From contig NZ_FQYX01000001.1 of assembly GCF_900141935.1 (NCBI RefSeq), positions 66,786 to 130,785 on the forward strand: a DNA stretch of 64,000 bases, given 5' to 3'. Origin of the DNA: Arenibacter nanhaiticus. Lineage in GTDB: Bacteria > Bacteroidota > Bacteroidia > Flavobacteriales > Flavobacteriaceae. The position numbers and the translations under genes are program-made. Shown one piece after another: positions 1 through 64,000 of the stretch. A model generated the notes under the pieces. That model had not been told where the DNA came from and did not search any database. It saw only the letters and a list, made by a program, of their open reading frames with translations. Position 1 is the first letter of the stretch. Each line of letters begins with the position of its first letter.

Positions 1-329
1 TAAAAGCAAAATTTGAAAGCCAAATGGAAGGCCCGGAAATTGATTGGTGCTTAGGAGCATGCATGTTGATATCAAATCGCCTATTGAAGGAGAGAAATAC
101 ATTATTGGATGAACGCTATAGATTATATTGTGAAGATATAGACATTTGTTTCGAAGCTTTCGATAAAAATATGAAAGTTATTGGTTTATCAAATACGTAT
201 ATTTACCACAACCTAAACGAGAGTAGCTCTAAAAATATATTTAGCAAGTATAATCTTTGGAACATATCCAGTATTGTTAAATTTATTTTAAAATGGAATT
301 GGAAATATTTAAAGAGAGTATATGTATAA
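1..329 (+). CDS. Glycosyltransferase family 2, C-terminal part (gene begins before the window)
   Basis: The frame is open from base 3 and ends at a TAA at 327-329, so only about the last 108 residues are visible. They contain the acidic EDIDICFE stretch followed by a short basic tail (KWNWKYLKRVYV), the usual end of rhamnosyltransferase-like GT2 enzymes that build surface polysaccharides. The nucleotide-binding half lies outside the window. It is followed 43 bases later by the initiating sugar-phosphate transferase on the same strand, which supports a role in the same polysaccharide locus. The family is fairly clear; the substrate cannot be read. Confidence 0.7.
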   Translation, partial: KAKFESQMEGPEIDWCLGACMLISNRLLKERNTLLDERYRLYCEDIDICFEAFDKNMKVIGLSNTYIYHNLNESSSKNIFSKYNLWNISSIVKFILKWNWKYLKRVYV

Positions 330-372
330 AAGAATTCCTCGTTTTTAAGAATATTAATAGGTAATATTTACT

Positions 373-1725
373 ATGTTTTCCAAAAAACACCGCTATTCCG
401 GTTTTATTACGCCCATTTCGTATGGGATAGATTTGTTGGTTATCAACCTGTTTGCCTTGGTGTTGCCCATTAATTTTCAGTACCCAATTCTTTTCCATGG
501 GTATATAACCTTGGCTTGGTTTATCATTTCCTTTAAAAACGACTTTTACGAGGTGTACCGCTATACCAAGGTGACCTATATTGTAAAGTTGCTATTAACC
601 CAATTTGTTTTCTTTTTTCTGGTGCTCTATGCTTTTATAGGCTTCTTTAAACAGCCCAATATGAGCCGTTTGGGCTTGGCAGAATATTTCCTCTGTGTTT
701 TTGGCAGTATTTTTCTACTAAAGCTCCTTAATTATATACTATTGATGCAGTACCGTAAGGAGGTAAAGGGAAATATGAGGAATGTAGTGGTCATTGGTAA
801 AAACAAGAAAACAGACCAATTGATCGAGGTTTTTTACCAACGCAGGGAGTTTGGTTACCAGTTTATGAAGCAATTCTGTGCAGAGGACAAAAATTTTGAC
901 ATTAGAAAGTGTTTTGAATATATCCTGGACAACAATGTGGACGAGATATACTGTTCGGTGGCCGAGTTAAAGAACAGCCAGTTGAACCTCTTCATAAACT
1001 TTGCCGATAACAACCTAAAAACCCTGAAATTTATTCCGGACAACAAGAATATATTTACCAAAAAGCTCACCTTTGAGTACTACGATTATATTCCTGTACT
1101 TTCTCTTCGCGATATTCCCTTGCATCAGCCCCTGAATTCGGCCTTAAAAAGAGTTTTCGATATACTGTTCTCCCTTTTTGTGATTGTATTTCTACTCTCA
1201 TGGTTGGCCCCTATAGTGGCTATTTTTATCCGTTGGGAATCTAAGGGACCTATTTATTTTAGACAGAAGCGAAACGGGGTAGACAATAAGGAGTTCTACT
1301 GTTATAAATTCCGCTCCATGGCTCCCAATGCCGATGCCGATAGCCAAATGGCGAGCAAAAACGATATGCGGATTACCAAGGTTGGCCGCTTTATGCGCAA
1401 AACCAGTATAGATGAATTGCCGCAGTTTTACAATGTACTCTTTGGCAATATGTCGGTTGTAGGGCCAAGGCCCCATATGGTGAAGCATACCAACGAATAT
1501 GCCCATAGGGTAGACAAGTATATGGTGCGCCATTTTGTAAAACCGGGTATTACCGGTTTGGCACAGGTGAAGGGCTATAGAGGAGAGATAGAAACAGATG
1601 CCGATATTTTTAACCGTACCAAGTTTGATATCTTTTATATCGAAAACTGGTCTATATTCCTAGATCTTAAAATTATCCTTCAAACGGTGATCAATGCGGT
1701 CTCTGGTGAGGAAAAAGCGTATTAA
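373..1725 (+). CDS. Polyprenyl-phosphate sugar-1-phosphate transferase (WcaJ/EpsE-like)
   Basis: It transfers a sugar-1-phosphate to undecaprenyl phosphate at the inner membrane, the first step of exopolysaccharide or O-unit assembly. The 450 residues have the family order: several N-terminal hydrophobic segments (about 1-125), a soluble middle domain (about 135-245), a further membrane segment near 265-285, then the catalytic bacterial sugar transferase domain. Diagnostic motifs are FRQKRNGVDNKEF, YKFRSM, RKTSIDELPQFYNVL and SVVGPRPHM. The start is the ATG at 373. It lies downstream of a glycosyltransferase and upstream of UDP-glucuronate decarboxylase. The sugar transferred is not known. 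Confidence 0.9.
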   Translation: MFSKKHRYSGFITPISYGIDLLVINLFALVLPINFQYPILFHGYITLAWFIISFKNDFYEVYRYTKVTYIVKLLLTQFVFFFLVLYAFIGFFKQPNMSRLGLAEYFLCVFGSIFLLKLLNYILLMQYRKEVKGNMRNVVVIGKNKKTDQLIEVFYQRREFGYQFMKQFCAEDKNFDIRKCFEYILDNNVDEIYCSVAELKNSQLNLFINFADNNLKTLKFIPDNKNIFTKKLTFEYYDYIPVLSLRDIPLHQPLNSALKRVFDILFSLFVIVFLLSWLAPIVAIFIRWESKGPIYFRQKRNGVDNKEFYCYKFRSMAPNADADSQMASKNDMRITKVGRFMRKTSIDELPQFYNVLFGNMSVVGPRPHMVKHTNEYAHRVDKYMVRHFVKPGITGLAQVKGYRGEIETDADIFNRTKFDIFYIENWSIFLDLKIILQTVINAVSGEEKAY

Positions 1726-1858
1726 GTAGGTACCCTCTTGTATAACGGCCCTATTTTGTATCTTTAAGACTTGAAAAATAAATAGGAGACACACCTTTTT
1801 AGGATGCTCACCCAAAAGATAGTAGTCCTAGGCAGGAGAATTGCTAAAACATATACAT

Positions 1859-2836
1859 TTGAAAAAAGTACTCATCACCGGGGCAGCCGGATTTTTAGGA
1901 TCGCATCTGTGCGATCGGTTTATAAAAGAAGGGTTTTATGTGATTGCCATGGATAACCTGATCACCGGCGATCTAAAAAATATAGAACACCTATTTCCCC
2001 TTAAGAATTTTGAGTTCCAGCACCACGATGTGACCAAGTTTGTGCACATTCCAGGGGAGCTCGACTATATTCTACATTTTGCCTCTCCCGCCAGTCCTAT
2101 CGACTATTTAAAAATTCCGATAGAAACCCTAAAGGTAGGATCCTTGGGTACCCTGAACTTATTGGGGGTAGCCAAAGAGAAAAAGGCGCGGATATTGGTG
2201 GCCTCTACCTCGGAGGTGTATGGCGATCCGCTGGTACATCCGCAAAAAGAAACCTATAACGGTAACGTGAGTCCGATTGGACCGCGTGGCGTCTATGACG
2301 AGGCCAAGCGCTTTATGGAGTCGATTACCATGGCCTATCACCGCTTTCATGGGGTAGATACCCGTATCGTTCGTATTTTTAACACCTATGGCTCTAGAAT
2401 GCGCTTAAACGATGGGCGAGTGGTACCCGCCTTTATGGGACAGGCGCTAAGAGGAGAAGACCTGACCGTATTTGGTGATGGCTCCCAAACGCGCTCTTTC
2501 TGTTATATAGACGACCAGGTAGAAGGTATTTACCGTTTGTTGATGAGCGATTATACCGAACCCATCAATATTGGAAATCCACACGAAACCACTATTAAAG
2601 AATTTGCCGAGGAGATCATAAAACTCACCGGAACAGATCAGAAAATCATCTATAAATCATTGCCGCAAGACGACCCTTTACAGCGGGAACCCGATATTAG
2701 CCTGGCCAAGAAAATCTTGGGCTGGGAGCCTAAAGTGTCGCGTGCCGAAGGGCTGAAAAAGGTATATGAGTATTTTAAATCCCTTTCTCCCGAGGAACTT
2801 CAGAAAAAAGAACACAGGGATTTCTCTAGCTTATAA
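1859..2836 (+). CDS. UDP-glucuronate decarboxylase (UDP-xylose synthase), SDR family
   Basis: It converts UDP-glucuronate to UDP-xylose with bound NAD in the cytosol, supplying an activated pentose for polysaccharides. Visible motifs are the Rossmann loop GAAGFLGSH at the N-terminus, STSEVYGDP, the catalytic YDEAK (YxxxK), and the UXS-typical [10 protein letters not shown] and [10 protein letters not shown]. Two TTG starts are possible, 1841 and 1859. I prefer 1859 ([12 protein letters not shown]) because it puts the Rossmann strand at the very N-terminus, as in related enzymes. The purine gene purD follows after about 45 bases and is not functionally linked. A related dehydratase is less likely given the motif set. 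Confidence 0.87.
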
Positions 2837-2858
2837 TGGATATTTCCATTGCAAACCG

Positions 2859-2866
2859 TATTTTTG
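2859..2866 (+). promoter_or_regulatory. Putative -7 promoter element of purD (TATTTTTG)
   Basis: It matches the Bacteroidota -7 consensus TAnnTTTG and ends 16 bases before the purD ATG at 2883. No convincing -33 TTG was found at the usual distance. The position implies a very short leader. Confidence 0.45.
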
Positions 2867-2882
2867 AACAAATTTTTGAAGC

Positions 2883-4154
2883 ATGAACATCCTTATTCTT
2901 GGTGCCGGTGGGCGCGAACATACCATAGCATGGAAACTGAAACAAAGTCCAAAACTATCCAATCTTTTTGTAGCTCCCGGTAATGCAGGAACGGCAGCAA
3001 TTGCTACCAACCTACCGATAGGGGTAAACGATTTTGAGGCTATTAAAAAAGCGGTACTGTCCGAAGGCATTACTATGGTGGTCGTAGGCCCAGAAGATCC
3101 GTTGGTGAACGGGGTACACGATTTTTTCCTGAACGATGAAGCCCTAAAAGATATCCCGGTGATAGGACCTCAAAAATTAGCGGCTACTTTGGAAGGATCC
3201 AAGCAGTTTGCCAAAGAATTTATGATGCGTCATAACATTCCAACGGCTGCCTATGAAAGTTTTACTGCCGAGACCCTGGAAAAGGGATATACCTTTTTAG
3301 AAAGTTTACAACCGCCTTACGTATTGAAAGCCGATGGTTTGGCCGCCGGAAAAGGGGTACTGATCCTTCAGGACCTACAAGAGGCTAAGGACGAATTGAA
3401 AACTATGTTGGTCGATGCCAAATTTGGCAACGCTAGTACTACCGTGGTGATAGAGGAGTTCTTGGACGGTATAGAGCTTAGTTGTTTTGTACTGACCGAT
3501 GGTGAAGGTTATAAGGTATTACCAACTGCCAAGGATTACAAACGAATAGGAGAGGGCGATACCGGACTGAATACAGGGGGTATGGGGGCTATTTCTCCAG
3601 TTCCTTTCGCCGATAAGGCATTTATGGACAAGGTAAACGAGCGTATCGTAAAACCTACCGTAGAAGGCTTTAAAAAGGACAATATGCCGTATAAGGGATT
3701 TGTCTTTATAGGGCTTATAAAAGTTGGTGACGACCCAAAAGTGATAGAATACAACGTCCGTATGGGCGATCCGGAGACCGAAGTGGTGATCCCAAGGATT
3801 AAAAACGATTTGGTAGAAGTTTTTCAGGCCGTGGGCAACCAGACCTTGGACAGCATAGAGCTAGAAATAGACGAGCGTACCGCAACCACCGTTATGATGG
3901 TATCTGGCGGCTACCCAGGAGCCTATGTAAACGGCAAGGAAATCACCGGATTTGATACTGTTGAGGACGCCGTGGTTTTCCATGCCGGGACGAAACTAGA
4001 AGATGGAAAAGTAGTGACCAATGGAGGTAGGGTCATGGCCGTTACCGCCTATGGATCTGACTTTAGAGAGGCGCTAAAAACCTCGTATAAAAATATAGAG
4101 AAAGTACATTTCGATGCCATGTACTTCCGTAAGGACCTTGGTTTCGATCTATAG
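2883..4154 (+). CDS. purD: Phosphoribosylamine--glycine ligase
   Basis: It joins 5-phosphoribosylamine and glycine using ATP, the second step of purine synthesis. The 423 residues match the family length. The N-domain begins MNILILGAGGREHTIAWKL, followed by VVVGPEDPLVNGV, GPQKLAATLEGSKQFAKEFM, the ATP-grasp core VLKADGLAAGKGV and the conserved NTGGMGAISPVP. The metal-binding end of the ATP-grasp domain is EYNVRMGDPETEVV. The start at 2883 is fixed by the GAGGREH N-terminus. The gene stands alone with its own promoter element and a terminator after it. Confidence 0.97.
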   Translation: MNILILGAGGREHTIAWKLKQSPKLSNLFVAPGNAGTAAIATNLPIGVNDFEAIKKAVLSEGITMVVVGPEDPLVNGVHDFFLNDEALKDIPVIGPQKLAATLEGSKQFAKEFMMRHNIPTAAYESFTAETLEKGYTFLESLQPPYVLKADGLAAGKGVLILQDLQEAKDELKTMLVDAKFGNASTTVVIEEFLDGIELSCFVLTDGEGYKVLPTAKDYKRIGEGDTGLNTGGMGAISPVPFADKAFMDKVNERIVKPTVEGFKKDNMPYKGFVFIGLIKVGDDPKVIEYNVRMGDPETEVVIPRIKNDLVEVFQAVGNQTLDSIELEIDERTATTVMMVSGGYPGAYVNGKEITGFDTVEDAVVFHAGTKLEDGKVVTNGGRVMAVTAYGSDFREALKTSYKNIEKVHFDAMYFRKDLGFDL

Positions 4155-4191
4155 TTAGAAACCTCATTGCCCTTAGGGGATATATATTTAA

Positions 4192-4220
4192 AAAGGCTGT
4201 CGGGAACGATAGCCTTTTTT
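4192..4220 (+). terminator. Rho-independent terminator after purD
   Basis: The stem AAAGGCTGTC/GATAGCCTTT with loop GGGAAC is followed by a run of T. It lies 38 bases after the purD stop. Confidence 0.8.
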
Positions 4221-4244
4221 TTTATTGATGACCGCTAGGGAGCG

Positions 4245-4305
4245 GAAATCTCGGTTCGATTTGTGCCAGCTACTTTCTATTTTAAAGGGGATCAATATGC
4301 TGCAG
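4245..4305 (+). repeat. Direct repeat at the left edge of the AT-rich island (copy 1)
   Basis: Begins GAAATCTCGGTTCGATTTG and ends near TATGCTGCAG. It matches 12882-12945 over about 60 bases in the same orientation with a few substitutions and one 3-base gap. The core TCGGTTCGATTTGTGCCA is found again at 13876-13893. The arrangement resembles the repeated end sequences of IS21-type elements, which is an inference only; no transposase remains here. Confidence 0.6.
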
Positions 4306-4350
4306 TAGATCTACCGCGGAACTAGTGTCCGTTTTTACCGGATTAAGCAT

Positions 4351-5166
4351 TTATTTACTATTTTTATTCATCCTGATCCTTATTAGATGTCTTTTGTCAT
4401 CGGAAAACTCGCTTCTTCCATGCAACATTGTTTTATTATTAATAAAGATTAAATCTTTAGGTTCTAAATAAAAATATTGAGTAAAATAATTGTTAAGAAT
4501 TACTTCTTTTAAAATTTGATAGGCTTCAATTTGTGCTGTAGAACAAATGGCTTCTTTGTGCATTAAAGCTTTTTCAAAGGTATCTACTCTAAAGCGAATT
4601 TCATTTTCTCTTAATATTGGTCCATAGTTGAATTCAACCTTATCTTCTTTACTTTTTTTAAACACATTAGGAACTATAAAAGGATAATCTGTTGAAGAAA
4701 GTATTTCTATTAACTCCTTATTATTCTCTAATGCAGTAAGCGTTTTTAATATATTTTTTAAACTTAAAAGAGACGAAACTCCACCACCACATTCCGCTTT
4801 TTTCAAGGTCAACAAACCAAAATAATCTTCGGGGTAAAAACTATATTGACTATCCGTATGAAGTTCTGCTTCATGACTGTGTTCTGAATAAGTCTTTATA
4901 AAACTTTTAGATTTAGATTCTGATTTAATATCCCAAATGATTTTATTATTGCCATCATGAGAAATAGGTGTGCCAATTAATTGAGATAATTCGAGAAATT
5001 TTTGACCCGCTTCTTCAACATTATCTGTATCCACATTAAAATTCTGAATAACAATGTAACCTACAGCATCAAGGTCTTTTTTTATTCGGACAGCTAAATC
5101 AAAATAATTTAAATTTGAATCTTTATAGTCTAAATAATTGATATTTTGTATTAAAGTATTGGTCAT
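4351..5166 (-). CDS. TauD/clavaminate synthase-like Fe(II)/2-oxoglutarate dioxygenase
   Basis: A 271-residue non-heme iron oxygenase, expected to hydroxylate or desaturate a small molecule or nucleotide-linked precursor using O2 and 2-oxoglutarate. The metal triad is visible: HTD in AELHTDSQYSFYP and the distal His in NKTMLHGRSEF, followed by the 2-oxoglutarate-anchoring Arg in RHLIRIRM. It is the last gene of the minus-strand glycan operon, starting only 4 bases after the upstream glycosyltransferase stop. Base composition is AT-rich like the rest of the island. The substrate is unknown; the pairing with a second, unrelated 2OG oxygenase (6177-7058) is unusual. Confidence 0.82.
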   Translation of the reverse strand: MTNTLIQNINYLDYKDSNLNYFDLAVRIKKDLDAVGYIVIQNFNVDTDNVEEAGQKFLELSQLIGTPISHDGNNKIIWDIKSESKSKSFIKTYSEHSHEAELHTDSQYSFYPEDYFGLLTLKKAECGGGVSSLLSLKNILKTLTALENNKELIEILSSTDYPFIVPNVFKKSKEDKVEFNYGPILRENEIRFRVDTFEKALMHKEAICSTAQIEAYQILKEVILNNYFTQYFYLEPKDLIFINNKTMLHGRSEFSDDKRHLIRIRMNKNSK

Positions 5167-5170
5167 AATC

Positions 5171-6175
5171 TTAGAGTCGGTATGATTTAAGATATAAAAA
5201 CTCTTTAATTATTTGGTACGATGAATAGTTCACTTCCTTGCCATACAACAAACTTTTTTTCAGGTAGTTTAATTTTATCTTTTGCTCTTTTGTAAGGTGA
5301 GAAACAAAGTAGGACAAGTATAAATAGGAAGCATTTTTTTTAATTTCTAGATTGGATTTTTTCGTTTTATAATAGTTCATTAAATATTGCAACCCATCAA
5401 TGGCAAGCTTGGTTTTCGCTTCTAATGTAATGGGACTAAAAATACCTTGGTCATGCCTTCTATACACTGCTGGCTTAACATCGTATAAAAACTTTGCAGC
5501 ACCGAATTCGGCTAACTTTCCTCTTAATATAAAATCGCCACATACAATATTTTTCATATCCTCATCAAACAACTTGATAAGGTTATTTCTATACAAGAGT
5601 GATGCGGTATGTATCGAAACTTTTAACAAATCGTCTGCCTTAATAGTTCTATCGCTCTTGTAGTTAAAAACAAGGTGTTCTTTGGATGTTTCCTGATCTA
5701 TAACTTTTGTATTATGAAAACAAGCTACAAATTGTTCATTGTTCTCCAAAAATTCGACTCTTTTTTGGAGTGAGTTTTCATCCATCAGATAGTCATCTCC
5801 TTCAATAGTTGTTAGGTACTTTCCCTTAGCTGAAAAATTTGCAAAAACACTATTAAAGGTTCCAGAAGGTTTTCCGTTTATAGCAATATTGTTTGCTCTG
5901 GAATTTAATAAAAGCCTAATTTTATCTGGATATTTATCAGCATATTCCTTGCAAATTTCTCTAGTGCCATCAGATGATTCATCCTCGGCAATTAATATTT
6001 CAAAATCAAAATTCGTTTTCTGTTTTAATAATGAATCTAGACAGATTGCTATATACTTTGCATGATTGTATGTTACTACCTTAATAGTAGCCAAAGGCTC
6101 TTTTCCCGCACGTTTGTTTACATATTCTATAACAGGGCTTTTTTCATATGCTGTTTTAAAAGTCTTTAAATCCAT
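5171..6175 (-). CDS. Glycosyltransferase family 2
   Basis: A cytosolic or membrane-associated GT-A sugar transferase. The nucleotide-sugar fold begins with ATIKVVTYNHAKYIAICLDSLL, then FEILIAEDESSDGT and the metal-binding TIEGDDYL. A longer reading frame starts at 6265, but the ATG at 6175 (MDLKTFKTAY) lies one base after the stop of the upstream gene, so I take that as the start. The product is about 334 residues. The C-terminal third, rich in Lys, Leu and Tyr, has no recognised motif. Donor and acceptor are unknown; the operon suggests a cell-surface glycan. Confidence 0.85.
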   Translation of the reverse strand: MDLKTFKTAYEKSPVIEYVNKRAGKEPLATIKVVTYNHAKYIAICLDSLLKQKTNFDFEILIAEDESSDGTREICKEYADKYPDKIRLLLNSRANNIAINGKPSGTFNSVFANFSAKGKYLTTIEGDDYLMDENSLQKRVEFLENNEQFVACFHNTKVIDQETSKEHLVFNYKSDRTIKADDLLKVSIHTASLLYRNNLIKLFDEDMKNIVCGDFILRGKLAEFGAAKFLYDVKPAVYRRHDQGIFSPITLEAKTKLAIDGLQYLMNYYKTKKSNLEIKKNASYLYLSYFVSHLTKEQKIKLNYLKKSLLYGKEVNYSSYQIIKEFLYLKSYRL

Positions 6176-6176
6176 A

Positions 6177-7058
6177 TTAAAATTTAAAAATTTTAGGAAA
6201 TATTTTTTTATCGGAATAATTAGGGTTTCCGTCCGAATCTTTTTCACAAATTTGATCGTAGCCAATCACAATAAGATCTCCGTTATCCTTATATGCCTTT
6301 TGGTATTGGTTAGATTTATCCTGAAAATGCATTGCTAAGGCCATACGGTTCTTATTGCTTATGTTCGGATAACTGGCGTGAATGGTGTTACAATTATGAA
6401 AACTTACCTGCCCTTTCTTTAAAACCATAGCCGATTTAATATGGTTAGATTTGTTTTTTGACAAATAATTTTCAAAAGCGCTAAGGTCTTGGTTGTTAAA
6501 TGAGAAAAAAGATTTTAATTCTTTTTCATCTTTCCATTGATTACTTTGGTCAATATGTAAAAGGGGCCCCATATCTATAGTAACGTCTTGCAGAGGGATC
6601 CAAGCTGTTAGCATGTTTTGTGAAGTACAAGTTGGCCAATAGGCTTTATCTGAATGCCAACCAACAACTCCTTCTTTTTTTGCATTTGTAGGCAATTTGT
6701 TGATCAAAGAATCTGCAAACAAACGAATTTCATCTGTGCGAGCTAATTTTGCAGCAGTTGCCGTTATAAGCTGATGAAAACCTAAGGCCTGCAATTCTTT
6801 TTTTTGGAGCGTTACAAATTCATTATTTCTAATCACCGCTGTATCATCAAAAATATCATCTGCAATCCCTGTAAATTCAGAAAGATTGTAATCTTTTAAA
6901 CCATTGTAAAAATCTTTTGCACCTTTTTTTGCCTTGTCTATAATTTCTTCAGGCAGTATAAAATTACCAACAAACCAACCTTTCTTTTCATATTCTAAAA
7001 TCTGATCTTCAGTAGGCAACATTTCCATTTCTGCTGCTGATATTTTTTTTGCGTGCAT
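6177..7058 (-). CDS. Phytanoyl-CoA dioxygenase (PhyH) family Fe(II)/2OG oxygenase
   Basis: 293 residues with the PhyH iron site: HSD in GVVGWHSDKAYWPT, the distal His in NTIHASYPNIS, and the 2OG-binding Arg in NKNRMALAMHF. PhyH enzymes in sugar and natural-product clusters hydroxylate or otherwise oxidise carbon centres. The gene starts 5 bases after the ATP-grasp-like gene and ends one base before the next start, so translation is probably coupled. It is not related in sequence to the TauD-type enzyme two genes downstream, which implies two separate oxidation steps in one pathway. Substrate unknown. Confidence 0.85.
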   Translation of the reverse strand: MHAKKISAAEMEMLPTEDQILEYEKKGWFVGNFILPEEIIDKAKKGAKDFYNGLKDYNLSEFTGIADDIFDDTAVIRNNEFVTLQKKELQALGFHQLITATAAKLARTDEIRLFADSLINKLPTNAKKEGVVGWHSDKAYWPTCTSQNMLTAWIPLQDVTIDMGPLLHIDQSNQWKDEKELKSFFSFNNQDLSAFENYLSKNKSNHIKSAMVLKKGQVSFHNCNTIHASYPNISNKNRMALAMHFQDKSNQYQKAYKDNGDLIVIGYDQICEKDSDGNPNYSDKKIFPKIFKF

Positions 7059-7063
7059 ATTTT

Positions 7064-8275
7064 CTATGGTATATAATTGGCAATTTCACCTATATTTCCT
7101 ATTTCTTGATCTAGAATTAAACCGGTTGCCTTTCTATGATCTACTTTATTAGTAACCGGATGCGATGAAGTTCTAAAATCTCCAAATCCAAAATAATGGT
7201 CATCAAAAAACAAGGCTGTGCCGGTTACAAAATCATGAAAGACTTCGCCGTTAATGGTTCCTTTGATTGTTTTTTGAGGAATCCATTTTTGCAAAATAAA
7301 ATCTTTTAAATCGGGACTTTCAAAAAGGGCATCCCATTCTTCTAATGGAGTTACTAATCCTGCATAAATCTGTTGACTTTTACCTAAAGCTCTGTGCTTT
7401 ATAATCCATTCGTTTTTATTTTCTTTGGCGTTTTTCCAGACATCTTCGGCTTCATTTGCAGTATAAGTTGGAATATAAAACTTCTCAAAAAAGGATATTT
7501 CTTCTTGTGTTAAAACCTTATTTTGTAATTCCTTTTTACCTAATACAGAAAAAAATCTTTTATCGTGTATTAAAAACACCGTTCTAAAATCATTTATAAG
7601 ATTAGCCGAGATTAATTTCTTTAAGCTGTCTTTAGAAAAAGATAAAATTTCATCAAAGGAAAGTTCACTTACAACCCATGCCTTTTCTAATTTATCAAAA
7701 TTTTGATCTATTTCTGTATACAAAACTTCGTTAACTTCTAGCCCCGTTCTTTTTAGAATATCTGTATATAATTTTGATTCATTTCGTACATCTTCTCCTT
7801 TTAAAATACAAATAGAAGTTACTTCTTTTAAGTACTTATTTAGATGTTTATAAATAGGCGAATACTGATCTTTTAGTTTTACATTCTGCAAGCTTATAGG
7901 CTTAGTTTCTCTTGCCACAGCATCCATTAAGCCAGATAAAAACACCCCATTTAAAGGAAAACGACAGGTGATTTCTATTAGCTTAACTTGATTGTTGGTA
8001 TCGTAAACAAAATCCGTTCTATATGTCCCTATGTTATATTCTTTTTGATTAAAAACATCCAATACTTTTTCAACTCCTGCACATACTGGCATTAAATGTT
8101 TATAGTTCTTATAACCTATTACAAACTCCTTTATAAGTTTATACATTATTTTTTGAAGTTTACCAACATCTGCATTATGAGCAGCACTGATTACAATAGG
8201 TTCGTCAAAAATCCATTGTTGATAATAATCCTTTTTGCCTTTGATAAATTCTTGAACTGATTTTTCTAAAGTCAT
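7064..8275 (-). CDS. Possible ATP-grasp ligase of unassigned family
   Basis: About 403 residues. A longer start (GTG at 8278) exists, but ATG 8275 begins MTLEKSVQEF and overlaps nothing. I do not recognise a named family. Suggestive features: RTDFVYD followed by LIEITCRFPLNG, a C-terminal segment EWIIKHRALGKSQQIYAG resembling an ATP-grasp lysine/glycine-rich strand, then KDFILQKWIPQ and GFGDFRTSSHPVTNK. Such an enzyme could couple an amino acid or carboxylate to an amino sugar, which would fit the aminotransferase upstream. That role is inference. It sits between wbqC and the PhyH oxygenase with gaps of a few bases. Confidence 0.5.
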   Translation of the reverse strand: MTLEKSVQEFIKGKKDYYQQWIFDEPIVISAAHNADVGKLQKIMYKLIKEFVIGYKNYKHLMPVCAGVEKVLDVFNQKEYNIGTYRTDFVYDTNNQVKLIEITCRFPLNGVFLSGLMDAVARETKPISLQNVKLKDQYSPIYKHLNKYLKEVTSICILKGEDVRNESKLYTDILKRTGLEVNEVLYTEIDQNFDKLEKAWVVSELSFDEILSFSKDSLKKLISANLINDFRTVFLIHDKRFFSVLGKKELQNKVLTQEEISFFEKFYIPTYTANEAEDVWKNAKENKNEWIIKHRALGKSQQIYAGLVTPLEEWDALFESPDLKDFILQKWIPQKTIKGTINGEVFHDFVTGTALFFDDHYFGFGDFRTSSHPVTNKVDHRKATGLILDQEIGNIGEIANYIP

Positions 8276-8277
8276 CA

Positions 8278-9012
8278 CTATATTAAGCTATAGTTTTTAA
8301 TCAACTTCTTTGTACCATCTTTTCCATTATGCATTAACACATCAATAATGGAGAGGTGTGGTACAAACTCCATATTAAACTGATTGTATGAATATTCTTT
8401 TGGGTTGATAAAAAAAAGCGAGAGGTTATGCTTCGTAAAATAGGCTTTATCGTAAAGTTCGATTCCACCAGCAGCATTAATATACGTATGTGCTTTTTGT
8501 TGCTTACAGATTTCAACAATTCTTAAAGACTTAACTTCTTCTTTTATAATTTCATCATTTAACAACCTAGCTTCAAGCTTTAAAAATGCTTCATTTTTTG
8601 ATTTTATATTGGTTTTAAGATCTAGATAACTACAAATTTCTTTGATAATAGCACTGTTGTAATCATGTAACGAGCTTGTATTGGTCTGTATACACTTTTC
8701 AATTAGCGGATAAACCTCTTTAAAATACGCTGCTTTTTTGTAGTTAAAATAGATCGACTTTAACAACGGTCTTTTCCAGTTGGTACCATTTATTTCAATT
8801 TCGCTTATAGTTTTATAAGAACATTTTTTAATTACTGGAATTTTAATCTCAACAGCTAGTTTACGTCCTTTATCTAAAATTCTATTTTTTGTAATCCATG
8901 ATTTTTTTCGAAACGCTACATGCTCATATAAAATAAATTCATCTGATGCGTCTATCAACTGAAAATATCCTATATAAGGAAAAAAATAAGCTTGCATTAT
9001 TCCAATTTTCAT
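8278..9012 (-). CDS. WbqC family protein
   Basis: 244 residues typical of WbqC, named from O-antigen clusters. Diagnostic are the N-terminal MQAYFFPYIGYFQLID and YEHVAFRKKSWITKNRI, and the Tyr/Asn-rich C-terminal EYSYNQFNMEFVPHLSIIDVL. The biochemical role of the family is not settled; it usually sits beside DegT-type aminotransferases, as here, and may act in N-acylation of amino sugars (inference from context). The start at 9012 follows the flippase stop by 2 bases, consistent with one transcript. Confidence 0.88.
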   Translation of the reverse strand: MKIGIMQAYFFPYIGYFQLIDASDEFILYEHVAFRKKSWITKNRILDKGRKLAVEIKIPVIKKCSYKTISEIEINGTNWKRPLLKSIYFNYKKAAYFKEVYPLIEKCIQTNTSSLHDYNSAIIKEICSYLDLKTNIKSKNEAFLKLEARLLNDEIIKEEVKSLRIVEICKQQKAHTYINAAGGIELYDKAYFTKHNLSLFFINPKEYSYNQFNMEFVPHLSIIDVLMHNGKDGTKKLIKNYSLI

Positions 9013-9014
9013 TT

Positions 9015-10463
9015 CTAATTACGCTTTAAAATTAGTTTACCTAAACCTTTAACCTCAACTAAAGATTTACTTTTAAACAAAATTGCTAAGGTTAAATAGC
9101 AAACCAACGTAAAAACCACCCCAACCATTAATTGAAAAATGATGTGTAGACTGTCTGATTGTAAAAGTGCATAAGTACCTAAAAAATAAGATACACTGGC
9201 AAATATGACTATTGGAAACATATCTAATAATTGATCTAACGTACTGTAATCTATCAATTTTTTTCCGTAGTATGTATTCACAAATAAACCTAAAATAGAG
9301 CTGCCTATATTAGCATATAACAATCCAAAAATCCCCCAAAAATACCCAATAGCTAATGAAACACAAACAAGTAGTACCTTAATTACCTCTAGTTTTAAAA
9401 ACAAATCTGTTCGGTTAAAAATCTTAAAAATATTTAGATTACAAATATGTATTGGAATTAGGATTCCTGTTATTGCTAATAATTGAAAATACGGAACTGC
9501 CGGTAGCCATTTTTCGGTAAATAATATGAGAAACAAAGGTTTGGCTACCACTATTAACGCAACCATTAATGGGGTTACAATAAAAAACATACTCCTTATA
9601 ATTTTGGCGTAAAGCCTACCTACTTTTTCTTTATCGTCCTGGATTTTTGAGAGCAAAGGAAATGTTACACTAGAAACAACAGTACTCAATAAATGAACAG
9701 GGTAATTTCTAAAACTTTTTGAATGGTTAAAATGACCCAAAGTTTTTATGGAAAAATGTTTTCCGATAATAAACGAATAAGCTTCCCGCATTGCAGCATC
9801 CATTATGGAAGAAATCATTAGTTTGTAACCAAAATTTAAATGCTTTTTCAGTACTTTAAAAGAAAAACCTACTTGTGGTGTCCAACTAGAAAACATCCAA
9901 TAAAAAAGCACTTTAAAAACCAAGGTTGATAACTGCATGTAAACCAAACTCCATACTCCTTTGCCTAAATACGCACTTACTAACCCAACAATAGCACCGG
10001 TTATTACGGCAGGCCCGTTTAAGGCTGTTATTTTTTTAAAGGACATCTCCTTCATAAAAATACTATACTGTATATAAAAAAAAGCAGAAATAATAAAACT
10101 TAGCCCATAAACCCTAATTAAGGGAACTATAAGATCATTATTAAAATATCTAGATAAAATCGGAGCTGTAAAAAATAAAATAGGATAAAGTAAAAGACTT
10201 ATAATCAAATTACCATAAAAAACGGCATTGTAATCTGAGGAGGTCGCTTTATTATCTCTAATAATAGAATTCCCCATTCCTCCCTCAATAATAGCATTTC
10301 CTAAACTTATAAAAATTGTAATTATACCCAAAAGGCCAAAGTCATTTGGAGTTAAAATACGCGCAAGGAAAATTGTTACAATAAAGGTAATTCCCTTTAA
10401 AAGTACATTATCTACAAAGGACCAAATAAGTCCCTTTTTTAATAAGTTTTGTAGTACACTCAC
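9015..10463 (-). CDS. Wzx-type polysaccharide flippase (WzxC-like, PST/MOP superfamily)
   Basis: 482 residues and about 12 to 14 hydrophobic segments, the length and layout of lipid-linked oligosaccharide flippases. It begins LQNLLKKGLIWSFVDNVLLKG and contains ARILTPNDFGLLGI, a motif seen in WzxC/TuaB-like members. It would move the undecaprenyl-linked repeat unit made by this operon across the inner membrane. The gene lies 2 bases after the aminotransferase stop. A second, unrelated-looking flippase occurs at 42143, so this one is probably dedicated to the island's glycan. Confidence 0.9.
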   Translation of the reverse strand: MSVLQNLLKKGLIWSFVDNVLLKGITFIVTIFLARILTPNDFGLLGIITIFISLGNAIIEGGMGNSIIRDNKATSSDYNAVFYGNLIISLLLYPILFFTAPILSRYFNNDLIVPLIRVYGLSFIISAFFYIQYSIFMKEMSFKKITALNGPAVITGAIVGLVSAYLGKGVWSLVYMQLSTLVFKVLFYWMFSSWTPQVGFSFKVLKKHLNFGYKLMISSIMDAAMREAYSFIIGKHFSIKTLGHFNHSKSFRNYPVHLLSTVVSSVTFPLLSKIQDDKEKVGRLYAKIIRSMFFIVTPLMVALIVVAKPLFLILFTEKWLPAVPYFQLLAITGILIPIHICNLNIFKIFNRTDLFLKLEVIKVLLVCVSLAIGYFWGIFGLLYANIGSSILGLFVNTYYGKKLIDYSTLDQLLDMFPIVIFASVSYFLGTYALLQSDSLHIIFQLMVGVVFTLVCYLTLAILFKSKSLVEVKGLGKLILKRN

Positions 10464-10465
10464 TC

Positions 10466-11563
10466 TTAATAGCTGATAACTGCACTGTCCTTAATAGCCT
10501 TGCAAATTATTCGCCCTATTCTTTCCACTTCTATAAGAGCCAACTCATTGTACAAGGGAAGACAAAGAACTCTTCTAGAGACGTCTTCGGCAATAGGAAG
10601 CTTTACTTGCGCCACATAAGGTAAAGACTCTGAAAGTAGTGGATAAAAATATCTTCTGGGGATTATATTTTCTTTTAAAAGTGATTCAATACAAACTTCT
10701 AATTCCATTTCAGAATTAAAAATAACTGGGTAATAAGCGTACGAAATAGAAGCATTATCTGCCCACAACTGTTTTTTTATAGAGCCACCTAAAATACTGT
10801 CATAAAGAAGACTTATCTTTTTCCTGTTTTCCCAATTTTCTTCAATATATTTAAGGTTTACCAAACCCATAGCCGCGTGGAACTCAGAATTTTTTCCGTT
10901 AATTCCTAAATTGGCAAAAGAAACAGCACTCTTAAAACCAAAGTTAATCATCAGTCTTAATTCCTTTAATAGTTTTTTGTCTTTGGTAACAATAAACCCC
11001 CCTTCTGTAGTGTGGTATATTTTTGTTGCGTGTGTACTACAAATAGAAATATCTCCAAATTCAAAAATTGACTTACCTTCAATTTTTACTCCAAAGGCAT
11101 GTGCTCCATCATAAATAACTTTAAGATTGTGTTTTTTGGCAATTTTTTCAATTTCAACAACATCACAAGGGTTTCCAAAAACATGTGTTGCAACAATAGC
11201 AACTGTTTTTGGTGTAATGGCTGCTTCTATTTTTGAAGCATCGATATTTAGCGTATCAGCATCAATATCAACAAAGACTGGTTTATTATTTTCCCAAACA
11301 ATGCTGCTTGTTGTTGCTACAAAAGAGAAGGGAGTAGTAATAATTTCACCTTCAAGGCAAAGTGCTTTTATAGCTAATTGTAAGGCCATGGTGCCATTCA
11401 CAACAAGCAATAAATTTGAAACTGATAATTCTTTTATCAATTCACTTTCTAATCTTTCTACTAAAGGGCCAGAATTGGTAAGCCAATGTGATTCCCAAAT
11501 AATGGAAATCATTTTTTCATATTCTTCCTTTGGAGGGAGAAAGGGTTTTGTTATTGGAATCAT
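10466..11563 (-). CDS. DegT/DnrJ/EryC1/StrS PLP-dependent sugar aminotransferase
   Basis: 365 residues. It begins with the typical IPITKPFLPPKEEYEKM and NSGPLVERLESEL, with TTPFSFVATTSSI and VYDGAHAFGV (PLP contacts). The catalytic lysine is in STHATKIYHTTEGGFIVT. Such enzymes aminate a keto-sugar nucleotide, most often at C3 or C4. The operon has no sugar 4,6-dehydratase in view, so the keto-sugar must be supplied elsewhere. The first gene of the operon, or second if the small reading frame upstream is real. Family assignment is firm, sugar specificity unknown. Confidence 0.92.
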   Translation of the reverse strand: MIPITKPFLPPKEEYEKMISIIWESHWLTNSGPLVERLESELIKELSVSNLLLVVNGTMALQLAIKALCLEGEIITTPFSFVATTSSIVWENNKPVFVDIDADTLNIDASKIEAAITPKTVAIVATHVFGNPCDVVEIEKIAKKHNLKVIYDGAHAFGVKIEGKSIFEFGDISICSTHATKIYHTTEGGFIVTKDKKLLKELRLMINFGFKSAVSFANLGINGKNSEFHAAMGLVNLKYIEENWENRKKISLLYDSILGGSIKKQLWADNASISYAYYPVIFNSEMELEVCIESLLKENIIPRRYFYPLLSESLPYVAQVKLPIAEDVSRRVLCLPLYNELALIEVERIGRIICKAIKDSAVISY

Positions 11564-11573
11564 TAGTTAATGA

Positions 11574-11831
11574 TCATTTATTTAAATTATTTAAATCTAT
11601 AAAATCGGTATCACCGTTTTTATCACTTAATAAGATATCAAATCGGGGACCTGTTTTAAAAGCTCTCCTTTTTAAAAAAAATAATTTATACAGTGCTAGA
11701 ATAGGAATGTTATGATAATTTAAATTTATAGTCTTTCCGTCGTATATGATTTTTGCAGCCCCTTGTGAAGAAAATACGAATTCATGCTGAATAGAAATGG
11801 TATCGTTTACCCAATTTATATGTAAGTCCAA
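11574..11831 (-). CDS. Hypothetical protein, 85 residues, AT-rich island
   Basis: An open frame begins MDLHINWVNDTISIQHEF and ends at a TGA 10 bases before the aminotransferase start, in the same direction. I recognise no family. It contains alternating hydrophobic and polar stretches suggesting beta strands (QGAAKIIYDGKTINL), then a basic KRRAFKTGPRF segment. The spacing and composition fit the operon, so it may be its first gene. It could also be the remnant of a longer gene cut by rearrangement next to the ISAon1 remnant. No promoter element of the TAnnTTTG type was evident upstream. Confidence 0.4.
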   Translation of the reverse strand: MDLHINWVNDTISIQHEFVFSSQGAAKIIYDGKTINLNYHNIPILALYKLFFLKRRAFKTGPRFDILLSDKNGDTDFIDLNNLNK

Positions 11832-12075
11832 AAATTACTCTTATTTTTTTCTTTTGCTTCTAAACTATGTAACTACTAAAGTTTACCCCTGCTTTTACAC
11901 TATATTTTTCATCCTGTGGATAAGTAGTAAAAGGTAAACCAAGGTCTTCAATATTTATAAATAAAGATCATATCCATTTTATTATATCTTAAAAATGGGA
12001 AACAAAGATACCCGTAATAATTAAACTTAAGTGCCTATTTGATATGTTTTTTGACGTACAAGAGCTTAAGGATCA

Positions 12076-12617
12076 ATGTCAAAATTTCTATTTTTTTTGT
12101 GTTCGAAAACTAGACAGTTAACCCAGCTTAATGCTGCCTCTCTATTGGCTCTTGTTTTTCCCGAAGGGTTATTGGAATATTTTTATGCTTTAAACTATCA
12201 TAGTACTCCAAAAAATAAGAAGGCATACACGGAAAAACTTACTATTTACCTTGCAGAAAAAAAGGACGATTTTGGAGCAATACAAGGACCGTGTTTGTAA
12301 AGCTTGTGGGTTTGTCGAGCCACGAATAATCGATGATTTTCCTATCAGGAGCAGGCTGGTAAGCTTACGTGTCCGGGGTCGTAGATGGGAAGGCGAGACG
12401 GACAAAGGGACCATAAAGATTAGCCGTGATTGGGATACCATCATTTCACAGGGAGCTCGTTTGACCGCTGAGTTTGCTGCTTTTTTAAAAGTATTTGGTC
12501 ACTACCAAGGCCAATGACTGCTAAACCATTGGCGGGTTTTATAAAGTCAACGGTAAAAACTACCACAACAGTTTCGGGCTTACTTAAGCGAGTTCAAACA
12601 ATGGGAGGATAAGAAAC
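12076..12617 (+). pseudogene. Degenerate ISAon1-type transposase (N-terminal region)
   Basis: Pieces of one protein are spread over at least three frames. 12076-12260 reads ...NAASLLALVFPEGLLEYF...YTEKLTIYLAEKK. 12260-12517 continues in another frame with CKACGFVEPRIIDDFPIRSR and the basic RVRGRRWEGETDKG. About 12533-12617 gives GGFYKVNGKNYH and then, after another shift, QFRAYLSEFKQWEDKK. This order matches the ISAon1 transposase N-terminal region seen in many Bacteroidota. The catalytic half is missing, so the element is dead. It lies at the right edge of the AT-rich island and may mark how that island arrived. Confidence 0.7.
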
Positions 12618-12655
12618 TGATTTCAAAACTCCGCGTCGCCTCGCGCCATTTCCAC

Positions 12656-12710
12656 CGCGCCAGCTGGCCCCTCGCAGTAAATCCAAGTCGTTGGATTTTT
12701 TCGTGCGGTC
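12656..12710 (+). repeat. Covarying hairpin element, copy A, left of the toxin-antitoxin pair
   Basis: The core is a perfect 8-bp stem AAATCCAA / TTGGATTT around loop GTCG (12679-12698), preceded by the palindrome GCCAGCTGGC and followed by GTGCGG. A matching element stands at 13645-13699 in the same orientation. The stem differs between the copies at paired positions, so structure seems conserved rather than only sequence. Confidence 0.7.
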
Positions 12711-12740
12711 CTATTGTTCACTTGAAAGTTATCACTCATC

Positions 12741-12759
12741 ATAACTTGATAACAAGATA
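12741..12759 (+). repeat. 19-bp intergenic repeat, copy 1
   Basis: The 19-base sequence starting ATAACTTGATAAC is identical to 13938-13956 and contains the short inverted arms CTTG/CAAG. No function is evident; it belongs to the repeat-rich ground around the toxin-antitoxin genes. Confidence 0.5.
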
Positions 12760-12842
12760 CCTTCATAACAAATTTCATGTACTTCGCCGATTACTGTTCA
12801 CCGTTCACTGGTTACTTTTTTTCATTAAAACCTGAATACTGA

Positions 12843-12945
12843 ATATTTCGGTTCAAATAGTGCCAATGTTGGCTGAGCCCTGAAATAATCTCGGTTCGTT
12901 TTGTGCCAGCTAGTTTCTATTTTAAAGGGGGTCAGCATGCTGTAG
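12843..12945 (+). repeat. Double end-like repeat and right copy of the island direct repeat
   Basis: Two related units stand in tandem: TTTCGGTTCAAATAGTGCCA (from 12846) and TCGGTTCGTTTTGTGCCA (from 12891). The second continues to 12945 as the partner of 4245-4305. It ends with AAAGGGGGTCAGCATGCTG. Multiple short repeats at one end are typical of IS21-family elements, but there is no transposase or helper gene. 12640-13040 holds no gene otherwise. Confidence 0.55.
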
Positions 12946-13023
12946 GTACCATCCACTACACCAAAAATTAATATAGGAACCCGTAAATGAGGACTTTAGG
13001 AGACGGTTGTAATAAAAAATAAA

Positions 13024-13058
13024 TTGTAAAAACCATATTTTGTACATAAATTTGTACT
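13024..13058 (+). promoter_or_regulatory. Promoter and operator of yefM-yoeB
   Basis: A -33 TTG (13024-13026) and a -7 TAAATTTG (13047-13054) are 20 bases apart, a good Bacteroidota promoter. TGTACA at 13041-13046 and TGTACT at 13053-13058 flank the -7 element with centres 12 bp apart. The enterobacterial YefM operator also uses TGTACA cores at this spacing, so autoregulation by the antitoxin is likely. Confidence 0.65.
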
Positions 13059-13075
13059 TAATAAAATACAATATT

Positions 13076-13330
13076 ATGCTACTAACAACTGTTTCAGAAT
13101 TTAGAAAAGATATTAAAACTTACTTAGACCTAGTTGTAAAAAACTTTGAGACTTTGATTATAAATCGTGGAAAAGATTCCGGAATTGTAGTGATGTCCTT
13201 GCAAGAATACAATTCTTTAATGGCTACAAATCACGAACTGTCTTCTCGAAAGAATGAATTAAGATTAGATGCTGCAATTGACAAACTAAAAAACGGAAAG
13301 ACTTTTAACAAAGACCTAATCGAAGATTAA
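13076..13330 (+). CDS. yefM: Antitoxin YefM (Phd/YefM family)
   Basis: It neutralises YoeB and represses its own operon. The longest frame begins at a TTG at 13040, but this lies inside the promoter/operator, so the ATG at 13076 (MLLTTVSEFRKDIKTYLD) is taken as start, giving about 84 residues. The N-terminal DNA-binding part has the family pattern VSEFRKDIK...INRGKDSGIVVMSLQEYNSL; the C-terminal tail, rich in Lys, Asn and Asp, is the likely toxin-binding segment. The toxin gene starts 2 bases after the stop. The pair sits alone between repeats, as expected for a mobile addiction module. Confidence 0.88.
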   Translation: MLLTTVSEFRKDIKTYLDLVVKNFETLIINRGKDSGIVVMSLQEYNSLMATNHELSSRKNELRLDAAIDKLKNGKTFNKDLIED

Positions 13331-13332
13331 AA

Positions 13333-13590
13333 ATGAAGTATATATTCGTTGACGAGTCTTGGGAAGATTATTTGTATTGGCAAAAAACTGATAAGAAAAA
13401 GCTAAAGAAAATAAATGAACTTCTGAAAGACATCGCTCGGAACCCTTTTGATGGCATTGGAAAACCCGAACCGTTAAAACATAAATATGCTGGATTTTGG
13501 TCAAGCCGAATTGATAGTGAACATAGACTGATTTACCAATATAATGAATCAGAAATCTTAATTGCGAAATGCAGATTTCATTATGACTGA
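13333..13590 (+). CDS. yoeB: Toxin YoeB, ribosome-dependent mRNA endonuclease
   Basis: 85 residues, close to the 84 of the E. coli protein. Conserved segments are ESWEDYLYWQKTDKK, INELLKDIARNPFDGIGKPE, LKHKYAGFWSSRID and EHRLIYQY. The catalytic C-terminal His-Tyr is present (CRFHYD, with one extra Asp). It cleaves mRNA in the ribosomal A site when free of YefM. There is no sign of truncation, so the module looks active. The gene overlaps nothing and is followed after about 55 bases by the second hairpin element. Confidence 0.92.
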   Translation: MKYIFVDESWEDYLYWQKTDKKKLKKINELLKDIARNPFDGIGKPEPLKHKYAGFWSSRIDSEHRLIYQYNESEILIAKCRFHYD

Positions 13591-13644
13591 AAAAAGTTCT
13601 GCTGGCAGTCGAGTATGTAAAAATGTAGGAGCACACCAGGCCAC

Positions 13645-13699
13645 CACACCAGCTGGCCCTTCACGACAAATGCAAATCGTTGCATTTTCTGTGCGGACC
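13645..13699 (+). repeat. Covarying hairpin element, copy B, right of the toxin-antitoxin pair
   Basis: The stem AAATGCAA / TTGCATTT encloses loop ATCG (13668-13687), with the same flanks as copy A (CCAGCTGGCCC before, GTGCGG after). Compared with copy A, the central CC/GG pairs are GC/GC, i.e. both sides of the stem changed together. Confidence 0.7.
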
Positions 13700-13829
13700 T
13701 CTGCGTATCAGGGTTACTAGCTGCGCTGACTTACTATCATATGACTAAAAATGTATTTGTTCAATATTTACCAAAAGTCATATTGGCCGGTAGGCGCGCA
13801 CTTAAGCGGGGGAGGGACTGATTACTGGA

Positions 13830-13894
13830 TATTTCGGTACAAATAGTGCCAATGTTGGCTGAGTATTGAAATTATTTCGGTTCGATTTGTGCCA
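13830..13894 (+). repeat. Double end-like repeat, second occurrence
   Basis: TTTCGGTACAAATAGTGCCA (from 13832) and TTTCGGTTCGATTTGTGCCA (from 13875) repeat the tandem arrangement at 12843-12945, in the same orientation, but homology stops after GTGCCA. Between 13700 and 13830 no gene is seen; arms ATATGACT and AGTCATAT near 13740 and 13777 are inverted. Confidence 0.55.
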
Positions 13895-13937
13895 CATGGT
13901 CAAGTGGGATCTTCCAGATAGATTACAACCCAACAAC

Positions 13938-13956
13938 ATAACTTGATAACAAGATA
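13938..13956 (+). repeat. 19-bp intergenic repeat, copy 2
   Basis: Identical to 12741-12759. It stands directly before a copy of the dispersed palindromic element. Confidence 0.5.
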
Positions 13957-13972
13957 ACCTGATAACCAAATT

Positions 13973-14062
13973 CCGCGTTAGCGATTGCAGCGGCATCCTT
14001 TTTTAGACGGCTCAGCCGGCAAAAAAGATATAGCGGAAAGCGCGCCCCGATAGGGAACGCCC
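13973..14062 (+). repeat. Dispersed palindromic element, copy 1 (T/A-stem subtype)
   Basis: Starts CCGCGTTAGCGATTGCAGCG and ends GATAGGGAACGCCC. The outer GCGTT pairs with AACGC; the inner part is a hairpin CTTTTTT...GGC/GCC...AAAAAAG. Related copies are at 20659, 32756, 57141 and 57538. It lies 84 bases upstream of the next gene. Confidence 0.75.
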
Positions 14063-14146
14063 AAAAGGCAGTTGTAAGGAAAAACTTCCTGTGCCGACCA
14101 AGCCCTTAGCCTTATTTATTGTATTTTTACTAAAGAAGAAGTAATA

Positions 14147-14848
14147 ATGCCCCGAACTGCCTTACATAGGACCGCCATTTTGGTTTTTGCCCATTCTTCC
14201 CAAGAGGAAATGAAGCATAAGCCCCTGCGGAACGGTGCCGTGATTTTTGAGGCATTGAGTCAACATACCCTGAAAACGGTAAAAAAAACGAATCTGCCCT
14301 ATTTTCATTTTACGGAAAAGGAGCAACAAGGGGCTTGTTTTGGGGAACGCTTTGTACATGCCATTGCCTCCGTTTTTAACATGGGCTTTACCCAATTGAT
14401 TACTATTGGGAACGATGCTCCCTTGCTTAGGGCATCGGATATAGTACGGGCGGCCAGGCAGGTAGAAGAAGGACATTTTGTGCTAGGGCCCTCCAAGGAC
14501 GGTGGATTTTACCTAATGGGCCTACAGAAATCTTGTTTTAATGCTCATAACTTTTTAGCCTTGCCATGGCAGACCAAGGCGGTGTCCACACAAATTACGG
14601 CCCTCATTGCCGAGACAAAAACGACTGTTGTAAGGCTACGCCCTTTATTGGACGTAGATCGTTGGGACGATCTAAAACGCCTTATCCGGGAAGCTGCTAG
14701 TAGTGGTGCTAGTATAGTACAGCTGCTAATTTCCTTATTGCACACTAGCGGGAAGGCCATGTTCCACCGGCCTCAGGGGAAGGATACTATCTTTTTTAAC
14801 CGATACTATAATAAAGGGTCTCCCAGGCAGGAAAGGGCCTTCTTATAG
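14147..14848 (+). CDS. DUF2064 (TIGR04282-like) glycosyltransferase, arsenosugar cluster
   Basis: 233 residues of the nucleotidyltransferase-like DUF2064 fold. Diagnostic motifs are the N-terminal AILVFAH, GACFGERFVHAI, the metal-binding TIGNDAPLL, GPSKDGGFYLMGL and DVDRWDDLKRL. In marine Bacteroidota this family often accompanies the radical SAM protein ArsS and the small peroxidase-like protein found just downstream, and is thought to act in sugar transfer during arsenosugar synthesis. The C-terminal 40 residues are less conserved-looking. The start ATG at 14147 gives a hydrophobic first strand soon after the N-terminus. The gene is 190 bases from the next, so it may have a separate transcript. 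Confidence 0.68.
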   Translation: MPRTALHRTAILVFAHSSQEEMKHKPLRNGAVIFEALSQHTLKTVKKTNLPYFHFTEKEQQGACFGERFVHAIASVFNMGFTQLITIGNDAPLLRASDIVRAARQVEEGHFVLGPSKDGGFYLMGLQKSCFNAHNFLALPWQTKAVSTQITALIAETKTTVVRLRPLLDVDRWDDLKRLIREAASSGASIVQLLISLLHTSGKAMFHRPQGKDTIFFNRYYNKGSPRQERAFL

Positions 14849-15041
14849 GAAGGTCACCGAATACTTTTTCGGGCGTACAACCACCTAAACATCCAATAGC
14901 ATTACCAAAGGACTACCGCCTATTGTACAGGTATGTAGTTATTGTATTTCCTTGTTCTTAAAAAAACAAGGGGTACGTTTATGGAACAAAAACAGGGATA
15001 ACATCCTTTAATTATATACCTATTTAATACATATTTATAAC

Positions 15042-15377
15042 ATGGCAGACACTTATTACGATCCGGCAGATTTACGAAAATTCGGTAAAATCTCTGAATG
15101 GAGCGAGGAACTGGGGAGCAAATTTTTTGACTATTACGGAAAAGTATTTGAGGAAGGGGCGCTTAGTGCCCGCGAAAAATCGTTGATTGCCCTAGCAGTG
15201 GCGCACGTGGTAAAATGTCCCTATTGCATAGATGCCTATACTAAGGACGGCTTGCAAAGAGGCATTACCAAGGAAGAGATGATGGAATCTGTACACGTAG
15301 GAGCGGCTATTGAGAGCGGGGCTACCTTGGTACACGGGGTACAAATGATGAAGAAGTACGATAAGCTGTCTATGTAA
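15042..15377 (+). CDS. Arsenosugar-associated peroxidase-like protein (carboxymuconolactone decarboxylase/AhpD fold)
   Basis: 111 residues with the AhpD-like redox motif: AVAHVVKCPYCIDAYTKDGL contains CxxC and a following acidic residue, then MMESVHVGAAIESG. Proteins of this size and motif are regularly adjacent to arsS in arsenosugar clusters. The role is probably redox handling of thiols or arsenic species, which is inference. It is 117-132 bases upstream of arsS (depending on its start) on the same strand, with no terminator between. Its start is fixed by MADTYYDPADLRKFGKISEW, a usual beginning of the family. Confidence 0.8.
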   Translation: MADTYYDPADLRKFGKISEWSEELGSKFFDYYGKVFEEGALSAREKSLIALAVAHVVKCPYCIDAYTKDGLQRGITKEEMMESVHVGAAIESGATLVHGVQMMKKYDKLSM

Positions 15378-15508
15378 AAGATAGCTTCCAGGGCCCGAGA
15401 GCTTATTTTTTTGGGCCTGGGAATTACCAGCAACAGCAACACGGCCATTAGGGACATCCCTTTTGGCATTCCCCGAAAAGGGGCCTATAATAATTGAATA
15501 CTAGTAGC

Positions 15509-16564
15509 ATGTCGACAAAATCACTAAAGGCAAGGCACGATGTCCTTGCTCAGAGCAATAAACAATTGGAAATCCTAAACGGGGGCCTTTTTGAGGAGGG
15601 AGAACTTCCCTTTTTTAAGGATAAGATCGATGCGATAGGGGCGTATCCGCTACGGCCTAAGAAATTGGAAATCCTTCAAATTAACGTGGGCTATATGTGC
15701 AACCAGGTTTGTGAGCACTGCCATGTCGATGCCGGTCCGGACCGTAAGGAGATCATGACCCGCGAAACTATGGAGCTGTGTTTGGAGGTGATCCGCAATA
15801 CTGGGGCCCATACCTTGGATCTTACCGGAGGGGCACCAGAGATGAATCCGGACTTTAGGTGGTTTGTAGAACAGGCGGCCGAAGCCGGTATCAAGGATTT
15901 TATCGTCCGTTCTAACCTGACCATCATAAGGGCCAATAAGAAGTATTACGACCTGCCACAGTTCTTTAAAAAACACAATATTCACGTCATCTCCTCCATG
16001 CCGCACTACACTCGTGGGAAAACCGATAAGCAACGTGGGGACGGGGTTTTTGACAGTTCTATTAAAGCATTGCAGGAATTAAATGCCGTAGGTTACGGGA
16101 TGCCCGATAGCGATTTAAGGCTCGATCTGGTCTATAATCCCTCCGGAGCTTTTTTACCAGGGAACCAGGCCGCCTTGGAAGCCGATTTTAAAAAGGCGTT
16201 GAAACAAGATTTTGATATCGATTTCCATAAGCTTTTTGCCATTACCAACCTGCCTATAGCCCGTTTTCTGGACTATTTGCTGGCTTCCGGAAACTATGAG
16301 GACTATATGTACTCCTTGGTAGAGGCGTATAACCCCTCGGCCGTGGCCGGCGTGATGTGTACCAATACCATCTCGGTAAGTTGGGACGGATGGCTGTACG
16401 ACTGCGATTTTAACCAAATGCTGGGTCTTAAAGTGGCCAGTAAGGTTAAGCACCTAAAAGATTACAATGAGGAGGTGCTAAACGACCGGGACATTGTTAT
16501 ATCACAACATTGTTACGGCTGTACCGCCGGTGCCGGTAGTAGTTGCCAAGGTACCGTGGCATAG
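15509..16564 (+). CDS. arsS: Radical SAM protein ArsS, arsenosugar biosynthesis
   Basis: It is expected to attach a deoxyadenosyl group to methylated arsenic, forming an arsenosugar precursor. The iron-sulfur motif CNQVCEHC (CxxxCxxC) follows LQINVGYM; LDLTGGAPEMNPDFRW is the SAM-binding GGxP region. The C-terminal DUF3641-type domain has the pattern MCTNTISVSWDGWLYDCDFNQML and ends with CYGCTAGAGSSC. A TTG at 15494 gives five more residues; ATG 15509 is chosen. No arsenite methyltransferase (arsM) is visible in the window, so the arsenic substrate must come from a gene elsewhere. Confidence 0.88.
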   Translation: MSTKSLKARHDVLAQSNKQLEILNGGLFEEGELPFFKDKIDAIGAYPLRPKKLEILQINVGYMCNQVCEHCHVDAGPDRKEIMTRETMELCLEVIRNTGAHTLDLTGGAPEMNPDFRWFVEQAAEAGIKDFIVRSNLTIIRANKKYYDLPQFFKKHNIHVISSMPHYTRGKTDKQRGDGVFDSSIKALQELNAVGYGMPDSDLRLDLVYNPSGAFLPGNQAALEADFKKALKQDFDIDFHKLFAITNLPIARFLDYLLASGNYEDYMYSLVEAYNPSAVAGVMCTNTISVSWDGWLYDCDFNQMLGLKVASKVKHLKDYNEEVLNDRDIVISQHCYGCTAGAGSSCQGTVA

Positions 16565-16829
16565 AGAAGCATCCTGTTTCTTGTGATAGACCAGTTTCGG
16601 AAATCTGCCTGTATTGGCATTTTCGCTACTGGTTTATAACTCCTTTGTTTTTTCGGGGATCGTTCTTTTGTGTGTTTTCTTCAGTAATTCTAGGGTGTGG
16701 GGCAGTGTTTGTTGCTATCGGTATGTGTGCTTGCGCTATTTCTAAAGCAACCGACAGCCTTGCTATGGCCCTTGGCGCTTTTTCTTCTTATTATTGTGGG
16801 CTTACGGTAGCCTTTAATCGGTTTTACGA
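16565..16829. other. Intergenic stretch after arsS without a convincing gene
   Basis: A reading frame at 16543-16869 on the plus strand overlaps the end of arsS, has Cys/Phe-rich unnatural composition and no recognisable domain; I take it as chance. No hairpin with a T-run was found. The end of the stretch leads into a TetR-type operator. Confidence 0.4.
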
Positions 16830-16862
16830 ACCGACCAATGTGTCGGTCATCCTTACTTTTTG
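16830..16862 (+). promoter_or_regulatory. TetR-type operator and promoter-like element
   Basis: ACCGAC at 16830-16835 and GTCGGT at 16842-16847 form a perfect inverted repeat with a 6-base spacer, directly before TACTTTTTG (one base off the TAnnTTTG consensus). It is 146 bases upstream of the TetR gene at 16993, so it probably serves autoregulation. Confidence 0.55.
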
Positions 16863-16992
16863 TGCATAAAAACTTTCGATTTGTGTTGATTGTCGAATAA
16901 CATGAACTTTATAGCGATAAATCTGATCGATGCGATTATTATAGCGTTACTATAGGGAGACTTCTTGGTCTTTTACCCCAAAATATAACTAA

Positions 16993-17607
16993 ATGGAAAG
17001 AAACCTAAAACGCATGGCCACCATGCATCGGATGCAAGCCAAAGGATTAGAAATGTTTTATCAGAATGGTTATTTCAACACCAGTATAGACGATATCCTA
17101 AAAGAACTCTCCCTGTCCAAGGGGGGCTTTTATTATCATTTTAGTTCCAAGGAAGAATATTTTATCAGCATCGTACAGCAGTTGTTGTTCAGAAAAGTGT
17201 ACAGTCAGCTTGTAGCGCCCATAGTAGGGAAGGAAGATCCCTTGCATACCATCGCAGATTGTATTGATAAATCCTTGGAAACAGCGGAACTCAATTTCCT
17301 TGATTACGGTTTTGAACTAGGCAATTTTATCAATGAGTTTAACGGGAAACATCCCGAAGTTATGAATGCCTTAAACGATATTCTCAAAGTATGGGAGGTA
17401 TGTCTTGTCAGTATCCTACAAAAGGGGAAAACCGATGGTTTTGTCAGTAGGCATGCCGATAGCGAGGCCATCGCAAGCTTTATCATCTCTTCCTATATGG
17501 GTGTCAGGACCCTAATGGTCGATGGCAAGGCCAAAAACCTACGGTATAAATATATGTCCCAATTGAGACATTATTTTAAACTGATGGAACACAACGAAAG
17601 GGTGTAA
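16993..17607 (+). CDS. TetR/AcrR family transcriptional regulator
   Basis: 204 residues. The N-terminal helix-turn-helix is typical: AKGLEMFYQNGYFNTSIDDILKELSLSKGGFYYHFSSKEEYF. The ligand-binding half follows from about residue 70 and ends MEHNERV. It seems monocistronic; no plus-strand target gene adjoins it, and the next gene on the right points the other way. The perfect inverted repeat upstream suggests self-repression. The ligand is unknown. Arsenic control cannot be claimed only because arsS is upstream. Confidence 0.9.
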   Translation: MERNLKRMATMHRMQAKGLEMFYQNGYFNTSIDDILKELSLSKGGFYYHFSSKEEYFISIVQQLLFRKVYSQLVAPIVGKEDPLHTIADCIDKSLETAELNFLDYGFELGNFINEFNGKHPEVMNALNDILKVWEVCLVSILQKGKTDGFVSRHADSEAIASFIISSYMGVRTLMVDGKAKNLRYKYMSQLRHYFKLMEHNERV

Positions 17608-17619
17608 GCTAATCACTGC

Positions 17620-18684
17620 TTAGTTCCCGCCTAAAATATGTTGAATTTTTTGCACTACCGCCTCTGGTGCTATGGTCTGCATAGCGTTTTCATAGCCTGG
17701 GGGAAACTTATTGCCGTATACCGAAGTCGGTATCAAGGGGTATTGCATTCTATCGGCCATCAGGGCATGTTCTAAAGGTTGCCCAAAAGGGTAGAATCCG
17801 GCATAGGGATGGGTCACTCCCCATAGGGTAAGGGTCGGCAGTCCAAACATGGCCGCCATATGCGCATTGCCGCTATCCATGGCCAACATTAGATCTAGCT
17901 GTGAAATAAGCGCCAGTTCCTCTTCAAAAGAGATTTTCCCCACCATATTAAGGCAGTTTGGGTAGGCTTCTTCCCATTTTTGCAATTCTTCGCCCTCTTT
18001 TTTTCCACCGCCAAAAAGGAGTATTCTATAGGCACTGGTAGCATTCAATTGGCGTACCACTTCTTGCATAAGTGCTATGGGATACATTTTTCCTTCAAAG
18101 GCGGCAAAGGGGGCTATCCCGATCCATGGTTGGGTAGGCGCCTGAATCAGCTTCCTAGTGCTCTCTTGCAAAGGGCGTTTTGCCGGTAGGCTTACAGCTT
18201 CCAAATCTAGCGGATATCCGAGACGCGCAAACACTTCTGAATAGCGTTGGTGTGTGGTCGTCAGCGGTTTAAAAACCTTGTGGGTAGCCGCCGTCAGGGC
18301 TTTTTTATCGGCCCTTCCCTTGTCAACTTGTTCAAAGGGAAGGCCGCTAAATGTAAAATAAGTTTTTAGAATATTGCTGCGCAGTACATTGTGCAGGTCG
18401 GCAACGGCATCAATGCCGAGATCTTTAAGCGACTGGTACAATTTCCAAAGGCCCAATACCCCTTTGTGCTGTCCCTTTACATCGGCTTCATATACCGTCA
18501 CATTGGGTATCTGAGCAAACATGGGCGCAAAAAAGGCACGGGTAAGTACCGTTATTTTCACTTCAGGGTACTGTTGTACCAGGGCAGCGAGTACCGGTAC
18601 GGTCATAGCCACATCGCCCATGGCCGATAGGCGAATGACCAATATATGGGAGGGCTTGTGTTGGATACGCTTATTTTTGCCCAC
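17620..18684 (-). CDS. Glycosyltransferase family 9 (heptosyltransferase-like)
   Basis: 354 residues of the ADP-heptose:LPS heptosyltransferase family, GT-B fold. Typical are ILVIRLSAMGDVAMTVPVLAAL at the N-terminus, ADLHNVLRS, WIGIAPFAAFEGKMYP, ILLFGGGKKEGEEL and MAMDSGNAHMAAMFGLPTLTLWG. It probably adds a sugar to the lipopolysaccharide core at the inner membrane. The start overlaps the DUF4254 stop by 14 bases, so the two are co-translated. Donor sugar not readable. Confidence 0.9.
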   Translation of the reverse strand: MGKNKRIQHKPSHILVIRLSAMGDVAMTVPVLAALVQQYPEVKITVLTRAFFAPMFAQIPNVTVYEADVKGQHKGVLGLWKLYQSLKDLGIDAVADLHNVLRSNILKTYFTFSGLPFEQVDKGRADKKALTAATHKVFKPLTTTHQRYSEVFARLGYPLDLEAVSLPAKRPLQESTRKLIQAPTQPWIGIAPFAAFEGKMYPIALMQEVVRQLNATSAYRILLFGGGKKEGEELQKWEEAYPNCLNMVGKISFEEELALISQLDLMLAMDSGNAHMAAMFGLPTLTLWGVTHPYAGFYPFGQPLEHALMADRMQYPLIPTSVYGNKFPPGYENAMQTIAPEAVVQKIQHILGGN

Positions 18685-19273
18685 GAAGGACCGGATTTAA
18701 TTCGTCGTCGTTGTACATTTTCATCTGCTTGTAAACCTTCATATACTTGGCCCCAGCTTCAATATCGGTCAATAACTGGTCTATGGCCGTAGAAAGGTCT
18801 TTTCGCTGTTCCAACAAAACGTTCAGCTTTTCACTACACTTTGCAATATGGGCTTCAGAAGCGTCGCTCCTGTCAACCTCCTCCTGCATATGGTACACTT
18901 TTAAGGCCAATATGGAAAGACGGTCAATGGCCCAAGCCGGACTTTCGGTATTGATGGTAGCGTTGTCCTGTTTTTTTACAGCTTTGTATTTGTTTAAAAA
19001 ATAACTGTCAATATACTCTACCAAATCGGTCCTGTCTTGGTTACTGGCATCGATCTGTCGTTTTAGTTTTAACGCGGCTACCGGATCTATTTGCGGATCT
19101 CTAATAATATCCTCATAGTGCCATTGTACTGTGTCAATCCAGTTTTTTCGATACAACAAATGAGCAATATCATCTTGTGGATATGGGTTTTCAAAAGGCT
19201 GATTCACATCGTCCTTGATATGGTATTTTTGAATGCTTTCCTGAAATATTTTAAAGGCAAAATCACTGAACAT
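18671..19273 (-). CDS. DUF4254 domain-containing protein
   Basis: 200 residues, mostly helical and charged (IHKCS-type heptad stretches such as ASEAHIAKCSEKLNVLLEQRKDL), no signal peptide or membrane segment. DUF4254 genes are frequently paired with GT9 glycosyltransferases in Bacteroidota, and here the two overlap by 14 bases. The molecular role is not known to me; conserved-looking segments are AHLLYRKNWIDTVQWHYEDIIRDP and RIDDRSIL-like text in WAIDRLSILALKVYHM. A partner role for the glycosyltransferase is inference from pairing alone. Confidence 0.78.
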   Translation of the reverse strand: MFSDFAFKIFQESIQKYHIKDDVNQPFENPYPQDDIAHLLYRKNWIDTVQWHYEDIIRDPQIDPVAALKLKRQIDASNQDRTDLVEYIDSYFLNKYKAVKKQDNATINTESPAWAIDRLSILALKVYHMQEEVDRSDASEAHIAKCSEKLNVLLEQRKDLSTAIDQLLTDIEAGAKYMKVYKQMKMYNDDELNPVLRGQK

Positions 19274-19312
19274 AAGGGTACATTTTAGCGGTAAAGATAC
19301 CGTTTATTTATT

Positions 19313-20245
19313 TTATAAGGAAGCCGTCACAAAAACAACAAAGGAGAGAATGATGGCGGCCCATAAGACCATTTCCCTTATTTTCTTCTTCTTTATCCCT
19401 TCTACGTAATTGGCAATGAAGACGACCCCCGGAAAAAAGGTAAGCATAATAGGCTTCACCTCTTGGGACGATTTTAGGACCTTTATCATTAGTCCCGTTA
19501 AGAACCACAGTACAATCAATCGCAACAATACCAGTTTTCCTACCCCTACGTTGCTCAATTTTATAAAGCCCAAAACGGCCAGTAATAGAGAAAGAAATAC
19601 ATAGGTCCCAAAACGGAAACTGTGTCTTAGTTCTAAAAAGTACTCTTGATCGAAGTGAAAATCGAGTTGGTAATGGCCAAGCATAAAATCCATATTGTCC
19701 GTGAGAACAAGGTAGGCCATGGTAATCAGGATATGGGCAATAACGGCTACGAGGGGCACCAGCCAATTCCGGATGTTTTTAGCCTCATAAAAGTAAATGG
19801 CTATATACACTACAAGGAGGTAAAGAATGGCCCAATCGTAAAACAAACTGGCCATCATAATCCAAAAAGAGGCGTCAAAAATCTTGAGTTTCAGGTTTTT
19901 CAGCGATTTAAAACTCAGCAACCTACGGATGGCCAACAACAAAAAGAAACTGGCAATAATAGCGTTGTGGTCGGCAAGCGTTGCCGGGAAAATAACCACC
20001 AATAGGGTATAGAAGAGGATGGCCAAGGAATTGCCACCGGTGATTTTGTTTTTTTTCAGAATAAAATTTACCAGAAAAATACTGAGCATTAAAAGTCCTA
20101 GGATACCGGCCTGCCCCAAGAACTTTTGGGGCTCAAAAGTGCTTTGTAACCATGAAAAATGTACGTACCAATAAAAGACAAATAGAAAAACCAGTAGAAT
20201 TATATAATTTATTGGTTTAGTTTTTCCAAAAAAGCTTGATATCAT
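19313..20245 (-). CDS. DUF6427 family multi-pass membrane protein
   Basis: 310 residues with about 9 hydrophobic segments; it begins MISSFFGKTKPINYIILLV, the usual start of this Bacteroidota-specific family. A conserved-looking loop is TLADHNAIIASFFLLLAIRRL. The function is unknown; family members often neighbour a small membrane protein transcribed divergently, as here. It lies 39 bases upstream of DUF4254 in the same direction and may share its transcript with the glycosyltransferase, suggesting a cell-envelope role (inference). Confidence 0.75.
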   Translation of the reverse strand: MISSFFGKTKPINYIILLVFLFVFYWYVHFSWLQSTFEPQKFLGQAGILGLLMLSIFLVNFILKKNKITGGNSLAILFYTLLVVIFPATLADHNAIIASFFLLLAIRRLLSFKSLKNLKLKIFDASFWIMMASLFYDWAILYLLVVYIAIYFYEAKNIRNWLVPLVAVIAHILITMAYLVLTDNMDFMLGHYQLDFHFDQEYFLELRHSFRFGTYVFLSLLLAVLGFIKLSNVGVGKLVLLRLIVLWFLTGLMIKVLKSSQEVKPIMLTFFPGVVFIANYVEGIKKKKIREMVLWAAIILSFVVFVTASL

Positions 20246-20257
20246 CCTAAGATTTTA

Positions 20258-20265
20258 TATTTTTG
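20258..20265 (+). promoter_or_regulatory. -7 promoter element (TATTTTTG) of the small membrane protein
   Basis: Perfect TAnnTTTG, 20 bases before the ATG at 20285, with TTG at 20236-20238 at roughly -33 distance. It lies in the 39-base gap between two divergent genes and argues for the ATG at 20285 over an upstream start. Confidence 0.55.
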
Positions 20266-20284
20266 CTTGGTAAATATAATTAAG

Positions 20285-20506
20285 ATGACATCATTTTTTA
20301 AAGCGATCGAGGATTTATTTGTAAATGTGCTATTTGCTCCTTTGGATGCCATGCGTTTTATGGATAGTTGGTGGGGTGCCAATGCCATTAACTGGATTTT
20401 CATGATTATCGGTGCAGTAGCCATGGTTTACTGGATGTTGGAATTGAAAAAATACAACGATAAAGGCGAGGAAGATCAGGATACCTCTGCCCATTCTTAC
20501 CTATAA
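20285..20506 (+). CDS. Small membrane protein, DUF6341-like
   Basis: 73 residues: MTSFFKAIEDLFVNVLFAPLDAMRF, then one long hydrophobic segment (INWIFMIIGAVAMVYWML), then an acidic tail. It resembles a conserved small protein of flavobacteria, DUF6341, often beside DUF6427. No catalytic motif is visible. A longer frame from 20267 would start at the promoter element and is rejected. A terminator follows at 20601. Confidence 0.68.
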   Translation: MTSFFKAIEDLFVNVLFAPLDAMRFMDSWWGANAINWIFMIIGAVAMVYWMLELKKYNDKGEEDQDTSAHSYL

Positions 20507-20600
20507 GAAGGGAAACAAGGGTGCTGCTCTTCGGGAAAGGACGGATTTCTAATCTTTCCTCCTTTCGAGACAGTTTTCGGCTCAAAAAATATATACTATG

Positions 20601-20628
20601 AAAGGACGGCTATGGCTGTCCTTTTTTT
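20601..20628 (+). terminator. Rho-independent terminator
   Basis: AAAGGACGGC / GCTGTCCTTT with loop TATG, followed by seven T in total. It closes the 20285-20506 transcript. Confidence 0.8.
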
Positions 20629-20658
20629 GTTTCAGGATATTTAAAATTTGGTTGTTTT

Positions 20659-20749
20659 GGGCGTTCCCCTATCGGGTCGCGCTTTCCGCTATATCTTTTT
20701 TGCCGGCTGGGCCGTCTAAAAAAGGATGCCGCTGCAATCCCTAACGCGG
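20659..20749 (-). repeat. Dispersed palindromic element, copy 2 (T/A-stem subtype)
   Basis: On the minus strand it reads CCGCGTTAGGGATTGCAGCG...GGGGAACGCCC, with the central AAAAAA/TTTTTT hairpin as in copy 1. It lies between a terminator and a TetR promoter region. The remaining 20750-20940 has a GC-rich hairpin around CCCCCTGGATTCATCCAGGAGGG but no gene. Confidence 0.75.
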
Positions 20750-20949
20750 ATTCATATTGCAATTAATCTAATTCCCCCTCGATTCTGAATAGCCCCCTGG
20801 ATTCATCCAGGAGGGAGGGGATAAAGCCATTTTCCCTTCTCTGTTAATTTTTTTTGCAATCTCAAAGCAAAAAGGGGCCTTTTTATGTTAGTATTATCAT
20901 AAACCCCCTCTTCCTTTCTTAGAAGACTGTTAAAGTCGGTCTAAAAAAG

Positions 20950-20978
20950 AATGAACGTTCATTTTGTACCTATCTTTG
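20950..20978 (+). promoter_or_regulatory. TetR operator overlapping promoter of 21004
   Basis: AATGAACGTTCATT (20950-20963) is a perfect 14-bp palindrome of the type bound by TetR/AcrR proteins. The -7 element TATCTTTG lies at 20971-20978, so the palindrome covers the expected -33 area. Repressor binding would block this promoter. The start ATG is 26 bases further on. Confidence 0.75.
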
Positions 20979-21003
20979 TTCTTGTAAACGAAACAATACG
21001 CCA

Positions 21004-21582
21004 ATGGCCATACGACAAAAGAGTACCGAAAAACGCACAGCCCTATTACAGGCCACCCTAAACTTGGTAAACGACAACGGCTTTCATGCTGCCCCCATGT
21101 CCAAAATAGCAAAGCTGGCGGGAGTATCGCCAGCAACCATTTACCTGTATTTTGAAAACAAGCAAGATTTAATAAACAATCTGTATATATCCGTAAAAGC
21201 AACCTTTAGCACCCATGCCTTTAAGGATTATAAGGAGGGGATGACGGTTGCCGAAGGCTTTAAAAATATATGGTACAATATTGCCGATTACAAACTTACC
21301 CAGGCAGAAGAGGCCTATTTTTTGTCGCAGTGCGACAATACCACCATGATCGATGAAGAAACCCGCCAAGAAGGGCTAAAGCATTTGCAACCCTTATTGG
21401 ATTTATGGAAAAGGGGACAAGAAGAAGGCCTCCTTAAAAATACATCCTTGTACCAGCTCTACGCTTTTTCTATCTATCCATTGGCGTTTTTAATGACCAT
21501 GCAAAAAAGGGGACTGTACCAATGGGATACCCAAAACCTGGATATTGTCTTCCAATCGGCCTGGGACAGTATAAAAAAATAA
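21004..21582 (+). CDS. TetR/AcrR family regulator of the downstream redox operon
   Basis: 192 residues, with the helix-turn-helix in ATLNLVNDNGFHAAPMSKIAKLAGVSPATIYLYFENKQDL. The C-terminal domain (from about 70) contains several aromatic residues likely lining a ligand pocket. It is first in a run of four same-strand genes and has a perfect palindromic operator over its own promoter. Related regulators of reductase operons respond to electrophiles; that is an inference here. Confidence 0.92.
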   Translation: MAIRQKSTEKRTALLQATLNLVNDNGFHAAPMSKIAKLAGVSPATIYLYFENKQDLINNLYISVKATFSTHAFKDYKEGMTVAEGFKNIWYNIADYKLTQAEEAYFLSQCDNTTMIDEETRQEGLKHLQPLLDLWKRGQEEGLLKNTSLYQLYAFSIYPLAFLMTMQKRGLYQWDTQNLDIVFQSAWDSIKK

Positions 21583-21639
21583 GAGTGGCCCTATCAATGG
21601 AGCTATTAAAAACAACAACAACAATTTAAAACATACCAC

Positions 21640-22635
21640 ATGAACAAGACTATAGTATTAGATAAGAGACCAATAGGGAAGCCAAAGATGTCGGACTTTA
21701 AGATCACGGACCAGGAGATGCCCAAGGAGAGAGCAGGCGAACTGCTGTTAAAAACCACTTATATTTCTGTAGATCCTTATTTACGGGGAAGGATGAGCGA
21801 TGCCAAATCCTATATCGATCCTTTTAAATTAAACGAGCCCATCAGTTCGGGTATCGTGGCCGAAGTAATTAGTGCTACCAATGATCTGTATAGTAAGGGC
21901 GACTTTGTTTCGGGGATGTTGGAATGGAAGGAGTATCAAACGGCCAATGCCAATGCCGTTTATAAGGTCGATGGCGAAAAAGCACCCTTATCGGCCTATT
22001 TGGGAATTTTAGGAATGACGGGCCTCACCGCCTACTTGGGCCTACACCAAATTGGAGCCCCTAAAAAAGGGGAGACCTTGGTGGTATCAGGAGCTGCCGG
22101 GGCCGTCGGTAGTGTCGTGGGGCAGATAGGAAAAATATTGGGGTTAAGAGTGGTCGGAATTGCTGGGACCGATGAAAAGGTAGCCATGCTAAAAGAAGAT
22201 TTTGGCTTCGACGAAGGAATCAACTACAACACGACCGAGAATATGGCCAAAGCTATTGCTGCTGCATGTCCGAAAGGGGTAGATATCTATTTTGACAACG
22301 TCGGGGGTGAAATCTCGGATGGGGTAATCGTGAATATCAACAAATTTGCCCGTATGGTGATCTGTGGGGCCATTTCCCTATACAACGAAACACAAATGCC
22401 AGTGGGGCCAAGGGTACAGCCGTTCTTGGTAAAAAACAGTGCCCTGATGCAAGGCTTTATCGTGAGCAATTATGCCGATAAATTCCCTGAAGCCATCGCA
22501 CAATTGGCCAGCTGGTTGGGAGAAGGGAAATTAACCTATAAAGAAACCATCGTAGATGGTTTTGAGAATACCCCTCAGGCCTTTATGGACCTTTTCGTAG
22601 GAAGGAACAAGGGGAAAATGATCGTAAAAGTATAA
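21640..22635 (+). CDS. NADP-dependent oxidoreductase, zinc-free MDR family (CurA-like)
   Basis: 331 residues of the leukotriene B4 dehydrogenase/curcumin reductase family, which reduces alpha,beta-unsaturated carbonyls with NADPH. Motifs: TTYISVDPYLRGRM near the N-terminus, LGMTGLTAYLGL, VVSGAAGAVGSVVGQIGKI (nucleotide-binding AAGAVGS) and VDIYFDNVGGEISD. No zinc ligands are visible, as expected. The start is preceded by an A/C-rich leader (AAAACAACAACAACAATTT) without Shine-Dalgarno sequence. It is next to an alcohol dehydrogenase and a DJ-1 protein, suggesting aldehyde or enone detoxification. Confidence 0.92.
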   Translation: MNKTIVLDKRPIGKPKMSDFKITDQEMPKERAGELLLKTTYISVDPYLRGRMSDAKSYIDPFKLNEPISSGIVAEVISATNDLYSKGDFVSGMLEWKEYQTANANAVYKVDGEKAPLSAYLGILGMTGLTAYLGLHQIGAPKKGETLVVSGAAGAVGSVVGQIGKILGLRVVGIAGTDEKVAMLKEDFGFDEGINYNTTENMAKAIAAACPKGVDIYFDNVGGEISDGVIVNINKFARMVICGAISLYNETQMPVGPRVQPFLVKNSALMQGFIVSNYADKFPEAIAQLASWLGEGKLTYKETIVDGFENTPQAFMDLFVGRNKGKMIVKV

Positions 22636-22660
22636 TCAACAACTAAAAACAACAACGCAG

Positions 22661-23821
22661 ATGAACAATTTTCAATATAAAAATCCAACTAAAATCCTAT
22701 TCGGAAAAGGGGAGATCGCCAATCTTTCCAAAGAAATTCCCCAAAATGCCAAGGTATTGCTGCTGTACGGTGGGGGAAGCATTAAAAAGAACGGAATTTA
22801 CGAGCAGGTAACAGCGGCGCTTGATGGCGTTGAGGTGGTGCCCTTTGGCGGCATCCCGGCCAATCCGGAATACGAGGTATTAATGGAAGCCCTAGGGGTG
22901 ATCAAGTCGCAAGAAATCGACTTCTTATTGGCCGTTGGGGGTGGTTCTGTCATCGACGGGACAAAATTTTTAGCGGCTGCGGCCCTGTATGAAGGCGATA
23001 CGCCATGGGAGCTGCTAACGGCAGGGAAGCCAGTAGCCAAGGGAATGCCCTTTGGAGCGGTGTTGACCCTTCCCGCTACGGGATCGGAAATGAATTCCAA
23101 TTCGGTCATTACCAGAAAAGAAACCCAAGAAAAATTGGCCATGAGCGGGGCGGGGATTTTCCCCGTATTCTCTGTCTTAGATCCACAAGTGATACGTTCT
23201 ATTCCAGAACGTCAGTTGGCCAACGGTATCGCCGATGCCTTTACCCATGTTTTGGAACAGTATATGACCTATCCTATAGGGGCCTTGCTACAAGATAGAA
23301 TGGCCGAAAGTGTCTTGCAGACCTTATTAGAAGTAGCGCCTGCCATCCTTAAGGATCCAACGGACTATCAGGCAGCGTCCAATTTTATGTGGAGCTGTAC
23401 CATGGCCTTGAACGGACTATTGCCATTGGGCGTGCCTACCGATTGGGCAGTGCATGCGATGGGGCACGAGTTAACCGCAATGTACGGCATAGACCACGCC
23501 AGAACCTTGGCGATTATGGCGCCTAGTCACTACCGTTTTAATTTTGAAACCAAGAAAGAGAAGTTGGCACAGTTTGCAGAACGCGTTTGGGGAATAACCC
23601 AAGGGAATGTCGATGAAAAAGCCCATGCTGCCATAGACAAGACCGAAGCTTTTTTCCATGAATTGGGAATTGCGACCAAGCTTTCACAATATACAGACGA
23701 CTTTCAGGGGACGGCAGAAACCATTGAAAAGCGCTTTACCGACCGCGGATGGTTGGGCTTAGGGGAACACCAGTCCCTAAAACCTTCCGATGTGGCCCAG
23801 ATAGTGACTATGGCCTATTAA
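22661..23821 (+). CDS. Iron-containing alcohol dehydrogenase (YqhD-like)
   Basis: 386 residues. NADP-binding GGGS motifs occur in LLLYGGGSIKKNGIY and LLAVGGGSVIDGTKF. Metal ligands can be seen in GIADAFTHVLEQ, VHAMGHELTAMYGIDHARTLAI. YqhD-type enzymes reduce short aldehydes such as methylglyoxal and acrolein with NADPH. The gene lies 25 bases after the reductase and has the same CAA-rich leader (ACTAAAAACAACAACG). It probably belongs to one TetR-controlled transcript. Confidence 0.93.
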   Translation: MNNFQYKNPTKILFGKGEIANLSKEIPQNAKVLLLYGGGSIKKNGIYEQVTAALDGVEVVPFGGIPANPEYEVLMEALGVIKSQEIDFLLAVGGGSVIDGTKFLAAAALYEGDTPWELLTAGKPVAKGMPFGAVLTLPATGSEMNSNSVITRKETQEKLAMSGAGIFPVFSVLDPQVIRSIPERQLANGIADAFTHVLEQYMTYPIGALLQDRMAESVLQTLLEVAPAILKDPTDYQAASNFMWSCTMALNGLLPLGVPTDWAVHAMGHELTAMYGIDHARTLAIMAPSHYRFNFETKKEKLAQFAERVWGITQGNVDEKAHAAIDKTEAFFHELGIATKLSQYTDDFQGTAETIEKRFTDRGWLGLGEHQSLKPSDVAQIVTMAY

Positions 23822-23879
23822 AAGAAGGAAGTACTAGCGCTAAAGCACATTGAAGTTCAACTAAAAACAACAACAAAAG

Positions 23880-24563
23880 ATGAAAATATTATTCGTACTA
23901 ACCTCCCACGATACCTTGGGAGATACCGGAAAGAAAACAGGATTTTGGATAGAAGAGTTTGCCAATCCATATTATAAATTATTAGATCAGGGAGCCAATA
24001 TTGTATTGGCCAGCCCTAAAGGGGGAAAAGCCCCTATAGACCCTAGTAGTGATACCCCAGAGGCCAGTACCGAAGACACGGAACGCTTTAAAAAAGATGC
24101 GGTAGCTCAGGAAAAAATCAATAATACCAAGAAATTGGATACGATCGATCAGGCCGATTTTGATGCTGTTTTTTATCCAGGCGGGCATGGGCCCTTGTGG
24201 GATTTGGCAGAAGACAAGGTATCGGTACAACTGATAGAATCCTTTAACAGGGCCGAAAAACCAATTGGCTTTGTCTGTCACGCACCTGCTGCCTTGCGCC
24301 ATGTGAAGGGCACCGATGGAGAAGCATTGGTAAAAGGGAAAAAAGTAACCGGATTTTCGAATACCGAAGAGGCCGCGGTACAATTGACCGATGTAGTTCC
24401 CTTTTTGGTAGAAGACATGCTAAAAGAACAGGGCGGTACCTATAGTAAGGTCGCCGATTGGCAGCCCCATGCCCTAAAAGACGGAAATTTGGTTACCGGG
24501 CAAAATCCGGCATCCTCGGCCCTGGTGGCCGATGAGCTCCTAAAGATGTTGAAGAGTAAATAA
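23880..24563 (+). CDS. DJ-1/PfpI family protein, Hsp31-like (glyoxalase/deglycase type)
   Basis: 227 residues. It begins MKILFVLTSHDTLGDTGKKTGFWIEEFANPYY, typical of the Hsp31 branch. The nucleophile elbow is FVCHAPAAL, with acidic partner near GFWIEE; YPGGHGPLWDL is the conserved glycine loop. Such proteins act on methylglyoxal or glycated targets; the exact activity cannot be read. It ends the operon, followed by a strong terminator, and has the third copy of the CTAAAAACAACAACA leader directly before its ATG. Confidence 0.9.
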   Translation: MKILFVLTSHDTLGDTGKKTGFWIEEFANPYYKLLDQGANIVLASPKGGKAPIDPSSDTPEASTEDTERFKKDAVAQEKINNTKKLDTIDQADFDAVFYPGGHGPLWDLAEDKVSVQLIESFNRAEKPIGFVCHAPAALRHVKGTDGEALVKGKKVTGFSNTEEAAVQLTDVVPFLVEDMLKEQGGTYSKVADWQPHALKDGNLVTGQNPASSALVADELLKMLKSK

Positions 24564-24588
24564 AGTAGTCTTTTTAATAGCAACGTCT

Positions 24589-24625
24589 AAAGCCTGTTCT
24601 TGATATGATAGAACAGGCTTTTTTT
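24589..24625 (+). terminator. Rho-independent terminator of the detoxification operon
   Basis: A 12-bp stem AAAGCCTGTTCT / AGAACAGGCTTT with a 9-base loop and T-run, 26 bases after the last stop. The next 240 bases to the lipase gene show no gene. Confidence 0.9.
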
Positions 24626-24864
24626 GATGTGTTACAATTAGGACACTGTCAGTAAGGTTGACGAATAAGGTGGGACCATGGTTTCTATAGGCAAAAGAAC
24701 CTTTAAAGTTTTTTTAACTGAGAAGAAGGAATAAAAGTTTAAATTCAGCCTAAAAAATAGGCGGAGTCTAATTTGAAAAAGGTAAATTTAAAGATGAAGG
24801 TTGCCCTAATTCCTTTAGGGCGCCCGTAAGGGAGTACCGACATATATTAATAATAACAAAAAGA

Positions 24865-25650
24865 ATGAATTTATCGGAGGTAGAAAACAAATCTTTGGGT
24901 TTGGTATTATCTGGGGGAGGGGTAAAAGGGATGGCGCATATAGGCGTTATACAGGCCCTTAATGAATTTGGTCTCAAAGCCCATACTATTTCAGGAAGCA
25001 GTGTAGGGGCATTGATAGGGGCCTTATATGCCAATAATAATTCGGTATCGGACATGCTTACCTTTTTTAAGGAAACCCCATTGTTCCGATATAACTTTAT
25101 GACCATTTTAAAACCTGGACTTATAGATACCGAACGGTATTTTGAGTTGTTTTTAAAATACTTCCCCGAGGATTCTTTTGAAAAGTTAGATCGGAAACTG
25201 CATGTGATCACCACGGATCTGCAACAAGGCGATCAGCGGGTGTTTTCGCAAGGAGAACTTATTCTGCCCTTGTTGGCTTCTGCCGCACTACCACCAGTTT
25301 TTAGTCCGGTCGAAATAGAGGGACAGTTATATGCCGATGGAGGTATTATGAACAACTTTCCCTACGATGAGGTAGTGGGAGAGACCAATTTTATCATCGG
25401 CAGTAATGTTTCTGGAATCAACCAAATAGGGAAAGAAGGTATCAAATCGTCCTTACAGTTGGCGAACAGAACAACGGCCTTGATGATATACGCTACGAAT
25501 AGGGAAAAAATAAATAAATGCGATCTTATTTTTGAGCCTCGGGAACTCGAACAGATTGGGGTGCTCGATAAAAAGGGGATCGAAAAAGCCTATGATATTG
25601 GCTATGAACACGCCGTTATGAAGATTAGGGATCGATTTATAAATCGTTGA
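24865..25650 (+). CDS. Patatin-like phospholipase
   Basis: 261 residues with all patatin landmarks: the oxyanion loop LSGGGVKGMAHIGVI, the nucleophile in SGSSVGALIGAL (GxSxG) and the catalytic Asp in YADGGIMNNFP (DGG). Length and lack of signal peptide suggest a cytosolic or peripheral acyl hydrolase related to RssA. ATG 24865 is preceded by AAAAAGA rather than a Shine-Dalgarno site. It is monocistronic, with a symmetrical terminator shared with the convergent reductase gene. Substrate unknown. Confidence 0.92.
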   Translation: MNLSEVENKSLGLVLSGGGVKGMAHIGVIQALNEFGLKAHTISGSSVGALIGALYANNNSVSDMLTFFKETPLFRYNFMTILKPGLIDTERYFELFLKYFPEDSFEKLDRKLHVITTDLQQGDQRVFSQGELILPLLASAALPPVFSPVEIEGQLYADGGIMNNFPYDEVVGETNFIIGSNVSGINQIGKEGIKSSLQLANRTTALMIYATNREKINKCDLIFEPRELEQIGVLDKKGIEKAYDIGYEHAVMKIRDRFINR

Positions 25651-25654
25651 TCAT

Positions 25655-25686
25655 AAAAAAACCACGCGAAAAGCGTGGTTTTTTTG
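25655..25686. terminator. Bidirectional terminator between convergent genes
   Basis: AAAAAACCACGC / GCGTGGTTTTTTT with loop GAAAA has A-run and T-run on both sides, so it works for 24865-25650 and for 25708-26757. Confidence 0.9.
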
Positions 25687-25707
25687 ATTTTAGCTCAAGG
25701 CTTCCAC

Positions 25708-26757
25708 CTAAACGTCATCGTAGTCTACTTTTAAAGTAGGGGTCGTAGGGTGTGCTTGGCAGGTAAGGATCAATCCTTCGGCAATTTCACTGTCCGTTAA
25801 GATCTGATTTTTCACCATTTCTGCCTGCCCTTCGGTAACCCTGGCAATACAACTACTGCATACACCACCTTGGCAAGAGTAGGGGGCATCTATATTTTCT
25901 TTAAGAACCGCATCGAGGACGATGGCCTTTTTATCCATAGAAAAAGAAAACTCCTCGTCATCGACCACTACGGATACCTGTGTTAGTCCCTCCAAGTTTA
26001 CCGGTAGTTCGTCCTTGATCTCGGTAGCGGTAAACAGTTCAAAATGTATTTTCTCGGCAGGAACATCCTCTTCTTTTAGGGTATCGCTTACCAAATTGAT
26101 CATGGCCTCTGGACCGCACAAAAAGTAATCGTCAAAGACGGTGTCCTTGTGTTTGTTCTTTAGGGTATAGTTCACCGTAGAAACATCGATACGACCAAAA
26201 AGAGAATTTTCTTCCCTTTCTTGGCTGCAGATAAAGTTTATAAAAAATCGATTGGCATATTCTAACTGAAGTTTTACCAATTCTGTATAAAACATGGTCT
26301 CTTTATAGGATTTGTTCCCATAAACCAATACAAATTTACTCTTAGGGTTGCTGGCCAAAACCGTTCTGGCAATACTAATAATGGGGGTAATACCACTACC
26401 GGCAGCAAAAGCCGCTATGTTTTTAGCTTTATCGGTAGGCTTAAAAACAAACCTTCCTTCTGGGGGCATTACTTCCAATACATCTCCTGCTTTGATCTTT
26501 GTATTGGCATAATCCGAAAAGCCGCCTTTGTCTACTTTTTTTACTCCAATGGTAATGGCCCCAGCAGTAGGAGAAGAACTAATAGAGTAGGCTCTTCGCA
26601 ATTCCTTGCCTTTAAGTTCTTTTTTGATGGTTATATATTGTCCAGAAGTAAATGCAAAGGTCTGTGCCAGGTCTTTTGGAATGGTAAATGTAATTGCTAC
26701 TGCATCGTCCGTTAAAGGCTTTACGTGCTGTACCGTAAGGGAATGAAAATCTGCCAT
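25708..26757 (-). CDS. Ferredoxin--NADP reductase with 2Fe-2S domain (PaaE-like)
   Basis: 349 residues in three modules: FAD domain (RRAYSISSSP), NAD(P) domain (AAFAAGSGITPIISI and FLCGPEAMI), and a C-terminal plant-type 2Fe-2S domain with SCQGGVCSSCIARV and LTCQ. This is the layout of PaaE, the reductase of phenylacetyl-CoA epoxidase, but no other paa gene is present. In flavobacteria such stand-alone copies probably feed electrons to a desaturase or hydroxylase elsewhere (inference). It is transcribed alone toward the shared terminator. Confidence 0.9.
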   Translation of the reverse strand: MADFHSLTVQHVKPLTDDAVAITFTIPKDLAQTFAFTSGQYITIKKELKGKELRRAYSISSSPTAGAITIGVKKVDKGGFSDYANTKIKAGDVLEVMPPEGRFVFKPTDKAKNIAAFAAGSGITPIISIARTVLASNPKSKFVLVYGNKSYKETMFYTELVKLQLEYANRFFINFICSQEREENSLFGRIDVSTVNYTLKNKHKDTVFDDYFLCGPEAMINLVSDTLKEEDVPAEKIHFELFTATEIKDELPVNLEGLTQVSVVVDDEEFSFSMDKKAIVLDAVLKENIDAPYSCQGGVCSSCIARVTEGQAEMVKNQILTDSEIAEGLILTCQAHPTTPTLKVDYDDV

Positions 26758-26979
26758 ATTAAAAATTTGCCGTAAAATTACGGAAAGCTAGGACGATACA
26801 AAATGAGATTGCGAAAAAAACACCTAATATTCTCGTGCATAAGAAAGTTGTGTATAGGTTTAAAGGAAAAAATCGAAGTCTGGACGGTAATTTTACCAAT
26901 GGAAACCTTAAAAATGTTTACATTGTTGTAACAAAAAGTAGGCTTACCATACCAATTCAAAGCAAATCCCTTTTACCTT
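26758..26979. other. Divergent intergenic region, no gene seen
   Basis: 222 bases between the divergent reductase and DUF5687 genes. Weak promoter-like sequences are present on both strands but no element matches TAnnTTTG with good spacing near the starts. Confidence 0.3.
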
Positions 26980-28452
26980 ATGCTAAAACACTTTCTTACT
27001 TTAGAATGGAAATCTTTTTTTAGGGCGGCTTCTTTTAAGGCCAATCTGCTGATCAAAATTTTTATGGTTTTTGGGGCCCTTTATTTTATGGCCGTTTTCC
27101 TTGCCTTGGGAGTAGGGGCTTTTTATATCATAGAAAAAGCAGGCTGGGGCGACCCCTTGGAAATAGTAAACCAATTTATGATCTACTATTTGGTGGGCGA
27201 TCTCTATATTAGGTATATGCTGCAAAAGATGCCGATTACCAATATAAAGCCCTTGTTGTATCTCCCTATAAAAAAACAGCAGGTAGTGCATTATTCCCTG
27301 GGAAAAACGCTGGTTTCTTTTTTTAACTGGTCCCATGCTTTTTTCTTTATTCCTTTTTCCATTGTCTTGTTGATAGAAGGCTATGCCCCCCTTGGCGTTA
27401 TAGGATGGCATTTGGCCATGATGGCCCTTATTTTTAGCAATAACTTCATCAACGTTTTACTGAACAATAAAGATCGCTTGCTCTATGGCCTCCTTGGCCT
27501 GGCCATTGTTTTGGGCATATCGCAATATTACGGGCTGTTCAATATAACGGACTATACGGCTCCCTTCTTTCATATGCTGTTCCAACAACCATGGACGGCC
27601 TTGTTGCCGGCAGCCATCCTTGTTTTTCTTTATATTTTCTCTTTTCGGTATTTTAAGAAATACATGTTTTTAGATGCCGGTCTGGCCGGTAAAAAGTCCA
27701 CTGCCAAAACAGAAGACTATGCTTGGTTGAACCGCTTTGGGAATCTGGGCACCTTTTTAAAGAACGATATTAAACTCATCCGAAGGAACAAACGTTCCAA
27801 AACGTCGGTAATCATGAGCTTCTTCTTTATTTTTTATGGCTTGTTATTTTTTACGGGCAGTATAGAAACCTATGACGCTCCTGTTTGGAAAATATTTGCC
27901 GGGATATTTGTCTCGGGTGGCTTTCTCTTTAGTTTTGGGCAGTTTGTACCTAGTTGGGACAGCGCTTATTATCCTTTAATGATGAGCCAAAACATACAGT
28001 ACAAGGAATACCTGTCTTCTAAATGGTATTTAATGTGTATTGCCACGGTCATTACGACCATCTTGGCTTCTTTTTATCTCTATTTAGGAAGGGACGCTTA
28101 TTTGGCGGTCTTAGTGGGGGCTATTTACAATATTGGCGTCAATTCGTACCTGGTCCTTTGGGGCGGGGCCTATATAAAAACGCCTATAGACCTAGGTTCC
28201 AACAAAAAGGCTTTTGGCGATAAACAGTCCTTTAATTCCAAAACCCTCTTACTGACCTTGCCCAAACTTATTTTGCCCTTAGGAGTATACGCCCTTGGGC
28301 ACTATTTAATAAGTCCGGCTGCAGGCTATGTTTTTGTTGCCTTGAGCGGTTGTATTGGCTTTGCCTTTAAAAATGCCGTGTTTGCCAGAATAGAGAAGAT
28401 TTATAAAAAAGAAAAATATAAAACCTTGGCCGCCTACAAGCAAAAAGCCTAG
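26980..28452 (+). CDS. DUF5687 membrane protein, probable ABC exporter permease
   Basis: 490 residues with about ten to twelve hydrophobic segments; begins MLKHFLTLEWKSFFRAASFKANLLIKIFMVF. DUF5687 proteins are found in Bacteroidota beside ABC ATPases, and here the ATPase gene follows after 20 bases. The hydrophilic loop near residue 250-275 (NDIKLIRRNKRSKTS) is a plausible coupling region. The transported molecule is unknown. Together the two genes form a simple two-component exporter. Confidence 0.8.
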   Translation: MLKHFLTLEWKSFFRAASFKANLLIKIFMVFGALYFMAVFLALGVGAFYIIEKAGWGDPLEIVNQFMIYYLVGDLYIRYMLQKMPITNIKPLLYLPIKKQQVVHYSLGKTLVSFFNWSHAFFFIPFSIVLLIEGYAPLGVIGWHLAMMALIFSNNFINVLLNNKDRLLYGLLGLAIVLGISQYYGLFNITDYTAPFFHMLFQQPWTALLPAAILVFLYIFSFRYFKKYMFLDAGLAGKKSTAKTEDYAWLNRFGNLGTFLKNDIKLIRRNKRSKTSVIMSFFFIFYGLLFFTGSIETYDAPVWKIFAGIFVSGGFLFSFGQFVPSWDSAYYPLMMSQNIQYKEYLSSKWYLMCIATVITTILASFYLYLGRDAYLAVLVGAIYNIGVNSYLVLWGGAYIKTPIDLGSNKKAFGDKQSFNSKTLLLTLPKLILPLGVYALGHYLISPAAGYVFVALSGCIGFAFKNAVFARIEKIYKKEKYKTLAAYKQKA

Positions 28453-28472
28453 GGAATTTAATAGCTATAGTT

Positions 28473-29168
28473 ATGATCACTACCCAAAATTTAACCAAAA
28501 CCTACGGTGAAGCCACCGTGTTAAACATAGAACATTTAGAAATCCCCAAAGGGCAGAGTTTTGGGCTGGTGGGGAACAACGGTGCCGGAAAGACCACCTT
28601 TTTTAGTTTGTTGCTCGATTTGATTGAGCCGACAACCGGCCATATCAGTAACCATGGAATACAAGTAAATAGCAGTGAAGCCTGGAAACCCTTTACATCG
28701 GCCTTTATAGATGAAACTTTTTTGATTGGTTACCTGACCCCGGAGGAGTATTTTTATTTTATTGGGGAATTAAGAGGGCGAAACAAAGCCGATGTCGATG
28801 CCTTATTGGCCGGGTTTGAGGATTTTTTCCATGGGGAAATTCTAGGGCAGAAAAAATATTTGCGCGACCTCTCCAAAGGAAATCAGAAGAAGGTGGGGAT
28901 TGTAGCCTCTTTTATTGGAGATCCGGAAGTCATAATTTTAGACGAACCTTTTGCTAATTTAGACCCAACCACCCAAATAAGGCTCAAGGGAATTATTAAA
29001 AATATGGCCGCGGAAAAGGAGGTCACCATTTTAGTGTCTAGCCACGACCTTATTCATGTGACCGAAGTCTGCGAGCGCATTGTAGTACTGGATAAGGGCC
29101 AAATAGTAAAAGACATTGAAACCGAAGCAGAGACCTTGAAGGAGCTCGAAGTTTTCTTTGGTGGATAA
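28473..29168 (+). CDS. ABC transporter ATP-binding protein
   Basis: 231 residues. Walker A GLVGNNGAGKTTFF, signature LSKGNQKKVGI, Walker B VIILDEPFANLDP and switch His in VSSHDLIHV are all intact. It energises the DUF5687 permease. The last 170 bases recur, diverged, at 32529-32699, after an inserted block carrying a transposon remnant and a lipoprotein gene. Full length here suggests this copy is the working one. Confidence 0.95.
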   Translation: MITTQNLTKTYGEATVLNIEHLEIPKGQSFGLVGNNGAGKTTFFSLLLDLIEPTTGHISNHGIQVNSSEAWKPFTSAFIDETFLIGYLTPEEYFYFIGELRGRNKADVDALLAGFEDFFHGEILGQKKYLRDLSKGNQKKVGIVASFIGDPEVIILDEPFANLDPTTQIRLKGIIKNMAAEKEVTILVSSHDLIHVTEVCERIVVLDKGQIVKDIETEAETLKELEVFFGG

Positions 29169-29205
29169 GGGATGAGAGGCCGGTTATGACAAAAAGATCC
29201 TCCAA

Positions 29206-29367
29206 ATGTTTTTTTGGAGTTCTTACGGTGGAATAGGAAAGAAACTGCCAACTATCTTTGCTGATAAACTGCCGTTTGACAGCTATTTTGCAGAAGAAAC
29301 GTACTGTACACAACTGGGGAAGCTAGTTGATAAGGTTGCAATAGGTTTTGGCCCTAGAATTAAATAA
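29206..29367 (+). CDS. Possible small protein of 53 residues, unrecognised
   Basis: An open frame runs from ATG 29206 (MFFWSSYGGIGKKL) to the TAA at 29365-29367. It continues with FADKLPFDSYFAEET and GKLVDKVAIGFGPRIK. There is no clear ribosome-binding site and no known family. It lies in the gap between the ABC gene and a dead transposase on the other strand, so it may be a fragment of inserted DNA. Low confidence. Confidence 0.2.
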   Translation: MFFWSSYGGIGKKLPTIFADKLPFDSYFAEETYCTQLGKLVDKVAIGFGPRIK

Positions 29368-29370
29368 TAA

Positions 29371-30438
29371 TTATAAGTTAAAACAAGCCTTAAATGTGTT
29401 TATATAAAACTCAGAATGCACAATATTGATTACGGTCTCGTTGTTAATTTCTGTTTTAACAGTATGATTTAGCCACTCCTTAAGTTCCTTTAAGTTTCCA
29501 AACGTTTTGTTTTTAAATATTGCCAAACCTTTCCGAACGGGTTTAGTTCCGGGGTATATGGCGGTATTCTTATAGGCTTAATGTTGTCAGGGATATTTAT
29601 ATTTTTAGTAGAATGAAAGCCTGGATTGTCTATTACTACAATTTTTAGCTCCTCTGGTCTATATAATGAAAACTCTTTGCGGTAAGCTTCAAAAATAAGC
29701 GTATCAACACCTTCTACCTCCCAAGTAAAATGGCTTCCGTCCATTGGGGAATAGCTTCCGTACAAATATGTGTTTTTAAAAGCTTGTTGGTAATTCACTA
29801 TGGGTTTCACTCCCTTGGCAGTAAGTGCCGTGCCTACATGGGGCATCAGCCCAAACCGACTTTCATCTTGAAAATAAAGGTTAGCCGATCTGTAGTCTTT
29901 ATTAAGGCTTAATCTTAATTGCTCTAAGGTATTAGGGTGTTTTTTTGAAGACCTCTAGGGCCTGTTGGTCTTTTTTTAATGTGATTTTCTTGGTTTTAAA
30001 GTGGCGTATCAAATAGGCTCTTAAGGTTTGGTATTTAATGTCTTGGCCATGGTGTTCCTTGGCCCAGTAAACAGCATGCCAATAGCCCAGAAGTGGATCT
30101 TTAGAGTCATTTACTTTGGCTTCCAGCGCCTTGTGGAGACGTTCACTTTTGACACCCTTATAGTTTCCACCACTTTGAAGTGTTGTCAAGGAATCAAAAC
30201 CAAATTTTTTATACTGTTTTATCCAGGTCTTTAGTGTTGAATGTCCTACACCGATAAATTCTGCTAAATCTGCTTGACGCTTAAATTTGTCTTTTTTTAA
30301 GAGTATAAGACTTTGGATCCGTTGGCGAACCTTAAAAGAGGTATTAGTCTTAAAGGTTTTTTCCAAAGTTTCTACACGCTCTTCTATCTCTATTTTTGAT
30401 GTTATTCCCATGACCGATCGATTGTTTACGGATGGCAC
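29371..30438 (-). pseudogene. Degenerate IS630-family transposase
   Basis: The N-terminal half (30438-29932) has a helix-turn-helix, RQADLAEFIGVGHSTLKTWIKQYKKFG. It ends after a run of seven A near 29943; with six A the frame would continue into YFQDESRFGLMPHVG. The DDE half (to 29490) carries Asp in QDESRF and VVIDNPGFHSTK, then PPYTPELNPFGKVW, where the expected catalytic Glu after NPI is Gly. Near 29505 a further shift leads to a tail ending TFKACFNL at 29371. With two shifts and a missing Glu the element is probably inactive; the first shift could alternatively be programmed. Confidence 0.75.
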
Positions 30439-30454
30439 TATACTGGCAATATTA

Positions 30455-30488
30455 AAAGGGAGCGTCTCGTTAGACGCCCCCTTTTGGT
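30455..30488. terminator. Bidirectional terminator between IS630 remnant and LRR gene
   Basis: AAAAGGGAGCGTCT / AGACGCCCCCTTTT with loop CGTT, flanked by A and T runs. It would end the minus-strand leucine-rich lipoprotein gene. Confidence 0.75.
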
Positions 30489-30510
30489 TTGTGATTATAT
30501 TTTTAAAACA

Positions 30511-32361
30511 TTAGTCCGTCTGAACCGTATTTCCATTTTCCTCTAAGATACTCTTATCCGTCAAGCCTTGCGCCGTGGGAGTTGTGGCAGGGGTTTGCCT
30601 AAGATTTATGGATTTGCCTGTTAAAGCAGGGCTGATGGAGGCCAATTTTTCCAAAAGACCATTTACACTTACTACATCTAGCCCGTTATAATCAAATGAT
30701 ATGGAATTTTCCTGAACTGAGGTTAAACTTGGAAGTTCTAGGGTGGTCAAAGCAGAATTTTTTTGAATTTTTAATTCCCCATCAATTGTTTCCAACAAAG
30801 AAATATCAAGCGACGTCAAAGCAACATTTCTTTCAACGCTAAAATCACTATCAACAGTTCTTAACTTGGCTAGATTTAAGACGCTCAAAGCATCCTCTTT
30901 ATTGATATCGACCGATCCTGCCGATTCTAACGATGGAAATTCAAGGCTTGTCAACTGATTGCCCCAAATAAAAAGACGACTTGTAGTTTCCAACTTCGGA
31001 ATTTCAAGGGTGCTCATAGCATCATTATCTGTGATAAAAACACTGTCATCCAGAGTTTTCAATTTCGAAAGATTAATATCCTTCAATGCGGGATTCTCCT
31101 TAATAATAACCCTTCCACTAATTGTTTCCAACAAAGGTAAATCTACCGCGGTCAATTCTTCATTATTGCTAATGTTGATAACATCTTCTAACGTCCTCAA
31201 CATAGGAAATTTAATACCCTTCAAAGCGGAGGTCTCCTGAACGTTAAGCGAGCCTAGTATTTCTAGTTCAGGAAAATTAAAACTGGTTAAGGTATTATTT
31301 CCTTTTATCGATAGACTACCTTCCAGTGTTTTTAACATTGGAAAATTAAAACTGGTTAAGTTGTTGTTGTTCCTTATCAATAGATAATTTTTCAGTGTTT
31401 TTAATTTTGGAAAATTTAACCTGGTCAAAGTTTTATGGGTGCTAATAGTAATAAACCCGTTCACTATTTCCAACTTTGGAAGATCTATATTGGGTAAAGT
31501 GTTATTATTTACAATAAAAAGAGAATTGTATACAGTTTTCAATTCCGGAAGATCTATTTTGGGCAAAGCGTTATTATTTACAATAAAAAGAGAATTGTAT
31601 ATAGTTTTCAATTCCGGAAGATTTAACCTGGACAAAGAGTTAAGTGTAAAAAACCGTAAACTATGTTTCACTATTTCCAACTTTGGAAGATTTATACTTG
31701 CTAAAGCGTTATTATTTCCAATAATAAGGCGCTCTAAGGTTTTCAACAATGGAGCATTTACACTTGTCAAAGTATCATTATTCTCAATATAAAAAGGGTT
31801 GCTTACCTCTTCCAGCTTCGGAAAATCGATACTCGTTAAACTTGTATTATTCACAATCTTTGCATCAGTGTACACCCGATCGCCATAACTTCGCTCTCCA
31901 GAGCCCACTCTTGCCAAGTTTCCGAGGGATATTGTTTTCAATAAATTGTTATCCCTAATAGAAAAATGGTCGTACACATCTGTTACTGTTGGTAGTTCCA
32001 CTGAGGCTAGCGCTGTATTGCGCTCAATAACCAGACCTACTAATCTTAGGTCTTGGGTTACCGCACTAAAGTCTGCCGTAGTTAGTTGAGTGGTATTTAC
32101 AATTTTAATATACTGGGTGTCACTACCAAAATCTTCAAGAATAATTTGACTGGCTTCTGCATCGGTGATGTTACCAGTTAGGACTATATAGGTTCTACCA
32201 GAATTATCCACGCCATCTTTGCCATCAGCTCCATCTTTGCCATCTGAGCCGTCTTGACCAATAGAACCGTCTATCCCATTCTTTGTACAACTATTAAAAG
32301 AAAATGAGATAAATAAAGCCAATAGGATTGAGAATGTAATTTTAATAAAGTTTGTTTGCAT
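30511..32361 (-). CDS. Leucine-rich-repeat surface lipoprotein with collagen-like segment
   Basis: The frame opens at 32394, but ATG 32361 starts a lipoprotein signal MQTNFIKITFSILLALF with lipobox FNSC. A short Gly-X-Asp collagen-like run (about residues 25-55, units like GKDGADGKDG) follows, then about 20 repeats of 22-24 residues with the pattern LTSI-FPKLEEV---FxIxNNxxL, a receptor L-domain/BspA-like fold. The product is about 616 residues. It is probably surface exposed and adhesive or ligand-binding (inference). Two adjacent repeats are nearly identical in DNA (about 31480-31620), a sign of recent expansion. The gene is AT-richer than its neighbours and lies in an inserted block. Confidence 0.8.
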   Translation of the reverse strand: MQTNFIKITFSILLALFISFSFNSCTKNGIDGSIGQDGSDGKDGADGKDGVDNSGRTYIVLTGNITDAEASQIILEDFGSDTQYIKIVNTTQLTTADFSAVTQDLRLVGLVIERNTALASVELPTVTDVYDHFSIRDNNLLKTISLGNLARVGSGERSYGDRVYTDAKIVNNTSLTSIDFPKLEEVSNPFYIENNDTLTSVNAPLLKTLERLIIGNNNALASINLPKLEIVKHSLRFFTLNSLSRLNLPELKTIYNSLFIVNNNALPKIDLPELKTVYNSLFIVNNNTLPNIDLPKLEIVNGFITISTHKTLTRLNFPKLKTLKNYLLIRNNNNLTSFNFPMLKTLEGSLSIKGNNTLTSFNFPELEILGSLNVQETSALKGIKFPMLRTLEDVINISNNEELTAVDLPLLETISGRVIIKENPALKDINLSKLKTLDDSVFITDNDAMSTLEIPKLETTSRLFIWGNQLTSLEFPSLESAGSVDINKEDALSVLNLAKLRTVDSDFSVERNVALTSLDISLLETIDGELKIQKNSALTTLELPSLTSVQENSISFDYNGLDVVSVNGLLEKLASISPALTGKSINLRQTPATTPTAQGLTDKSILEENGNTVQTD

Positions 32362-32528
32362 ACTATTAATTAGATGATTTTTATTAAAGTGCAAACATAT
32401 AATTTTATAGGATTACACTTACTAATGAGGAGGATTTATTGAATACAAAAAAATACTGGTAATAGGGGTGTTTTTCTTGAAACTTAATACCAATTCGGAC
32501 TTACCCTTCACATAGTTGTTTAACCTAA

Positions 32529-32699
32529 TAAAATATGGCCGCGGAAAAGGAGGTCACCATTTTAGTGTCTAGCCACGACCTTATTCGTGTGACCGAAGTC
32601 TGCGAGCGCATTGTAGTACTGGGCAAGGGGCAGTTGGTAAATGACATTAAAACCGAAGCAGAGACCTTGAAGGAGCTCGAAGTTTTCTTTGGTGGATAG
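32529..32699 (+). pseudogene. Truncated second copy of ABC ATPase 3' end
   Basis: The segment matches 28999-29168 almost throughout (MAAEKEVTILVSSHDLI... to the final VFFGG and stop) with scattered substitutions. Nothing corresponding to Walker A, signature or Walker B remains upstream, where homology stops abruptly at AAATATGGCCGCGG. It has no start of its own that would make a functional protein. Confidence 0.85.
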
Positions 32700-32755
32700 C
32701 GGCAATAGGGGTGCGCATTAAAAGGGAGCGATGACTGTCATTGTTTGCAGTGTTT

Positions 32756-32837
32756 TGCGTTAGGGAGCGCGGCGGCATCCCCGCAGCGGAGCAAGGGATA
32801 TAGCCAAGGGCCCGCCCGACGAAGGAGGGAACGCCCA
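32756..32837 (+). repeat. Dispersed palindromic element, copy 3 (G/C-stem subtype)
   Basis: GCGTTAGGGAGCGCGGCGGC at the left and GGGAACGCCC at the right, as in other copies, but the central hairpin is ATCCCCGCAGC/GCAAGGGAT instead of the T/A stem. The remaining 32838-33141 has no gene that I can support. Confidence 0.65.
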
Positions 32838-33141
32838 AAGAAAAATGCTCCCACTTGAAATTTGACCATGATTTGTGGTTAAAACCAATCTCAAAAACGC
32901 TTTAAACGGCTTTCTTTTGAGATAAAACGAATACAAACCTGCACTTTACCTTAAAAAAAATATCTAATTATGTATTAAAAAAATCTGCTTCCAAAAGTCC
33001 TAACACCTTGTTTTTCTGAGCAACAGCCTTTGTTTTGCTCCCTACGGCGGGCAAAGAAGTCAAAATATTTGTACATTACCCCCCAATAGCATAATAATTA
33101 TGCAGTTTTTTAGTTAAGGATACATACGAAGACATACTATT

Positions 33142-35676
33142 TTGAAACTCCGCCATACTCTTATAGCACTACCCCTTTTAGGAGGAATCCTTTTTAACGC
33201 CTGTTCTACTAAAAAGGACACCTTTGTAAATCGCAATTGGCATGCGATGAATACCAAGTACAATACTTTGTACAACGGAAATCTTGCCTTTGAAGAAGGA
33301 CGCCAAGGGCTTAACGATACTTACCGGGACAATTATTGGGAGATACTGCCCGTAGAGCGGATGGAGGTGACCGATGATATAAAATTAGATTCGGAAGACA
33401 ACAATCCCAACTTTATCATTGCCGAAGAGAAGGCTGCCAAAGCCATACAGAAGCACAGTATGATGATAAAGGATACCGAACACAACCCCCAAACCGACGA
33501 AGCTTTTCTACTGCTGGGGAAGGCGCGGTATTTTGATCAGCGATACATTCCTGCCCTGGAGGCTTTTAATTATATATTAAACCGATATACCTATAGCGAT
33601 AAGCTGAATGAAGCGGTGATATGGCGCGAAAAAGTGAATATACGCCTCGAAAATGAGGAGATAGCCCTAGAAAATCTTAAGCGCCTTTTAAAGTTGTACC
33701 GCCTTAAGGATCAGGAGTATGCCGATGCCCGTGCTATGATGGGGCAGGCCTATATTAATTTAAAAGTAGTAGATACTGCTATTCAGCAGTTAAAAATAGC
33801 ATCGGCCTATACCCGAAAAAATCCGGAAAAAGGACGGTACTATTATATTATAGGGCAATTGTACAATCAGTTGGGGAAAAAGGACAGTGCCAATATGGCC
33901 TTTGATCAGGTAATAGCCCTAAACAGGAGTTCGCCCCGAGTGTATAAGGTGAATGCTGAACTTCAGAAAATCCAGAATACCGTAATTACCGAAGAAAATA
34001 AGGAAGCGGTATTTGAGTTTCTTTCGGAAATGGAAGAAAACAGGGAAAACAGGCCTTTTTTAAATAAAATCTACCATCAATTGGCCCAATACCACTTGGG
34101 CGATGGGTCCGATAGTTTGGCCTTGGACTATTTTAACAAATCCTTGCGGGCTACCGAGCGGATGCCACAGTTAAATGCGCTGAATTACGAGGCAATGGCC
34201 CTATACAATTTTGAGGACAATAACTATAAGGTGGCGGGCGCCTACTATGACAGCGTTCTGTTGAACCTTCCTGAAAACACCAATAAATATAGGGTGGTCA
34301 AAAAGAAATTGGACAATCTGCAAGACGTTATAAAATACGAGGATATTGCCAAAGATACCGATAGTATCATTAGCCTTTATGAAATGCCCTTAACGGCTAG
34401 GGAGACCTATTTTAAGGACTATATTGCCCAATTAAGGGCAGCGAAGGAGGAAGCACAAAAGGGGAAGGATAAACTTATAAATACAGGGGTGGCCTCCTTT
34501 GGCAATGCCAAAGGGGGTAAAGACAGCCAAGGGAAATTTTATTTCTACAATGTTACCGCCCTTGGCTATGGAAAAACCGATTTTAAGTCCAGATGGGGGA
34601 ACCGTGTTTTGGAAGACGATTGGCGATGGTCTACTAAAACCAAGGTGCAGGCGCAATATGCCGATACGCCCATGGACCGGGCAGAGGCTCCTTTGGCCGC
34701 GACGGACGAGCAGCAATACAATCTAGATTTTTACTTGGAAAGCATTCCACAAGAAGAGGCTATTATCGATAGCCTTCGCAGGGAGCGCAATTTCGCCAAC
34801 TATCAATTGGGGTTGATTTATAAAGAAAAATTTAAAGAAAATCATTTGGCTGCTGCCAAGCTCGAGGCCGTCCTAAAATCGGCTCCCGAAGAGCGCCTTA
34901 TCATTCCGTCTAAATACAACCTGTACAAAATTTACGAGGAGGAGGGGAGTCCGCTTGTAGTATCCATGAAGAACGATATAATAGCGAATCATCCCGAATC
35001 GCGCTATGCCGAAATCCTCATCAATCCACAGGCGATATTACAGGGCAGTGTAGAGAGTCCCGATGCCAAATACGGTGAATTGTACAAGATGTTCCAAAAT
35101 CAGGAATATGTGGCAGTCATTGCCCAGGCCGAGGAAAATATCGCCAAATATACCGGTGACCCCATAGTGCCAAAATTGGAGATGCTAAAGGCAAATGCCA
35201 TAGGAAGGGTCATGGGGTACGAAGATTTTAAGGAAGCTTTGAATTTTGTAGCGCTGAACTATCCTAACCATCCCGAAGGCAAAAAGGCCCAGGCCATGGT
35301 AAACGATCTCTTGCCAAGATTGTCGAATACGGATTTTATAAGGGCGTCCGAAGAAGGGAGTAGGGGAAATTGGAAGTTGGTTTTTCCTATGAAAATAAAG
35401 GACAATGCCAAGGCTTTGAAGCTGAAGGCGCTGTTAGAAAAATCGATGAAGGATTTAAAATACACCCATAAGATTTCCAAAGACATTTATACTATTGAGG
35501 ATCAGTTTGTAATCGTCCATGGCTTTTTGTCCGAAGAGTATGCTCTGGGATATGCCGAACTGTTAAAAAACAACAAGGACTATCTAGTCAATGATGAGAA
35601 TTTCGTAATTTTATCGACCAATTATAAAATAGTTCAAATCCATAAAAATCTGCAGGCCTACAGGGCGCAGCAATAA
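33142..35676 (+). CDS. sprE: Gliding motility / type IX secretion lipoprotein SprE (PorW-like)
   Basis: 844 residues. The TTG at 33142 begins a lipoprotein signal peptide, LRHTLIALPLLGGILFNAC with Cys at about 21. The rest is rich in helical tetratricopeptide-type repeats (for example YADARAMMGQAYINLKVVDTAIQQL and PEKGRYYYIIGQLYNQLGKKDSANMAFDQV). SprE, known from Flavobacterium johnsoniae, is needed for gliding and protein secretion through the type IX system. Position directly before a bactofilin and the ATP synthase operon also fits flavobacterial genomes. The C-terminal part (about 750-844) reads like a small sensor or SPOR-type fold. Confidence 0.88.
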   Translation: MKLRHTLIALPLLGGILFNACSTKKDTFVNRNWHAMNTKYNTLYNGNLAFEEGRQGLNDTYRDNYWEILPVERMEVTDDIKLDSEDNNPNFIIAEEKAAKAIQKHSMMIKDTEHNPQTDEAFLLLGKARYFDQRYIPALEAFNYILNRYTYSDKLNEAVIWREKVNIRLENEEIALENLKRLLKLYRLKDQEYADARAMMGQAYINLKVVDTAIQQLKIASAYTRKNPEKGRYYYIIGQLYNQLGKKDSANMAFDQVIALNRSSPRVYKVNAELQKIQNTVITEENKEAVFEFLSEMEENRENRPFLNKIYHQLAQYHLGDGSDSLALDYFNKSLRATERMPQLNALNYEAMALYNFEDNNYKVAGAYYDSVLLNLPENTNKYRVVKKKLDNLQDVIKYEDIAKDTDSIISLYEMPLTARETYFKDYIAQLRAAKEEAQKGKDKLINTGVASFGNAKGGKDSQGKFYFYNVTALGYGKTDFKSRWGNRVLEDDWRWSTKTKVQAQYADTPMDRAEAPLAATDEQQYNLDFYLESIPQEEAIIDSLRRERNFANYQLGLIYKEKFKENHLAAAKLEAVLKSAPEERLIIPSKYNLYKIYEEEGSPLVVSMKNDIIANHPESRYAEILINPQAILQGSVESPDAKYGELYKMFQNQEYVAVIAQAEENIAKYTGDPIVPKLEMLKANAIGRVMGYEDFKEALNFVALNYPNHPEGKKAQAMVNDLLPRLSNTDFIRASEEGSRGNWKLVFPMKIKDNAKALKLKALLEKSMKDLKYTHKISKDIYTIEDQFVIVHGFLSEEYALGYAELLKNNKDYLVNDENFVILSTNYKIVQIHKNLQAYRAQQ

Positions 35677-35695
35677 TCCCCAAAATCATACAGTA

Positions 35696-36115
35696 ATGTT
35701 TTCAGACAACAAAAAACCTCGTTTATCACCAGAGATCGGTGGGCAACCGAACAGAATTGAGAAAAACACCAAAATTAAAGGCGATATTATTTCCGAAGCC
35801 GATTTTAGGATCGATGGAAAATTGGACGGGAACCTGAAAACTTCCGGAAAAGTAGTGATCGGTGTCGATGGTTATATTCAAGGGAAAGTAGAATGTGTAA
35901 ATGCCGATATAGAAGGCAGTTTTAACGGAGAGCTTTTGGTGAGCGAACTTTTGACCTTAAAGGAGTCTGCCGTGATAGAAGGGGCTGTTACCGTCGCTAA
36001 ATTGGCCATAGAGCCCGGGGCGACCTTTAATGCTACCTGTACCATGAAGGGCAAGGAATCGCTCAGCAATAACAAAAAGCAGATCTTCAAGAATGAAAAA
36101 GAAAAAGTCTCCTGA
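35696..36115 (+). CDS. Bactofilin (polymer-forming cytoskeletal protein)
   Basis: 139 residues. The central beta-helix domain is recognisable from regular hydrophobic spacing: NTKIKGDIISEADFRIDGKLDGNLKTSGKVVIGVDGYIQGKVEC and onward. Bactofilins polymerise without nucleotide on the inner membrane and help in cell shape or placement of envelope machinery. It starts 19 bases after sprE and overlaps the next gene (atpZ) by 23 bases, so the sprE-bactofilin-ATP synthase set is likely linked in transcription. Confidence 0.92.
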   Translation: MFSDNKKPRLSPEIGGQPNRIEKNTKIKGDIISEADFRIDGKLDGNLKTSGKVVIGVDGYIQGKVECVNADIEGSFNGELLVSELLTLKESAVIEGAVTVAKLAIEPGATFNATCTMKGKESLSNNKKQIFKNEKEKVS

Positions 36116-36332
36116 TACCTCTAAAAAAATAAGCAAGTTTATTCAGTTTACCGGTTTGTCCTTTCAAATCGGTATTACTATTTATTTGGGGAATTGGTTA
36201 GGGACGTGGTTGGACGAAAAATACCAAACGGACAACCAATTGTATACGAATATTTGTACCTTGGCCGCTATTTTTCTGGCTATGGGCTCGGCTATAGTCC
36301 AGGTAATTCGGATTTCCAAAAAAGAAGAGTAA
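36093..36332 (+). CDS. AtpZ/AtpI family protein
   Basis: 79 residues with two hydrophobic segments (GLSFQIGITIYLGNWLGTWLD and TNICTLAAIFLAMGSAIVQVI), the hallmark of AtpZ/AtpI, small proteins that assist ATP synthase assembly or Mg uptake. It overlaps the bactofilin end and shares the stop/start TAATG with the next gene (36330-36334), so the three are translationally coupled. Confidence 0.85.
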   Translation: MKKKKSPDTSKKISKFIQFTGLSFQIGITIYLGNWLGTWLDEKYQTDNQLYTNICTLAAIFLAMGSAIVQVIRISKKEE

Positions 36333-36712
36333 TGGTAAAGAGATTATTGAGTTTTTTATGGGTGGCGATTGCCGTCTTTGTGATTGGTTTTTTACTTCAT
36401 AATTATTTGTTGCAACACTGGAATGTAAGTCTGCGCTACAATTTGTTTTCGGTATACCTGTTTCATTTTGTGGCTAGTTCTGTAGTGTATTTATTACTGG
36501 AATTTGTCTATTCGTATGTGCCCGACCAAGTTGGGTACGGATTTTTAATGGGTGTTTTTATAAAGATCGGAGTCTTTGTACTCGTTTTTCAGACCCCTAT
36601 TTTCTACACCGAGGACATGCCGTTATACGAGCGTTTGCCTTTGGTATTGCCGCTTTTTATGTTTTTGGGAGTAGAAGTTTGGAGTATTGCAAAATTATTG
36701 AATTTAAAATAG
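36332..36712 (+). CDS. Small four-helix membrane protein of the ATP synthase operon (DUF6168-like)
   Basis: 126 residues with four hydrophobic segments: LLSFLWVAIAVFVIGFLL, YLFHFVASSVVYLLLEF, FLMGVFIKIGVFVLVF and LVLPLFMFLGVEVW. A longer frame from 36194 runs through atpZ, but the ATG at 36332 overlapping the atpZ stop is the natural start. It occupies the place of AtpI in other operons and may do a similar job; I know it only as a conserved flavobacterial family. Confidence 0.72.
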   Translation: MVKRLLSFLWVAIAVFVIGFLLHNYLLQHWNVSLRYNLFSVYLFHFVASSVVYLLLEFVYSYVPDQVGYGFLMGVFIKIGVFVLVFQTPIFYTEDMPLYERLPLVLPLFMFLGVEVWSIAKLLNLK

Positions 36713-36772
36713 GGTTTTTATAAATTAACAAAATCGACTCAGAAAAGGCATAGATATTATAAATATATTGAA

Positions 36773-36780
36773 TACCTTTG
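36773..36780 (+). promoter_or_regulatory. -7 promoter element (TACCTTTG) before atpB
   Basis: Perfect TAnnTTTG, 27 bases upstream of ATG 36807. It lies downstream of the alternative TTG start at 36768 and therefore favours 36807. No clear -33 TTG was found. Confidence 0.5.
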
Positions 36781-36806
36781 CCGAAATTTTTGAGAGCATA
36801 AAAGCT

Positions 36807-37916
36807 ATGTTGGTAAAAAGTAAATGGTTAAGCAAGAGACCCACAAAACTCTTCGCATTGGTATTAGGATTGTTTTTTTCATTGTCTACATATGCAGGCG
36901 GAAAAAAGGGTGATCCCATTGATACCCAAGAGGAAATTAGTGCATATATCATGCATCACCTTCAGGATTCCCATGATTTCACACTCTACAGTAGTGCGAA
37001 AACAGGAAAACATTACGGCTTTCCATTGCCGGTAATTCTCTGGACAAGTGAAGGTTTGGTGACATTTATGTCGTCGGAGTTTCAACATGATGACAATGGT
37101 GAGGTAATCGTTGAGAAGAACGGTTTGAAGTTTGCCAAGATCCACACTAAAATTTATGAGTTGAATCCTGGGGAGGATGTTGTTGTTTTTGACGACAAGC
37201 ATCATGCCACGAACGCTGTAAGGCCTTTGGATTTGTCCATTACCAAGTCTGTTGTCGGGATGTTGTTAACGGCGGTCTTGATGTTCTTAGGGTTTGTTTC
37301 CTTGGCAAGAGGGTACAAGAAAGGACCTATTCCAACTGGTGTAGCCAGAGGGTTGGAGCCGTTGGTGATCTACGTACGAGATGAAATTGCCAGGCCCAAT
37401 ATTGGGGATAAGAAGTACAGACAGTTTATGGGCTTTTTATTGACCGTGTTTTTCTTTATATGGACTTTGAACCTATTGGGGTTGACGCCGCTAGGGTTTA
37501 ACGTGACGGGGAATATTGCCGTAACTTTTTGTTTGGCCTTATGTACGTTCTTGATTACACAGTTCAAGGCCAACAAGGATTATTGGAAACATATTTTCTG
37601 GATGCCAGGAGTTCCTGTTCCAATGAAGCTTATTCTAATTCCGATTGAACTGTTGGGAACTTTGACAAGACCGTTTTCGCTTATGATTCGTTTGTTCGCG
37701 AATATGTCTGCAGGTCACATTGTAGTGATGAGTCTTATATCGGTGATGATTACTTTGAAAGTAGTTATGGGGCCGGTTGCCTCTACAGGGCTATCTTTTG
37801 TACTGTCGTTGTTTTTGACAATTCTTGAGATTTTAATAGCCTTTTTGCAGGCGTTTATCTTTACCATGTTGTCTGCGGTATTTATCGGGATGGCGGTACA
37901 GGATCACGAGCATTAA
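36807..37916 (+). CDS. atpB: F1Fo ATP synthase subunit a
   Basis: It forms the proton half-channels beside the c-ring. About 369 residues from ATG 36807. A signal-like segment (PTKLFALVLGLFFSLSTYA) and a soluble domain of about 120 residues (35-150) precede the first ordinary membrane helix; this long N-terminal domain is typical of Bacteroidota. The core has NVTGNIAVTFCLALCTF, ELLGTLTRPFSLMIRLFANMSAGH with the essential Arg in MIRLFANM. It is followed 51 bases later by atpE. Confidence 0.95.
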   Translation: MLVKSKWLSKRPTKLFALVLGLFFSLSTYAGGKKGDPIDTQEEISAYIMHHLQDSHDFTLYSSAKTGKHYGFPLPVILWTSEGLVTFMSSEFQHDDNGEVIVEKNGLKFAKIHTKIYELNPGEDVVVFDDKHHATNAVRPLDLSITKSVVGMLLTAVLMFLGFVSLARGYKKGPIPTGVARGLEPLVIYVRDEIARPNIGDKKYRQFMGFLLTVFFFIWTLNLLGLTPLGFNVTGNIAVTFCLALCTFLITQFKANKDYWKHIFWMPGVPVPMKLILIPIELLGTLTRPFSLMIRLFANMSAGHIVVMSLISVMITLKVVMGPVASTGLSFVLSLFLTILEILIAFLQAFIFTMLSAVFIGMAVQDHEH

Positions 37917-37945
37917 TAAATAAGAGTATTACAATTTTCGTTTAA

Positions 37946-38161
<216 letters not shown>

Positions 38162-38174
38162 TCTTTTTGAACAG

Positions 38175-38209
38175 ACATCTTTTTGCAACGGTTGGTTGCA
38201 AAAAGATGT
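38175..38209 (+). promoter_or_regulatory. Intercistronic 15-bp stem-loop between atpE and atpF
   Basis: ACATCTTTTTGCAAC (38175-38189) pairs perfectly with GTTGCAAAAAGATGT (38195-38209) around loop GGTTG. The short T-run after it is weak (TCTTTT). It could protect the upstream atpE message or partly terminate, raising c-subunit output. Confidence 0.7.
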
Positions 38210-38252
38210 TCTTTTAACGAAAACGAATTTAGAAAAATAAATACTATATAAA

Positions 38253-38753
38253 ATGGATCAATTATTAAACGATTTTTCACCAGGGCTGTTTACAATGCAG
38301 TTAGTGATTTTGCTGGTTTTAATATTTTTGATGGCAAAGTTTGCCTGGAGACCTATCTTGGATGCCTTAAATGAAAGAGAAGAGGGGATCAGTGAAGCTT
38401 TGGCAGCTGCTGAGGAAGCGCGTAAGGAGATGCAAAACTTACAGGCTGACAATGAAAAAATGATCAAAGAAGCCCGTGCAGAACGTGAAGCGATGATTAG
38501 GGAGGCACGTGAAATGAAGGAGAAGATTATTGCCGATGCAAAGGAAACTGCGCAATTTGAAGGGGATAAAATGATTAAGCAGGCACAGTTGGCGATCGAA
38601 GCAGAGAAGAAAGCTGCTTTTGCAGAGCTTAAAAGTGAAGTAGCTAGTATTTCATTGGGAATAGCCGAGAAAATGATCAAAGGACAATTGTCTACCGAAA
38701 ACAAGCAATTAGAGTTGGTAGAAGAATTGATGGCAGATATTAAGCTTAACTAA
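38253..38753 (+). CDS. atpF: F1Fo ATP synthase subunit b
   Basis: 166 residues: one N-terminal membrane helix (FTMQLVILLVLIFLMAKFAW) and a long charged coiled coil (KEMQNLQADNEKMIKEARAEREA...), the peripheral stalk. It starts 43 bases after the intercistronic hairpin and ends 9 bases before atpH. Confidence 0.95.
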   Translation: MDQLLNDFSPGLFTMQLVILLVLIFLMAKFAWRPILDALNEREEGISEALAAAEEARKEMQNLQADNEKMIKEARAEREAMIREAREMKEKIIADAKETAQFEGDKMIKQAQLAIEAEKKAAFAELKSEVASISLGIAEKMIKGQLSTENKQLELVEELMADIKLN

Positions 38754-38762
38754 ACTAAAGAT

Positions 38763-39302
38763 ATGAACGAATCTAGAGCAGCCGTCCGTTATGCCAAAGC
38801 TATTTTGGACTTGGCAGTGGACAACAAGGCAACGGATGCGGTAGAAAAGGATATGCGTTCTGTAGTCAGTACTCTTACTGATAGTGCCGAACTTCGTGAG
38901 TTATTGGCGAATCCTGTAGTAAAATCTCATTTAAAGAAAGTAGTTCTTTTAGATGTTTTTAAAGGGAGTAATGCTATTACCGAAGGCTTGATCAATGTTT
39001 TGGTAGAGAACAAAAGAATAGGGTTGCTAAATATGGTGGCCGAGAAGTTCATTCTTTTAAACGAAGCGCGCAAAGGACAGGGAGTGGCGTATGTGACGAC
39101 CGCCGTAGCGTTAACACCAGCATTGGAAAAGAAGATTATAAAGCAGGTTGTGGAAATGACCGGCAATGAATCTACTTTAGAGAATACAATAGATGAAAGC
39201 ATTATTGGTGGTTTCATCTTACGAGTAGGCGATTTACAGTACGATGCCAGTATCGCACATAAATTGAGTAGCTTAAAACGAGAATTTACAAATAGTCTAT
39301 AA
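38763..39302 (+). CDS. atpH: F1Fo ATP synthase subunit delta
   Basis: 179 residues, the usual length. It links the stalk to the top of F1. Typical segments are the N-terminal ESRAAVRYAKAILDLAVDN, LVENKRIGLLNMVAEKFI and the C-terminal IDESIIGGFILRVGDLQYDASI. Spacing of 9 bases from atpF and 59 to atpA keeps it in the operon. Confidence 0.95.
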   Translation: MNESRAAVRYAKAILDLAVDNKATDAVEKDMRSVVSTLTDSAELRELLANPVVKSHLKKVVLLDVFKGSNAITEGLINVLVENKRIGLLNMVAEKFILLNEARKGQGVAYVTTAVALTPALEKKIIKQVVEMTGNESTLENTIDESIIGGFILRVGDLQYDASIAHKLSSLKREFTNSL

Positions 39303-39361
39303 ATAATTTTTTTGGCCAAAAGTCCATTTAGGTCTTTGTCCTAATCTTATATCTATAACAA

Positions 39362-40939
39362 ATGGCAGGAGTAAAAGCCGCTGAAGTTTCAGCAATATTA
39401 AAAAATCAATTATCAGGATACGAAGCCTCCGCTTCCTTAAACGAAGTCGGTACGGTTTTACAAGTAGGTGATGGTATCGCTAGAGTTTACGGACTATCGA
39501 ACGTAGAGTATGGCGAATTGGTAGAGTTCGAGGGGGGTCTTCAAGGGATCGTTCTTAACTTAGAAGAAGATAATGTTGGTGTGGTATTGTTGAGCCCTTC
39601 TAGAGATGTTAAAGAAGGTTCAGTGGTAAAACGTACACAATCTATTGCCTCTATAAAAGTAGGTGAAGGTATTGTAGGACGTGTTGTTGATACTCTTGGA
39701 TCACCAATTGACGGGAAAGGACCTATCGAAGGTAAAGTATACGATATGCCATTGGAGCGTAAGGCGCCAGGGGTTATCTATCGTCAGCCGGTAAACGAGC
39801 CCTTGCAAACGGGAATTAAAGCGATCGATGCCATGATCCCTGTAGGTAGAGGACAGCGTGAGCTTGTGATTGGTGACCGTCAAACAGGTAAGACCACTGT
39901 TTGTATCGATACCATCCTAAACCAAAAAGAATTTTACGATGCTGGGGAACCAGTGTATTGTATCTATGTTGCTATTGGGCAAAAAGCCTCTACAGTAGCA
40001 AACATCGCAAAAACATTAGAAGATAACGGTGCTTTGGCATATACTACAATTGTAGCGGCCAATGCTTCCGATCCTGCAGCAATGCAGGTATATGCTCCTT
40101 TCGCCGGTGCGGCCATCGGAGAGTATTTTAGAGATACAGGACGTCCTGCACTTATTATCTATGACGATTTATCCAAACAAGCGGTAGCTTACCGTGAGGT
40201 TTCTTTGTTGTTAAGAAGACCACCGGGACGTGAGGCCTACCCTGGAGACGTTTTCTTCCTTCACTCTAGATTGTTGGAGCGTGCGGCAAAAGTGATCGCT
40301 GATGATACCATTGCCAAGGATATGAACGATTTGCCAGACAACTTGAAGCCAATCGTAAAAGGTGGCGGATCTTTAACGGCATTGCCAATTATAGAAACAC
40401 AAGCGGGTGACGTTTCTGCTTATATCCCAACCAACGTAATTTCTATTACCGACGGTCAGATTTTCTTGGAGCAAGATTTGTTCAACCAAGGGGTGCGTCC
40501 AGCAATTAACGTAGGTATATCGGTATCTCGTGTTGGTGGTAACGCTCAGATTAAATCGATGAAAAAGGTAGCAGGTACCTTAAAACTAGATCAGGCGCAG
40601 TTCCGAGAATTGGAGGCATTTGCTAAGTTTGGTTCCGATTTGGATGCAGCAACTTTAAACGTAATTGAAAAAGGTCGTAGAAACGTTGAGATCCTGAAGC
40701 AGGCACAAAACGATCCTTTTACAGTAGAAGATCAGGTAGCTATTATCTACGCAGGAGCTAAGAACTTGTTGAGAAATGTTCCTGTAGAAAAAGTAAAGGA
40801 GTTTGAAAAGGATTTCTTGGAATACCTAAATGCAAAACACAGAGATGTGTTGGACACTCTAAAGGCTGGAAAGTTAACGGACGAAGTTATAGAGACGATC
40901 TCTGCGGTTTGTAAAGAGTTAGCAGCGAAGTATAATTAA
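39362..40939 (+). CDS. atpA: F1Fo ATP synthase subunit alpha
   Basis: 525 residues, full length. The P-loop is GDRQTGKTT; the signature [14 protein letters not shown] and the arginine-finger region are present, as is [14 protein letters not shown]. It is the non-catalytic nucleotide-binding subunit of F1. The catalytic beta (atpD) and epsilon (atpC) genes are not in the window, as is usual in this phylum, where they lie in a separate operon. Confidence 0.98.
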
Positions 40940-40946
40940 AGCATAG

Positions 40947-40968
40947 GCTACTCCCCGAGGGGAGTAGC
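40947..40968 (+). promoter_or_regulatory. Perfect GC-rich palindrome between atpA and atpG
   Basis: GCTACTCCCC and GGGGAGTAGC are exact complements with a 2-base centre (a tight hairpin with about 9 pairs in practice). It is not followed by a T-run, so it is more likely a message-stabilising or processing site than a terminator. Confidence 0.6.
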
Positions 40969-41044
40969 TACTTGTAGCTTTTATATTTTATATCAATGTT
41001 AATCAGTTCCTTTCGATTCGAAAGGATGTAGGATAGGAAAAAAA

Positions 41045-41905
41045 ATGGCAAACTTAAAAGAAATACGTAATAGGATTGCATCGGTATCTTCGACCATGCA
41101 GATCACCAGTGCCATGAAAATGGTATCGGCTGCAAAATTGAAGAAGGCACAGGATGCCATTACCGCTATGCGTCCTTATTCTGATAAACTATCGGAACTT
41201 TTACAAGGGTTGAGCTCCTCTATGGAAGCTGAATCTGGAAATCAATATTCCGAAGTCCGTGAAATCAACAAAGTATTGGTAGTGGTCGTAACCTCTAACC
41301 GTGGTTTGTGTGGTGCCTTTAATACCAATGTGATCAAACAAAGTACGGCCTTGATCGGAGGTAAATACGCCGGCAAGGAAGTGGACATTATGGCCATAGG
41401 GAAAAAAGGGGACGATATCTTAGGTAAAAAATACAATGTTATCGCCAACCATAGCGATATATTTGATGATCTTACTTTTGATAATGTTGCTGCTATTGCC
41501 GAAGATTTAATGAAGCTGTTTACAGATGGGACCTATGACAAAATTGAAATTGTTTACAACAAGTTCAAGAATGCCGCTACCCAGATTGTAATGACCGAGC
41601 AATTTTTACCAATTGTTCCCATGGAAGGTGAGGCCGATTTAAATGGTGACTATCTTTTTGAACCTTCTAAGGTCGAAATTATAGAGCAATTGATACCAAA
41701 GTCTCTTAAGACTCAATTGTACAAGGGTATTCGCGATTCTTTTGCTAGTGAACACGGGGCTCGTATGACCGCCATGCACAAGGCAACCGATAACGCAACA
41801 GAACTTAGAGATCAGTTGAAACTTACTTATAACAAAGCAAGACAAGCTGCTATTACTAACGAAATCTTGGAAATCGTTGGTGGGGCAGAAGCTTTGAACA
41901 ACTAA
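41045..41905 (+). CDS. atpG: F1Fo ATP synthase subunit gamma
   Basis: 286 residues. The rotor shaft is recognised by the N-terminal LKEIRNRIASVSSTMQITSAMKMVSAAKLKKAQ, the VTSNRGLCGAFN stretch and the C-terminal TELRDQLKLTYNKARQAAITNEILEIVGGAEAL. It ends the operon before a terminator at 41970. The 105-base spacer from atpA carries a palindrome and no gene. Confidence 0.97.
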   Translation: MANLKEIRNRIASVSSTMQITSAMKMVSAAKLKKAQDAITAMRPYSDKLSELLQGLSSSMEAESGNQYSEVREINKVLVVVVTSNRGLCGAFNTNVIKQSTALIGGKYAGKEVDIMAIGKKGDDILGKKYNVIANHSDIFDDLTFDNVAAIAEDLMKLFTDGTYDKIEIVYNKFKNAATQIVMTEQFLPIVPMEGEADLNGDYLFEPSKVEIIEQLIPKSLKTQLYKGIRDSFASEHGARMTAMHKATDNATELRDQLKLTYNKARQAAITNEILEIVGGAEALNN

Positions 41906-41969
41906 TATATAGAGGGTATAAGCTTGTTGTGCTAAGCAACAGTCTTTTATTTTCAAGAGAATATAAAAT

Positions 41970-41997
41970 TAACCTCACAGCAATGTGGGGTTTTTTT
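41970..41997 (+). terminator. Rho-independent terminator of the ATP synthase operon
   Basis: AACCTCACA / TGTGGGGTT with loop GCAA and seven T. It is 65 bases after the atpG stop. Confidence 0.85.
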
Positions 41998-42142
41998 ATG
42001 CCCGCACTTTTTAGGAAGTGGCCTTTTATGGTTAAAAATTCTTCAAATAGGATAACTTTCACCCCGTCTAGGTGCCAAACCTCAAAAGGTACTTTGTGGT
42101 GAGGGTATTAATAACTACTTTTAAAGCTTAATTTCAGAATTC

Positions 42143-43603
42143 TTGAACCCCTTAAAAAAACTTTTTAAGCATACCTTTATTTACGGTATGGCAACGGTAC
42201 TGCCCCGTATGCTTAGCTTTCTTTTATTGCCCTTGTATACGGAGGTACTGGAAACTGCCGGTTTTGGGGAGGTAAGCATTATATTTTCCTGGTTTGCCAT
42301 CTTTAATGTTGTTTTGGCATACGGAATGGAAACGGCCTTTTTTAGGTTTTATAGCAATGCCGTAGATAAGGCCAAGGTGGTCAGCACCTCTTTGATCACC
42401 ATTGGCAGTTCTACATTCTTGTTCTTATTGTTGGCCCTGAGTTTTCAGGATTCTATGGCCAAGCTGACGAATATCGATGCCAAGTACATACAGTATGCCA
42501 TCTATATTTTAGCCTTGGATGCCTTGGTGATTATTCCTTTTGCATGGCTAAGGGCCAATGAAGCACCAATGCGGTATGCCCTGGTTAAAATGGCCAATGT
42601 TGTTTTAAACTTTGGGCTAAACATCCTGTTTTTATTGGTGTTGCCAAAAATGGCGGTACCAGGTTCCGATGCGGTCTGGAATATGCTGTACCGTCCCGAT
42701 TTTGAAATCTCCTATATATTTATTGCCAATCTTATCGCAAGTGGATCGAGCTTGCTATTGATGTCCGATGTTTATTTTAAAAGCTCGTATCGCTTTGACA
42801 GGCTAATGTGGAAGAAAATGATGAAGTATGCCTTTCCGGTATTGATAGCAGGCTTGGCCTATTCTGTCAATGAGGTCTTTGACAAGATAATGTTGTCTTA
42901 CCTATTGCCAGCAAATATAGCCGATAGCGAAATTGGCAAGTATGCCGGTTGTTATCGATTGGCTATGTTTATGACCTTGTTTGCTACCGCCTTTAGGATG
43001 GGAATAGAACCTTTTTTCTTTAGTCACTCCTCTGCTGAAAATCCGCAAAGGACCTATGCGCAAATCACCAACTATTTTGTTGTCTTTGGCAGTATTATCT
43101 TATTAGGGGTGGTCGTTTTTGCCGATACCTTAAAAGTACTATTGGTGCGCAATGAAGATTATTGGGAGGCCATGCCGGTTGTGCCCATGATCGTTTTGGC
43201 TAGTTTCTGTTTGGGCATCTACCATAACTTATCTGTTTGGTACAAGGTAACGGACAGAACTAAAGTTGGGGCCTATATCTCTATTGTGGGCGCTGTGCTG
43301 ACGATTATTATTAATTACGCCTTTATTCCCCTGTATGGGTATATGGCCTCGGCAGTAGCCACCCTAGTGGCCTATGCCGTGATGATGCTGCTTTCTTTCA
43401 GTATTGGTCAGCGGTATTACCCCATACCGTACGACCTGCGTAAAATATTGTTTTACCTGTTGGTATCCATTGGTTTTTCCGTGCTATCCTTTTATGTGTT
43501 TGATCGGAATTTAATCGTAGGTATTGTACTTTTGTTGCTGTATTTAGGATTGGTCTATTCACAGGAGCGGGTAAAACTAAAACAGCTTTTTGTGAAAAAA
43601 TAA
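42143..43603 (+). CDS. Polysaccharide/lipid-linked oligosaccharide flippase (MOP superfamily)
   Basis: 486 residues, about 12 to 14 hydrophobic segments. It begins MNPLKKLFKHTFIYGMATVLPRMLSFLLLPLY from a TTG start, then ETAGFGEVSIIFSWFAIF, typical of the RfbX/Wzx-like group. In flavobacteria a flippase upstream of dut is common, so this is presumably a housekeeping copy, distinct from the WzxC-like protein of the AT-rich island. It would move a lipid-linked glycan across the inner membrane. Substrate unknown. Confidence 0.88.
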   Translation: MNPLKKLFKHTFIYGMATVLPRMLSFLLLPLYTEVLETAGFGEVSIIFSWFAIFNVVLAYGMETAFFRFYSNAVDKAKVVSTSLITIGSSTFLFLLLALSFQDSMAKLTNIDAKYIQYAIYILALDALVIIPFAWLRANEAPMRYALVKMANVVLNFGLNILFLLVLPKMAVPGSDAVWNMLYRPDFEISYIFIANLIASGSSLLLMSDVYFKSSYRFDRLMWKKMMKYAFPVLIAGLAYSVNEVFDKIMLSYLLPANIADSEIGKYAGCYRLAMFMTLFATAFRMGIEPFFFSHSSAENPQRTYAQITNYFVVFGSIILLGVVVFADTLKVLLVRNEDYWEAMPVVPMIVLASFCLGIYHNLSVWYKVTDRTKVGAYISIVGAVLTIIINYAFIPLYGYMASAVATLVAYAVMMLLSFSIGQRYYPIPYDLRKILFYLLVSIGFSVLSFYVFDRNLIVGIVLLLLYLGLVYSQERVKLKQLFVKK

Positions 43604-43709
43604 CAGTTGCGGTTCTAAAGGATATGAGGTCATAAATATTTATATGGCACTAGAATTGCGGAAGAGAATATAGTATTGAATAAGCGCTTACAAACAAAAT
43701 TATACCATT

Positions 43710-44144
43710 ATGCAAATTAAGATTATCAACAAATCTGCTCACCCATTACCGAGTTATGAAACTTTGGCTTCGGCGGGCATGGATTTGAGGGCCAATTTAG
43801 AAGGGCCAATTGTACTGGCTCCCTTAGCAAGGGCTATTGTAAAAACGGGACTTTTTATTGAGCTTCCGGTAGGAACAGAAGCCCAGGTGCGCCCAAGGAG
43901 CGGATTAGCGGCTAAAAAAGGCGTTACCGTATTGAATGCTCCCGGAACCATCGATGCGGATTACAGAGGCGAAATTGGCGTTATTTTAGTTAACTTGTCC
44001 AATGAAGCCTTTACGGTAGAAAACGGAGAGCGTATAGCGCAATTGGTTATTGCCAAGCACGAACGTGCAGAATGGATAAACGCAGACCAATTGTCCGAAA
44101 CCTCAAGGGGTGAAGGCGGCTTTGGTAGTACTGGCGTAAAATAA
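43710..44144 (+). CDS. dut: dUTP diphosphatase
   Basis: 144 residues. It hydrolyses dUTP to dUMP, keeping uracil out of DNA. The five family motifs are present: [42 protein letters not shown] and the C-terminal glycine-rich [11 protein letters not shown] that closes over the active site. It lies 106 bases after the flippase, with a hairpin terminator after it. Confidence 0.97.
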
Positions 44145-44166
44145 TATAATTCTTAGGAAAAAAAAG

Positions 44167-44203
44167 GGGAAGCGATGGTTCGTTTTGGTCGCTTCCCTTA
44201 TTT
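44167..44203 (+). terminator. Probable terminator after dut
   Basis: GGGAAGCGA / TCGCTTCCC, a 9-bp stem with a 13-base loop, followed by TTATTTCT. The T-run is interrupted, so the strength is uncertain. Confidence 0.55.
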
Positions 44204-44237
44204 CTGCTTAGGACTTTGGGGATAGCGATCAATTTTT

Positions 44238-45176
44238 ATGGGTATGAAAAACACACTGTACTTAGTTGTTTTTATTCTTGGATTATGGTTAATCCCGGCA
44301 ACGGCTTATGCCCAAGAAAAAGAATTACAGGAAGAAGAAAGTGCGGCAGTTTCCCTAGAAGACTATTCGGATGAATTTCAAGAAAGCTTTTTTGAAGGCT
44401 TAAAGCAAAAGGGGATAGAAAACTACGATAGGGCTATTGTCCATTTCCTGGAATGCAAACGTCTAGCCCCTCAAAATGTCGATGTAGACCACGAATTGGC
44501 GAAGGCGTATATTTCCTTAAAACAATTTGTTTTGGCACAAGACCATGCCACGGCCGCCGTGAAAGGAGAACCCGAGAACTATTGGTTTTTAAATACCCTC
44601 CAGCAGGCACTGGAAAGTCAGGGCTACTCATTGCAATACCTCGCTTCCGAAATTCCGTTAAAAAACCCTAAACTTCGCCAAAATATGGTGCTGCTGTACT
44701 ATAAAAACCAACAGTACGAAGAGGCGTTGCAACTACTAGATGGTATAACGGCATCACCATTTGTGGCGGAAATGCGTTTTAAAATTAAAGAATCCATACA
44801 GCAAAGAGACGAGCAGGCGAAGGAGCAAGAAACGGTAATAGACAGTACCCCACAAGACGATCCATATGAAAACTATAGCGCTACAATGGCCGAACTCTTG
44901 GCCCAAAACAATTTTGAGGAATTAGAAAAGATCAGTGCCGAGGCGTTGGAAGTCTTTCCGGCTCAGGCATACTTCTATTATGTGCATGGAATGGCCTTGC
45001 AGAAGAACAAAAAATACAAACAGGCCATCGCTATTTTGGAATCCGGATTGGATTATTTGATAGACGATATGCCGCTGGCCAATAAAATATATAAGGAATT
45101 GGCAGATGCCTATAGGACTTTAGGAGATTCTTCGAAGTCAAATATGTATCTTAGTAAAATTAAATCGGGCTTATAA
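44238..45176 (+). CDS. Exported tetratricopeptide-repeat protein
   Basis: 312 residues with a cleavable signal peptide (NTLYLVVFILGLWLIPATAYAQ). Repeats follow in two blocks (about 50-150 and 220-300) with patterns such as YDRAIVHFLECKRLAPQNVDVDHELAKAYISL and AYFYYVHGMALQKNKKYKQAIAILESGL. ATG 44238 or 44244 could be the start. It is 4 bases upstream of the DUF4292 lipoprotein gene and probably acts with it and the EnvC-like protein in the periplasm or envelope (inference). Confidence 0.8.
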   Translation: MGMKNTLYLVVFILGLWLIPATAYAQEKELQEEESAAVSLEDYSDEFQESFFEGLKQKGIENYDRAIVHFLECKRLAPQNVDVDHELAKAYISLKQFVLAQDHATAAVKGEPENYWFLNTLQQALESQGYSLQYLASEIPLKNPKLRQNMVLLYYKNQQYEEALQLLDGITASPFVAEMRFKIKESIQQRDEQAKEQETVIDSTPQDDPYENYSATMAELLAQNNFEELEKISAEALEVFPAQAYFYYVHGMALQKNKKYKQAIAILESGLDYLIDDMPLANKIYKELADAYRTLGDSSKSNMYLSKIKSGL

Positions 45177-45180
45177 TTAT

Positions 45181-45966
45181 ATGAAGAATAGGATACAAAA
45201 GGTGCAAAAATGGGCTGTATTATACATTTTTGTGATCATGGCGGTGTCATGTAAATCGACGAAAATCAGTTCAGATGGTACTGTAGACGAAAATATGAGT
45301 GCCAAAGCGGTGATCAGGAACCATTATTATAGTCACCTAAGTTTTAAGACACTGAGCGGTAGAATTAAGGTAGATTATTCCGATGGGCATGGCTCTCAAG
45401 GGGTGAATGTAAGCATACGGATGGAAAAGGACAAGGCCATATGGCTGAGTGCTCCTCTAGGGGTTGTGAAGGCGTTTATAACACCAAAACGGGTCTCTTT
45501 TTACAATAAATTGGACAACGAATATTTTGACGGGGATTTTTCCTATCTGAGCAAGCTCTTAGGCACCGATATTGACTTCGAAAAAATACAAAGCCTACTT
45601 TTGGGCGAGGCACTGGTAGATTTAAGGGATGACAAGTATGCCGTTGCTATTAAAGAAGGCAACTACGAATTAAAGCCACAAAAGGTGGCCGACTTATTAA
45701 AGACCTTGTTTGTGGTAGAGCCCCGAAATTTTAAAATGGCGTCTCAATTAGTAGCACAGCCATTAAAAAACAGGATGCTAGCCATAGAATATAAAAATTA
45801 TCAGAAAATAAGCAATTGGGTATTGCCCAACCATATCCTAATTACCGCTATGGAAGGGGATAAGACCAATAAAATAGACATTCAATATCGTAATATGGAG
45901 TTTAATAGGGACTTAAATTTCAATTACAACATACCCAATGGTTACAAACAAATTGTTTTAAAGTAA
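45181..45966 (+). CDS. DUF4292 outer-membrane-type lipoprotein
   Basis: 261 residues with a lipoprotein signal (WAVLYIFVIMAVSC) placing a lipidated Cys at about 24. The remainder is rich in beta strands, reminiscent of LolA/LolB-like half-barrels (KTLSGRIKVDYSDGHGSQGVNVSIRMEKDKAIWLSA). In flavobacteria it is regularly found between a TPR protein and an EnvC-like protein, as here. Role unknown; a lipoprotein-sorting or envelope-binding function is possible. Confidence 0.8.
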   Translation: MKNRIQKVQKWAVLYIFVIMAVSCKSTKISSDGTVDENMSAKAVIRNHYYSHLSFKTLSGRIKVDYSDGHGSQGVNVSIRMEKDKAIWLSAPLGVVKAFITPKRVSFYNKLDNEYFDGDFSYLSKLLGTDIDFEKIQSLLLGEALVDLRDDKYAVAIKEGNYELKPQKVADLLKTLFVVEPRNFKMASQLVAQPLKNRMLAIEYKNYQKISNWVLPNHILITAMEGDKTNKIDIQYRNMEFNRDLNFNYNIPNGYKQIVLK

Positions 45967-45967
45967 G

Positions 45968-47221
45968 ATGAAAATTAAATCACTGCCTTTAAAATTTACG
46001 GTATTGTTGGTAATCGTTTTGGCGAGCTTTAAGGGGTATGGCCAAACAACGGAGCAAAAGGCCCTGGAAGCAAAAAGGGAACAGCTTCAGAAAGAGATTA
46101 CCCAAATAAACCGTTTGCTGTTAAATGAAAAAAAGGAAAAGGGGAATGTAATAGGGCAGATGGAAGCCATGGATCAAAAAATTAATGTGCGTCAGCAATT
46201 GATCCGGGTAACCAATCAGCAATCCAATCTGTTAAATAGACAGATCAATACCAATATTAGAAACATCAGTAAATTACGGAGCGAATTGGAAGCTTTGAAA
46301 GAAGAATACGCCAATTTGATTCAAAAGTCCTATCAGAACAAATCCCAACAGAGCAGGTTGATGTTTTTGTTGTCGGCCGAAAATTTTCAGCAGGGATTTA
46401 AGCGGTTTCAATACATGAAACAATATACCCAGTACCGAAAGGAACAAGGGGAGCAAATTGTTCTAAAAACCGATGAACTTACCAAGTTAAATCAAGATCT
46501 TACCGTTCAGCGCAAGCAAAAAGACCGTCTGATTGCCGAAAATACAAAGGTCAAGAACGAATTGTTTAAAGAGCTTGCGGCCCAAAAGGAATTGCTGCAG
46601 ACCATACGCAAGAACGAATCAAAATACACCGCTACCATCGCTAAGAAAAAGAAGGAAGCCAAACGGATCGATCAGCAGATCGAAAAATTGATCCGTGAGG
46701 CTATTGCGGCTTCCAATAAGAAGGCGGCCAAGAGTAGTAGTTCCACCGCTACCGCAGCTAGCAGTAGTAGTAAGTTTGTATTGACCCCGGAAGCCGCTAT
46801 CGTGGCCAATAATTTTACAGCTAACAAGGGCAAGCTTATTTGGCCGGTAGAAAAGGGCATAAAAAGTCAAGGTTTCGGTGTGTATAAAGATGCTGTATAT
46901 CCTGGAATTAAACACGAAAGTAACGGGGTAATCATCGCCACCGAGGAAGGCGCCAAAGCAAGGGCAATCTTTGAAGGGGAAGTCATTGCCGTAATTGCCG
47001 TTCCCGGCGGAAATAAGGGGGTGCAGATTAAGCACGGTAACTTTATAAGTACCTATTACAATTTATCTACGCTATACGTAAAAAAGGGTGACAAGGTAAA
47101 GGCCAAAACAGCTTTGGGCACTATTTATACCAATCGGTTTAGCGGGGAAACCCGACTGAAGTTCTACCTCCATAGAGATACGGCTAAATTAAACCCCGAA
47201 GAATGGGTCTATCAATTATAA
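45968..47221 (+). CDS. EnvC-like murein hydrolase activator (degenerate LytM domain)
   Basis: 417 residues: signal peptide ending near KGYGQ, a long coiled coil (about 25-250), a Ser/Ala-rich linker and a C-terminal LytM/M23 domain. In the domain the first zinc ligands HxGxD are replaced (GIKHESNGVIIAT) and the later YAHL and LHFE-type motifs read YYNLS and LKFYLH. This matches EnvC, which activates amidases at division instead of cleaving. The gene starts 1 base after the DUF4292 stop, so expression is coupled. Confidence 0.85.
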   Translation: MKIKSLPLKFTVLLVIVLASFKGYGQTTEQKALEAKREQLQKEITQINRLLLNEKKEKGNVIGQMEAMDQKINVRQQLIRVTNQQSNLLNRQINTNIRNISKLRSELEALKEEYANLIQKSYQNKSQQSRLMFLLSAENFQQGFKRFQYMKQYTQYRKEQGEQIVLKTDELTKLNQDLTVQRKQKDRLIAENTKVKNELFKELAAQKELLQTIRKNESKYTATIAKKKKEAKRIDQQIEKLIREAIAASNKKAAKSSSSTATAASSSSKFVLTPEAAIVANNFTANKGKLIWPVEKGIKSQGFGVYKDAVYPGIKHESNGVIIATEEGAKARAIFEGEVIAVIAVPGGNKGVQIKHGNFISTYYNLSTLYVKKGDKVKAKTALGTIYTNRFSGETRLKFYLHRDTAKLNPEEWVYQL

Positions 47222-47241
47222 TAATGTAAAAAGTTTGAGTG

Positions 47242-48078
47242 ATGAAGACTATAACAGATTTAAAAGGGAGCGTTACTTTATCTAACGGGGTAGCCATGCC
47301 TTATTTGGGCCTAGGAGTGTATTTGTCGGAAGAAGGGAAAGAAGTCGTCAATTCGGTCAAATGGGCCTTAGAGGCGGGCTATAGACATATAGATACTGCG
47401 TCGATCTATAAAAATGAAACTGGGGTAGGCAAAGGTATTAAAGAAAGCGGTGTTCCGCGTGAAGAGGTATTTTTGGTCAGTAAGGTCTGGAATTCCGATC
47501 ATGGCTACGACAGCACCATACAGGCCTTTGAGAATAGTTTAAAACGGCTGGGGACCGATTATCTGGACCTGTATTTAATTCATTGGCCGGTAAAAGGAAA
47601 ATATAAGGAAACCTGGAGGGCCCTAGAGGATTTATACAAGCAAAAACGCATCCGGGCCATAGGGGTGAGCAACTTTTTACAGCATCATTTAGAAGACCTT
47701 ATGGACCAGGCCGAAATTGTTCCCATGGTAAACCAAATGGAATGCCATCCTTACCTGGTGCAACAGGATTTAATAGACTTCTGCCGAAAAAACACCATTC
47801 AGTATGAATGTTGGTCGCCTTTGATGCAGGGAAAAATATTTGAGTTGGACGTGATGAAAACCTTGGCTCAGAAATATGGGAAAACAATTGCCCAGATCGT
47901 TGTGCGCTGGGATTTACAAAAGGGATTGGTGACCATTCCGAAATCAACTAAAAAAGACAGAATAATAGCCAATGCCAATGTATTCGATTTTGAGCTGTCT
48001 CAAGACGATGTACAGCTATTAAACCAACTGGAAAGAAGCGAACGATTTGGACCCGACCCGGATAATTTTGATTTCTAG
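47242..48078 (+). CDS. Aldo/keto reductase
   Basis: 278 residues of the AKR5-type diketogulonate reductase group. Catalytic residues are visible: Asp and Tyr in HIDTASIYKNE, Lys in LVSKVWN and His in LYLIHWPVKG. NADPH contacts lie in VTIPKSTKKDRI. GTG 47239 is immediately before ATG 47242, which I choose. It may be read through from envC (20-base gap) but is not functionally tied. Substrate unknown. Confidence 0.93.
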   Translation: MKTITDLKGSVTLSNGVAMPYLGLGVYLSEEGKEVVNSVKWALEAGYRHIDTASIYKNETGVGKGIKESGVPREEVFLVSKVWNSDHGYDSTIQAFENSLKRLGTDYLDLYLIHWPVKGKYKETWRALEDLYKQKRIRAIGVSNFLQHHLEDLMDQAEIVPMVNQMECHPYLVQQDLIDFCRKNTIQYECWSPLMQGKIFELDVMKTLAQKYGKTIAQIVVRWDLQKGLVTIPKSTKKDRIIANANVFDFELSQDDVQLLNQLERSERFGPDPDNFDF

Positions 48079-48110
48079 GTCGGTAAAACATCCCAATAAA
48101 AATAAGCGTA

Positions 48111-48623
48111 TCAGTCTACAAACAACGCCTTTAGTTCTGTAGCGTCATGGGGTTTCATTTTCCCAGCCAATACCAAACTGAGCTGTTTGCGTCTCAGGGC
48201 GGCATTAAAGCGATCTATTTCCAAGGCGGTTTCTGGCTTTAATTCGGGCACACGGGTAGGTTTACCGGTATCGTCCACGGCCACGAAGGTATAAATAGCC
48301 TCGTTTACCTTAGATCTCTCGCCGTTAAAACGGTCTTCCATCCACACATCTATATAAATCTCCATAGAGGTGTTGAAAGCTCTGGAAACAGCCGCCTCGA
48401 CCGTCACAACACTCCCGACAGGTACCGCTTGGTTAAAAGCCACGTGGTTTACGGAAGCCGTAACGGTAATACGCCTGCTATGTCTTCTGGCGGCAATACT
48501 GGCAGCTCTGTCCATACGGGCCAATAATTCTCCGCCAAACAAATTGTTCAAAGGGTTTGTTTCGCTAGGAAGGACCATATCGGTCATTAAAGTACGAGAT
48601 TCACTTGGGGTTTTAGGCTCCAT
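48111..48623 (-). CDS. Acyl-CoA thioesterase, hotdog fold (YciA/BFIT-like)
   Basis: 170 residues from ATG 48623. It hydrolyses acyl-CoA. Typical are the N-terminal TLMTDMVLPSETNPLNNLFGGELLARMDRAASIAARRHS and VTASVNHVAFNQAVPVG. The longest frame starts at 48641, but a TAnnTTTG element on the minus strand covers 48639-48646, which puts the likely transcript start inside the extra codons. A single hotdog unit is seen. Confidence 0.88.
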   Translation of the reverse strand: MEPKTPSESRTLMTDMVLPSETNPLNNLFGGELLARMDRAASIAARRHSRRITVTASVNHVAFNQAVPVGSVVTVEAAVSRAFNTSMEIYIDVWMEDRFNGERSKVNEAIYTFVAVDDTGKPTRVPELKPETALEIDRFNAALRRKQLSLVLAGKMKPHDATELKALFVD

Positions 48624-48638
48624 TAAATTTAATTTTAG

Positions 48639-48646
48639 CAAAGATA
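48639..48646 (-). promoter_or_regulatory. -7 promoter element (TATCTTTG on the minus strand) of the thioesterase gene
   Basis: Matches TAnnTTTG and decides the start codon at 48623. Confidence 0.55.
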
Positions 48647-48681
48647 CATTGCCGATAATAAGCTAAGAAATAGTATGGGGA

Positions 48682-49629
48682 TTATTTTACGGTAAGCAGC
48701 CAAGCCTCACTAGATTCGGTGCGTTTTATCTTATTTAGATAATTGATGGCTTTGTTTGCGTCGGTAAAACTTCCGTAGGCCACCATGTGTAAACCGTAGT
48801 CGTTCACACCTACATAGGTAGCATTATAACCTTTAGCCTTTAACTGAAGGGCTTTCTTTTCGGCGTTTTCCTGTACTCTAAAGGCACCCGCAATAATTTG
48901 GTGTACCGTAACTTTTTTCTCAGTGGCGATATTTAAGGATACCGCAGGCAATTCTAAAGGGGCGGTGTTAAAGAAAGTCGCCTCTTGTATGTTTTTAGAA
49001 ACTTGCTCTTGAGCATTTTGTCTTACCAATTGCTGGTTGTCCAAGGTATCGTTATAAAGTCTATACCCTGTAAACCCTGTTGCAACGGCCAGTAAAATAA
49101 CGGCAGCATATTTCAAATAAGGTCTGATACCAGATTCTTTCCTGGATTCAGGAGTAATCATAAAAGGAATTTTCTCTTCCAAGGTTTCAACTTCCTCTTT
49201 AAGCACCTCTCTGGCTACAGGAGCCGTCACAAAAGACGATAGTCCAAAAGAAGAGGTCAGGTAATTTACCTGGTTTAAAGGCTGAAACTGAATTTTGGCC
49301 TCCTTGTTGAGCCATAATTCTCCAATGTTGGCAAGAAGCAATCGCTCACCTTGCGCTAAGGTAGCTTTCCACTGCTGAACGACCAGAAGCACTCGCTTAA
49401 GCATCTCGTCATAAGAGGTTTTTTCGGCTTCGGCCATAAAGGAAACCAATAGGCCATCATTGGTAGAAAGCTGTCCGTTAAAAGAAACTATCTTGGAAGG
49501 AGGATGAAATTCATGATTGGTCTCATGAATGATAGCAGATTTCATTTGGGTAAGAAAAGCACCAAATTCCGGTACCACTACACAGTTATACCTGTAAAGA
49601 AGCTCTGTTATATACTGTTCTGTCCTCAT
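48682..49629 (-). CDS. HU-CCDC81/SPOR domain protein, septum or peptidoglycan binding
   Basis: 315 residues from ATG 49629 (MRTEQYITELLYRYNCVVV); a longer start at 49662 adds an unlikely leader. The N-terminal part (1-130) is an HU-like CCDC81 domain found in Bacteroidota, then a membrane segment (YLKYAAVILLAVATGFTGY), a linker and a C-terminal SPOR domain (VHQIIAGAFRVQENAEKKAL...YGSFTDANKAINYL). SPOR domains bind glycan strands lacking stem peptides at division sites. The cytosolic HU-like domain facing a periplasmic SPOR domain suggests a bridge across the inner membrane. Confidence 0.85.
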   Translation of the reverse strand: MRTEQYITELLYRYNCVVVPEFGAFLTQMKSAIIHETNHEFHPPSKIVSFNGQLSTNDGLLVSFMAEAEKTSYDEMLKRVLLVVQQWKATLAQGERLLLANIGELWLNKEAKIQFQPLNQVNYLTSSFGLSSFVTAPVAREVLKEEVETLEEKIPFMITPESRKESGIRPYLKYAAVILLAVATGFTGYRLYNDTLDNQQLVRQNAQEQVSKNIQEATFFNTAPLELPAVSLNIATEKKVTVHQIIAGAFRVQENAEKKALQLKAKGYNATYVGVNDYGLHMVAYGSFTDANKAINYLNKIKRTESSEAWLLTVK

Positions 49630-49732
49630 AACACAAAGATTGTAAAAATTATACAAGTTCAAAACTCTTAAGCTTACTTTTTATTAACATTATATTTTGT
49701 GTATTTTGTAAGGAAATAAACAATAGGTGCAA

Positions 49733-50836
49733 ATGTCTAAAGATGAATTGATTGCGGTGTTGAGGTTACAGGGGATTCCGAATATTGGCGATATTACGGC
49801 AAAGAAACTTATTACGCATTGTGGCAGTGCAATGGCAATATTTGAGGATAATTACGAACAACTCTTAAAGATAGATGGCATAGGATCTCATACTTTAAAG
49901 GGGTTAAGGGATGGGGCATACCTTGAATTGGCCGAGTCGGAATATGAATTTATCCAAAGAGAAAACATAGCCTATTCTTATTTTACGGACCCGGAATATC
50001 CTAAAAATTTAAAGCATTGTATCGATAGTCCGCTATTGCTGTTCAGGATGGGGAATATTGCCCTGGAAAACAAAAAAATGATCAGTGTGGTGGGGACTAG
50101 GAATATGACCAGTTACGGCCAGGCATTTATAGAGGAGTTTATTGCTGCCTTGGCGCCCTTGGATCCGGTGATTGTCAGCGGATTTGCCTATGGGGTCGAT
50201 ATCTGCGCACAAAAGGCCGCCATCAAACACGGACTGCAAACCATAGGGTGTTTGGCGCATGGCCTCAACCAGATATATCCCATGGTACACGGTAAATATG
50301 TAAACGAGGTAAATAAAAATGGAGGGTTTTTTACCGAGTTTAGAAGTAATAGCCATCCGGAAAGAGAGAATTTCTTAAGGAGAAACCGAATAATTGCGGG
50401 GCTGAGCGAGGCTACCATCGTCATAGAGTCTGCCGATAAAGGGGGGAGTTTGGTGACGGCAGATTGTGCACATAGCTACAACAGAGAGGTGTTTGCCGTC
50501 CCGGGCAGGGCGAACGATAAATATAGCCTGGGTTGCAATACGCTGATTAAACAACAAAAGGCACAGATGTTGACCTCGGCCGCCGATCTTGTTTATATGC
50601 TGGGCTGGGAAGTAGAAAAGCCGGCGGATAAAGGAGTGCAAAAACAATTGTTCGTTGAAATGGACGCTACCGAGAATAGTATTTATAAGTATCTGCAGAC
50701 CCATGGGAAGCAAATGCTCGACAGCATCGCCCTAGAATGCCAACTGCCTATTTTTAAGACCTCTTCTACCTTGTTCAATATGGAAATGAAAGGGGTTGTA
50801 AGGCCCTTGCCAGGAAAACTCTTTGAGGCTATTTAA
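49733..50836 (+). CDS. dprA: DNA processing protein DprA
   Basis: 367 residues. It loads RecA on incoming single-stranded DNA during natural transformation. N-terminal helix-hairpin-helix segment (LRLQGIPNIGDITAKKLI), then the Rossmann-like core with ISVVGTRNMTSYG, IVSGFAYGVDICAQKAAI, RNRIIAGLSEATIVIESADKGGSL and the AVPGR motif. The C-terminal domain resembles a winged helix. GTG 49727 lies two codons upstream of the chosen ATG 49733. Confidence 0.95.
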   Translation: MSKDELIAVLRLQGIPNIGDITAKKLITHCGSAMAIFEDNYEQLLKIDGIGSHTLKGLRDGAYLELAESEYEFIQRENIAYSYFTDPEYPKNLKHCIDSPLLLFRMGNIALENKKMISVVGTRNMTSYGQAFIEEFIAALAPLDPVIVSGFAYGVDICAQKAAIKHGLQTIGCLAHGLNQIYPMVHGKYVNEVNKNGGFFTEFRSNSHPERENFLRRNRIIAGLSEATIVIESADKGGSLVTADCAHSYNREVFAVPGRANDKYSLGCNTLIKQQKAQMLTSAADLVYMLGWEVEKPADKGVQKQLFVEMDATENSIYKYLQTHGKQMLDSIALECQLPIFKTSSTLFNMEMKGVVRPLPGKLFEAI

Positions 50837-50998
50837 TGCTTCATTAAAAGAAGCGCCAGGATGTTTATACCCATTGGTTTAAAACAAAAGGGAGCCCAAA
50901 AGCATCGGTTCGGAATCAAGCAAGTACTGATTGGTATAATCTTATAAAGCCTTAATTATAGGAGGGTCTAAGGGACTTCGGCCGACAATAACGGATAT

Positions 50999-51032
50999 AA
51001 AAAAACCTGACAGTAAGTGCTACTGCCAGGGG
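50999..51032 (-). terminator. Terminator of trpS (bidirectional in shape)
   Basis: CCTGACAGTA / TACTGCCAGG with loop AGTGC; on the minus strand it is followed by seven T. It lies 21 bases after the trpS stop. The 160 bases between dprA and this hairpin hold nothing else visible. Confidence 0.75.
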
Positions 51033-51052
51033 ATTTATTTTTATTAGGGCGA

Positions 51053-52021
51053 TTAGTACCCTACTTTTATACGTACGCGTTGTAGTACTTCGTCGGCTAC
51101 TTTTTTAGCTTTTTCAGCGCCTATGGTAAGGGCTGCATCTACCTCATCTAAGTTCTCCATATAGTAATTGTACTTTTCGCGGGCATCGGCAAATTTTTCT
51201 ACAATTAGCTCGTACAAGGCTTGTTTTGCATGACCGTAACCATAGTTGCCACCCAGGTAATTGGCGCGCATTTCTTCGATCTGACTCTCGGAAGCCAATA
51301 TTTTATAAATTGCAAAAACATTGTCCGTTTCTGGGTCCTTTGGTTCTTCCATTCCCTTGCTATCGGTTTGGATCCCCATAATTTGCTTGCGGAGTTTTTT
51401 GTCGGTTTGAAAGAGATTGATCAAGTTTCCTTTACTCTTGCTCATTTTTTCGCCGTCGGTACCGGGAACATACATGGTTTCTTCCTGTATTTTTCCCTCG
51501 GGCATCACAAAGGTCTCTCCCAATTGGGCGTGGAACCTAGACGCCACATCGCGGGTCATTTCTATATGCTGCAATTGATCTTTTCCGACCGGAACTATTT
51601 CGGCATCGTACAATAAGATGTCTGCCGCCATCAGCATGGGGTAACTAAAAAGTCCGGCGTTCACATCGCTTAAGCGATCGGCCTTGTCCTTAAAGGAATG
51701 GGCCAAGGTAAGACGTTGGTACGGAAAGAAACAACTAAGGTACCAACTAAGCTCCGTGGTCTGTGGTACATCGCTCTGGCGATAGAAGACCGTTTTATTG
51801 ATATCCAAGCCAAAGGCCAGCCATGTAGCAGCAACAGCATAGGTGTTGGCGCGCAGCTCTTCCCCATTTTTTATTTGGGTAAGCGAATGCATGTCAGCAA
51901 TAAATAAAAACGATTCGTTTTTCGGATCGTTGGCCATTGCTATGGCGGGCATAACTGCTCCTAAAATATTTCCTAAGTGCGGAGTGCCCGTACTTTGTAT
52001 TCCTGTTAAGATTCTTGCCAT
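51053..52021 (-). CDS. trpS: Tryptophan--tRNA ligase
   Basis: 322 residues from ATG 52021. It charges tRNA-Trp. Class I signatures are the HIGH-like TGTPHLGN in the N-terminus and GEKMSKSKGN (KMSKS). Also typical are MAADILLYDAEIVPVGKDQLQHIEM. A longer frame runs to 52096, but that region holds the promoter element and the oppositely directed gene start, so the shorter start is right. Confidence 0.96.
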   Translation of the reverse strand: MARILTGIQSTGTPHLGNILGAVMPAIAMANDPKNESFLFIADMHSLTQIKNGEELRANTYAVAATWLAFGLDINKTVFYRQSDVPQTTELSWYLSCFFPYQRLTLAHSFKDKADRLSDVNAGLFSYPMLMAADILLYDAEIVPVGKDQLQHIEMTRDVASRFHAQLGETFVMPEGKIQEETMYVPGTDGEKMSKSKGNLINLFQTDKKLRKQIMGIQTDSKGMEEPKDPETDNVFAIYKILASESQIEEMRANYLGGNYGYGHAKQALYELIVEKFADAREKYNYYMENLDEVDAALTIGAEKAKKVADEVLQRVRIKVGY

Positions 52022-52042
52022 TATTTTAGTTTCAAAGAAAGA

Positions 52043-52080
52043 CAAAGGTAAAAGAAATCCTAAATTAGGTCCTAAATTTG
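52043..52080. promoter_or_regulatory. Divergent promoter region of trpS and acyltransferase gene
   Basis: On the minus strand TACCTTTG (52043-52050) is 21 bases before the trpS ATG. On the plus strand TAAATTTG (52073-52080) is 14 bases before ATG 52095. Both match TAnnTTTG, so the two genes start within 75 bases of each other. Confidence 0.5.
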
Positions 52081-52094
52081 TTACTTTTGATTTC

Positions 52095-52859
52095 ATGTTT
52101 TTATTCCTAAAGAAAATCGGTTTTACGCTCTATCGAATTTGGTTTTATATTTTGGTAGCCATCCCCATTTTAGTGATGTTTCCCTTTTTGGTGCTCTTCT
52201 GCTTGTCCGAAAGGACCTATCCGCAATTCTTTTGGATTGCTCGCAACATATGGGCCAACTGTATCCTTTATGGAATGGGCTGTGTGCCGCATATTAAAAG
52301 AGAACAGCCTTTTGTGAAAGGGGAGAGCTATATGTTGGTGGCCAACCACACCAGTATGTTAGATATTATGCTGATGTTAAAAATCAGTAAAAACCCCTTT
52401 GTCTTTATCGGAAAAAAGGAACTGGTAAAGATTCCCATATTCGGCTTCTTTTATAAACGGGTATGTATAATGGTCGATAGGGAGTGTAGTAAGAGTAGAA
52501 CCGGAGTATATCGAAGGGCACAAAGACGACTGGACCAAGGCCTGAGTATTTGCATTTTTCCCGAAGGAGGGGTGCCCGAGGAACATATTGTCCTAGATCA
52601 GTTTAAGGACGGGGCTTTTAAAATGGCAGTAGCCCACAATATACCAGTAGTGCCTATTACCTTTTTCGACAATAAAAAACGCTTTTCTTTTAGCTTTTAT
52701 AGTGGCGGGCCAGGGAAAATACGCGCTTTGGTACATCGCTTTATACCTACCGAGCATATTGAGGACCACAAAAGATCTCCGCTGAAAGAAGACACTAGAA
52801 GGGTAATCCTAGAAGCCTTGGAAAAAGATGCTAAGACTTATAAAGAGAAAACTGCCTAA
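52095..52859 (+). CDS. 1-acyl-sn-glycerol-3-phosphate acyltransferase family protein
   Basis: 254 residues from ATG 52095; the open frame from 51843 overlaps trpS and is not used. An N-terminal membrane anchor (RIWFYILVAIPILVMFPFLVLF) precedes the PlsC domain with ANHTSMLDIM (NHxxxxD) and FPEGGVPEE (FPEG) motifs and PVVPITFFDNKK. It would acylate lysophosphatidate at the inner membrane to form phosphatidate. It ends near the convergent anti-sigma-type gene. Confidence 0.92.
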   Translation: MFLFLKKIGFTLYRIWFYILVAIPILVMFPFLVLFCLSERTYPQFFWIARNIWANCILYGMGCVPHIKREQPFVKGESYMLVANHTSMLDIMLMLKISKNPFVFIGKKELVKIPIFGFFYKRVCIMVDRECSKSRTGVYRRAQRRLDQGLSICIFPEGGVPEEHIVLDQFKDGAFKMAVAHNIPVVPITFFDNKKRFSFSFYSGGPGKIRALVHRFIPTEHIEDHKRSPLKEDTRRVILEALEKDAKTYKEKTA

Positions 52860-52897
52860 ACAGCAAATTCTTATCCTGATCGGATTTTTAGGGCGAC

Positions 52898-54361
52898 TTA
52901 GAATTTGAAGCTAAATCCGCTATAGACCCCAAGGGAATAAGGATTAAAATTGCCCGAAGTATCCGAAAAGGTGTTTAATTGATACTTAAAAATGGGCTCT
53001 ATATTAAACTTAAAAGCTTTCGAAAATTTATAGTTAAGGCCAAACCCAATATTGGTACTGAAATTTAAGTCGTTAATATTGTTCGCTTCTCCAATCTCAG
53101 TAGTCTGTCCGCTCGACTCCAATACCACGGAATTGTCCGTTAAGACTAAAGAACTTACCCCTCCAATAAGGTTGATGCCGAATTTTTGATCCAACAGTAC
53201 ATAGTTCAATTCTAGGGGTATTTCTACATAGCCTAGTTGTTGTCCCATGGTTCCCTTCCTAGTAACATTTTTACCGATAACATCCATGGCCATAATGCCC
53301 TGTGGTTTAGGGATTACATTGGTGTTGGGATCATTAAAAATGATCGATTTCGCCGAATTGCTATAATTGATGTTTTTTAATTGTGATTTGGCCGATGCAG
53401 CGTTAAAAGACGAGGTATAGGAAACATCATTGGTATTGTAACCAAAATCTACCTTGTGAATTCCCGAACGAACGCTTAGTTTTTTAGAGACCTTATAGGC
53501 TACGGTAACACCATAGCTCATGGTAAGCTTACCTGTCTTGCTATTAGCATCTAGCATGGTGTTTATAGGCGAACCAGTCCCCATTCCGTTGAAATATACA
53601 GGGGCAATACTAGGTCCGGCAGACCACTTTCCCTTTTGGCCTTCTTCTAGGGCTATGGCTTCTTCGGCAGCATTGTTAATCTCATCAAAGATAGATTTTT
53701 TAGAATCCTCGTTTTCGGCCAGTTCCGAAGCTCTGGGAGCAGGGGGTACTCCCAACTTATCCGTAGCCGATGGTTTTTTATCCTCCTCGGCAAGTTGTAT
53801 ATCACTATCCAAGGGGCTGTCTGGTTCTATCGTTTGTTTGTTTTGATCTGTAGTCGCCAAAGTGTTCTCCATGTTTTTTGGGAGACGCGGATGGGAATTG
53901 TTTGTAGGCGTTAATGGTTGATCTTTATGGGCATTACCCGAAGGTGAAACAGTGGTTTTGTCAGCAGCAACAATAGTAGTCTCCGTTTCTTTAGTGGTAA
54001 AATTGTTTTCTTTTAAAGTCCGTGCCGGGCTATGGTCATTGGTGGACTCGTTTTGGGAGTCTACCATCACCGGGGGTATCGCAGAAGGAGAAGTTTCTGG
54101 CTGCTTTGTAGCAGGCTCCTTATGTTCTATATCGGTAATGACAGGAACAAGGGAGTCCGAATTAAAAAGAGGGCCTATAGCGAAAAAAAGCAGTGCGAAC
54201 AAGGCTGCGATACCGCCCAGTTTCCACCACAGCGGAATTACTTTTCGGGAGGGGGTCTTTTTGTCCAAGGAGGCTTCAATCGCCTGCCAAACCTTATCGT
54301 CCGGAAGGGCTTGAAAGTCGCCTAGTTTATCTTTAAATATTTTGTCTAAATCGTTACTCAT
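52898..54361 (-). CDS. Sigma-factor-linked protein with inner-membrane helix and outer-membrane beta-barrel domain
   Basis: 487 residues. The first 45 residues resemble a cytoplasmic anti-sigma region (MSNDLDKIFKDKLGDFQALPDDKVWQAIEASL), followed by one membrane helix (WWKLGGIAALFALLFFAIGPLF). A long low-complexity periplasmic stretch rich in Thr, Pro and Asn comes next (about 75-235), then a C-terminal beta-rich domain ending FSFKF, as in outer-membrane beta-barrel proteins. It follows the ECF sigma gene (64-base gap, same strand), so it may control that sigma factor while reaching toward the outer membrane (inference). Confidence 0.7.
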   Translation of the reverse strand: MSNDLDKIFKDKLGDFQALPDDKVWQAIEASLDKKTPSRKVIPLWWKLGGIAALFALLFFAIGPLFNSDSLVPVITDIEHKEPATKQPETSPSAIPPVMVDSQNESTNDHSPARTLKENNFTTKETETTIVAADKTTVSPSGNAHKDQPLTPTNNSHPRLPKNMENTLATTDQNKQTIEPDSPLDSDIQLAEEDKKPSATDKLGVPPAPRASELAENEDSKKSIFDEINNAAEEAIALEEGQKGKWSAGPSIAPVYFNGMGTGSPINTMLDANSKTGKLTMSYGVTVAYKVSKKLSVRSGIHKVDFGYNTNDVSYTSSFNAASAKSQLKNINYSNSAKSIIFNDPNTNVIPKPQGIMAMDVIGKNVTRKGTMGQQLGYVEIPLELNYVLLDQKFGINLIGGVSSLVLTDNSVVLESSGQTTEIGEANNINDLNFSTNIGFGLNYKFSKAFKFNIEPIFKYQLNTFSDTSGNFNPYSLGVYSGFSFKF

Positions 54362-54425
54362 ATGATGTTTTCATCGGACAAATAGTAAGTATTGCCCTAG
54401 CTTATTCGTTTTATCGGTGTGTTGT

Positions 54426-54971
54426 TTATTTTTCCAAACCTATTTTGGGCCTATCGGCCTCTATTTTTTCCTTTAATATTGTTCTGGCCCTAGAGAGGTT
54501 AGACTTAGAGGTTCCCAAGGAAGTGCCGAGCATTTCAGCAATTTCTTTATGGCTATAGCCGTCTAGAACGTACAAATTAAAAGTTATTCTATACTTGTTT
54601 GGCAATTCTTGAATATAGCTCAAAAGGGTGTTTAAATCCAAAGAACCGTACGCCAAATCTTCCGTAGTTTCTTCCTCTTCGAGGTTTTCGGGAATATCGG
54701 CATGGAATTGTTCTTGGCGGTATTTTTGAAGGACGGTATTAATGGTAATGCGTTTCATCCATCCTTCAAAAGAGCCCTTTTCCTTGTACTGGTCAATTTT
54801 GCTAAAAATAGTCATAAAACTATCGTGCAGGCTGTCCTCGGCCTCCGTTTTATTGCGCGAGTACTTGAGACAAATCCCGAACAGTACACGGGAGTACTTC
54901 CGGTACAATTCTTCTTGGGCTTGTCTGTTGCCTTTTTTGCAATTATTGATTAGCGCAATTTGGTTGCTCAA
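54426..54971 (-). CDS. ECF-type RNA polymerase sigma factor
   Basis: 181 residues with sigma region 2 (YRKYSRVLFGICLKYSRNKTEAEDSLHDSFMTIFSKIDQY, including WMKRITINTVL) and region 4 (YIQELPNKYRITFNLYVLDGYSHKEIAEMLGTSLGTSKSNLSRART). It starts at a TTG. The co-directional next gene has an anti-sigma-like N-terminus and an outer-membrane domain. The target promoters cannot be seen. Confidence 0.93.
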   Translation of the reverse strand: MSNQIALINNCKKGNRQAQEELYRKYSRVLFGICLKYSRNKTEAEDSLHDSFMTIFSKIDQYKEKGSFEGWMKRITINTVLQKYRQEQFHADIPENLEEEETTEDLAYGSLDLNTLLSYIQELPNKYRITFNLYVLDGYSHKEIAEMLGTSLGTSKSNLSRARTILKEKIEADRPKIGLEK

Positions 54972-55004
54972 AATTTAACCTAGCTTATGCTTCTTATAAT
55001 CGAA

Positions 55005-55430
55005 TTAGTCCGTTGATGGGTCGTTTACAGGAACCGTTATTTCTAAATAGGTAGGTTCGCCGTTCTCGTCTTTTCCTGTTCTATATCGGAATAGGTAGGG
55101 GTCTTGGTATAAAACCTCAAATTTAAAAGTCGCTACTTGCTCCGTGTTTAACGCAACGCATTCCTCCTCCTTATCGAAAACAGCGGCCACCGCTACAATG
55201 TTCCTAGTGGTAACTTCTTCTCTAACAACGTCAAAACCTTCAAAATAAGTGCAGTTATCAGGTCTAAGATAAGTAACTTTTATCGTATAAATATCACCGC
55301 GGTTAAAAGACTCGGGCATTTCTACAGATTTTATTTCCAATGCTTCGTAATGAAAATTGATATCATTATCCGTATCGCAAGAGCTTAATAAGGCAATAGC
55401 AGTGAACATTAAAAACAACATTTTTTTCAT
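55005..55430 (-). CDS. Small secreted lipoprotein, unrecognised
   Basis: 141 residues with a clear lipoprotein signal MKKMLFLMFTAIALLSSC. The rest appears beta-rich with two Cys pairs (NCTYF, EECVAL) and no known motif. It lies 33 bases upstream of the sigma factor gene in the same direction and could belong to that regulon. Beyond lipidation no role can be stated. Confidence 0.7.
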   Translation of the reverse strand: MKKMLFLMFTAIALLSSCDTDNDINFHYEALEIKSVEMPESFNRGDIYTIKVTYLRPDNCTYFEGFDVVREEVTTRNIVAVAAVFDKEEECVALNTEQVATFKFEVLYQDPYLFRYRTGKDENGEPTYLEITVPVNDPSTD

Positions 55431-55589
55431 GGGGTCCTTTTTTAATTTTTGTTACAAATGACTTTTATACTATGGTAAAACAACATCTTCTAAACCGTAC
55501 TTCTATTGTACAATTATCGGCCGGCATTTTATAACAGTTGCTTTTTCTTTTTAGATGAAACTTATGCTTAAAGGTTGCGTGTAGGCAAA

Positions 55590-55615
55590 AAAAAAATCCC
55601 GAACGTATCGGGATT
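55590..55615. terminator. Terminator hairpin, first of a tandem pair
   Basis: AATCCCGA / TCGGGATT around ACGTA with preceding A-run and following T-rich bases. It lies between convergent-facing ends of the lipoprotein promoter side and recA; it repeats almost exactly at 55644. Confidence 0.6.
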
Positions 55616-55643
55616 CATTTTTTGCTAGGAGGGGGCATAAAAA

Positions 55644-55669
55644 AAATCCCGAGCGTATCGGGATTTTGT
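55644..55669 (-). terminator. recA terminator, second of a tandem pair
   Basis: On the minus strand AAAATCCCGATACGCTCGGG followed by ATTTTTTTTA, directly after the recA stop at 55672. The copy at 55590 differs by one loop base and could act as a backup. Confidence 0.75.
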
Positions 55670-55671
55670 TG

Positions 55672-56679
55672 TTATGCTTTCAGGGCTTTGATGGCCTCTT
55701 TAATTTTTAGTTCCAGTTCTTCAAATAGTTCCGGATTGTCTAGCAATAGGTTTTTTACGGCATCTCTACCTTGTCCTAGTTTGGTATCGCCATAGCTAAA
55801 CCAAGAACCGCTTTTCTTAATAATTTCAAACTCAACCCCAAGGTCAATGATCTCCCCTACTTTAGAAACGCCTTCTCCGTACATAATGTCGAATTCTGCG
55901 GTTCTAAATGGCGGCGCCACTTTGTTTTTAACCACTTTTACACGGGTTTTGTTTCCTTGTACGTCTCCATCGGTATCTTTTATCTGCGAAGACCTGCGGA
56001 TATCTAAACGTACCGAGGCGTAAAACTTAAGCGCATTACCACCGGTGGTCGTTTCTGGGTTTCCGAACATCACACCAATTTTCTCACGCAATTGGTTAAT
56101 GAATATTACGGTACATTTCGTTTTGCTAATAGAGCTGGTTAATTTTCGCAAGGCTTGAGACATTAACCTGGCGTGAAGTCCCATTTTAGAGTCGCCCATT
56201 TCACCTTCAATTTCACTCTTAGGTGTCAAAGCGGCAACAGAATCGACTACCACAATATCAATAGCGCCAGAACGGATAAGATTGTCTGCAATTTCCAATG
56301 CCTGCTCTCCGTTATCGGGCTGAGAAATGATAAGGTTGTCTATATCTACTCCTAGTTTTTGTGCATAAAAACGATCAAAAGCGTGCTCTGCATCGATAAA
56401 AGCTGCAATACCGCCCTTTTTTTGAGCCTCCGCCATGGCGTGAAGGGTTAGGGTAGTTTTTCCCGAAGATTCAGGACCGTAAATTTCTATGACCCTGCCA
56501 CGAGGATAACCGCCCACTCCTAAAGCGACATCTAAACCCAAGGAACCCGAAGAAATTACTTCGATATCTTGAGCCACGGAATCTCCCATTTTCATGACGG
56601 CACCTTTACCGTAAGTTTTATCCAACTTATCAAGGGTAAGCTTTAACGCTTTTAATTTTGCATCTTTCTCAGAACTCAT
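55672..56679 (-). CDS. recA: Recombinase RecA
   Basis: 335 residues, full length. Walker [14 protein letters not shown], Walker [10 protein letters not shown], loop L2 region ([24 protein letters not shown]) and the MAW-type N-terminus [14 protein letters not shown] are intact. It carries out strand exchange and LexA-type signalling. It is monocistronic with terminators right after the stop; upstream only a near-consensus TATTTTG is seen. Confidence 0.98.
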
Positions 56680-57140
56680 TTCATAATGTATTAGAGTTGC
56701 AAAATAACCAATTCTTTTTGCATAATCCCTTCTATTAGGACTAAATTATTAGAAGATATCAAGACCTTTTTTATTTTGTAAAATGTCCCCCTTAAAAACA
56801 GCTAAAGACGAAGTGGATTTTAAGGAGATCTTGTATTATAACCTTAAAACAATGGATTTCAACGGTTTTTTGGATTTTTTTTATCACTGCAACGCATCCT
56901 TTTTAAAAATATGGCATCCAACAAATAACTAACTCAAGTATGCTTGCTTATTGTTTTGGTAGACAATAAGGTGGTGGGTCAATATTTTATTTTAAGGGGT
57001 AAGACCCCTAAAATGATACAAGAAATATTGACCATAAAAGGGCTTTGGATTTTCCAGGGCCCTTTTTATTTGGGCTTCCCGGACCTGGCTAGGAAGTATC
57101 CTTCCCTCAATCGATTAGATCATTATTGGTGCAGTGTTTT
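56680..57140. other. Gene-poor spacer upstream of recA with hairpins
   Basis: AAGGGGT/ACCCCT near 56995-57009 and AAAAGGGC/GCCCTTTT (57036-57066, with five T) are hairpins without an adjacent gene. An open frame at 56944-57246 runs into the repeat element and has no family; not counted as a gene. Confidence 0.4.
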
Positions 57141-57219
57141 GGGCGTTCCCCTAGCGGGGCGGGCACTTCGCTATATCCCTTGCGCTGCTGCGGGGATGCC
57201 GCTGCGGTCCCTAACGCGG
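57141..57219 (-). repeat. Dispersed palindromic element, copy 4 (G/C-stem subtype)
   Basis: On the minus strand it reads CCGCGTTAGGGACCGCAGCG...GGGGAACGCCC with central hairpin ATCCCCGCAGC/GCAAGGGAT, as copy 3 at 32756. It faces copy 5 (57538) in opposite orientation across about 320 bases without a gene. Confidence 0.75.
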
Positions 57220-57537
57220 AATAGGGAACAATTGGCAATGAATTAACGTACTGCGTCCGCACCGGTACCGCGCATTGCTGGCATTTCACTAGTTAAGGTA
57301 ATCAATTTAATGTAAACTACGAATACACCTCTAAGGTTCGTTGATAAATAAATATATCAGGACTAAACTGCGTATATAATCTCTTAGCTATATATAAGTG
57401 GCACGGTCTAGCAGTTTGCAAAAGGTGCTGCTAGCGTAAGAAGATGCTTAAAGCCTAGGCCTACAATCTGTCAATGCTGATCAAGGACATACATAATTAC
57501 ATTGACAATTGGTTTCTGCTAATTGTTCACTAAAATC

Positions 57538-57628
57538 CGCGTTAGGGATTGCAGCGGCATCCTTTTTTAGGGGGCGCAGGCGGCTAAAAAAGATACAGCG
57601 GAAAGAGCGACCCGATAGGGGAACGCCC
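57538..57628 (+). repeat. Dispersed palindromic element, copy 5 (T/A-stem subtype)
   Basis: Reads CCGCGTTAGGGATTGCAGCG...GGGGAACGCCC with the TTTTTTAG/CTAAAAAA hairpin of copies 1 and 2. It lies 128 bases upstream of trhO and before its promoter element. Confidence 0.75.
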
Positions 57629-57705
57629 AAGCACCGAGGATGGACAGAAAGGAGGGCCTTTCTATAAAAAGTGACAATATCCTTTTTATGCCGAGGGATA
57701 AGTTT

Positions 57706-57713
57706 TATTTTTG
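57706..57713 (+). promoter_or_regulatory. -7 promoter element (TATTTTTG) of trhO
   Basis: Perfect TAnnTTTG 42 bases upstream of the trhO ATG. Confidence 0.5.
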
Positions 57714-57755
57714 CAGCTGTAAAATTATTCTTTAACTTAAAAATATTAGTATAGC

Positions 57756-58787
57756 ATGCAACTGTACAATACGCTAAGTGCTAAGGAGAGAGCGGCTCTT
57801 ATTGAAGAGGCCGGGCAAGAACGCCTAACGATTTCTTTCTACAAATACGCACAAATCGGAAATCCGACCTTATTTCGCAACCACTTATTCATTCGCTGGA
57901 ACGAGCTTGATGTTTTGGGCAGAATATATGTGGCCCACGAGGGAATTAATGCACAGTTGTCTGTTCCTGCAGAGAATTTTGAAGCCTTTAAAGAGCATCT
58001 GGACAGTATTAGTTTCTTGGAAAATGTGCGCTTAAACATCGCCATAGAACAAGATAATATGTCCTTCCTGAAATTAAAGGTGAAGGTGCGCGAAAAGATT
58101 GTTGCCGATGGGCTGCAGGACAATGCTTTTGACGTGACCAACAAAGGGATACACGTAGATGCGGAGAAGTTTAACGAGCTTATTGAAGACCCGGATACTG
58201 TTTTGGTAGATATGCGGAACCATTACGAGAGTGAGATCGGAAGGTTTAAAAACGCCATTACCCCCGACGTGGATACCTTTAGGGATTCCTTGGATATTAT
58301 TGAAAAGGATTTGGCCCAACACAAGGAAGACAAAAAATTGGTGATGTATTGCACCGGAGGTATCCGTTGCGAAAAAGCCAGTGCCTACTACAAGCACAAA
58401 GGGTTTAAAAATGTGTACCAACTAGAAGGGGGTATTATTGAGTACACCCGCCAGGTAACCAATAAAAATTTAGAGAACAAATTTCTAGGGAAAAATTTCG
58501 TATTCGATCATCGTAGGGGAGAACGGATTACCGAAGATGTTATTGCCAATTGCCACCAGTGCGGAAGCCCCTGTGATACGCATGTAAATTGCGCCAATGA
58601 GGCCTGTCATTTACTGTTTATTCAGTGCGAATCCTGCGCCGAGGCCATGGAAAACTGCTGTTCTGTAGACTGTAAGGACATACATGCCCTGCCGTACGAA
58701 GAACAGAAAAAGCTTAGAAAAGGAAAGACCGTCAGCAATAAAATCTTTAAAAAAGGACGTTCGGAAGTGTTAAAGTTTAAGAAGTAA
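57756..58787 (+). CDS. trhO: tRNA uridine(34) hydroxylase, rhodanese-related
   Basis: 343 residues (YceA family). It makes 5-hydroxyuridine at the tRNA wobble position. N-terminal acylphosphatase-like domain (GRIYVAHEGINAQLSVP), then a rhodanese domain with LVDMRNHYESEIGRF and the catalytic Cys in YCTGGIRCEKASAYYKHKG. The C-terminal tail has a Cys-rich segment (CHQCGSPCDTHVNCANEACH, then CESC and CCSVDC) likely binding metal. The Lys-rich end follows. Confidence 0.93.
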   Translation: MQLYNTLSAKERAALIEEAGQERLTISFYKYAQIGNPTLFRNHLFIRWNELDVLGRIYVAHEGINAQLSVPAENFEAFKEHLDSISFLENVRLNIAIEQDNMSFLKLKVKVREKIVADGLQDNAFDVTNKGIHVDAEKFNELIEDPDTVLVDMRNHYESEIGRFKNAITPDVDTFRDSLDIIEKDLAQHKEDKKLVMYCTGGIRCEKASAYYKHKGFKNVYQLEGGIIEYTRQVTNKNLENKFLGKNFVFDHRRGERITEDVIANCHQCGSPCDTHVNCANEACHLLFIQCESCAEAMENCCSVDCKDIHALPYEEQKKLRKGKTVSNKIFKKGRSEVLKFKK

Positions 58788-58917
58788 CCTTCCCCATGGG
58801 GCTTCTCCCGATATACTTTTCCAAACTGGCACAATTTATACTATCTTTACGTCTAATAAATTTATGAATCAAATTTAGGAAGTACTTTTTGGTGCTTCCT
58901 AAATCAACATACTAAAT

Positions 58918-60111
58918 ATGGGTTGTAGCAGTTGTTCAACCGCTAAGGACGGACAGCCACGTGGATGCAAGAACAATGGTACTTGCGGCACTGATGGCTG
59001 TAATAAATTGACGGTTTTTGATTGGCTTTCCAATATGACACTCCCAAATGGCGAAAAACCATTTGACTGTGTGGAAGTCCGTTTTAAAAATAGTAGAAAA
59101 GAGTTCTTTAGGAACTCTGAGAACCTATCGCTTTCTATCGGGGATGTAGTAGCCACTCAGGCGGCTAGCGGGCACGATGTAGGAATGGTAACCTTGACCG
59201 GGGAACTGGTACGGGTACAGATGAAAAAGAAAAAAGAGGATTATACCAATCCGGAACTCCCCGTGCTTTATAGAAAAGCCTCGCAAAAGGATATCGATAT
59301 CTGGCAAAAATGTCGGGATAGGGAAGACGAAATAAAAAAACGCGCCAGGGAAATAGCCATTGTGCTTAAACTACAGATGAAAATCTCCGATGTAGAATTC
59401 CAAGGCGATGGTTCCAAAGCTACTTTTTACTATACCGCAGAAGACAGGGTCGATTTCCGTCAGCTGATCAAGGATATGGCCAAGGCTTTTGGGATCCGTA
59501 TAGAAATGCGCCAAATAGGCTACCGCCAAGAAGCCCAGCGATTGGGAGGTATTGGTTCTTGTGGCCGCGAATTGTGCTGCTCTACCTGGTTGACAGATTT
59601 TAGGTCTGTAAGTACTTCGGCAGCACGGTATCAGCAACTTTCCCTTAACCCTCAGAAATTGGCAGGGCAATGTGGGAAACTTAAATGTTGCTTAAACTAC
59701 GAGCTCGATGTGTACTTAGATGCCCTAAAGGACTTTCCAGGACAGGATACCAGGTTGTTTACCGAAAAGGGAATGGCCTTTTGTCAGAAAGTGGATATTT
59801 TTAAAGCGACCCTTTGGTTTTCTTATAAAGACGAGCCCGCGAATTGGCATATGTTGTCCAAAGACCACGTAAACGAAATCTTGGAAAAGAACAAGAAAAG
59901 AGAAAAGGTGGTTAGTTTGGAAGAATACGCCTTGGAAAATGTTCAGGAAGAAGCAGAAAAAGTATTCGAAAATGTTGTGGGACAAGACAGCCTTACCCGT
60001 TTCGATAAGCCTAAAAAACGCAGGAACAATAACAACAAGAATAACAACAAGAACAGGAACAAAAATAAGAAAAGAACCAATTATAGAAAAAAACCGGCAA
60101 ATAATGCTTAG
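58918..60111 (+). CDS. ricT: RicT/PSP1 domain iron-sulfur protein
   Basis: 397 residues. The N-terminus is rich in Cys (C3, C6, C17, C23, C28 in MGCSSCSTAKDGQPRGCKNN...), then the PSP1 domain with VEVRFKNSRKEFF, HDVGMVTLTGELVR, IEMRQIGYRQEAQRLGGIGSCGRELCCSTWL and LAGQCGKLKCCLNYEL. RicT is part of a complex affecting RNase Y and gene-expression control. A low-complexity Asn/Lys tail closes the protein. It overlaps gldH by 8 bases. Confidence 0.93.
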   Translation: MGCSSCSTAKDGQPRGCKNNGTCGTDGCNKLTVFDWLSNMTLPNGEKPFDCVEVRFKNSRKEFFRNSENLSLSIGDVVATQAASGHDVGMVTLTGELVRVQMKKKKEDYTNPELPVLYRKASQKDIDIWQKCRDREDEIKKRAREIAIVLKLQMKISDVEFQGDGSKATFYYTAEDRVDFRQLIKDMAKAFGIRIEMRQIGYRQEAQRLGGIGSCGRELCCSTWLTDFRSVSTSAARYQQLSLNPQKLAGQCGKLKCCLNYELDVYLDALKDFPGQDTRLFTEKGMAFCQKVDIFKATLWFSYKDEPANWHMLSKDHVNEILEKNKKREKVVSLEEYALENVQEEAEKVFENVVGQDSLTRFDKPKKRRNNNNKNNNKNRNKNKKRTNYRKKPANNA

Positions 60112-60589
60112 GATGTTTTGGGCACTCATAGGGGCGGTAGTATTGGTTTCTTGTGTAGAATCCCCGTTGCGATCAGCCTTTAAAGCTATTGATGACAAAG
60201 GGTGGCACAAGGACAGTATTATGCAGTTTACTTTCAAGGATCTGGATACCCTGCAGCAATACAATATGTTCCTTGTCGTTAGAAATGATAATACCTATGC
60301 CTATAGCAACCTTTTTTTAATAGCGACCCTAACAATGCCCGATGGGAATATGGTTAGGGATACCTTGGAATACGAAATGGCCAAGCCCAGCGGAGAATGG
60401 CTGGGGAATGGCTACGGAAGTCTAAAGGAAAACAAACTGTGGTATAAAGAAAACCTCCAATTACCGTCATCGGGAGCGTATACCTTAGAAGTAATGCATG
60501 CCATGCGAAAAAATGGCAGCGTAGACGGCCTTATAGAATTAGAAGGTATTACCGATGTGGGATACCAAATAGAAAAAAGTAATCGATAG
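60104..60589 (+). CDS. gldH: Gliding motility lipoprotein GldH
   Basis: 161 residues from ATG 60104, overlapping the ricT end; the open frame from 59939 is a shadow of ricT. A lipoprotein signal (MFWALIGAVVLVSC) is followed by a beta-rich domain containing WHKDSIMQFTFKDLDTLQQYNMFLVVRND. GldH is required for gliding in Flavobacterium johnsoniae and is a companion of the type IX secretion apparatus. The order ricT-gldH-PBP1A is characteristic of flavobacteria. Confidence 0.92.
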   Translation: MLRMFWALIGAVVLVSCVESPLRSAFKAIDDKGWHKDSIMQFTFKDLDTLQQYNMFLVVRNDNTYAYSNLFLIATLTMPDGNMVRDTLEYEMAKPSGEWLGNGYGSLKENKLWYKENLQLPSSGAYTLEVMHAMRKNGSVDGLIELEGITDVGYQIEKSNR

Positions 60590-60594
60590 GTTTT

Positions 60595-62931
60595 ATGGCA
60601 ACCGAATCAAAGAAAAAAAAGAATACCAGTTTTTTTAAATTCATCAAATGGTTTTGGATCTTGTTCCTAACCGGTGTTTTATCTGTAGTTTTAATCTTTT
60701 TCTTAGCCTCAGAGGGATTTTTTGGAGAGATGCCCACCTTTGAGAGTTTAGAAAACCCACAAACAAATTTAGCCTCGGAAATCATTTCTTCGGACGGGGA
60801 AACCCTTGGGAAATATTACCTGTCTGACAACCGTACTCCGGTAGATTTTGAGGATCTTCCGGAAAACATCATTCAGGCTTTGGTGGCTACCGAAGATGCC
60901 CGGTATTACCAACATTCCGGGATAGATGCCAAAGGAACCCTTAGGGCCGTAGTTTTTATGGGTTCTAGAGGTGGGGCCAGTACCATTTCACAGCAGTTGG
61001 CAAGACTACTGTTTGTGGGGGTGCGTTCTAAAAATACCTTTGAGACGATTATCCAAAAAATTAAAGAATGGGTGATTGCGATACGCTTGGAAAGACAGTA
61101 TACCAAGGAAGAAATCATCGCCATGTACCTCAATACCTATGATTTTAACTATAGTGCAGACGGTATTAGATCGGCGGCCAAGATATATTTTGGCAAGGAG
61201 CCACAAAAGTTAAAAATAGAGGAGTCCGCCGTGTTGGTAGGGATGCTAAAGAATTCTTCGTACTACAATCCAAGACGTAGGGAAGCCCTAGTGTTTAACC
61301 GTAGGAATACGGTCTTGGCACAGATGGCCAAATACGGCTATATCACCCAAGCAGAAAAAGATTCGCTTCAGGCCTTAAAAATGGAGATCAATTTTAATCC
61401 GGAATCGCATAGCGAAGGATTGGCGACCTATTTTAGGATGGAACTTAAAAAATTCATGAAAGATTGGATTGATAAGAACCCCAAACCAGCCCTAGAAGGA
61501 GAGCGAAACCGCTATAATATCAATTTAGACGGACTAAAGATCTATACGACCATAGACTCTCGTATGCAGCGCAATGCAGAAGAGGCAGTGGTGGCGCATA
61601 TGAAGAGGTTACAAGCCGAATTCTTTCATCAAAATACGCCCGATAGAAACAAAACGGCCCCTTTTATTGAAGAAAATCCTGGGGAAGCCGACCGTATTAT
61701 GGAAAGAGCCATAAAGAATTCGCCCAGATGGAGGATTATGAAAAGAGAGGGGAAACCTGAAAAGGAAATCCGCGAATCTTTTTATCAGCCTACCCCCATG
61801 ACGGTATTCGATTGGAACAGCGATAGCAGAGAAAAGGATACGGTCATGAAACCTATAGATTCTATTCGCTATTACAAGTCTTTCCTTAGAACAGCCATGA
61901 TGTCCATGGAACCGCAAACAGGCCATATAAAAGCTTGGGTGGGGGGAGTAGACTATAAGCACTTTCAGTACGACAACGTAAAACAAGGGGCCAGACAGGT
62001 AGGTTCTACCTTTAAACCATTTGTATATGCAGCGGCTATAGATCAGTTGCGTTTGTCTCCCTGCGATGTGCTGCCAGATATTCATTATTGTGTGGAAGCC
62101 AATAAATACGGGAATCCGGAACCTTGGTGCCCTAAAAACTCCAATGGCAAGTATAGTGGTGAAATGCTGACCTTAAAGCAGGCGTTGGCAAATTCGGTAA
62201 ATACCATTACGGCCCAATTAACGGACAAGGTAGGGCCCACTGCGGTAGCTGCGATGTCTAAAAACCTAGGGCTTACCGGAAACCTTCCGGAAGTAGCCTC
62301 TATTGGGTTGGGGACCGCAGACCTTACCGTGTACGAGATGGTGGGGGCCTATGGTACCTTTGCCAACCAAGGGGTGTATGTAAAACCAGTGATGGTGACC
62401 AGAATAGAAGATAAAAATGGGACCGTTCTATATGAATATGTTCCAGAAACTAGAGATGTACTCAGCAGCGATGTGGCCTATGCCATGGTAGACCTGATGT
62501 CTGGGGTAACCCAAGGAGGATCGGGAACACGATTAAGAACTACCGGTGCCGAAAAGTATAATAGGATGTACGACGAAATTATTACCGGCTACCCTTATGC
62601 CTTTACAAACCCTATTGCCGGAAAGACAGGGACCACTCAAAACCAAAGTGATGGCTGGTTTATGGGAATGGTGCCCAATTTGGTGACCGGCGTATGGGTT
62701 GGTGGCGAAGACAGAGCTACGCACTTTAGAACTATTACCTACGGACAAGGAGCCTCGATGGCCCTGCCTATTTGGGGGTTGTATATGAAAAAGAATTATG
62801 CCAATGAGGAAATTGGGGTGTCCAAGGAAGAATTTGAAAGACCAGAGGAACTCTCCCTAAACGTAGACTGTTCGGATACCGAATCGGAAAGCGATGACCT
62901 TATTGATACCGATGACGATTTAGATTTTTAA
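60595..62931 (+). CDS. Penicillin-binding protein 1A, bifunctional peptidoglycan synthase
   Basis: 778 residues. Membrane anchor (FIKWFWILFLTGVLSVVLIFFLA), glycosyltransferase domain (ATEDARYYQHSGIDAKG, GASTISQQLARLLF), then a transpeptidase with SxxK in GSTFKPFVYAAAID, SxN in LANSVNTITAQ and KTG in AGKTGTTQNQSDGWF. It polymerises and cross-links peptidoglycan in the periplasm. The tail is acidic (SESDDLIDTDDDLDF). It follows gldH by 5 bases, so it probably shares the transcript. Confidence 0.96.
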   Translation: MATESKKKKNTSFFKFIKWFWILFLTGVLSVVLIFFLASEGFFGEMPTFESLENPQTNLASEIISSDGETLGKYYLSDNRTPVDFEDLPENIIQALVATEDARYYQHSGIDAKGTLRAVVFMGSRGGASTISQQLARLLFVGVRSKNTFETIIQKIKEWVIAIRLERQYTKEEIIAMYLNTYDFNYSADGIRSAAKIYFGKEPQKLKIEESAVLVGMLKNSSYYNPRRREALVFNRRNTVLAQMAKYGYITQAEKDSLQALKMEINFNPESHSEGLATYFRMELKKFMKDWIDKNPKPALEGERNRYNINLDGLKIYTTIDSRMQRNAEEAVVAHMKRLQAEFFHQNTPDRNKTAPFIEENPGEADRIMERAIKNSPRWRIMKREGKPEKEIRESFYQPTPMTVFDWNSDSREKDTVMKPIDSIRYYKSFLRTAMMSMEPQTGHIKAWVGGVDYKHFQYDNVKQGARQVGSTFKPFVYAAAIDQLRLSPCDVLPDIHYCVEANKYGNPEPWCPKNSNGKYSGEMLTLKQALANSVNTITAQLTDKVGPTAVAAMSKNLGLTGNLPEVASIGLGTADLTVYEMVGAYGTFANQGVYVKPVMVTRIEDKNGTVLYEYVPETRDVLSSDVAYAMVDLMSGVTQGGSGTRLRTTGAEKYNRMYDEIITGYPYAFTNPIAGKTGTTQNQSDGWFMGMVPNLVTGVWVGGEDRATHFRTITYGQGASMALPIWGLYMKKNYANEEIGVSKEEFERPEELSLNVDCSDTESESDDLIDTDDDLDF

Positions 62932-62948
62932 AAATTACATACCAATAA

Positions 62949-62978
62949 AAATATCCCGTCCCAGACGGGATATTTTTT
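62949..62978 (+). terminator. Rho-independent terminator after PBP1A
   Basis: AATATCCCGTC / ACGGGATATT with a CCAG loop and T-run, 18 bases after the stop. Confidence 0.88.
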
Positions 62979-63029
62979 TATTAAAACCTCAGTTTGGTTC
63001 CTTGGACAATCTTCGGAACCTCAGGAATG

Positions 63030-63067
63030 AAGCCCTTACTTTTATCTAAAAGTTAAGGGCTTTTTTT
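63030..63067 (+). terminator. Second terminator-like hairpin
   Basis: AGCCCTTA / TTAAGGGCT with a long A/T-rich loop, followed by seven T. It lies 70 bases upstream of the CoA-transferase gene and may backstop the previous operon. Confidence 0.65.
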
Positions 63068-63136
63068 GTTAAAAAATCTGTATTTTAGAGCATCGGCATA
63101 CTGCTATATGCATAGAACTTTTAACAACTGATAAGG

Positions 63137-63838
63137 ATGATACGGAAAACTGTTGCAAACGTAGAAGAAGCATTAAAGGGAATAAAGGACGGAATGACCT
63201 TTATGGTAGGTGGGTTTGGATTGTGTGGTATTCCGGAAAATATAATTGCGGAATTGGTAAAGATAGGGGTAAAGGACATTACCTGTATTTCCAACAATGC
63301 CGGGGTAGACGATTTTGGCCTTGGGCTATTGTTGCACAAACATCAGATCCGGAAAATGGTTTCTTCCTATGTGGGGGAAAACGATGAGTTTGAACGACAG
63401 ATGCTCAGTGGCGAATTGGAGGTAGAATTGACCCCGCAAGGTACCTTGGCAGAAAAATGTAGGGCCGCTCAGGCCGGTTTCCCTGCCTTTTATACTCCCG
63501 CAGGATACGGTACCGAGGTGGCCCAAGGGAAAGAAACCAGAGAGTTTAATGGTAAAATGTACGTCTTGGAAGAGGCCTTCAAGGCCGATTTTTCCTTTGT
63601 AAAGGCTTGGAAAGGCGATGAGGCCGGCAACCTGATTTTTAAGGGAACGGCACGGAACTTTAATCCGGCCATGTGCGGGGCGGCAACAATTACGGTGGCA
63701 GAAGTAGAGGAACTCTTGCCGGCGGGATCCTTGGACCCCAATGAAATTCACGTACCAGGAATATTTGTTCAACGTATTTTTCAAGGAAAAGACTATGAGA
63801 AAAGAATAGAACAGTTGACGGTGAGGACGTTAAAGTAA
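63137..63838 (+). CDS. 3-oxoacid CoA-transferase subunit A
   Basis: 233 residues, family I CoA transferase alpha subunit. It moves CoA between succinyl-CoA or acetyl-CoA and an acetoacetate-type acid. Typical is [20 protein letters not shown], the acyl-CoA-binding GGF/GxP region, and [40 protein letters not shown]. The partner subunit B with the catalytic Glu is not seen because the window ends; a four-helix-bundle gene begins first. Confidence 0.93.
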
Positions 63839-63863
63839 TTTGAAAATTCCCTAATTTGAAAAT

Positions 63864-64000
63864 ATGAGGAATGACAAAGAAAATATAATCGTAAAAAGAA
63901 CCTTCGATTTCTCCTTGGGAATTATTGAATACTGTGAAAAACTGAGATCTTTAAATAAGTATGAAATGGCTTCTCAATTGTTTAGAAGTGGAACATCTAT
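63864..64000 (+). CDS. Four-helix bundle protein (S23/IVS-type), 5' part
   Basis: From ATG 63864 an open frame reads MRNDKENIIVKRTFDFSLGI, then EYCEKLRSLNKYEMASQLFRSGTS, until the window edge. This is the start of the small four-helix-bundle family first seen encoded in 23S rRNA intervening sequences, also stand-alone in Bacteroidota. It begins 25 bases after CoA-transferase subunit A, where subunit B would be expected, so it is either an insertion or a gene in the operon. Function unknown. Confidence 0.75.
   Translation, partial: MRNDKENIIVKRTFDFSLGIIEYCEKLRSLNKYEMASQLFRSGTS

Follow-up and report, generated by a model that had tools for sequence, protein, structure and literature searches.

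Seven intact minus-strand genes fill positions 4351-11563 of the window, our name for the 64,000-nt stretch of Arenibacter nanhaiticus DNA under analysis, and probably make an amino-sugar and add to it a custom, oxidised amide side group. With moderate confidence, we read this block as a cassette of N-acyl (R-group) genes that serves a surface glycan and has spread by horizontal transfer, in which a core of four genes would attach an oxidised acyl group by an amide bond to the sugar made by a DegT aminotransferase.

Layout and integrity of the block

The open reading frames comprise, in order and all on the minus strand, a PLP-dependent sugar aminotransferase of the DegT type whose substrate is probably dTDP-4-keto-6-deoxyglucose (10466-11563; Pfam PF01041, 276 bits), a Wzx/MOP-family flippase (9015-10463; PF13440, 284 bits), a WbqC-family protein that we propose as an amide ligase acting on an amino-sugar (8278-9012; PF08889), an ATP-grasp ligase with Cp1B and homoglutathione synthetase among its relatives (7064-8278), a PhyH-type Fe(II)/2-oxoglutarate oxygenase (6177-7058; PF05721, 74 bits), a GT2 glycosyltransferase (5171-6175; PF00535, 75.7 bits) and a TauD/CsiD-type Fe(II)/2-oxoglutarate oxygenase (4351-5166; PF02668, 75 bits, and PF08943). 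Six of the seven proteins are named by Pfam above cut-off, the exception being the ATP-grasp ligase. Junctions between genes measure about -1 to +5 bases; the start of GT2 was taken as an ATG, as a longer TTG start listed at 6265 would overlap PhyH. GC content is 29-33% (1-kb windows), compared to ~46% for purD and UXS, which flank the block. The compact, AT-rich minus-strand operon of named families described by the original prediction was thus confirmed in order and coordinates.

That prediction counted seven to eight genes, and the eighth did not hold. The 85-aa ORF at 11574-11831 on the minus strand had no Pfam match and only a weak resemblance to an outer-membrane beta-barrel model (NCBIfam, 26.4 bits against 135 required), and because frame changes break it in both relatives carrying the region, we regard it as a decayed remnant that travels with the block. 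By contrast, all seven frames are intact in three genomes, where disrupted frames in relatives had been named beforehand as evidence against a functional pathway, and dN/dS lay between 0.095 and 0.306 in 18 of 18 comparisons of the seven genes (dS relative to Flavicella being saturated). All seven genes are under purifying selection. A search with anti-phage defence models gave no match at E ≤ 0.001.

Mobility and co-inheritance

The seven-gene block recurs in two other Arenibacter genomes, and in one of these, A. aquaticus, it occupies another location, which shows that the block is mobile; its gene order was retained after relocation. The segment common to A. aquaticus covers 4350-12155, with 90% identity across 4350-11596 and 77% across 11714-12155. 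In Flavicella, only WbqC, the ATP-grasp ligase, PhyH and TauD remain together; GT2, which separates PhyH from TauD in the three Arenibacter, is missing from this run. All four genomes with a close ligase hold the four core genes in one run. Among 397 genomes of the family, the close ligase (single-protein query, E ≤ 0.001), the PhyH subfamily (E ≤ 1e-20) and the TauD subfamily (E ≤ 1e-15) each occurred in the same two, the window's own and Flavicella. The ligase and the two oxygenases are therefore not randomly associated, the outcome that would have spoken against the original prediction, and this conclusion rests on two lineages.

The association is confined to the close subfamily, since two distant ligase homologs (24-25% identity) stand without PhyH, TauD or WbqC nearby, and a metagenome-assembled locus with DegT, PhyH and ligase encodes a PhyH that is only 23% identical. 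Scanning 84,980 species with two narrow peptide patterns, a weak test of rarity, returned four ligase loci, all known from the whole-genome search, and no ligase homolog was found in the plasmid collection or in viral contigs. A partial match in genome G605 (E 2.3e-4) was dropped after its locus showed no homolog. For WbqC, viral contigs contained six genes and 47 plasmid-collection records gave a match.

DegT, Wzx and GT2 behave differently from the core. The Flavicella DegT (61% identical) lies in a polysaccharide locus beside a Wzx (E 8e-122 to that of the window) and rmlA and rmlB, both over curated cut-offs, with a GT2 three genes on (E 2.5e-38). Because this locus is 1.3 Mb from the four-gene core, the link between core and sugar is indirect in Flavicella. 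DegT proteins of the window's type are common, with matches at E ≤ 1e-100 in 80 of 349 genomes; leaving aside the window's genome and Flavicella, eight genomes encode one with 58-61% identity. From 30 loci found, including the window's and that of Flavicella, we read ten others with their flanks: the eight best, plus G256 and G377; G095 and G257 rank between these, and were left out as their matches contain a stop. A Wzx homolog adjoins DegT in seven of the ten and WbqC adjoins it in three, while rmlA is present in five. What follows DegT varies: WbqC with a GNAT protein, a PglD-type protein on its own, or such a protein together with MaoC and two HpcH/HpaI lyases. None of the ten contains a ligase, PhyH or TauD homolog. 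Together with Flavicella, these loci define DegT, Wzx and GT2 as a separate general module, such that the single co-occurring unit originally envisaged survives as a tight core of WbqC, ligase, PhyH and TauD. The amino-sugar glycan setting is likewise supported: upstream of the window, the glycan locus carries rmlB, rmlA, rmlC and rmlD, each scoring above its curated cut-off. By gene content the block is a cassette, combining amino-sugar synthesis, a flippase and a glycosyltransferase with exchangeable acyl genes.

Enzymes of the core and a proposed pathway

The ligase scores below the Pfam cut-off (TTL, 18.1 against 20.1 bits). Alone, it retrieved a single chain among PDB sequences at E ≤ 10, that of Cp1B (E 7.5e-5, over residues 203-320 only), while profiles including its relatives reached Cp1B at E 5.9e-15 and 1.3e-25, with the N-terminal segment then aligning as well. 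What was originally called a possible ATP-grasp ligase belongs, as judged from sequence, to the Cp1B/homoglutathione-synthetase-type ATP-grasp family, which has proven amide-forming members; its own activity is predicted. Cp1B couples epoxysuccinate to amino acids (PMC12568646, accessible text). Among the Cp1B residues mutated in that study (R139, D141, E163 and N165; offset by 15 in the PDB chain), the first three correspond to R86, D88 and E101 of the window's protein, invariant in seven aligned homologs, and the Asn is replaced by T103 in the window's protein and by G in distant homologs. The predicted structure of the ligase was too poor for use (pLDDT 49.2).

WbqC exceeds its PF08889 cut-off by a wide margin (213.6 against 21.3 bits), and the available passages of three papers call the family functionally uncharacterised or possibly O-antigen-related (PMC5532660, PMC7848895, PMC5507510). 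For its AlphaFold model (pLDDT 83.5), the best VIA-align match was BshC (4wbd; Z 14.3, rmsd 3.7, 235 of 244 residues), with the next rows at Z 7.3 and below. Foldseek alone returned nothing at E ≤ 0.001 with the same model, and hhalign of 11 WbqC proteins against BshC from eight genomes gave a best probability of 1.2%, on thin alignments (Neff ~2.7). By VIA-align, the predicted WbqC fold resembles that of the bacillithiol cysteine ligase BshC, a protein about twice as long and without detectable sequence relation. BshC attaches an amino acid to an amino-sugar. The wbq gene names have been tied to E. coli O121, whose O-antigen reportedly carries an N-acetylglycyl group on Qui4N; we do not use this link as evidence, as searching the E. 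coli genomes with a Proteus WbqC gene gave no similar DNA and our literature search found no supporting paper.

An HxD...H motif marks Fe(II)/2-oxoglutarate oxygenases, and both candidate oxygenases fit this class by family match and motif. PhyH carries H135/D137 with distal H227 and R238, and TauD carries H103/D105 with distal H249, all invariant across four orthologs. The TauD protein also passes the CsiD cut-off (PF08943, 28.7 against 27 bits), and all four orthologs match both the TauD and CsiD families (E ≤ 0.01). The nearest solved structures to PhyH are MysH (E 2.4e-10) and SnoK; MysH, a mycosporine oxygenase, serves a different pathway and its substrate is not transferable. A doubly oxidised product, as originally claimed, does not follow from two oxygenases, which could modify a single building block one after the other. 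The DegT protein clears the Pfam family cut-off (19.8 bits) and is filed only as DegT family, its best NCBIfam model, DesI, scoring 243 bits, below the cut-off of 650.

In the pathway that we infer, including its substrates, the order of its steps, the WbqC reaction and the oxidised state of the product, rmlA and rmlB of the upstream glycan locus would supply dTDP-4-keto-6-deoxyglucose, which DegT would transaminate to a dTDP-4-amino-4,6-dideoxyhexose. A small carboxylic acid or amino acid would be oxidised by the TauD- and PhyH-type enzymes, and the Cp1B-like ligase would form an amide between two of these units by way of an acyl-phosphate. WbqC, with its predicted BshC-like fold, would then attach the acid so formed at the sugar's 4-amino group; GT2 would transfer the decorated sugar, and Wzx would export the unit. 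More speculatively, the side group may be a pseudopeptide resembling E-64, in which a dicarboxylic acid, oxidised perhaps to an epoxide or a hydroxy acid, is joined by an amide bond to an amino acid and the whole is mounted on the glycan's amino-sugar. WbqC would then be the first to be recognised in a widespread group of amide ligases that share the BshC fold and aminoacylate 4-amino-sugars; we offer this only tentatively.

Known systems and alternative readings

Like the block as we read it, the O-antigen R-group sets of Flavobacterium psychrophilum (wfp genes) are strain-variable genes for making an N-acyl group and attaching it at position 4 of an amino-sugar, and they influence antigenicity (PMC6519341, accessible text). 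These sets rely either on a route resembling fatty-acid synthesis or on acyltransferases of the PglD type, with UDP-Qui2NAc4N as the sugar. Neither a ketosynthase nor PglD is among the seven proteins of the block, which has instead an ATP-grasp ligase, WbqC and two 2-oxoglutarate oxygenases. The E-64 pathway (Cp1A-Cp1B-Cp1D; PMC12568646) shares with the block a 2-oxoglutarate oxygenase, a related ATP-grasp ligase and, if WbqC acts as proposed, a second amide-forming enzyme, and our proposed steps follow its order, except that the final amine would be an amino-sugar. Strains without the oxygenase in that study yield malyl and fumaryl products. However, E-64 is a fungal free small molecule, with related clusters in cyanobacteria and no sugar genes named in the accessible text, and its third enzyme is an adenylating ABS where the block has WbqC; Pfam found no AMP-binding (ANL-type ABS) match among the seven proteins. 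The block is not an E-64-type gene cluster: the likeness is one of working, and Cp1A matches TauD and PhyH by enzyme class.

In a rival reading, the core instead makes a free small molecule, such as an E-64-like protease inhibitor or another pseudopeptide, with its glycan neighbours in Arenibacter due to chance. The Flavicella core lies near ATP-synthase genes and away from any glycan locus, the nearest solved ligase comes from a fungal small-molecule pathway, and distant ligase homologs in two Flavobacteriaceae genomes are accompanied by genes for radical SAM, methyltransferase, GT2 and sub-threshold AMP-binding proteins. Yet WbqC lies at DegT or one gene away in all four plasmid loci opened from the matching records and adjoins it in the three DegT loci noted above, and both lineages, Arenibacter and Flavicella, have the same seven gene types, making this reading quite unlikely.

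A different objection accepts the glycan and reassigns the chemistry: the ATP-grasp enzyme itself could acylate the sugar amine, or amidate a uronic acid, with WbqC unrelated to amide formation. WbqC follows DegT without such a ligase in those same three loci, so the two enzymes could each act alone, and WbqC resembles BshC by predicted fold only. Against this, the amine substrates of Cp1B are amino acids, and in a non-exhaustive search we know of no Cp1B-group ligase acting on a nucleotide sugar; we consider this alternative unlikely. Low GC, mobility, the decayed remnant at the upstream end and a sparse distribution might suggest an island that is decaying or was put together at random and encodes no one pathway, a reading largely refuted by the intact, selected frames, the gene order kept after relocation and the co-occurrence of the core, and one we regard as very improbable.

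Exchangeable N-acyl cassettes of surface glycans are already known, and on our best reading what is new in the block is its ligase-oxygenase-WbqC route. As originally stated, no described pathway with this gene set was found, here in the accessible open-licence literature on WbqC, O-antigen ATP-grasp enzymes and Cp1B. Glycan chemistry has examples of amino-sugars that bear aminoacyl or hydroxy-dicarboxylic amides (PMC3210612, accessible text), and the block's genes are candidates for making groups of this kind. A Cp1B-type ATP-grasp ligase would thereby be tied to glycan biosynthesis, a link that we did not find in the open-licence literature available. If the proposal is true, it would also give the widespread and unexplained WbqC family a concrete, testable function.

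A compact gene block and its genomic setting

Seven minus-strand open reading frames are packed end to end between 11563 and 4351, adjoining one another at spacings of about -1 to +5 bases; their GC content is 28-34%, compared with about 46% in the adjoining purD and UXS genes. Pfam matches above cut-off identified DegT, Wzx (Polysacc_synt_3), WbqC, PhyH, GT2 and TauD, while the TTL match of the ATP-grasp ligase fell below threshold. The original prediction of seven to eight genes holds for these seven; the proposed eighth (11574-11831) is broken in both relatives carrying the region and was rejected as a remnant. We lean towards a model in which DegT makes dTDP-4-amino-4,6-dideoxyhexose and the four-gene core (WbqC, ligase, PhyH and TauD) builds an oxidised acyl group and amide-links it to the sugar, because of the ligase's family, the co-occurrence of the core genes, the related DegT kept beside Wzx, rmlA and rmlB in Flavicella sediminum, the plan of DegT loci and the predicted fold of WbqC.

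The block occupies the same site, beside purD, in Arenibacter sp. 6A1, and a different site in A. aquaticus, with which the window shares a stretch from 4350 to about 12155, remnant included. No homolog of the seven genes was found in the purD neighborhoods of A. aquaticus and four further genomes, G001-G004 (7-11 kb read). All 18 dN/dS values obtained for the seven genes fall in the range 0.095-0.306, dS against Flavicella being saturated. Short open reading frames at the block's upstream end (12190-12517), alignable with Arenibacter sp. 6A1 up to 12386, look by eye like mobile-element debris; one of them, 12251-12514, was scanned and had no Pfam match. A YefM-YoeB-type toxin-antitoxin pair (13040-13590) adjoins the mobile block.

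Co-occurrence of the core and its separation from DegT

The ligase is sparsely distributed. Counting the window's own genome, 3 of 18 same-genus genomes carry it, as do 2 of 397 from a family-wide sample (single-protein query); a set of 40 relatives added one genome of the family. A profile search gave matches in 5 of 395 genomes spanning the phylum, the window's own again counted, one of these five being a weak partial match that was later dropped. Random association of the oxygenases with the ATP-grasp gene had been named as an outcome that would count against a single pathway. Tested as proposed, in family samples equal in size to that of the ligase search and listing the same genomes, the association proved non-random on the evidence of two lineages: the TauD (E<=1e-15) and PhyH (E<=1e-20) subfamilies were each found in the ligase's two genomes, the window's and that of Flavicella. 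This rule is confined to the close subfamily, since in two Flavobacteriaceae genomes with ligase homologs of 24-25% identity (G656 and G752) the 19-20 kb examined contain no homolog of PhyH, TauD or WbqC. In both of their loci the distant ligase lies beside a GT2-like protein and a 398-aa protein, and neighbors in G752 match radical SAM/SPASM, methyltransferase and GT2 families, with AMP-binding below cut-off; these loci are possibly another uncharacterised pseudopeptide cluster. A Bacteroidetes MAG locus holds DegT (47%), an unrelated-looking PhyH (23%) and a ligase 28% identical, together with SDR, ketosynthase III, PglD-type and GT2 genes.

In Flavicella, WbqC, ligase, PhyH and TauD form one run near ATP-synthase genes, without DegT, Wzx or GT2. 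Its DegT, 61% identical to the window's, lies 1.3 Mb away inside a polysaccharide locus. There it adjoins a related Wzx (8e-122), rmlA and rmlB, the last two scoring above their curated cut-offs; a GT2 (2.5e-38) is close by, as is a polysaccharide pyruvyl transferase. The Flavicella DegT is the best among 348 other genomes by a narrow margin (475 vs 471 bits), and eight further genomes carry one at 58-61% identity. Directly after the Flavicella DegT comes a gene of another ATP-grasp family, ATPgrasp_Ter (17335-18612 of that locus). Just 5' of the Flavicella WbqC start codon, downstream of promoter-like sequence, AACC is repeated 11 times (8489-8532 of the core locus), a possible phase-variation tract; in the Arenibacter block copies, no 2-6-base unit repeated five or more times was seen.

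The upstream glycan locus of the window's genome encodes rmlB, rmlA, rmlC and rmlD, each over its curated cut-off, so dTDP-4-keto-6-deoxyglucose, the presumed DegT substrate, should be available. Across ten loci around close DegT homologs, a Wzx homolog was adjacent to DegT in seven and WbqC in three, with a 37-residue WbqC-like scrap in a fourth (L102); rmlA was present in five and a GT2 homolog in six; homologs of the ligase, PhyH and TauD were found in none of the ten. Genes following DegT varied: WbqC succeeded by a GNAT acetyltransferase in one locus, two HpcH/HpaI lyases with MaoC-domain and PglD-type proteins in a second, a PglD-type protein in a third. The recurring part is therefore a DegT-Wzx module, in many cases accompanied by rmlA/rmlB and GT2, and the acyl module is the part that can be exchanged, as described for the R-groups of F. 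psychrophilum (PMC6519341).

Comparison of the ligase, WbqC and TauD with known proteins

Searched alone against 177,635 PDB sequences, the ligase matched a single chain, Cp1B (E 7.5e-5, residues 203-320). The match strengthened to 5.9e-15 with a profile of the ligase, three close relatives and the MAG homolog, and to 1.3e-25 over two segments once two distant Flavobacteriaceae homologs were added; the second-best match was homoglutathione synthetase, at about 1e-4. Of the four residues mutated in Cp1B (numbering in the PDB-entry chain is offset by 15 at all four), the window's ligase retains Arg, Asp and Glu and replaces Asn with Thr. In E-64 biosynthesis, a 2-oxoglutarate oxygenase makes the epoxide, Cp1B couples (2S,3S)-epoxysuccinic acid to L-amino acids, and an amide bond synthetase adds an amine; strains lacking the oxygenase gene yield malyl and fumaryl products, and a few bacteria are reported to carry Cp1B-like proteins (PMC12568646).

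Published accounts describe the WbqC family either as functionally uncharacterised or as having a possible role in making O-antigen (PMC5532660, PMC7848895, PMC5507510). WbqC is listed together with DegT, or close to it, for B. thetaiotaomicron (BT2884-85; PMC10434189) and for an insert in the flagellar region of Dickeya (PMC9650423). It occurs in 47 plasmid-collection records; in the four opened, DegT adjoins it in three and is one gene off in the fourth. As a single sequence, WbqC had no PDB relative at E<=10, and its AlphaFold model (eight sequences; pLDDT 83.5, pTM 0.85) returned nothing at E<=0.001 by Foldseek alone. Realignment of the top 1000 Foldseek chains to this predicted model placed BshC first (4wbd; Z 14.3, rmsd 3.7, 235/244 residues), followed by class I aminoacyl-tRNA synthetases, pantothenate synthetases and adenylyltransferases, all at Z 7.3 or lower; a profile-based search against eight BshC proteins detected no relation at the sequence level. 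BshC puts cysteine on the amine of an amino-sugar.

The TauD protein also matched the CsiD family (4/4 orthologs), which includes glutarate hydroxylase, and matched NCBIfam GlaH weakly (23 of 333 bits). The CsiD match hints that its substrate may be a dicarboxylate.

The predicted product class

For Arenibacter glycans, our literature search turned up the A. certesii lipooligosaccharide alone (PMC4052302). A review of marine glycans describes 4-amino-4,6-dideoxyglucose bearing N-acetyl-D-alanyl in Pseudoalteromonas and cites N-acetylglycyl and N-[(R)-3-hydroxybutyryl]-L-alanyl on the same sugar from elsewhere; it also lists a diamino uronic acid with N-malyl at position 3 in P. rubra and a diamino-sugar with a 2-hydroxyglutaryl amide at position 4 in Flexibacter maritimus (PMC3210612). 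Aminoacyl and hydroxy-acid amides on amino-sugars are thus on record, and the class of product predicted for the block therefore exists.
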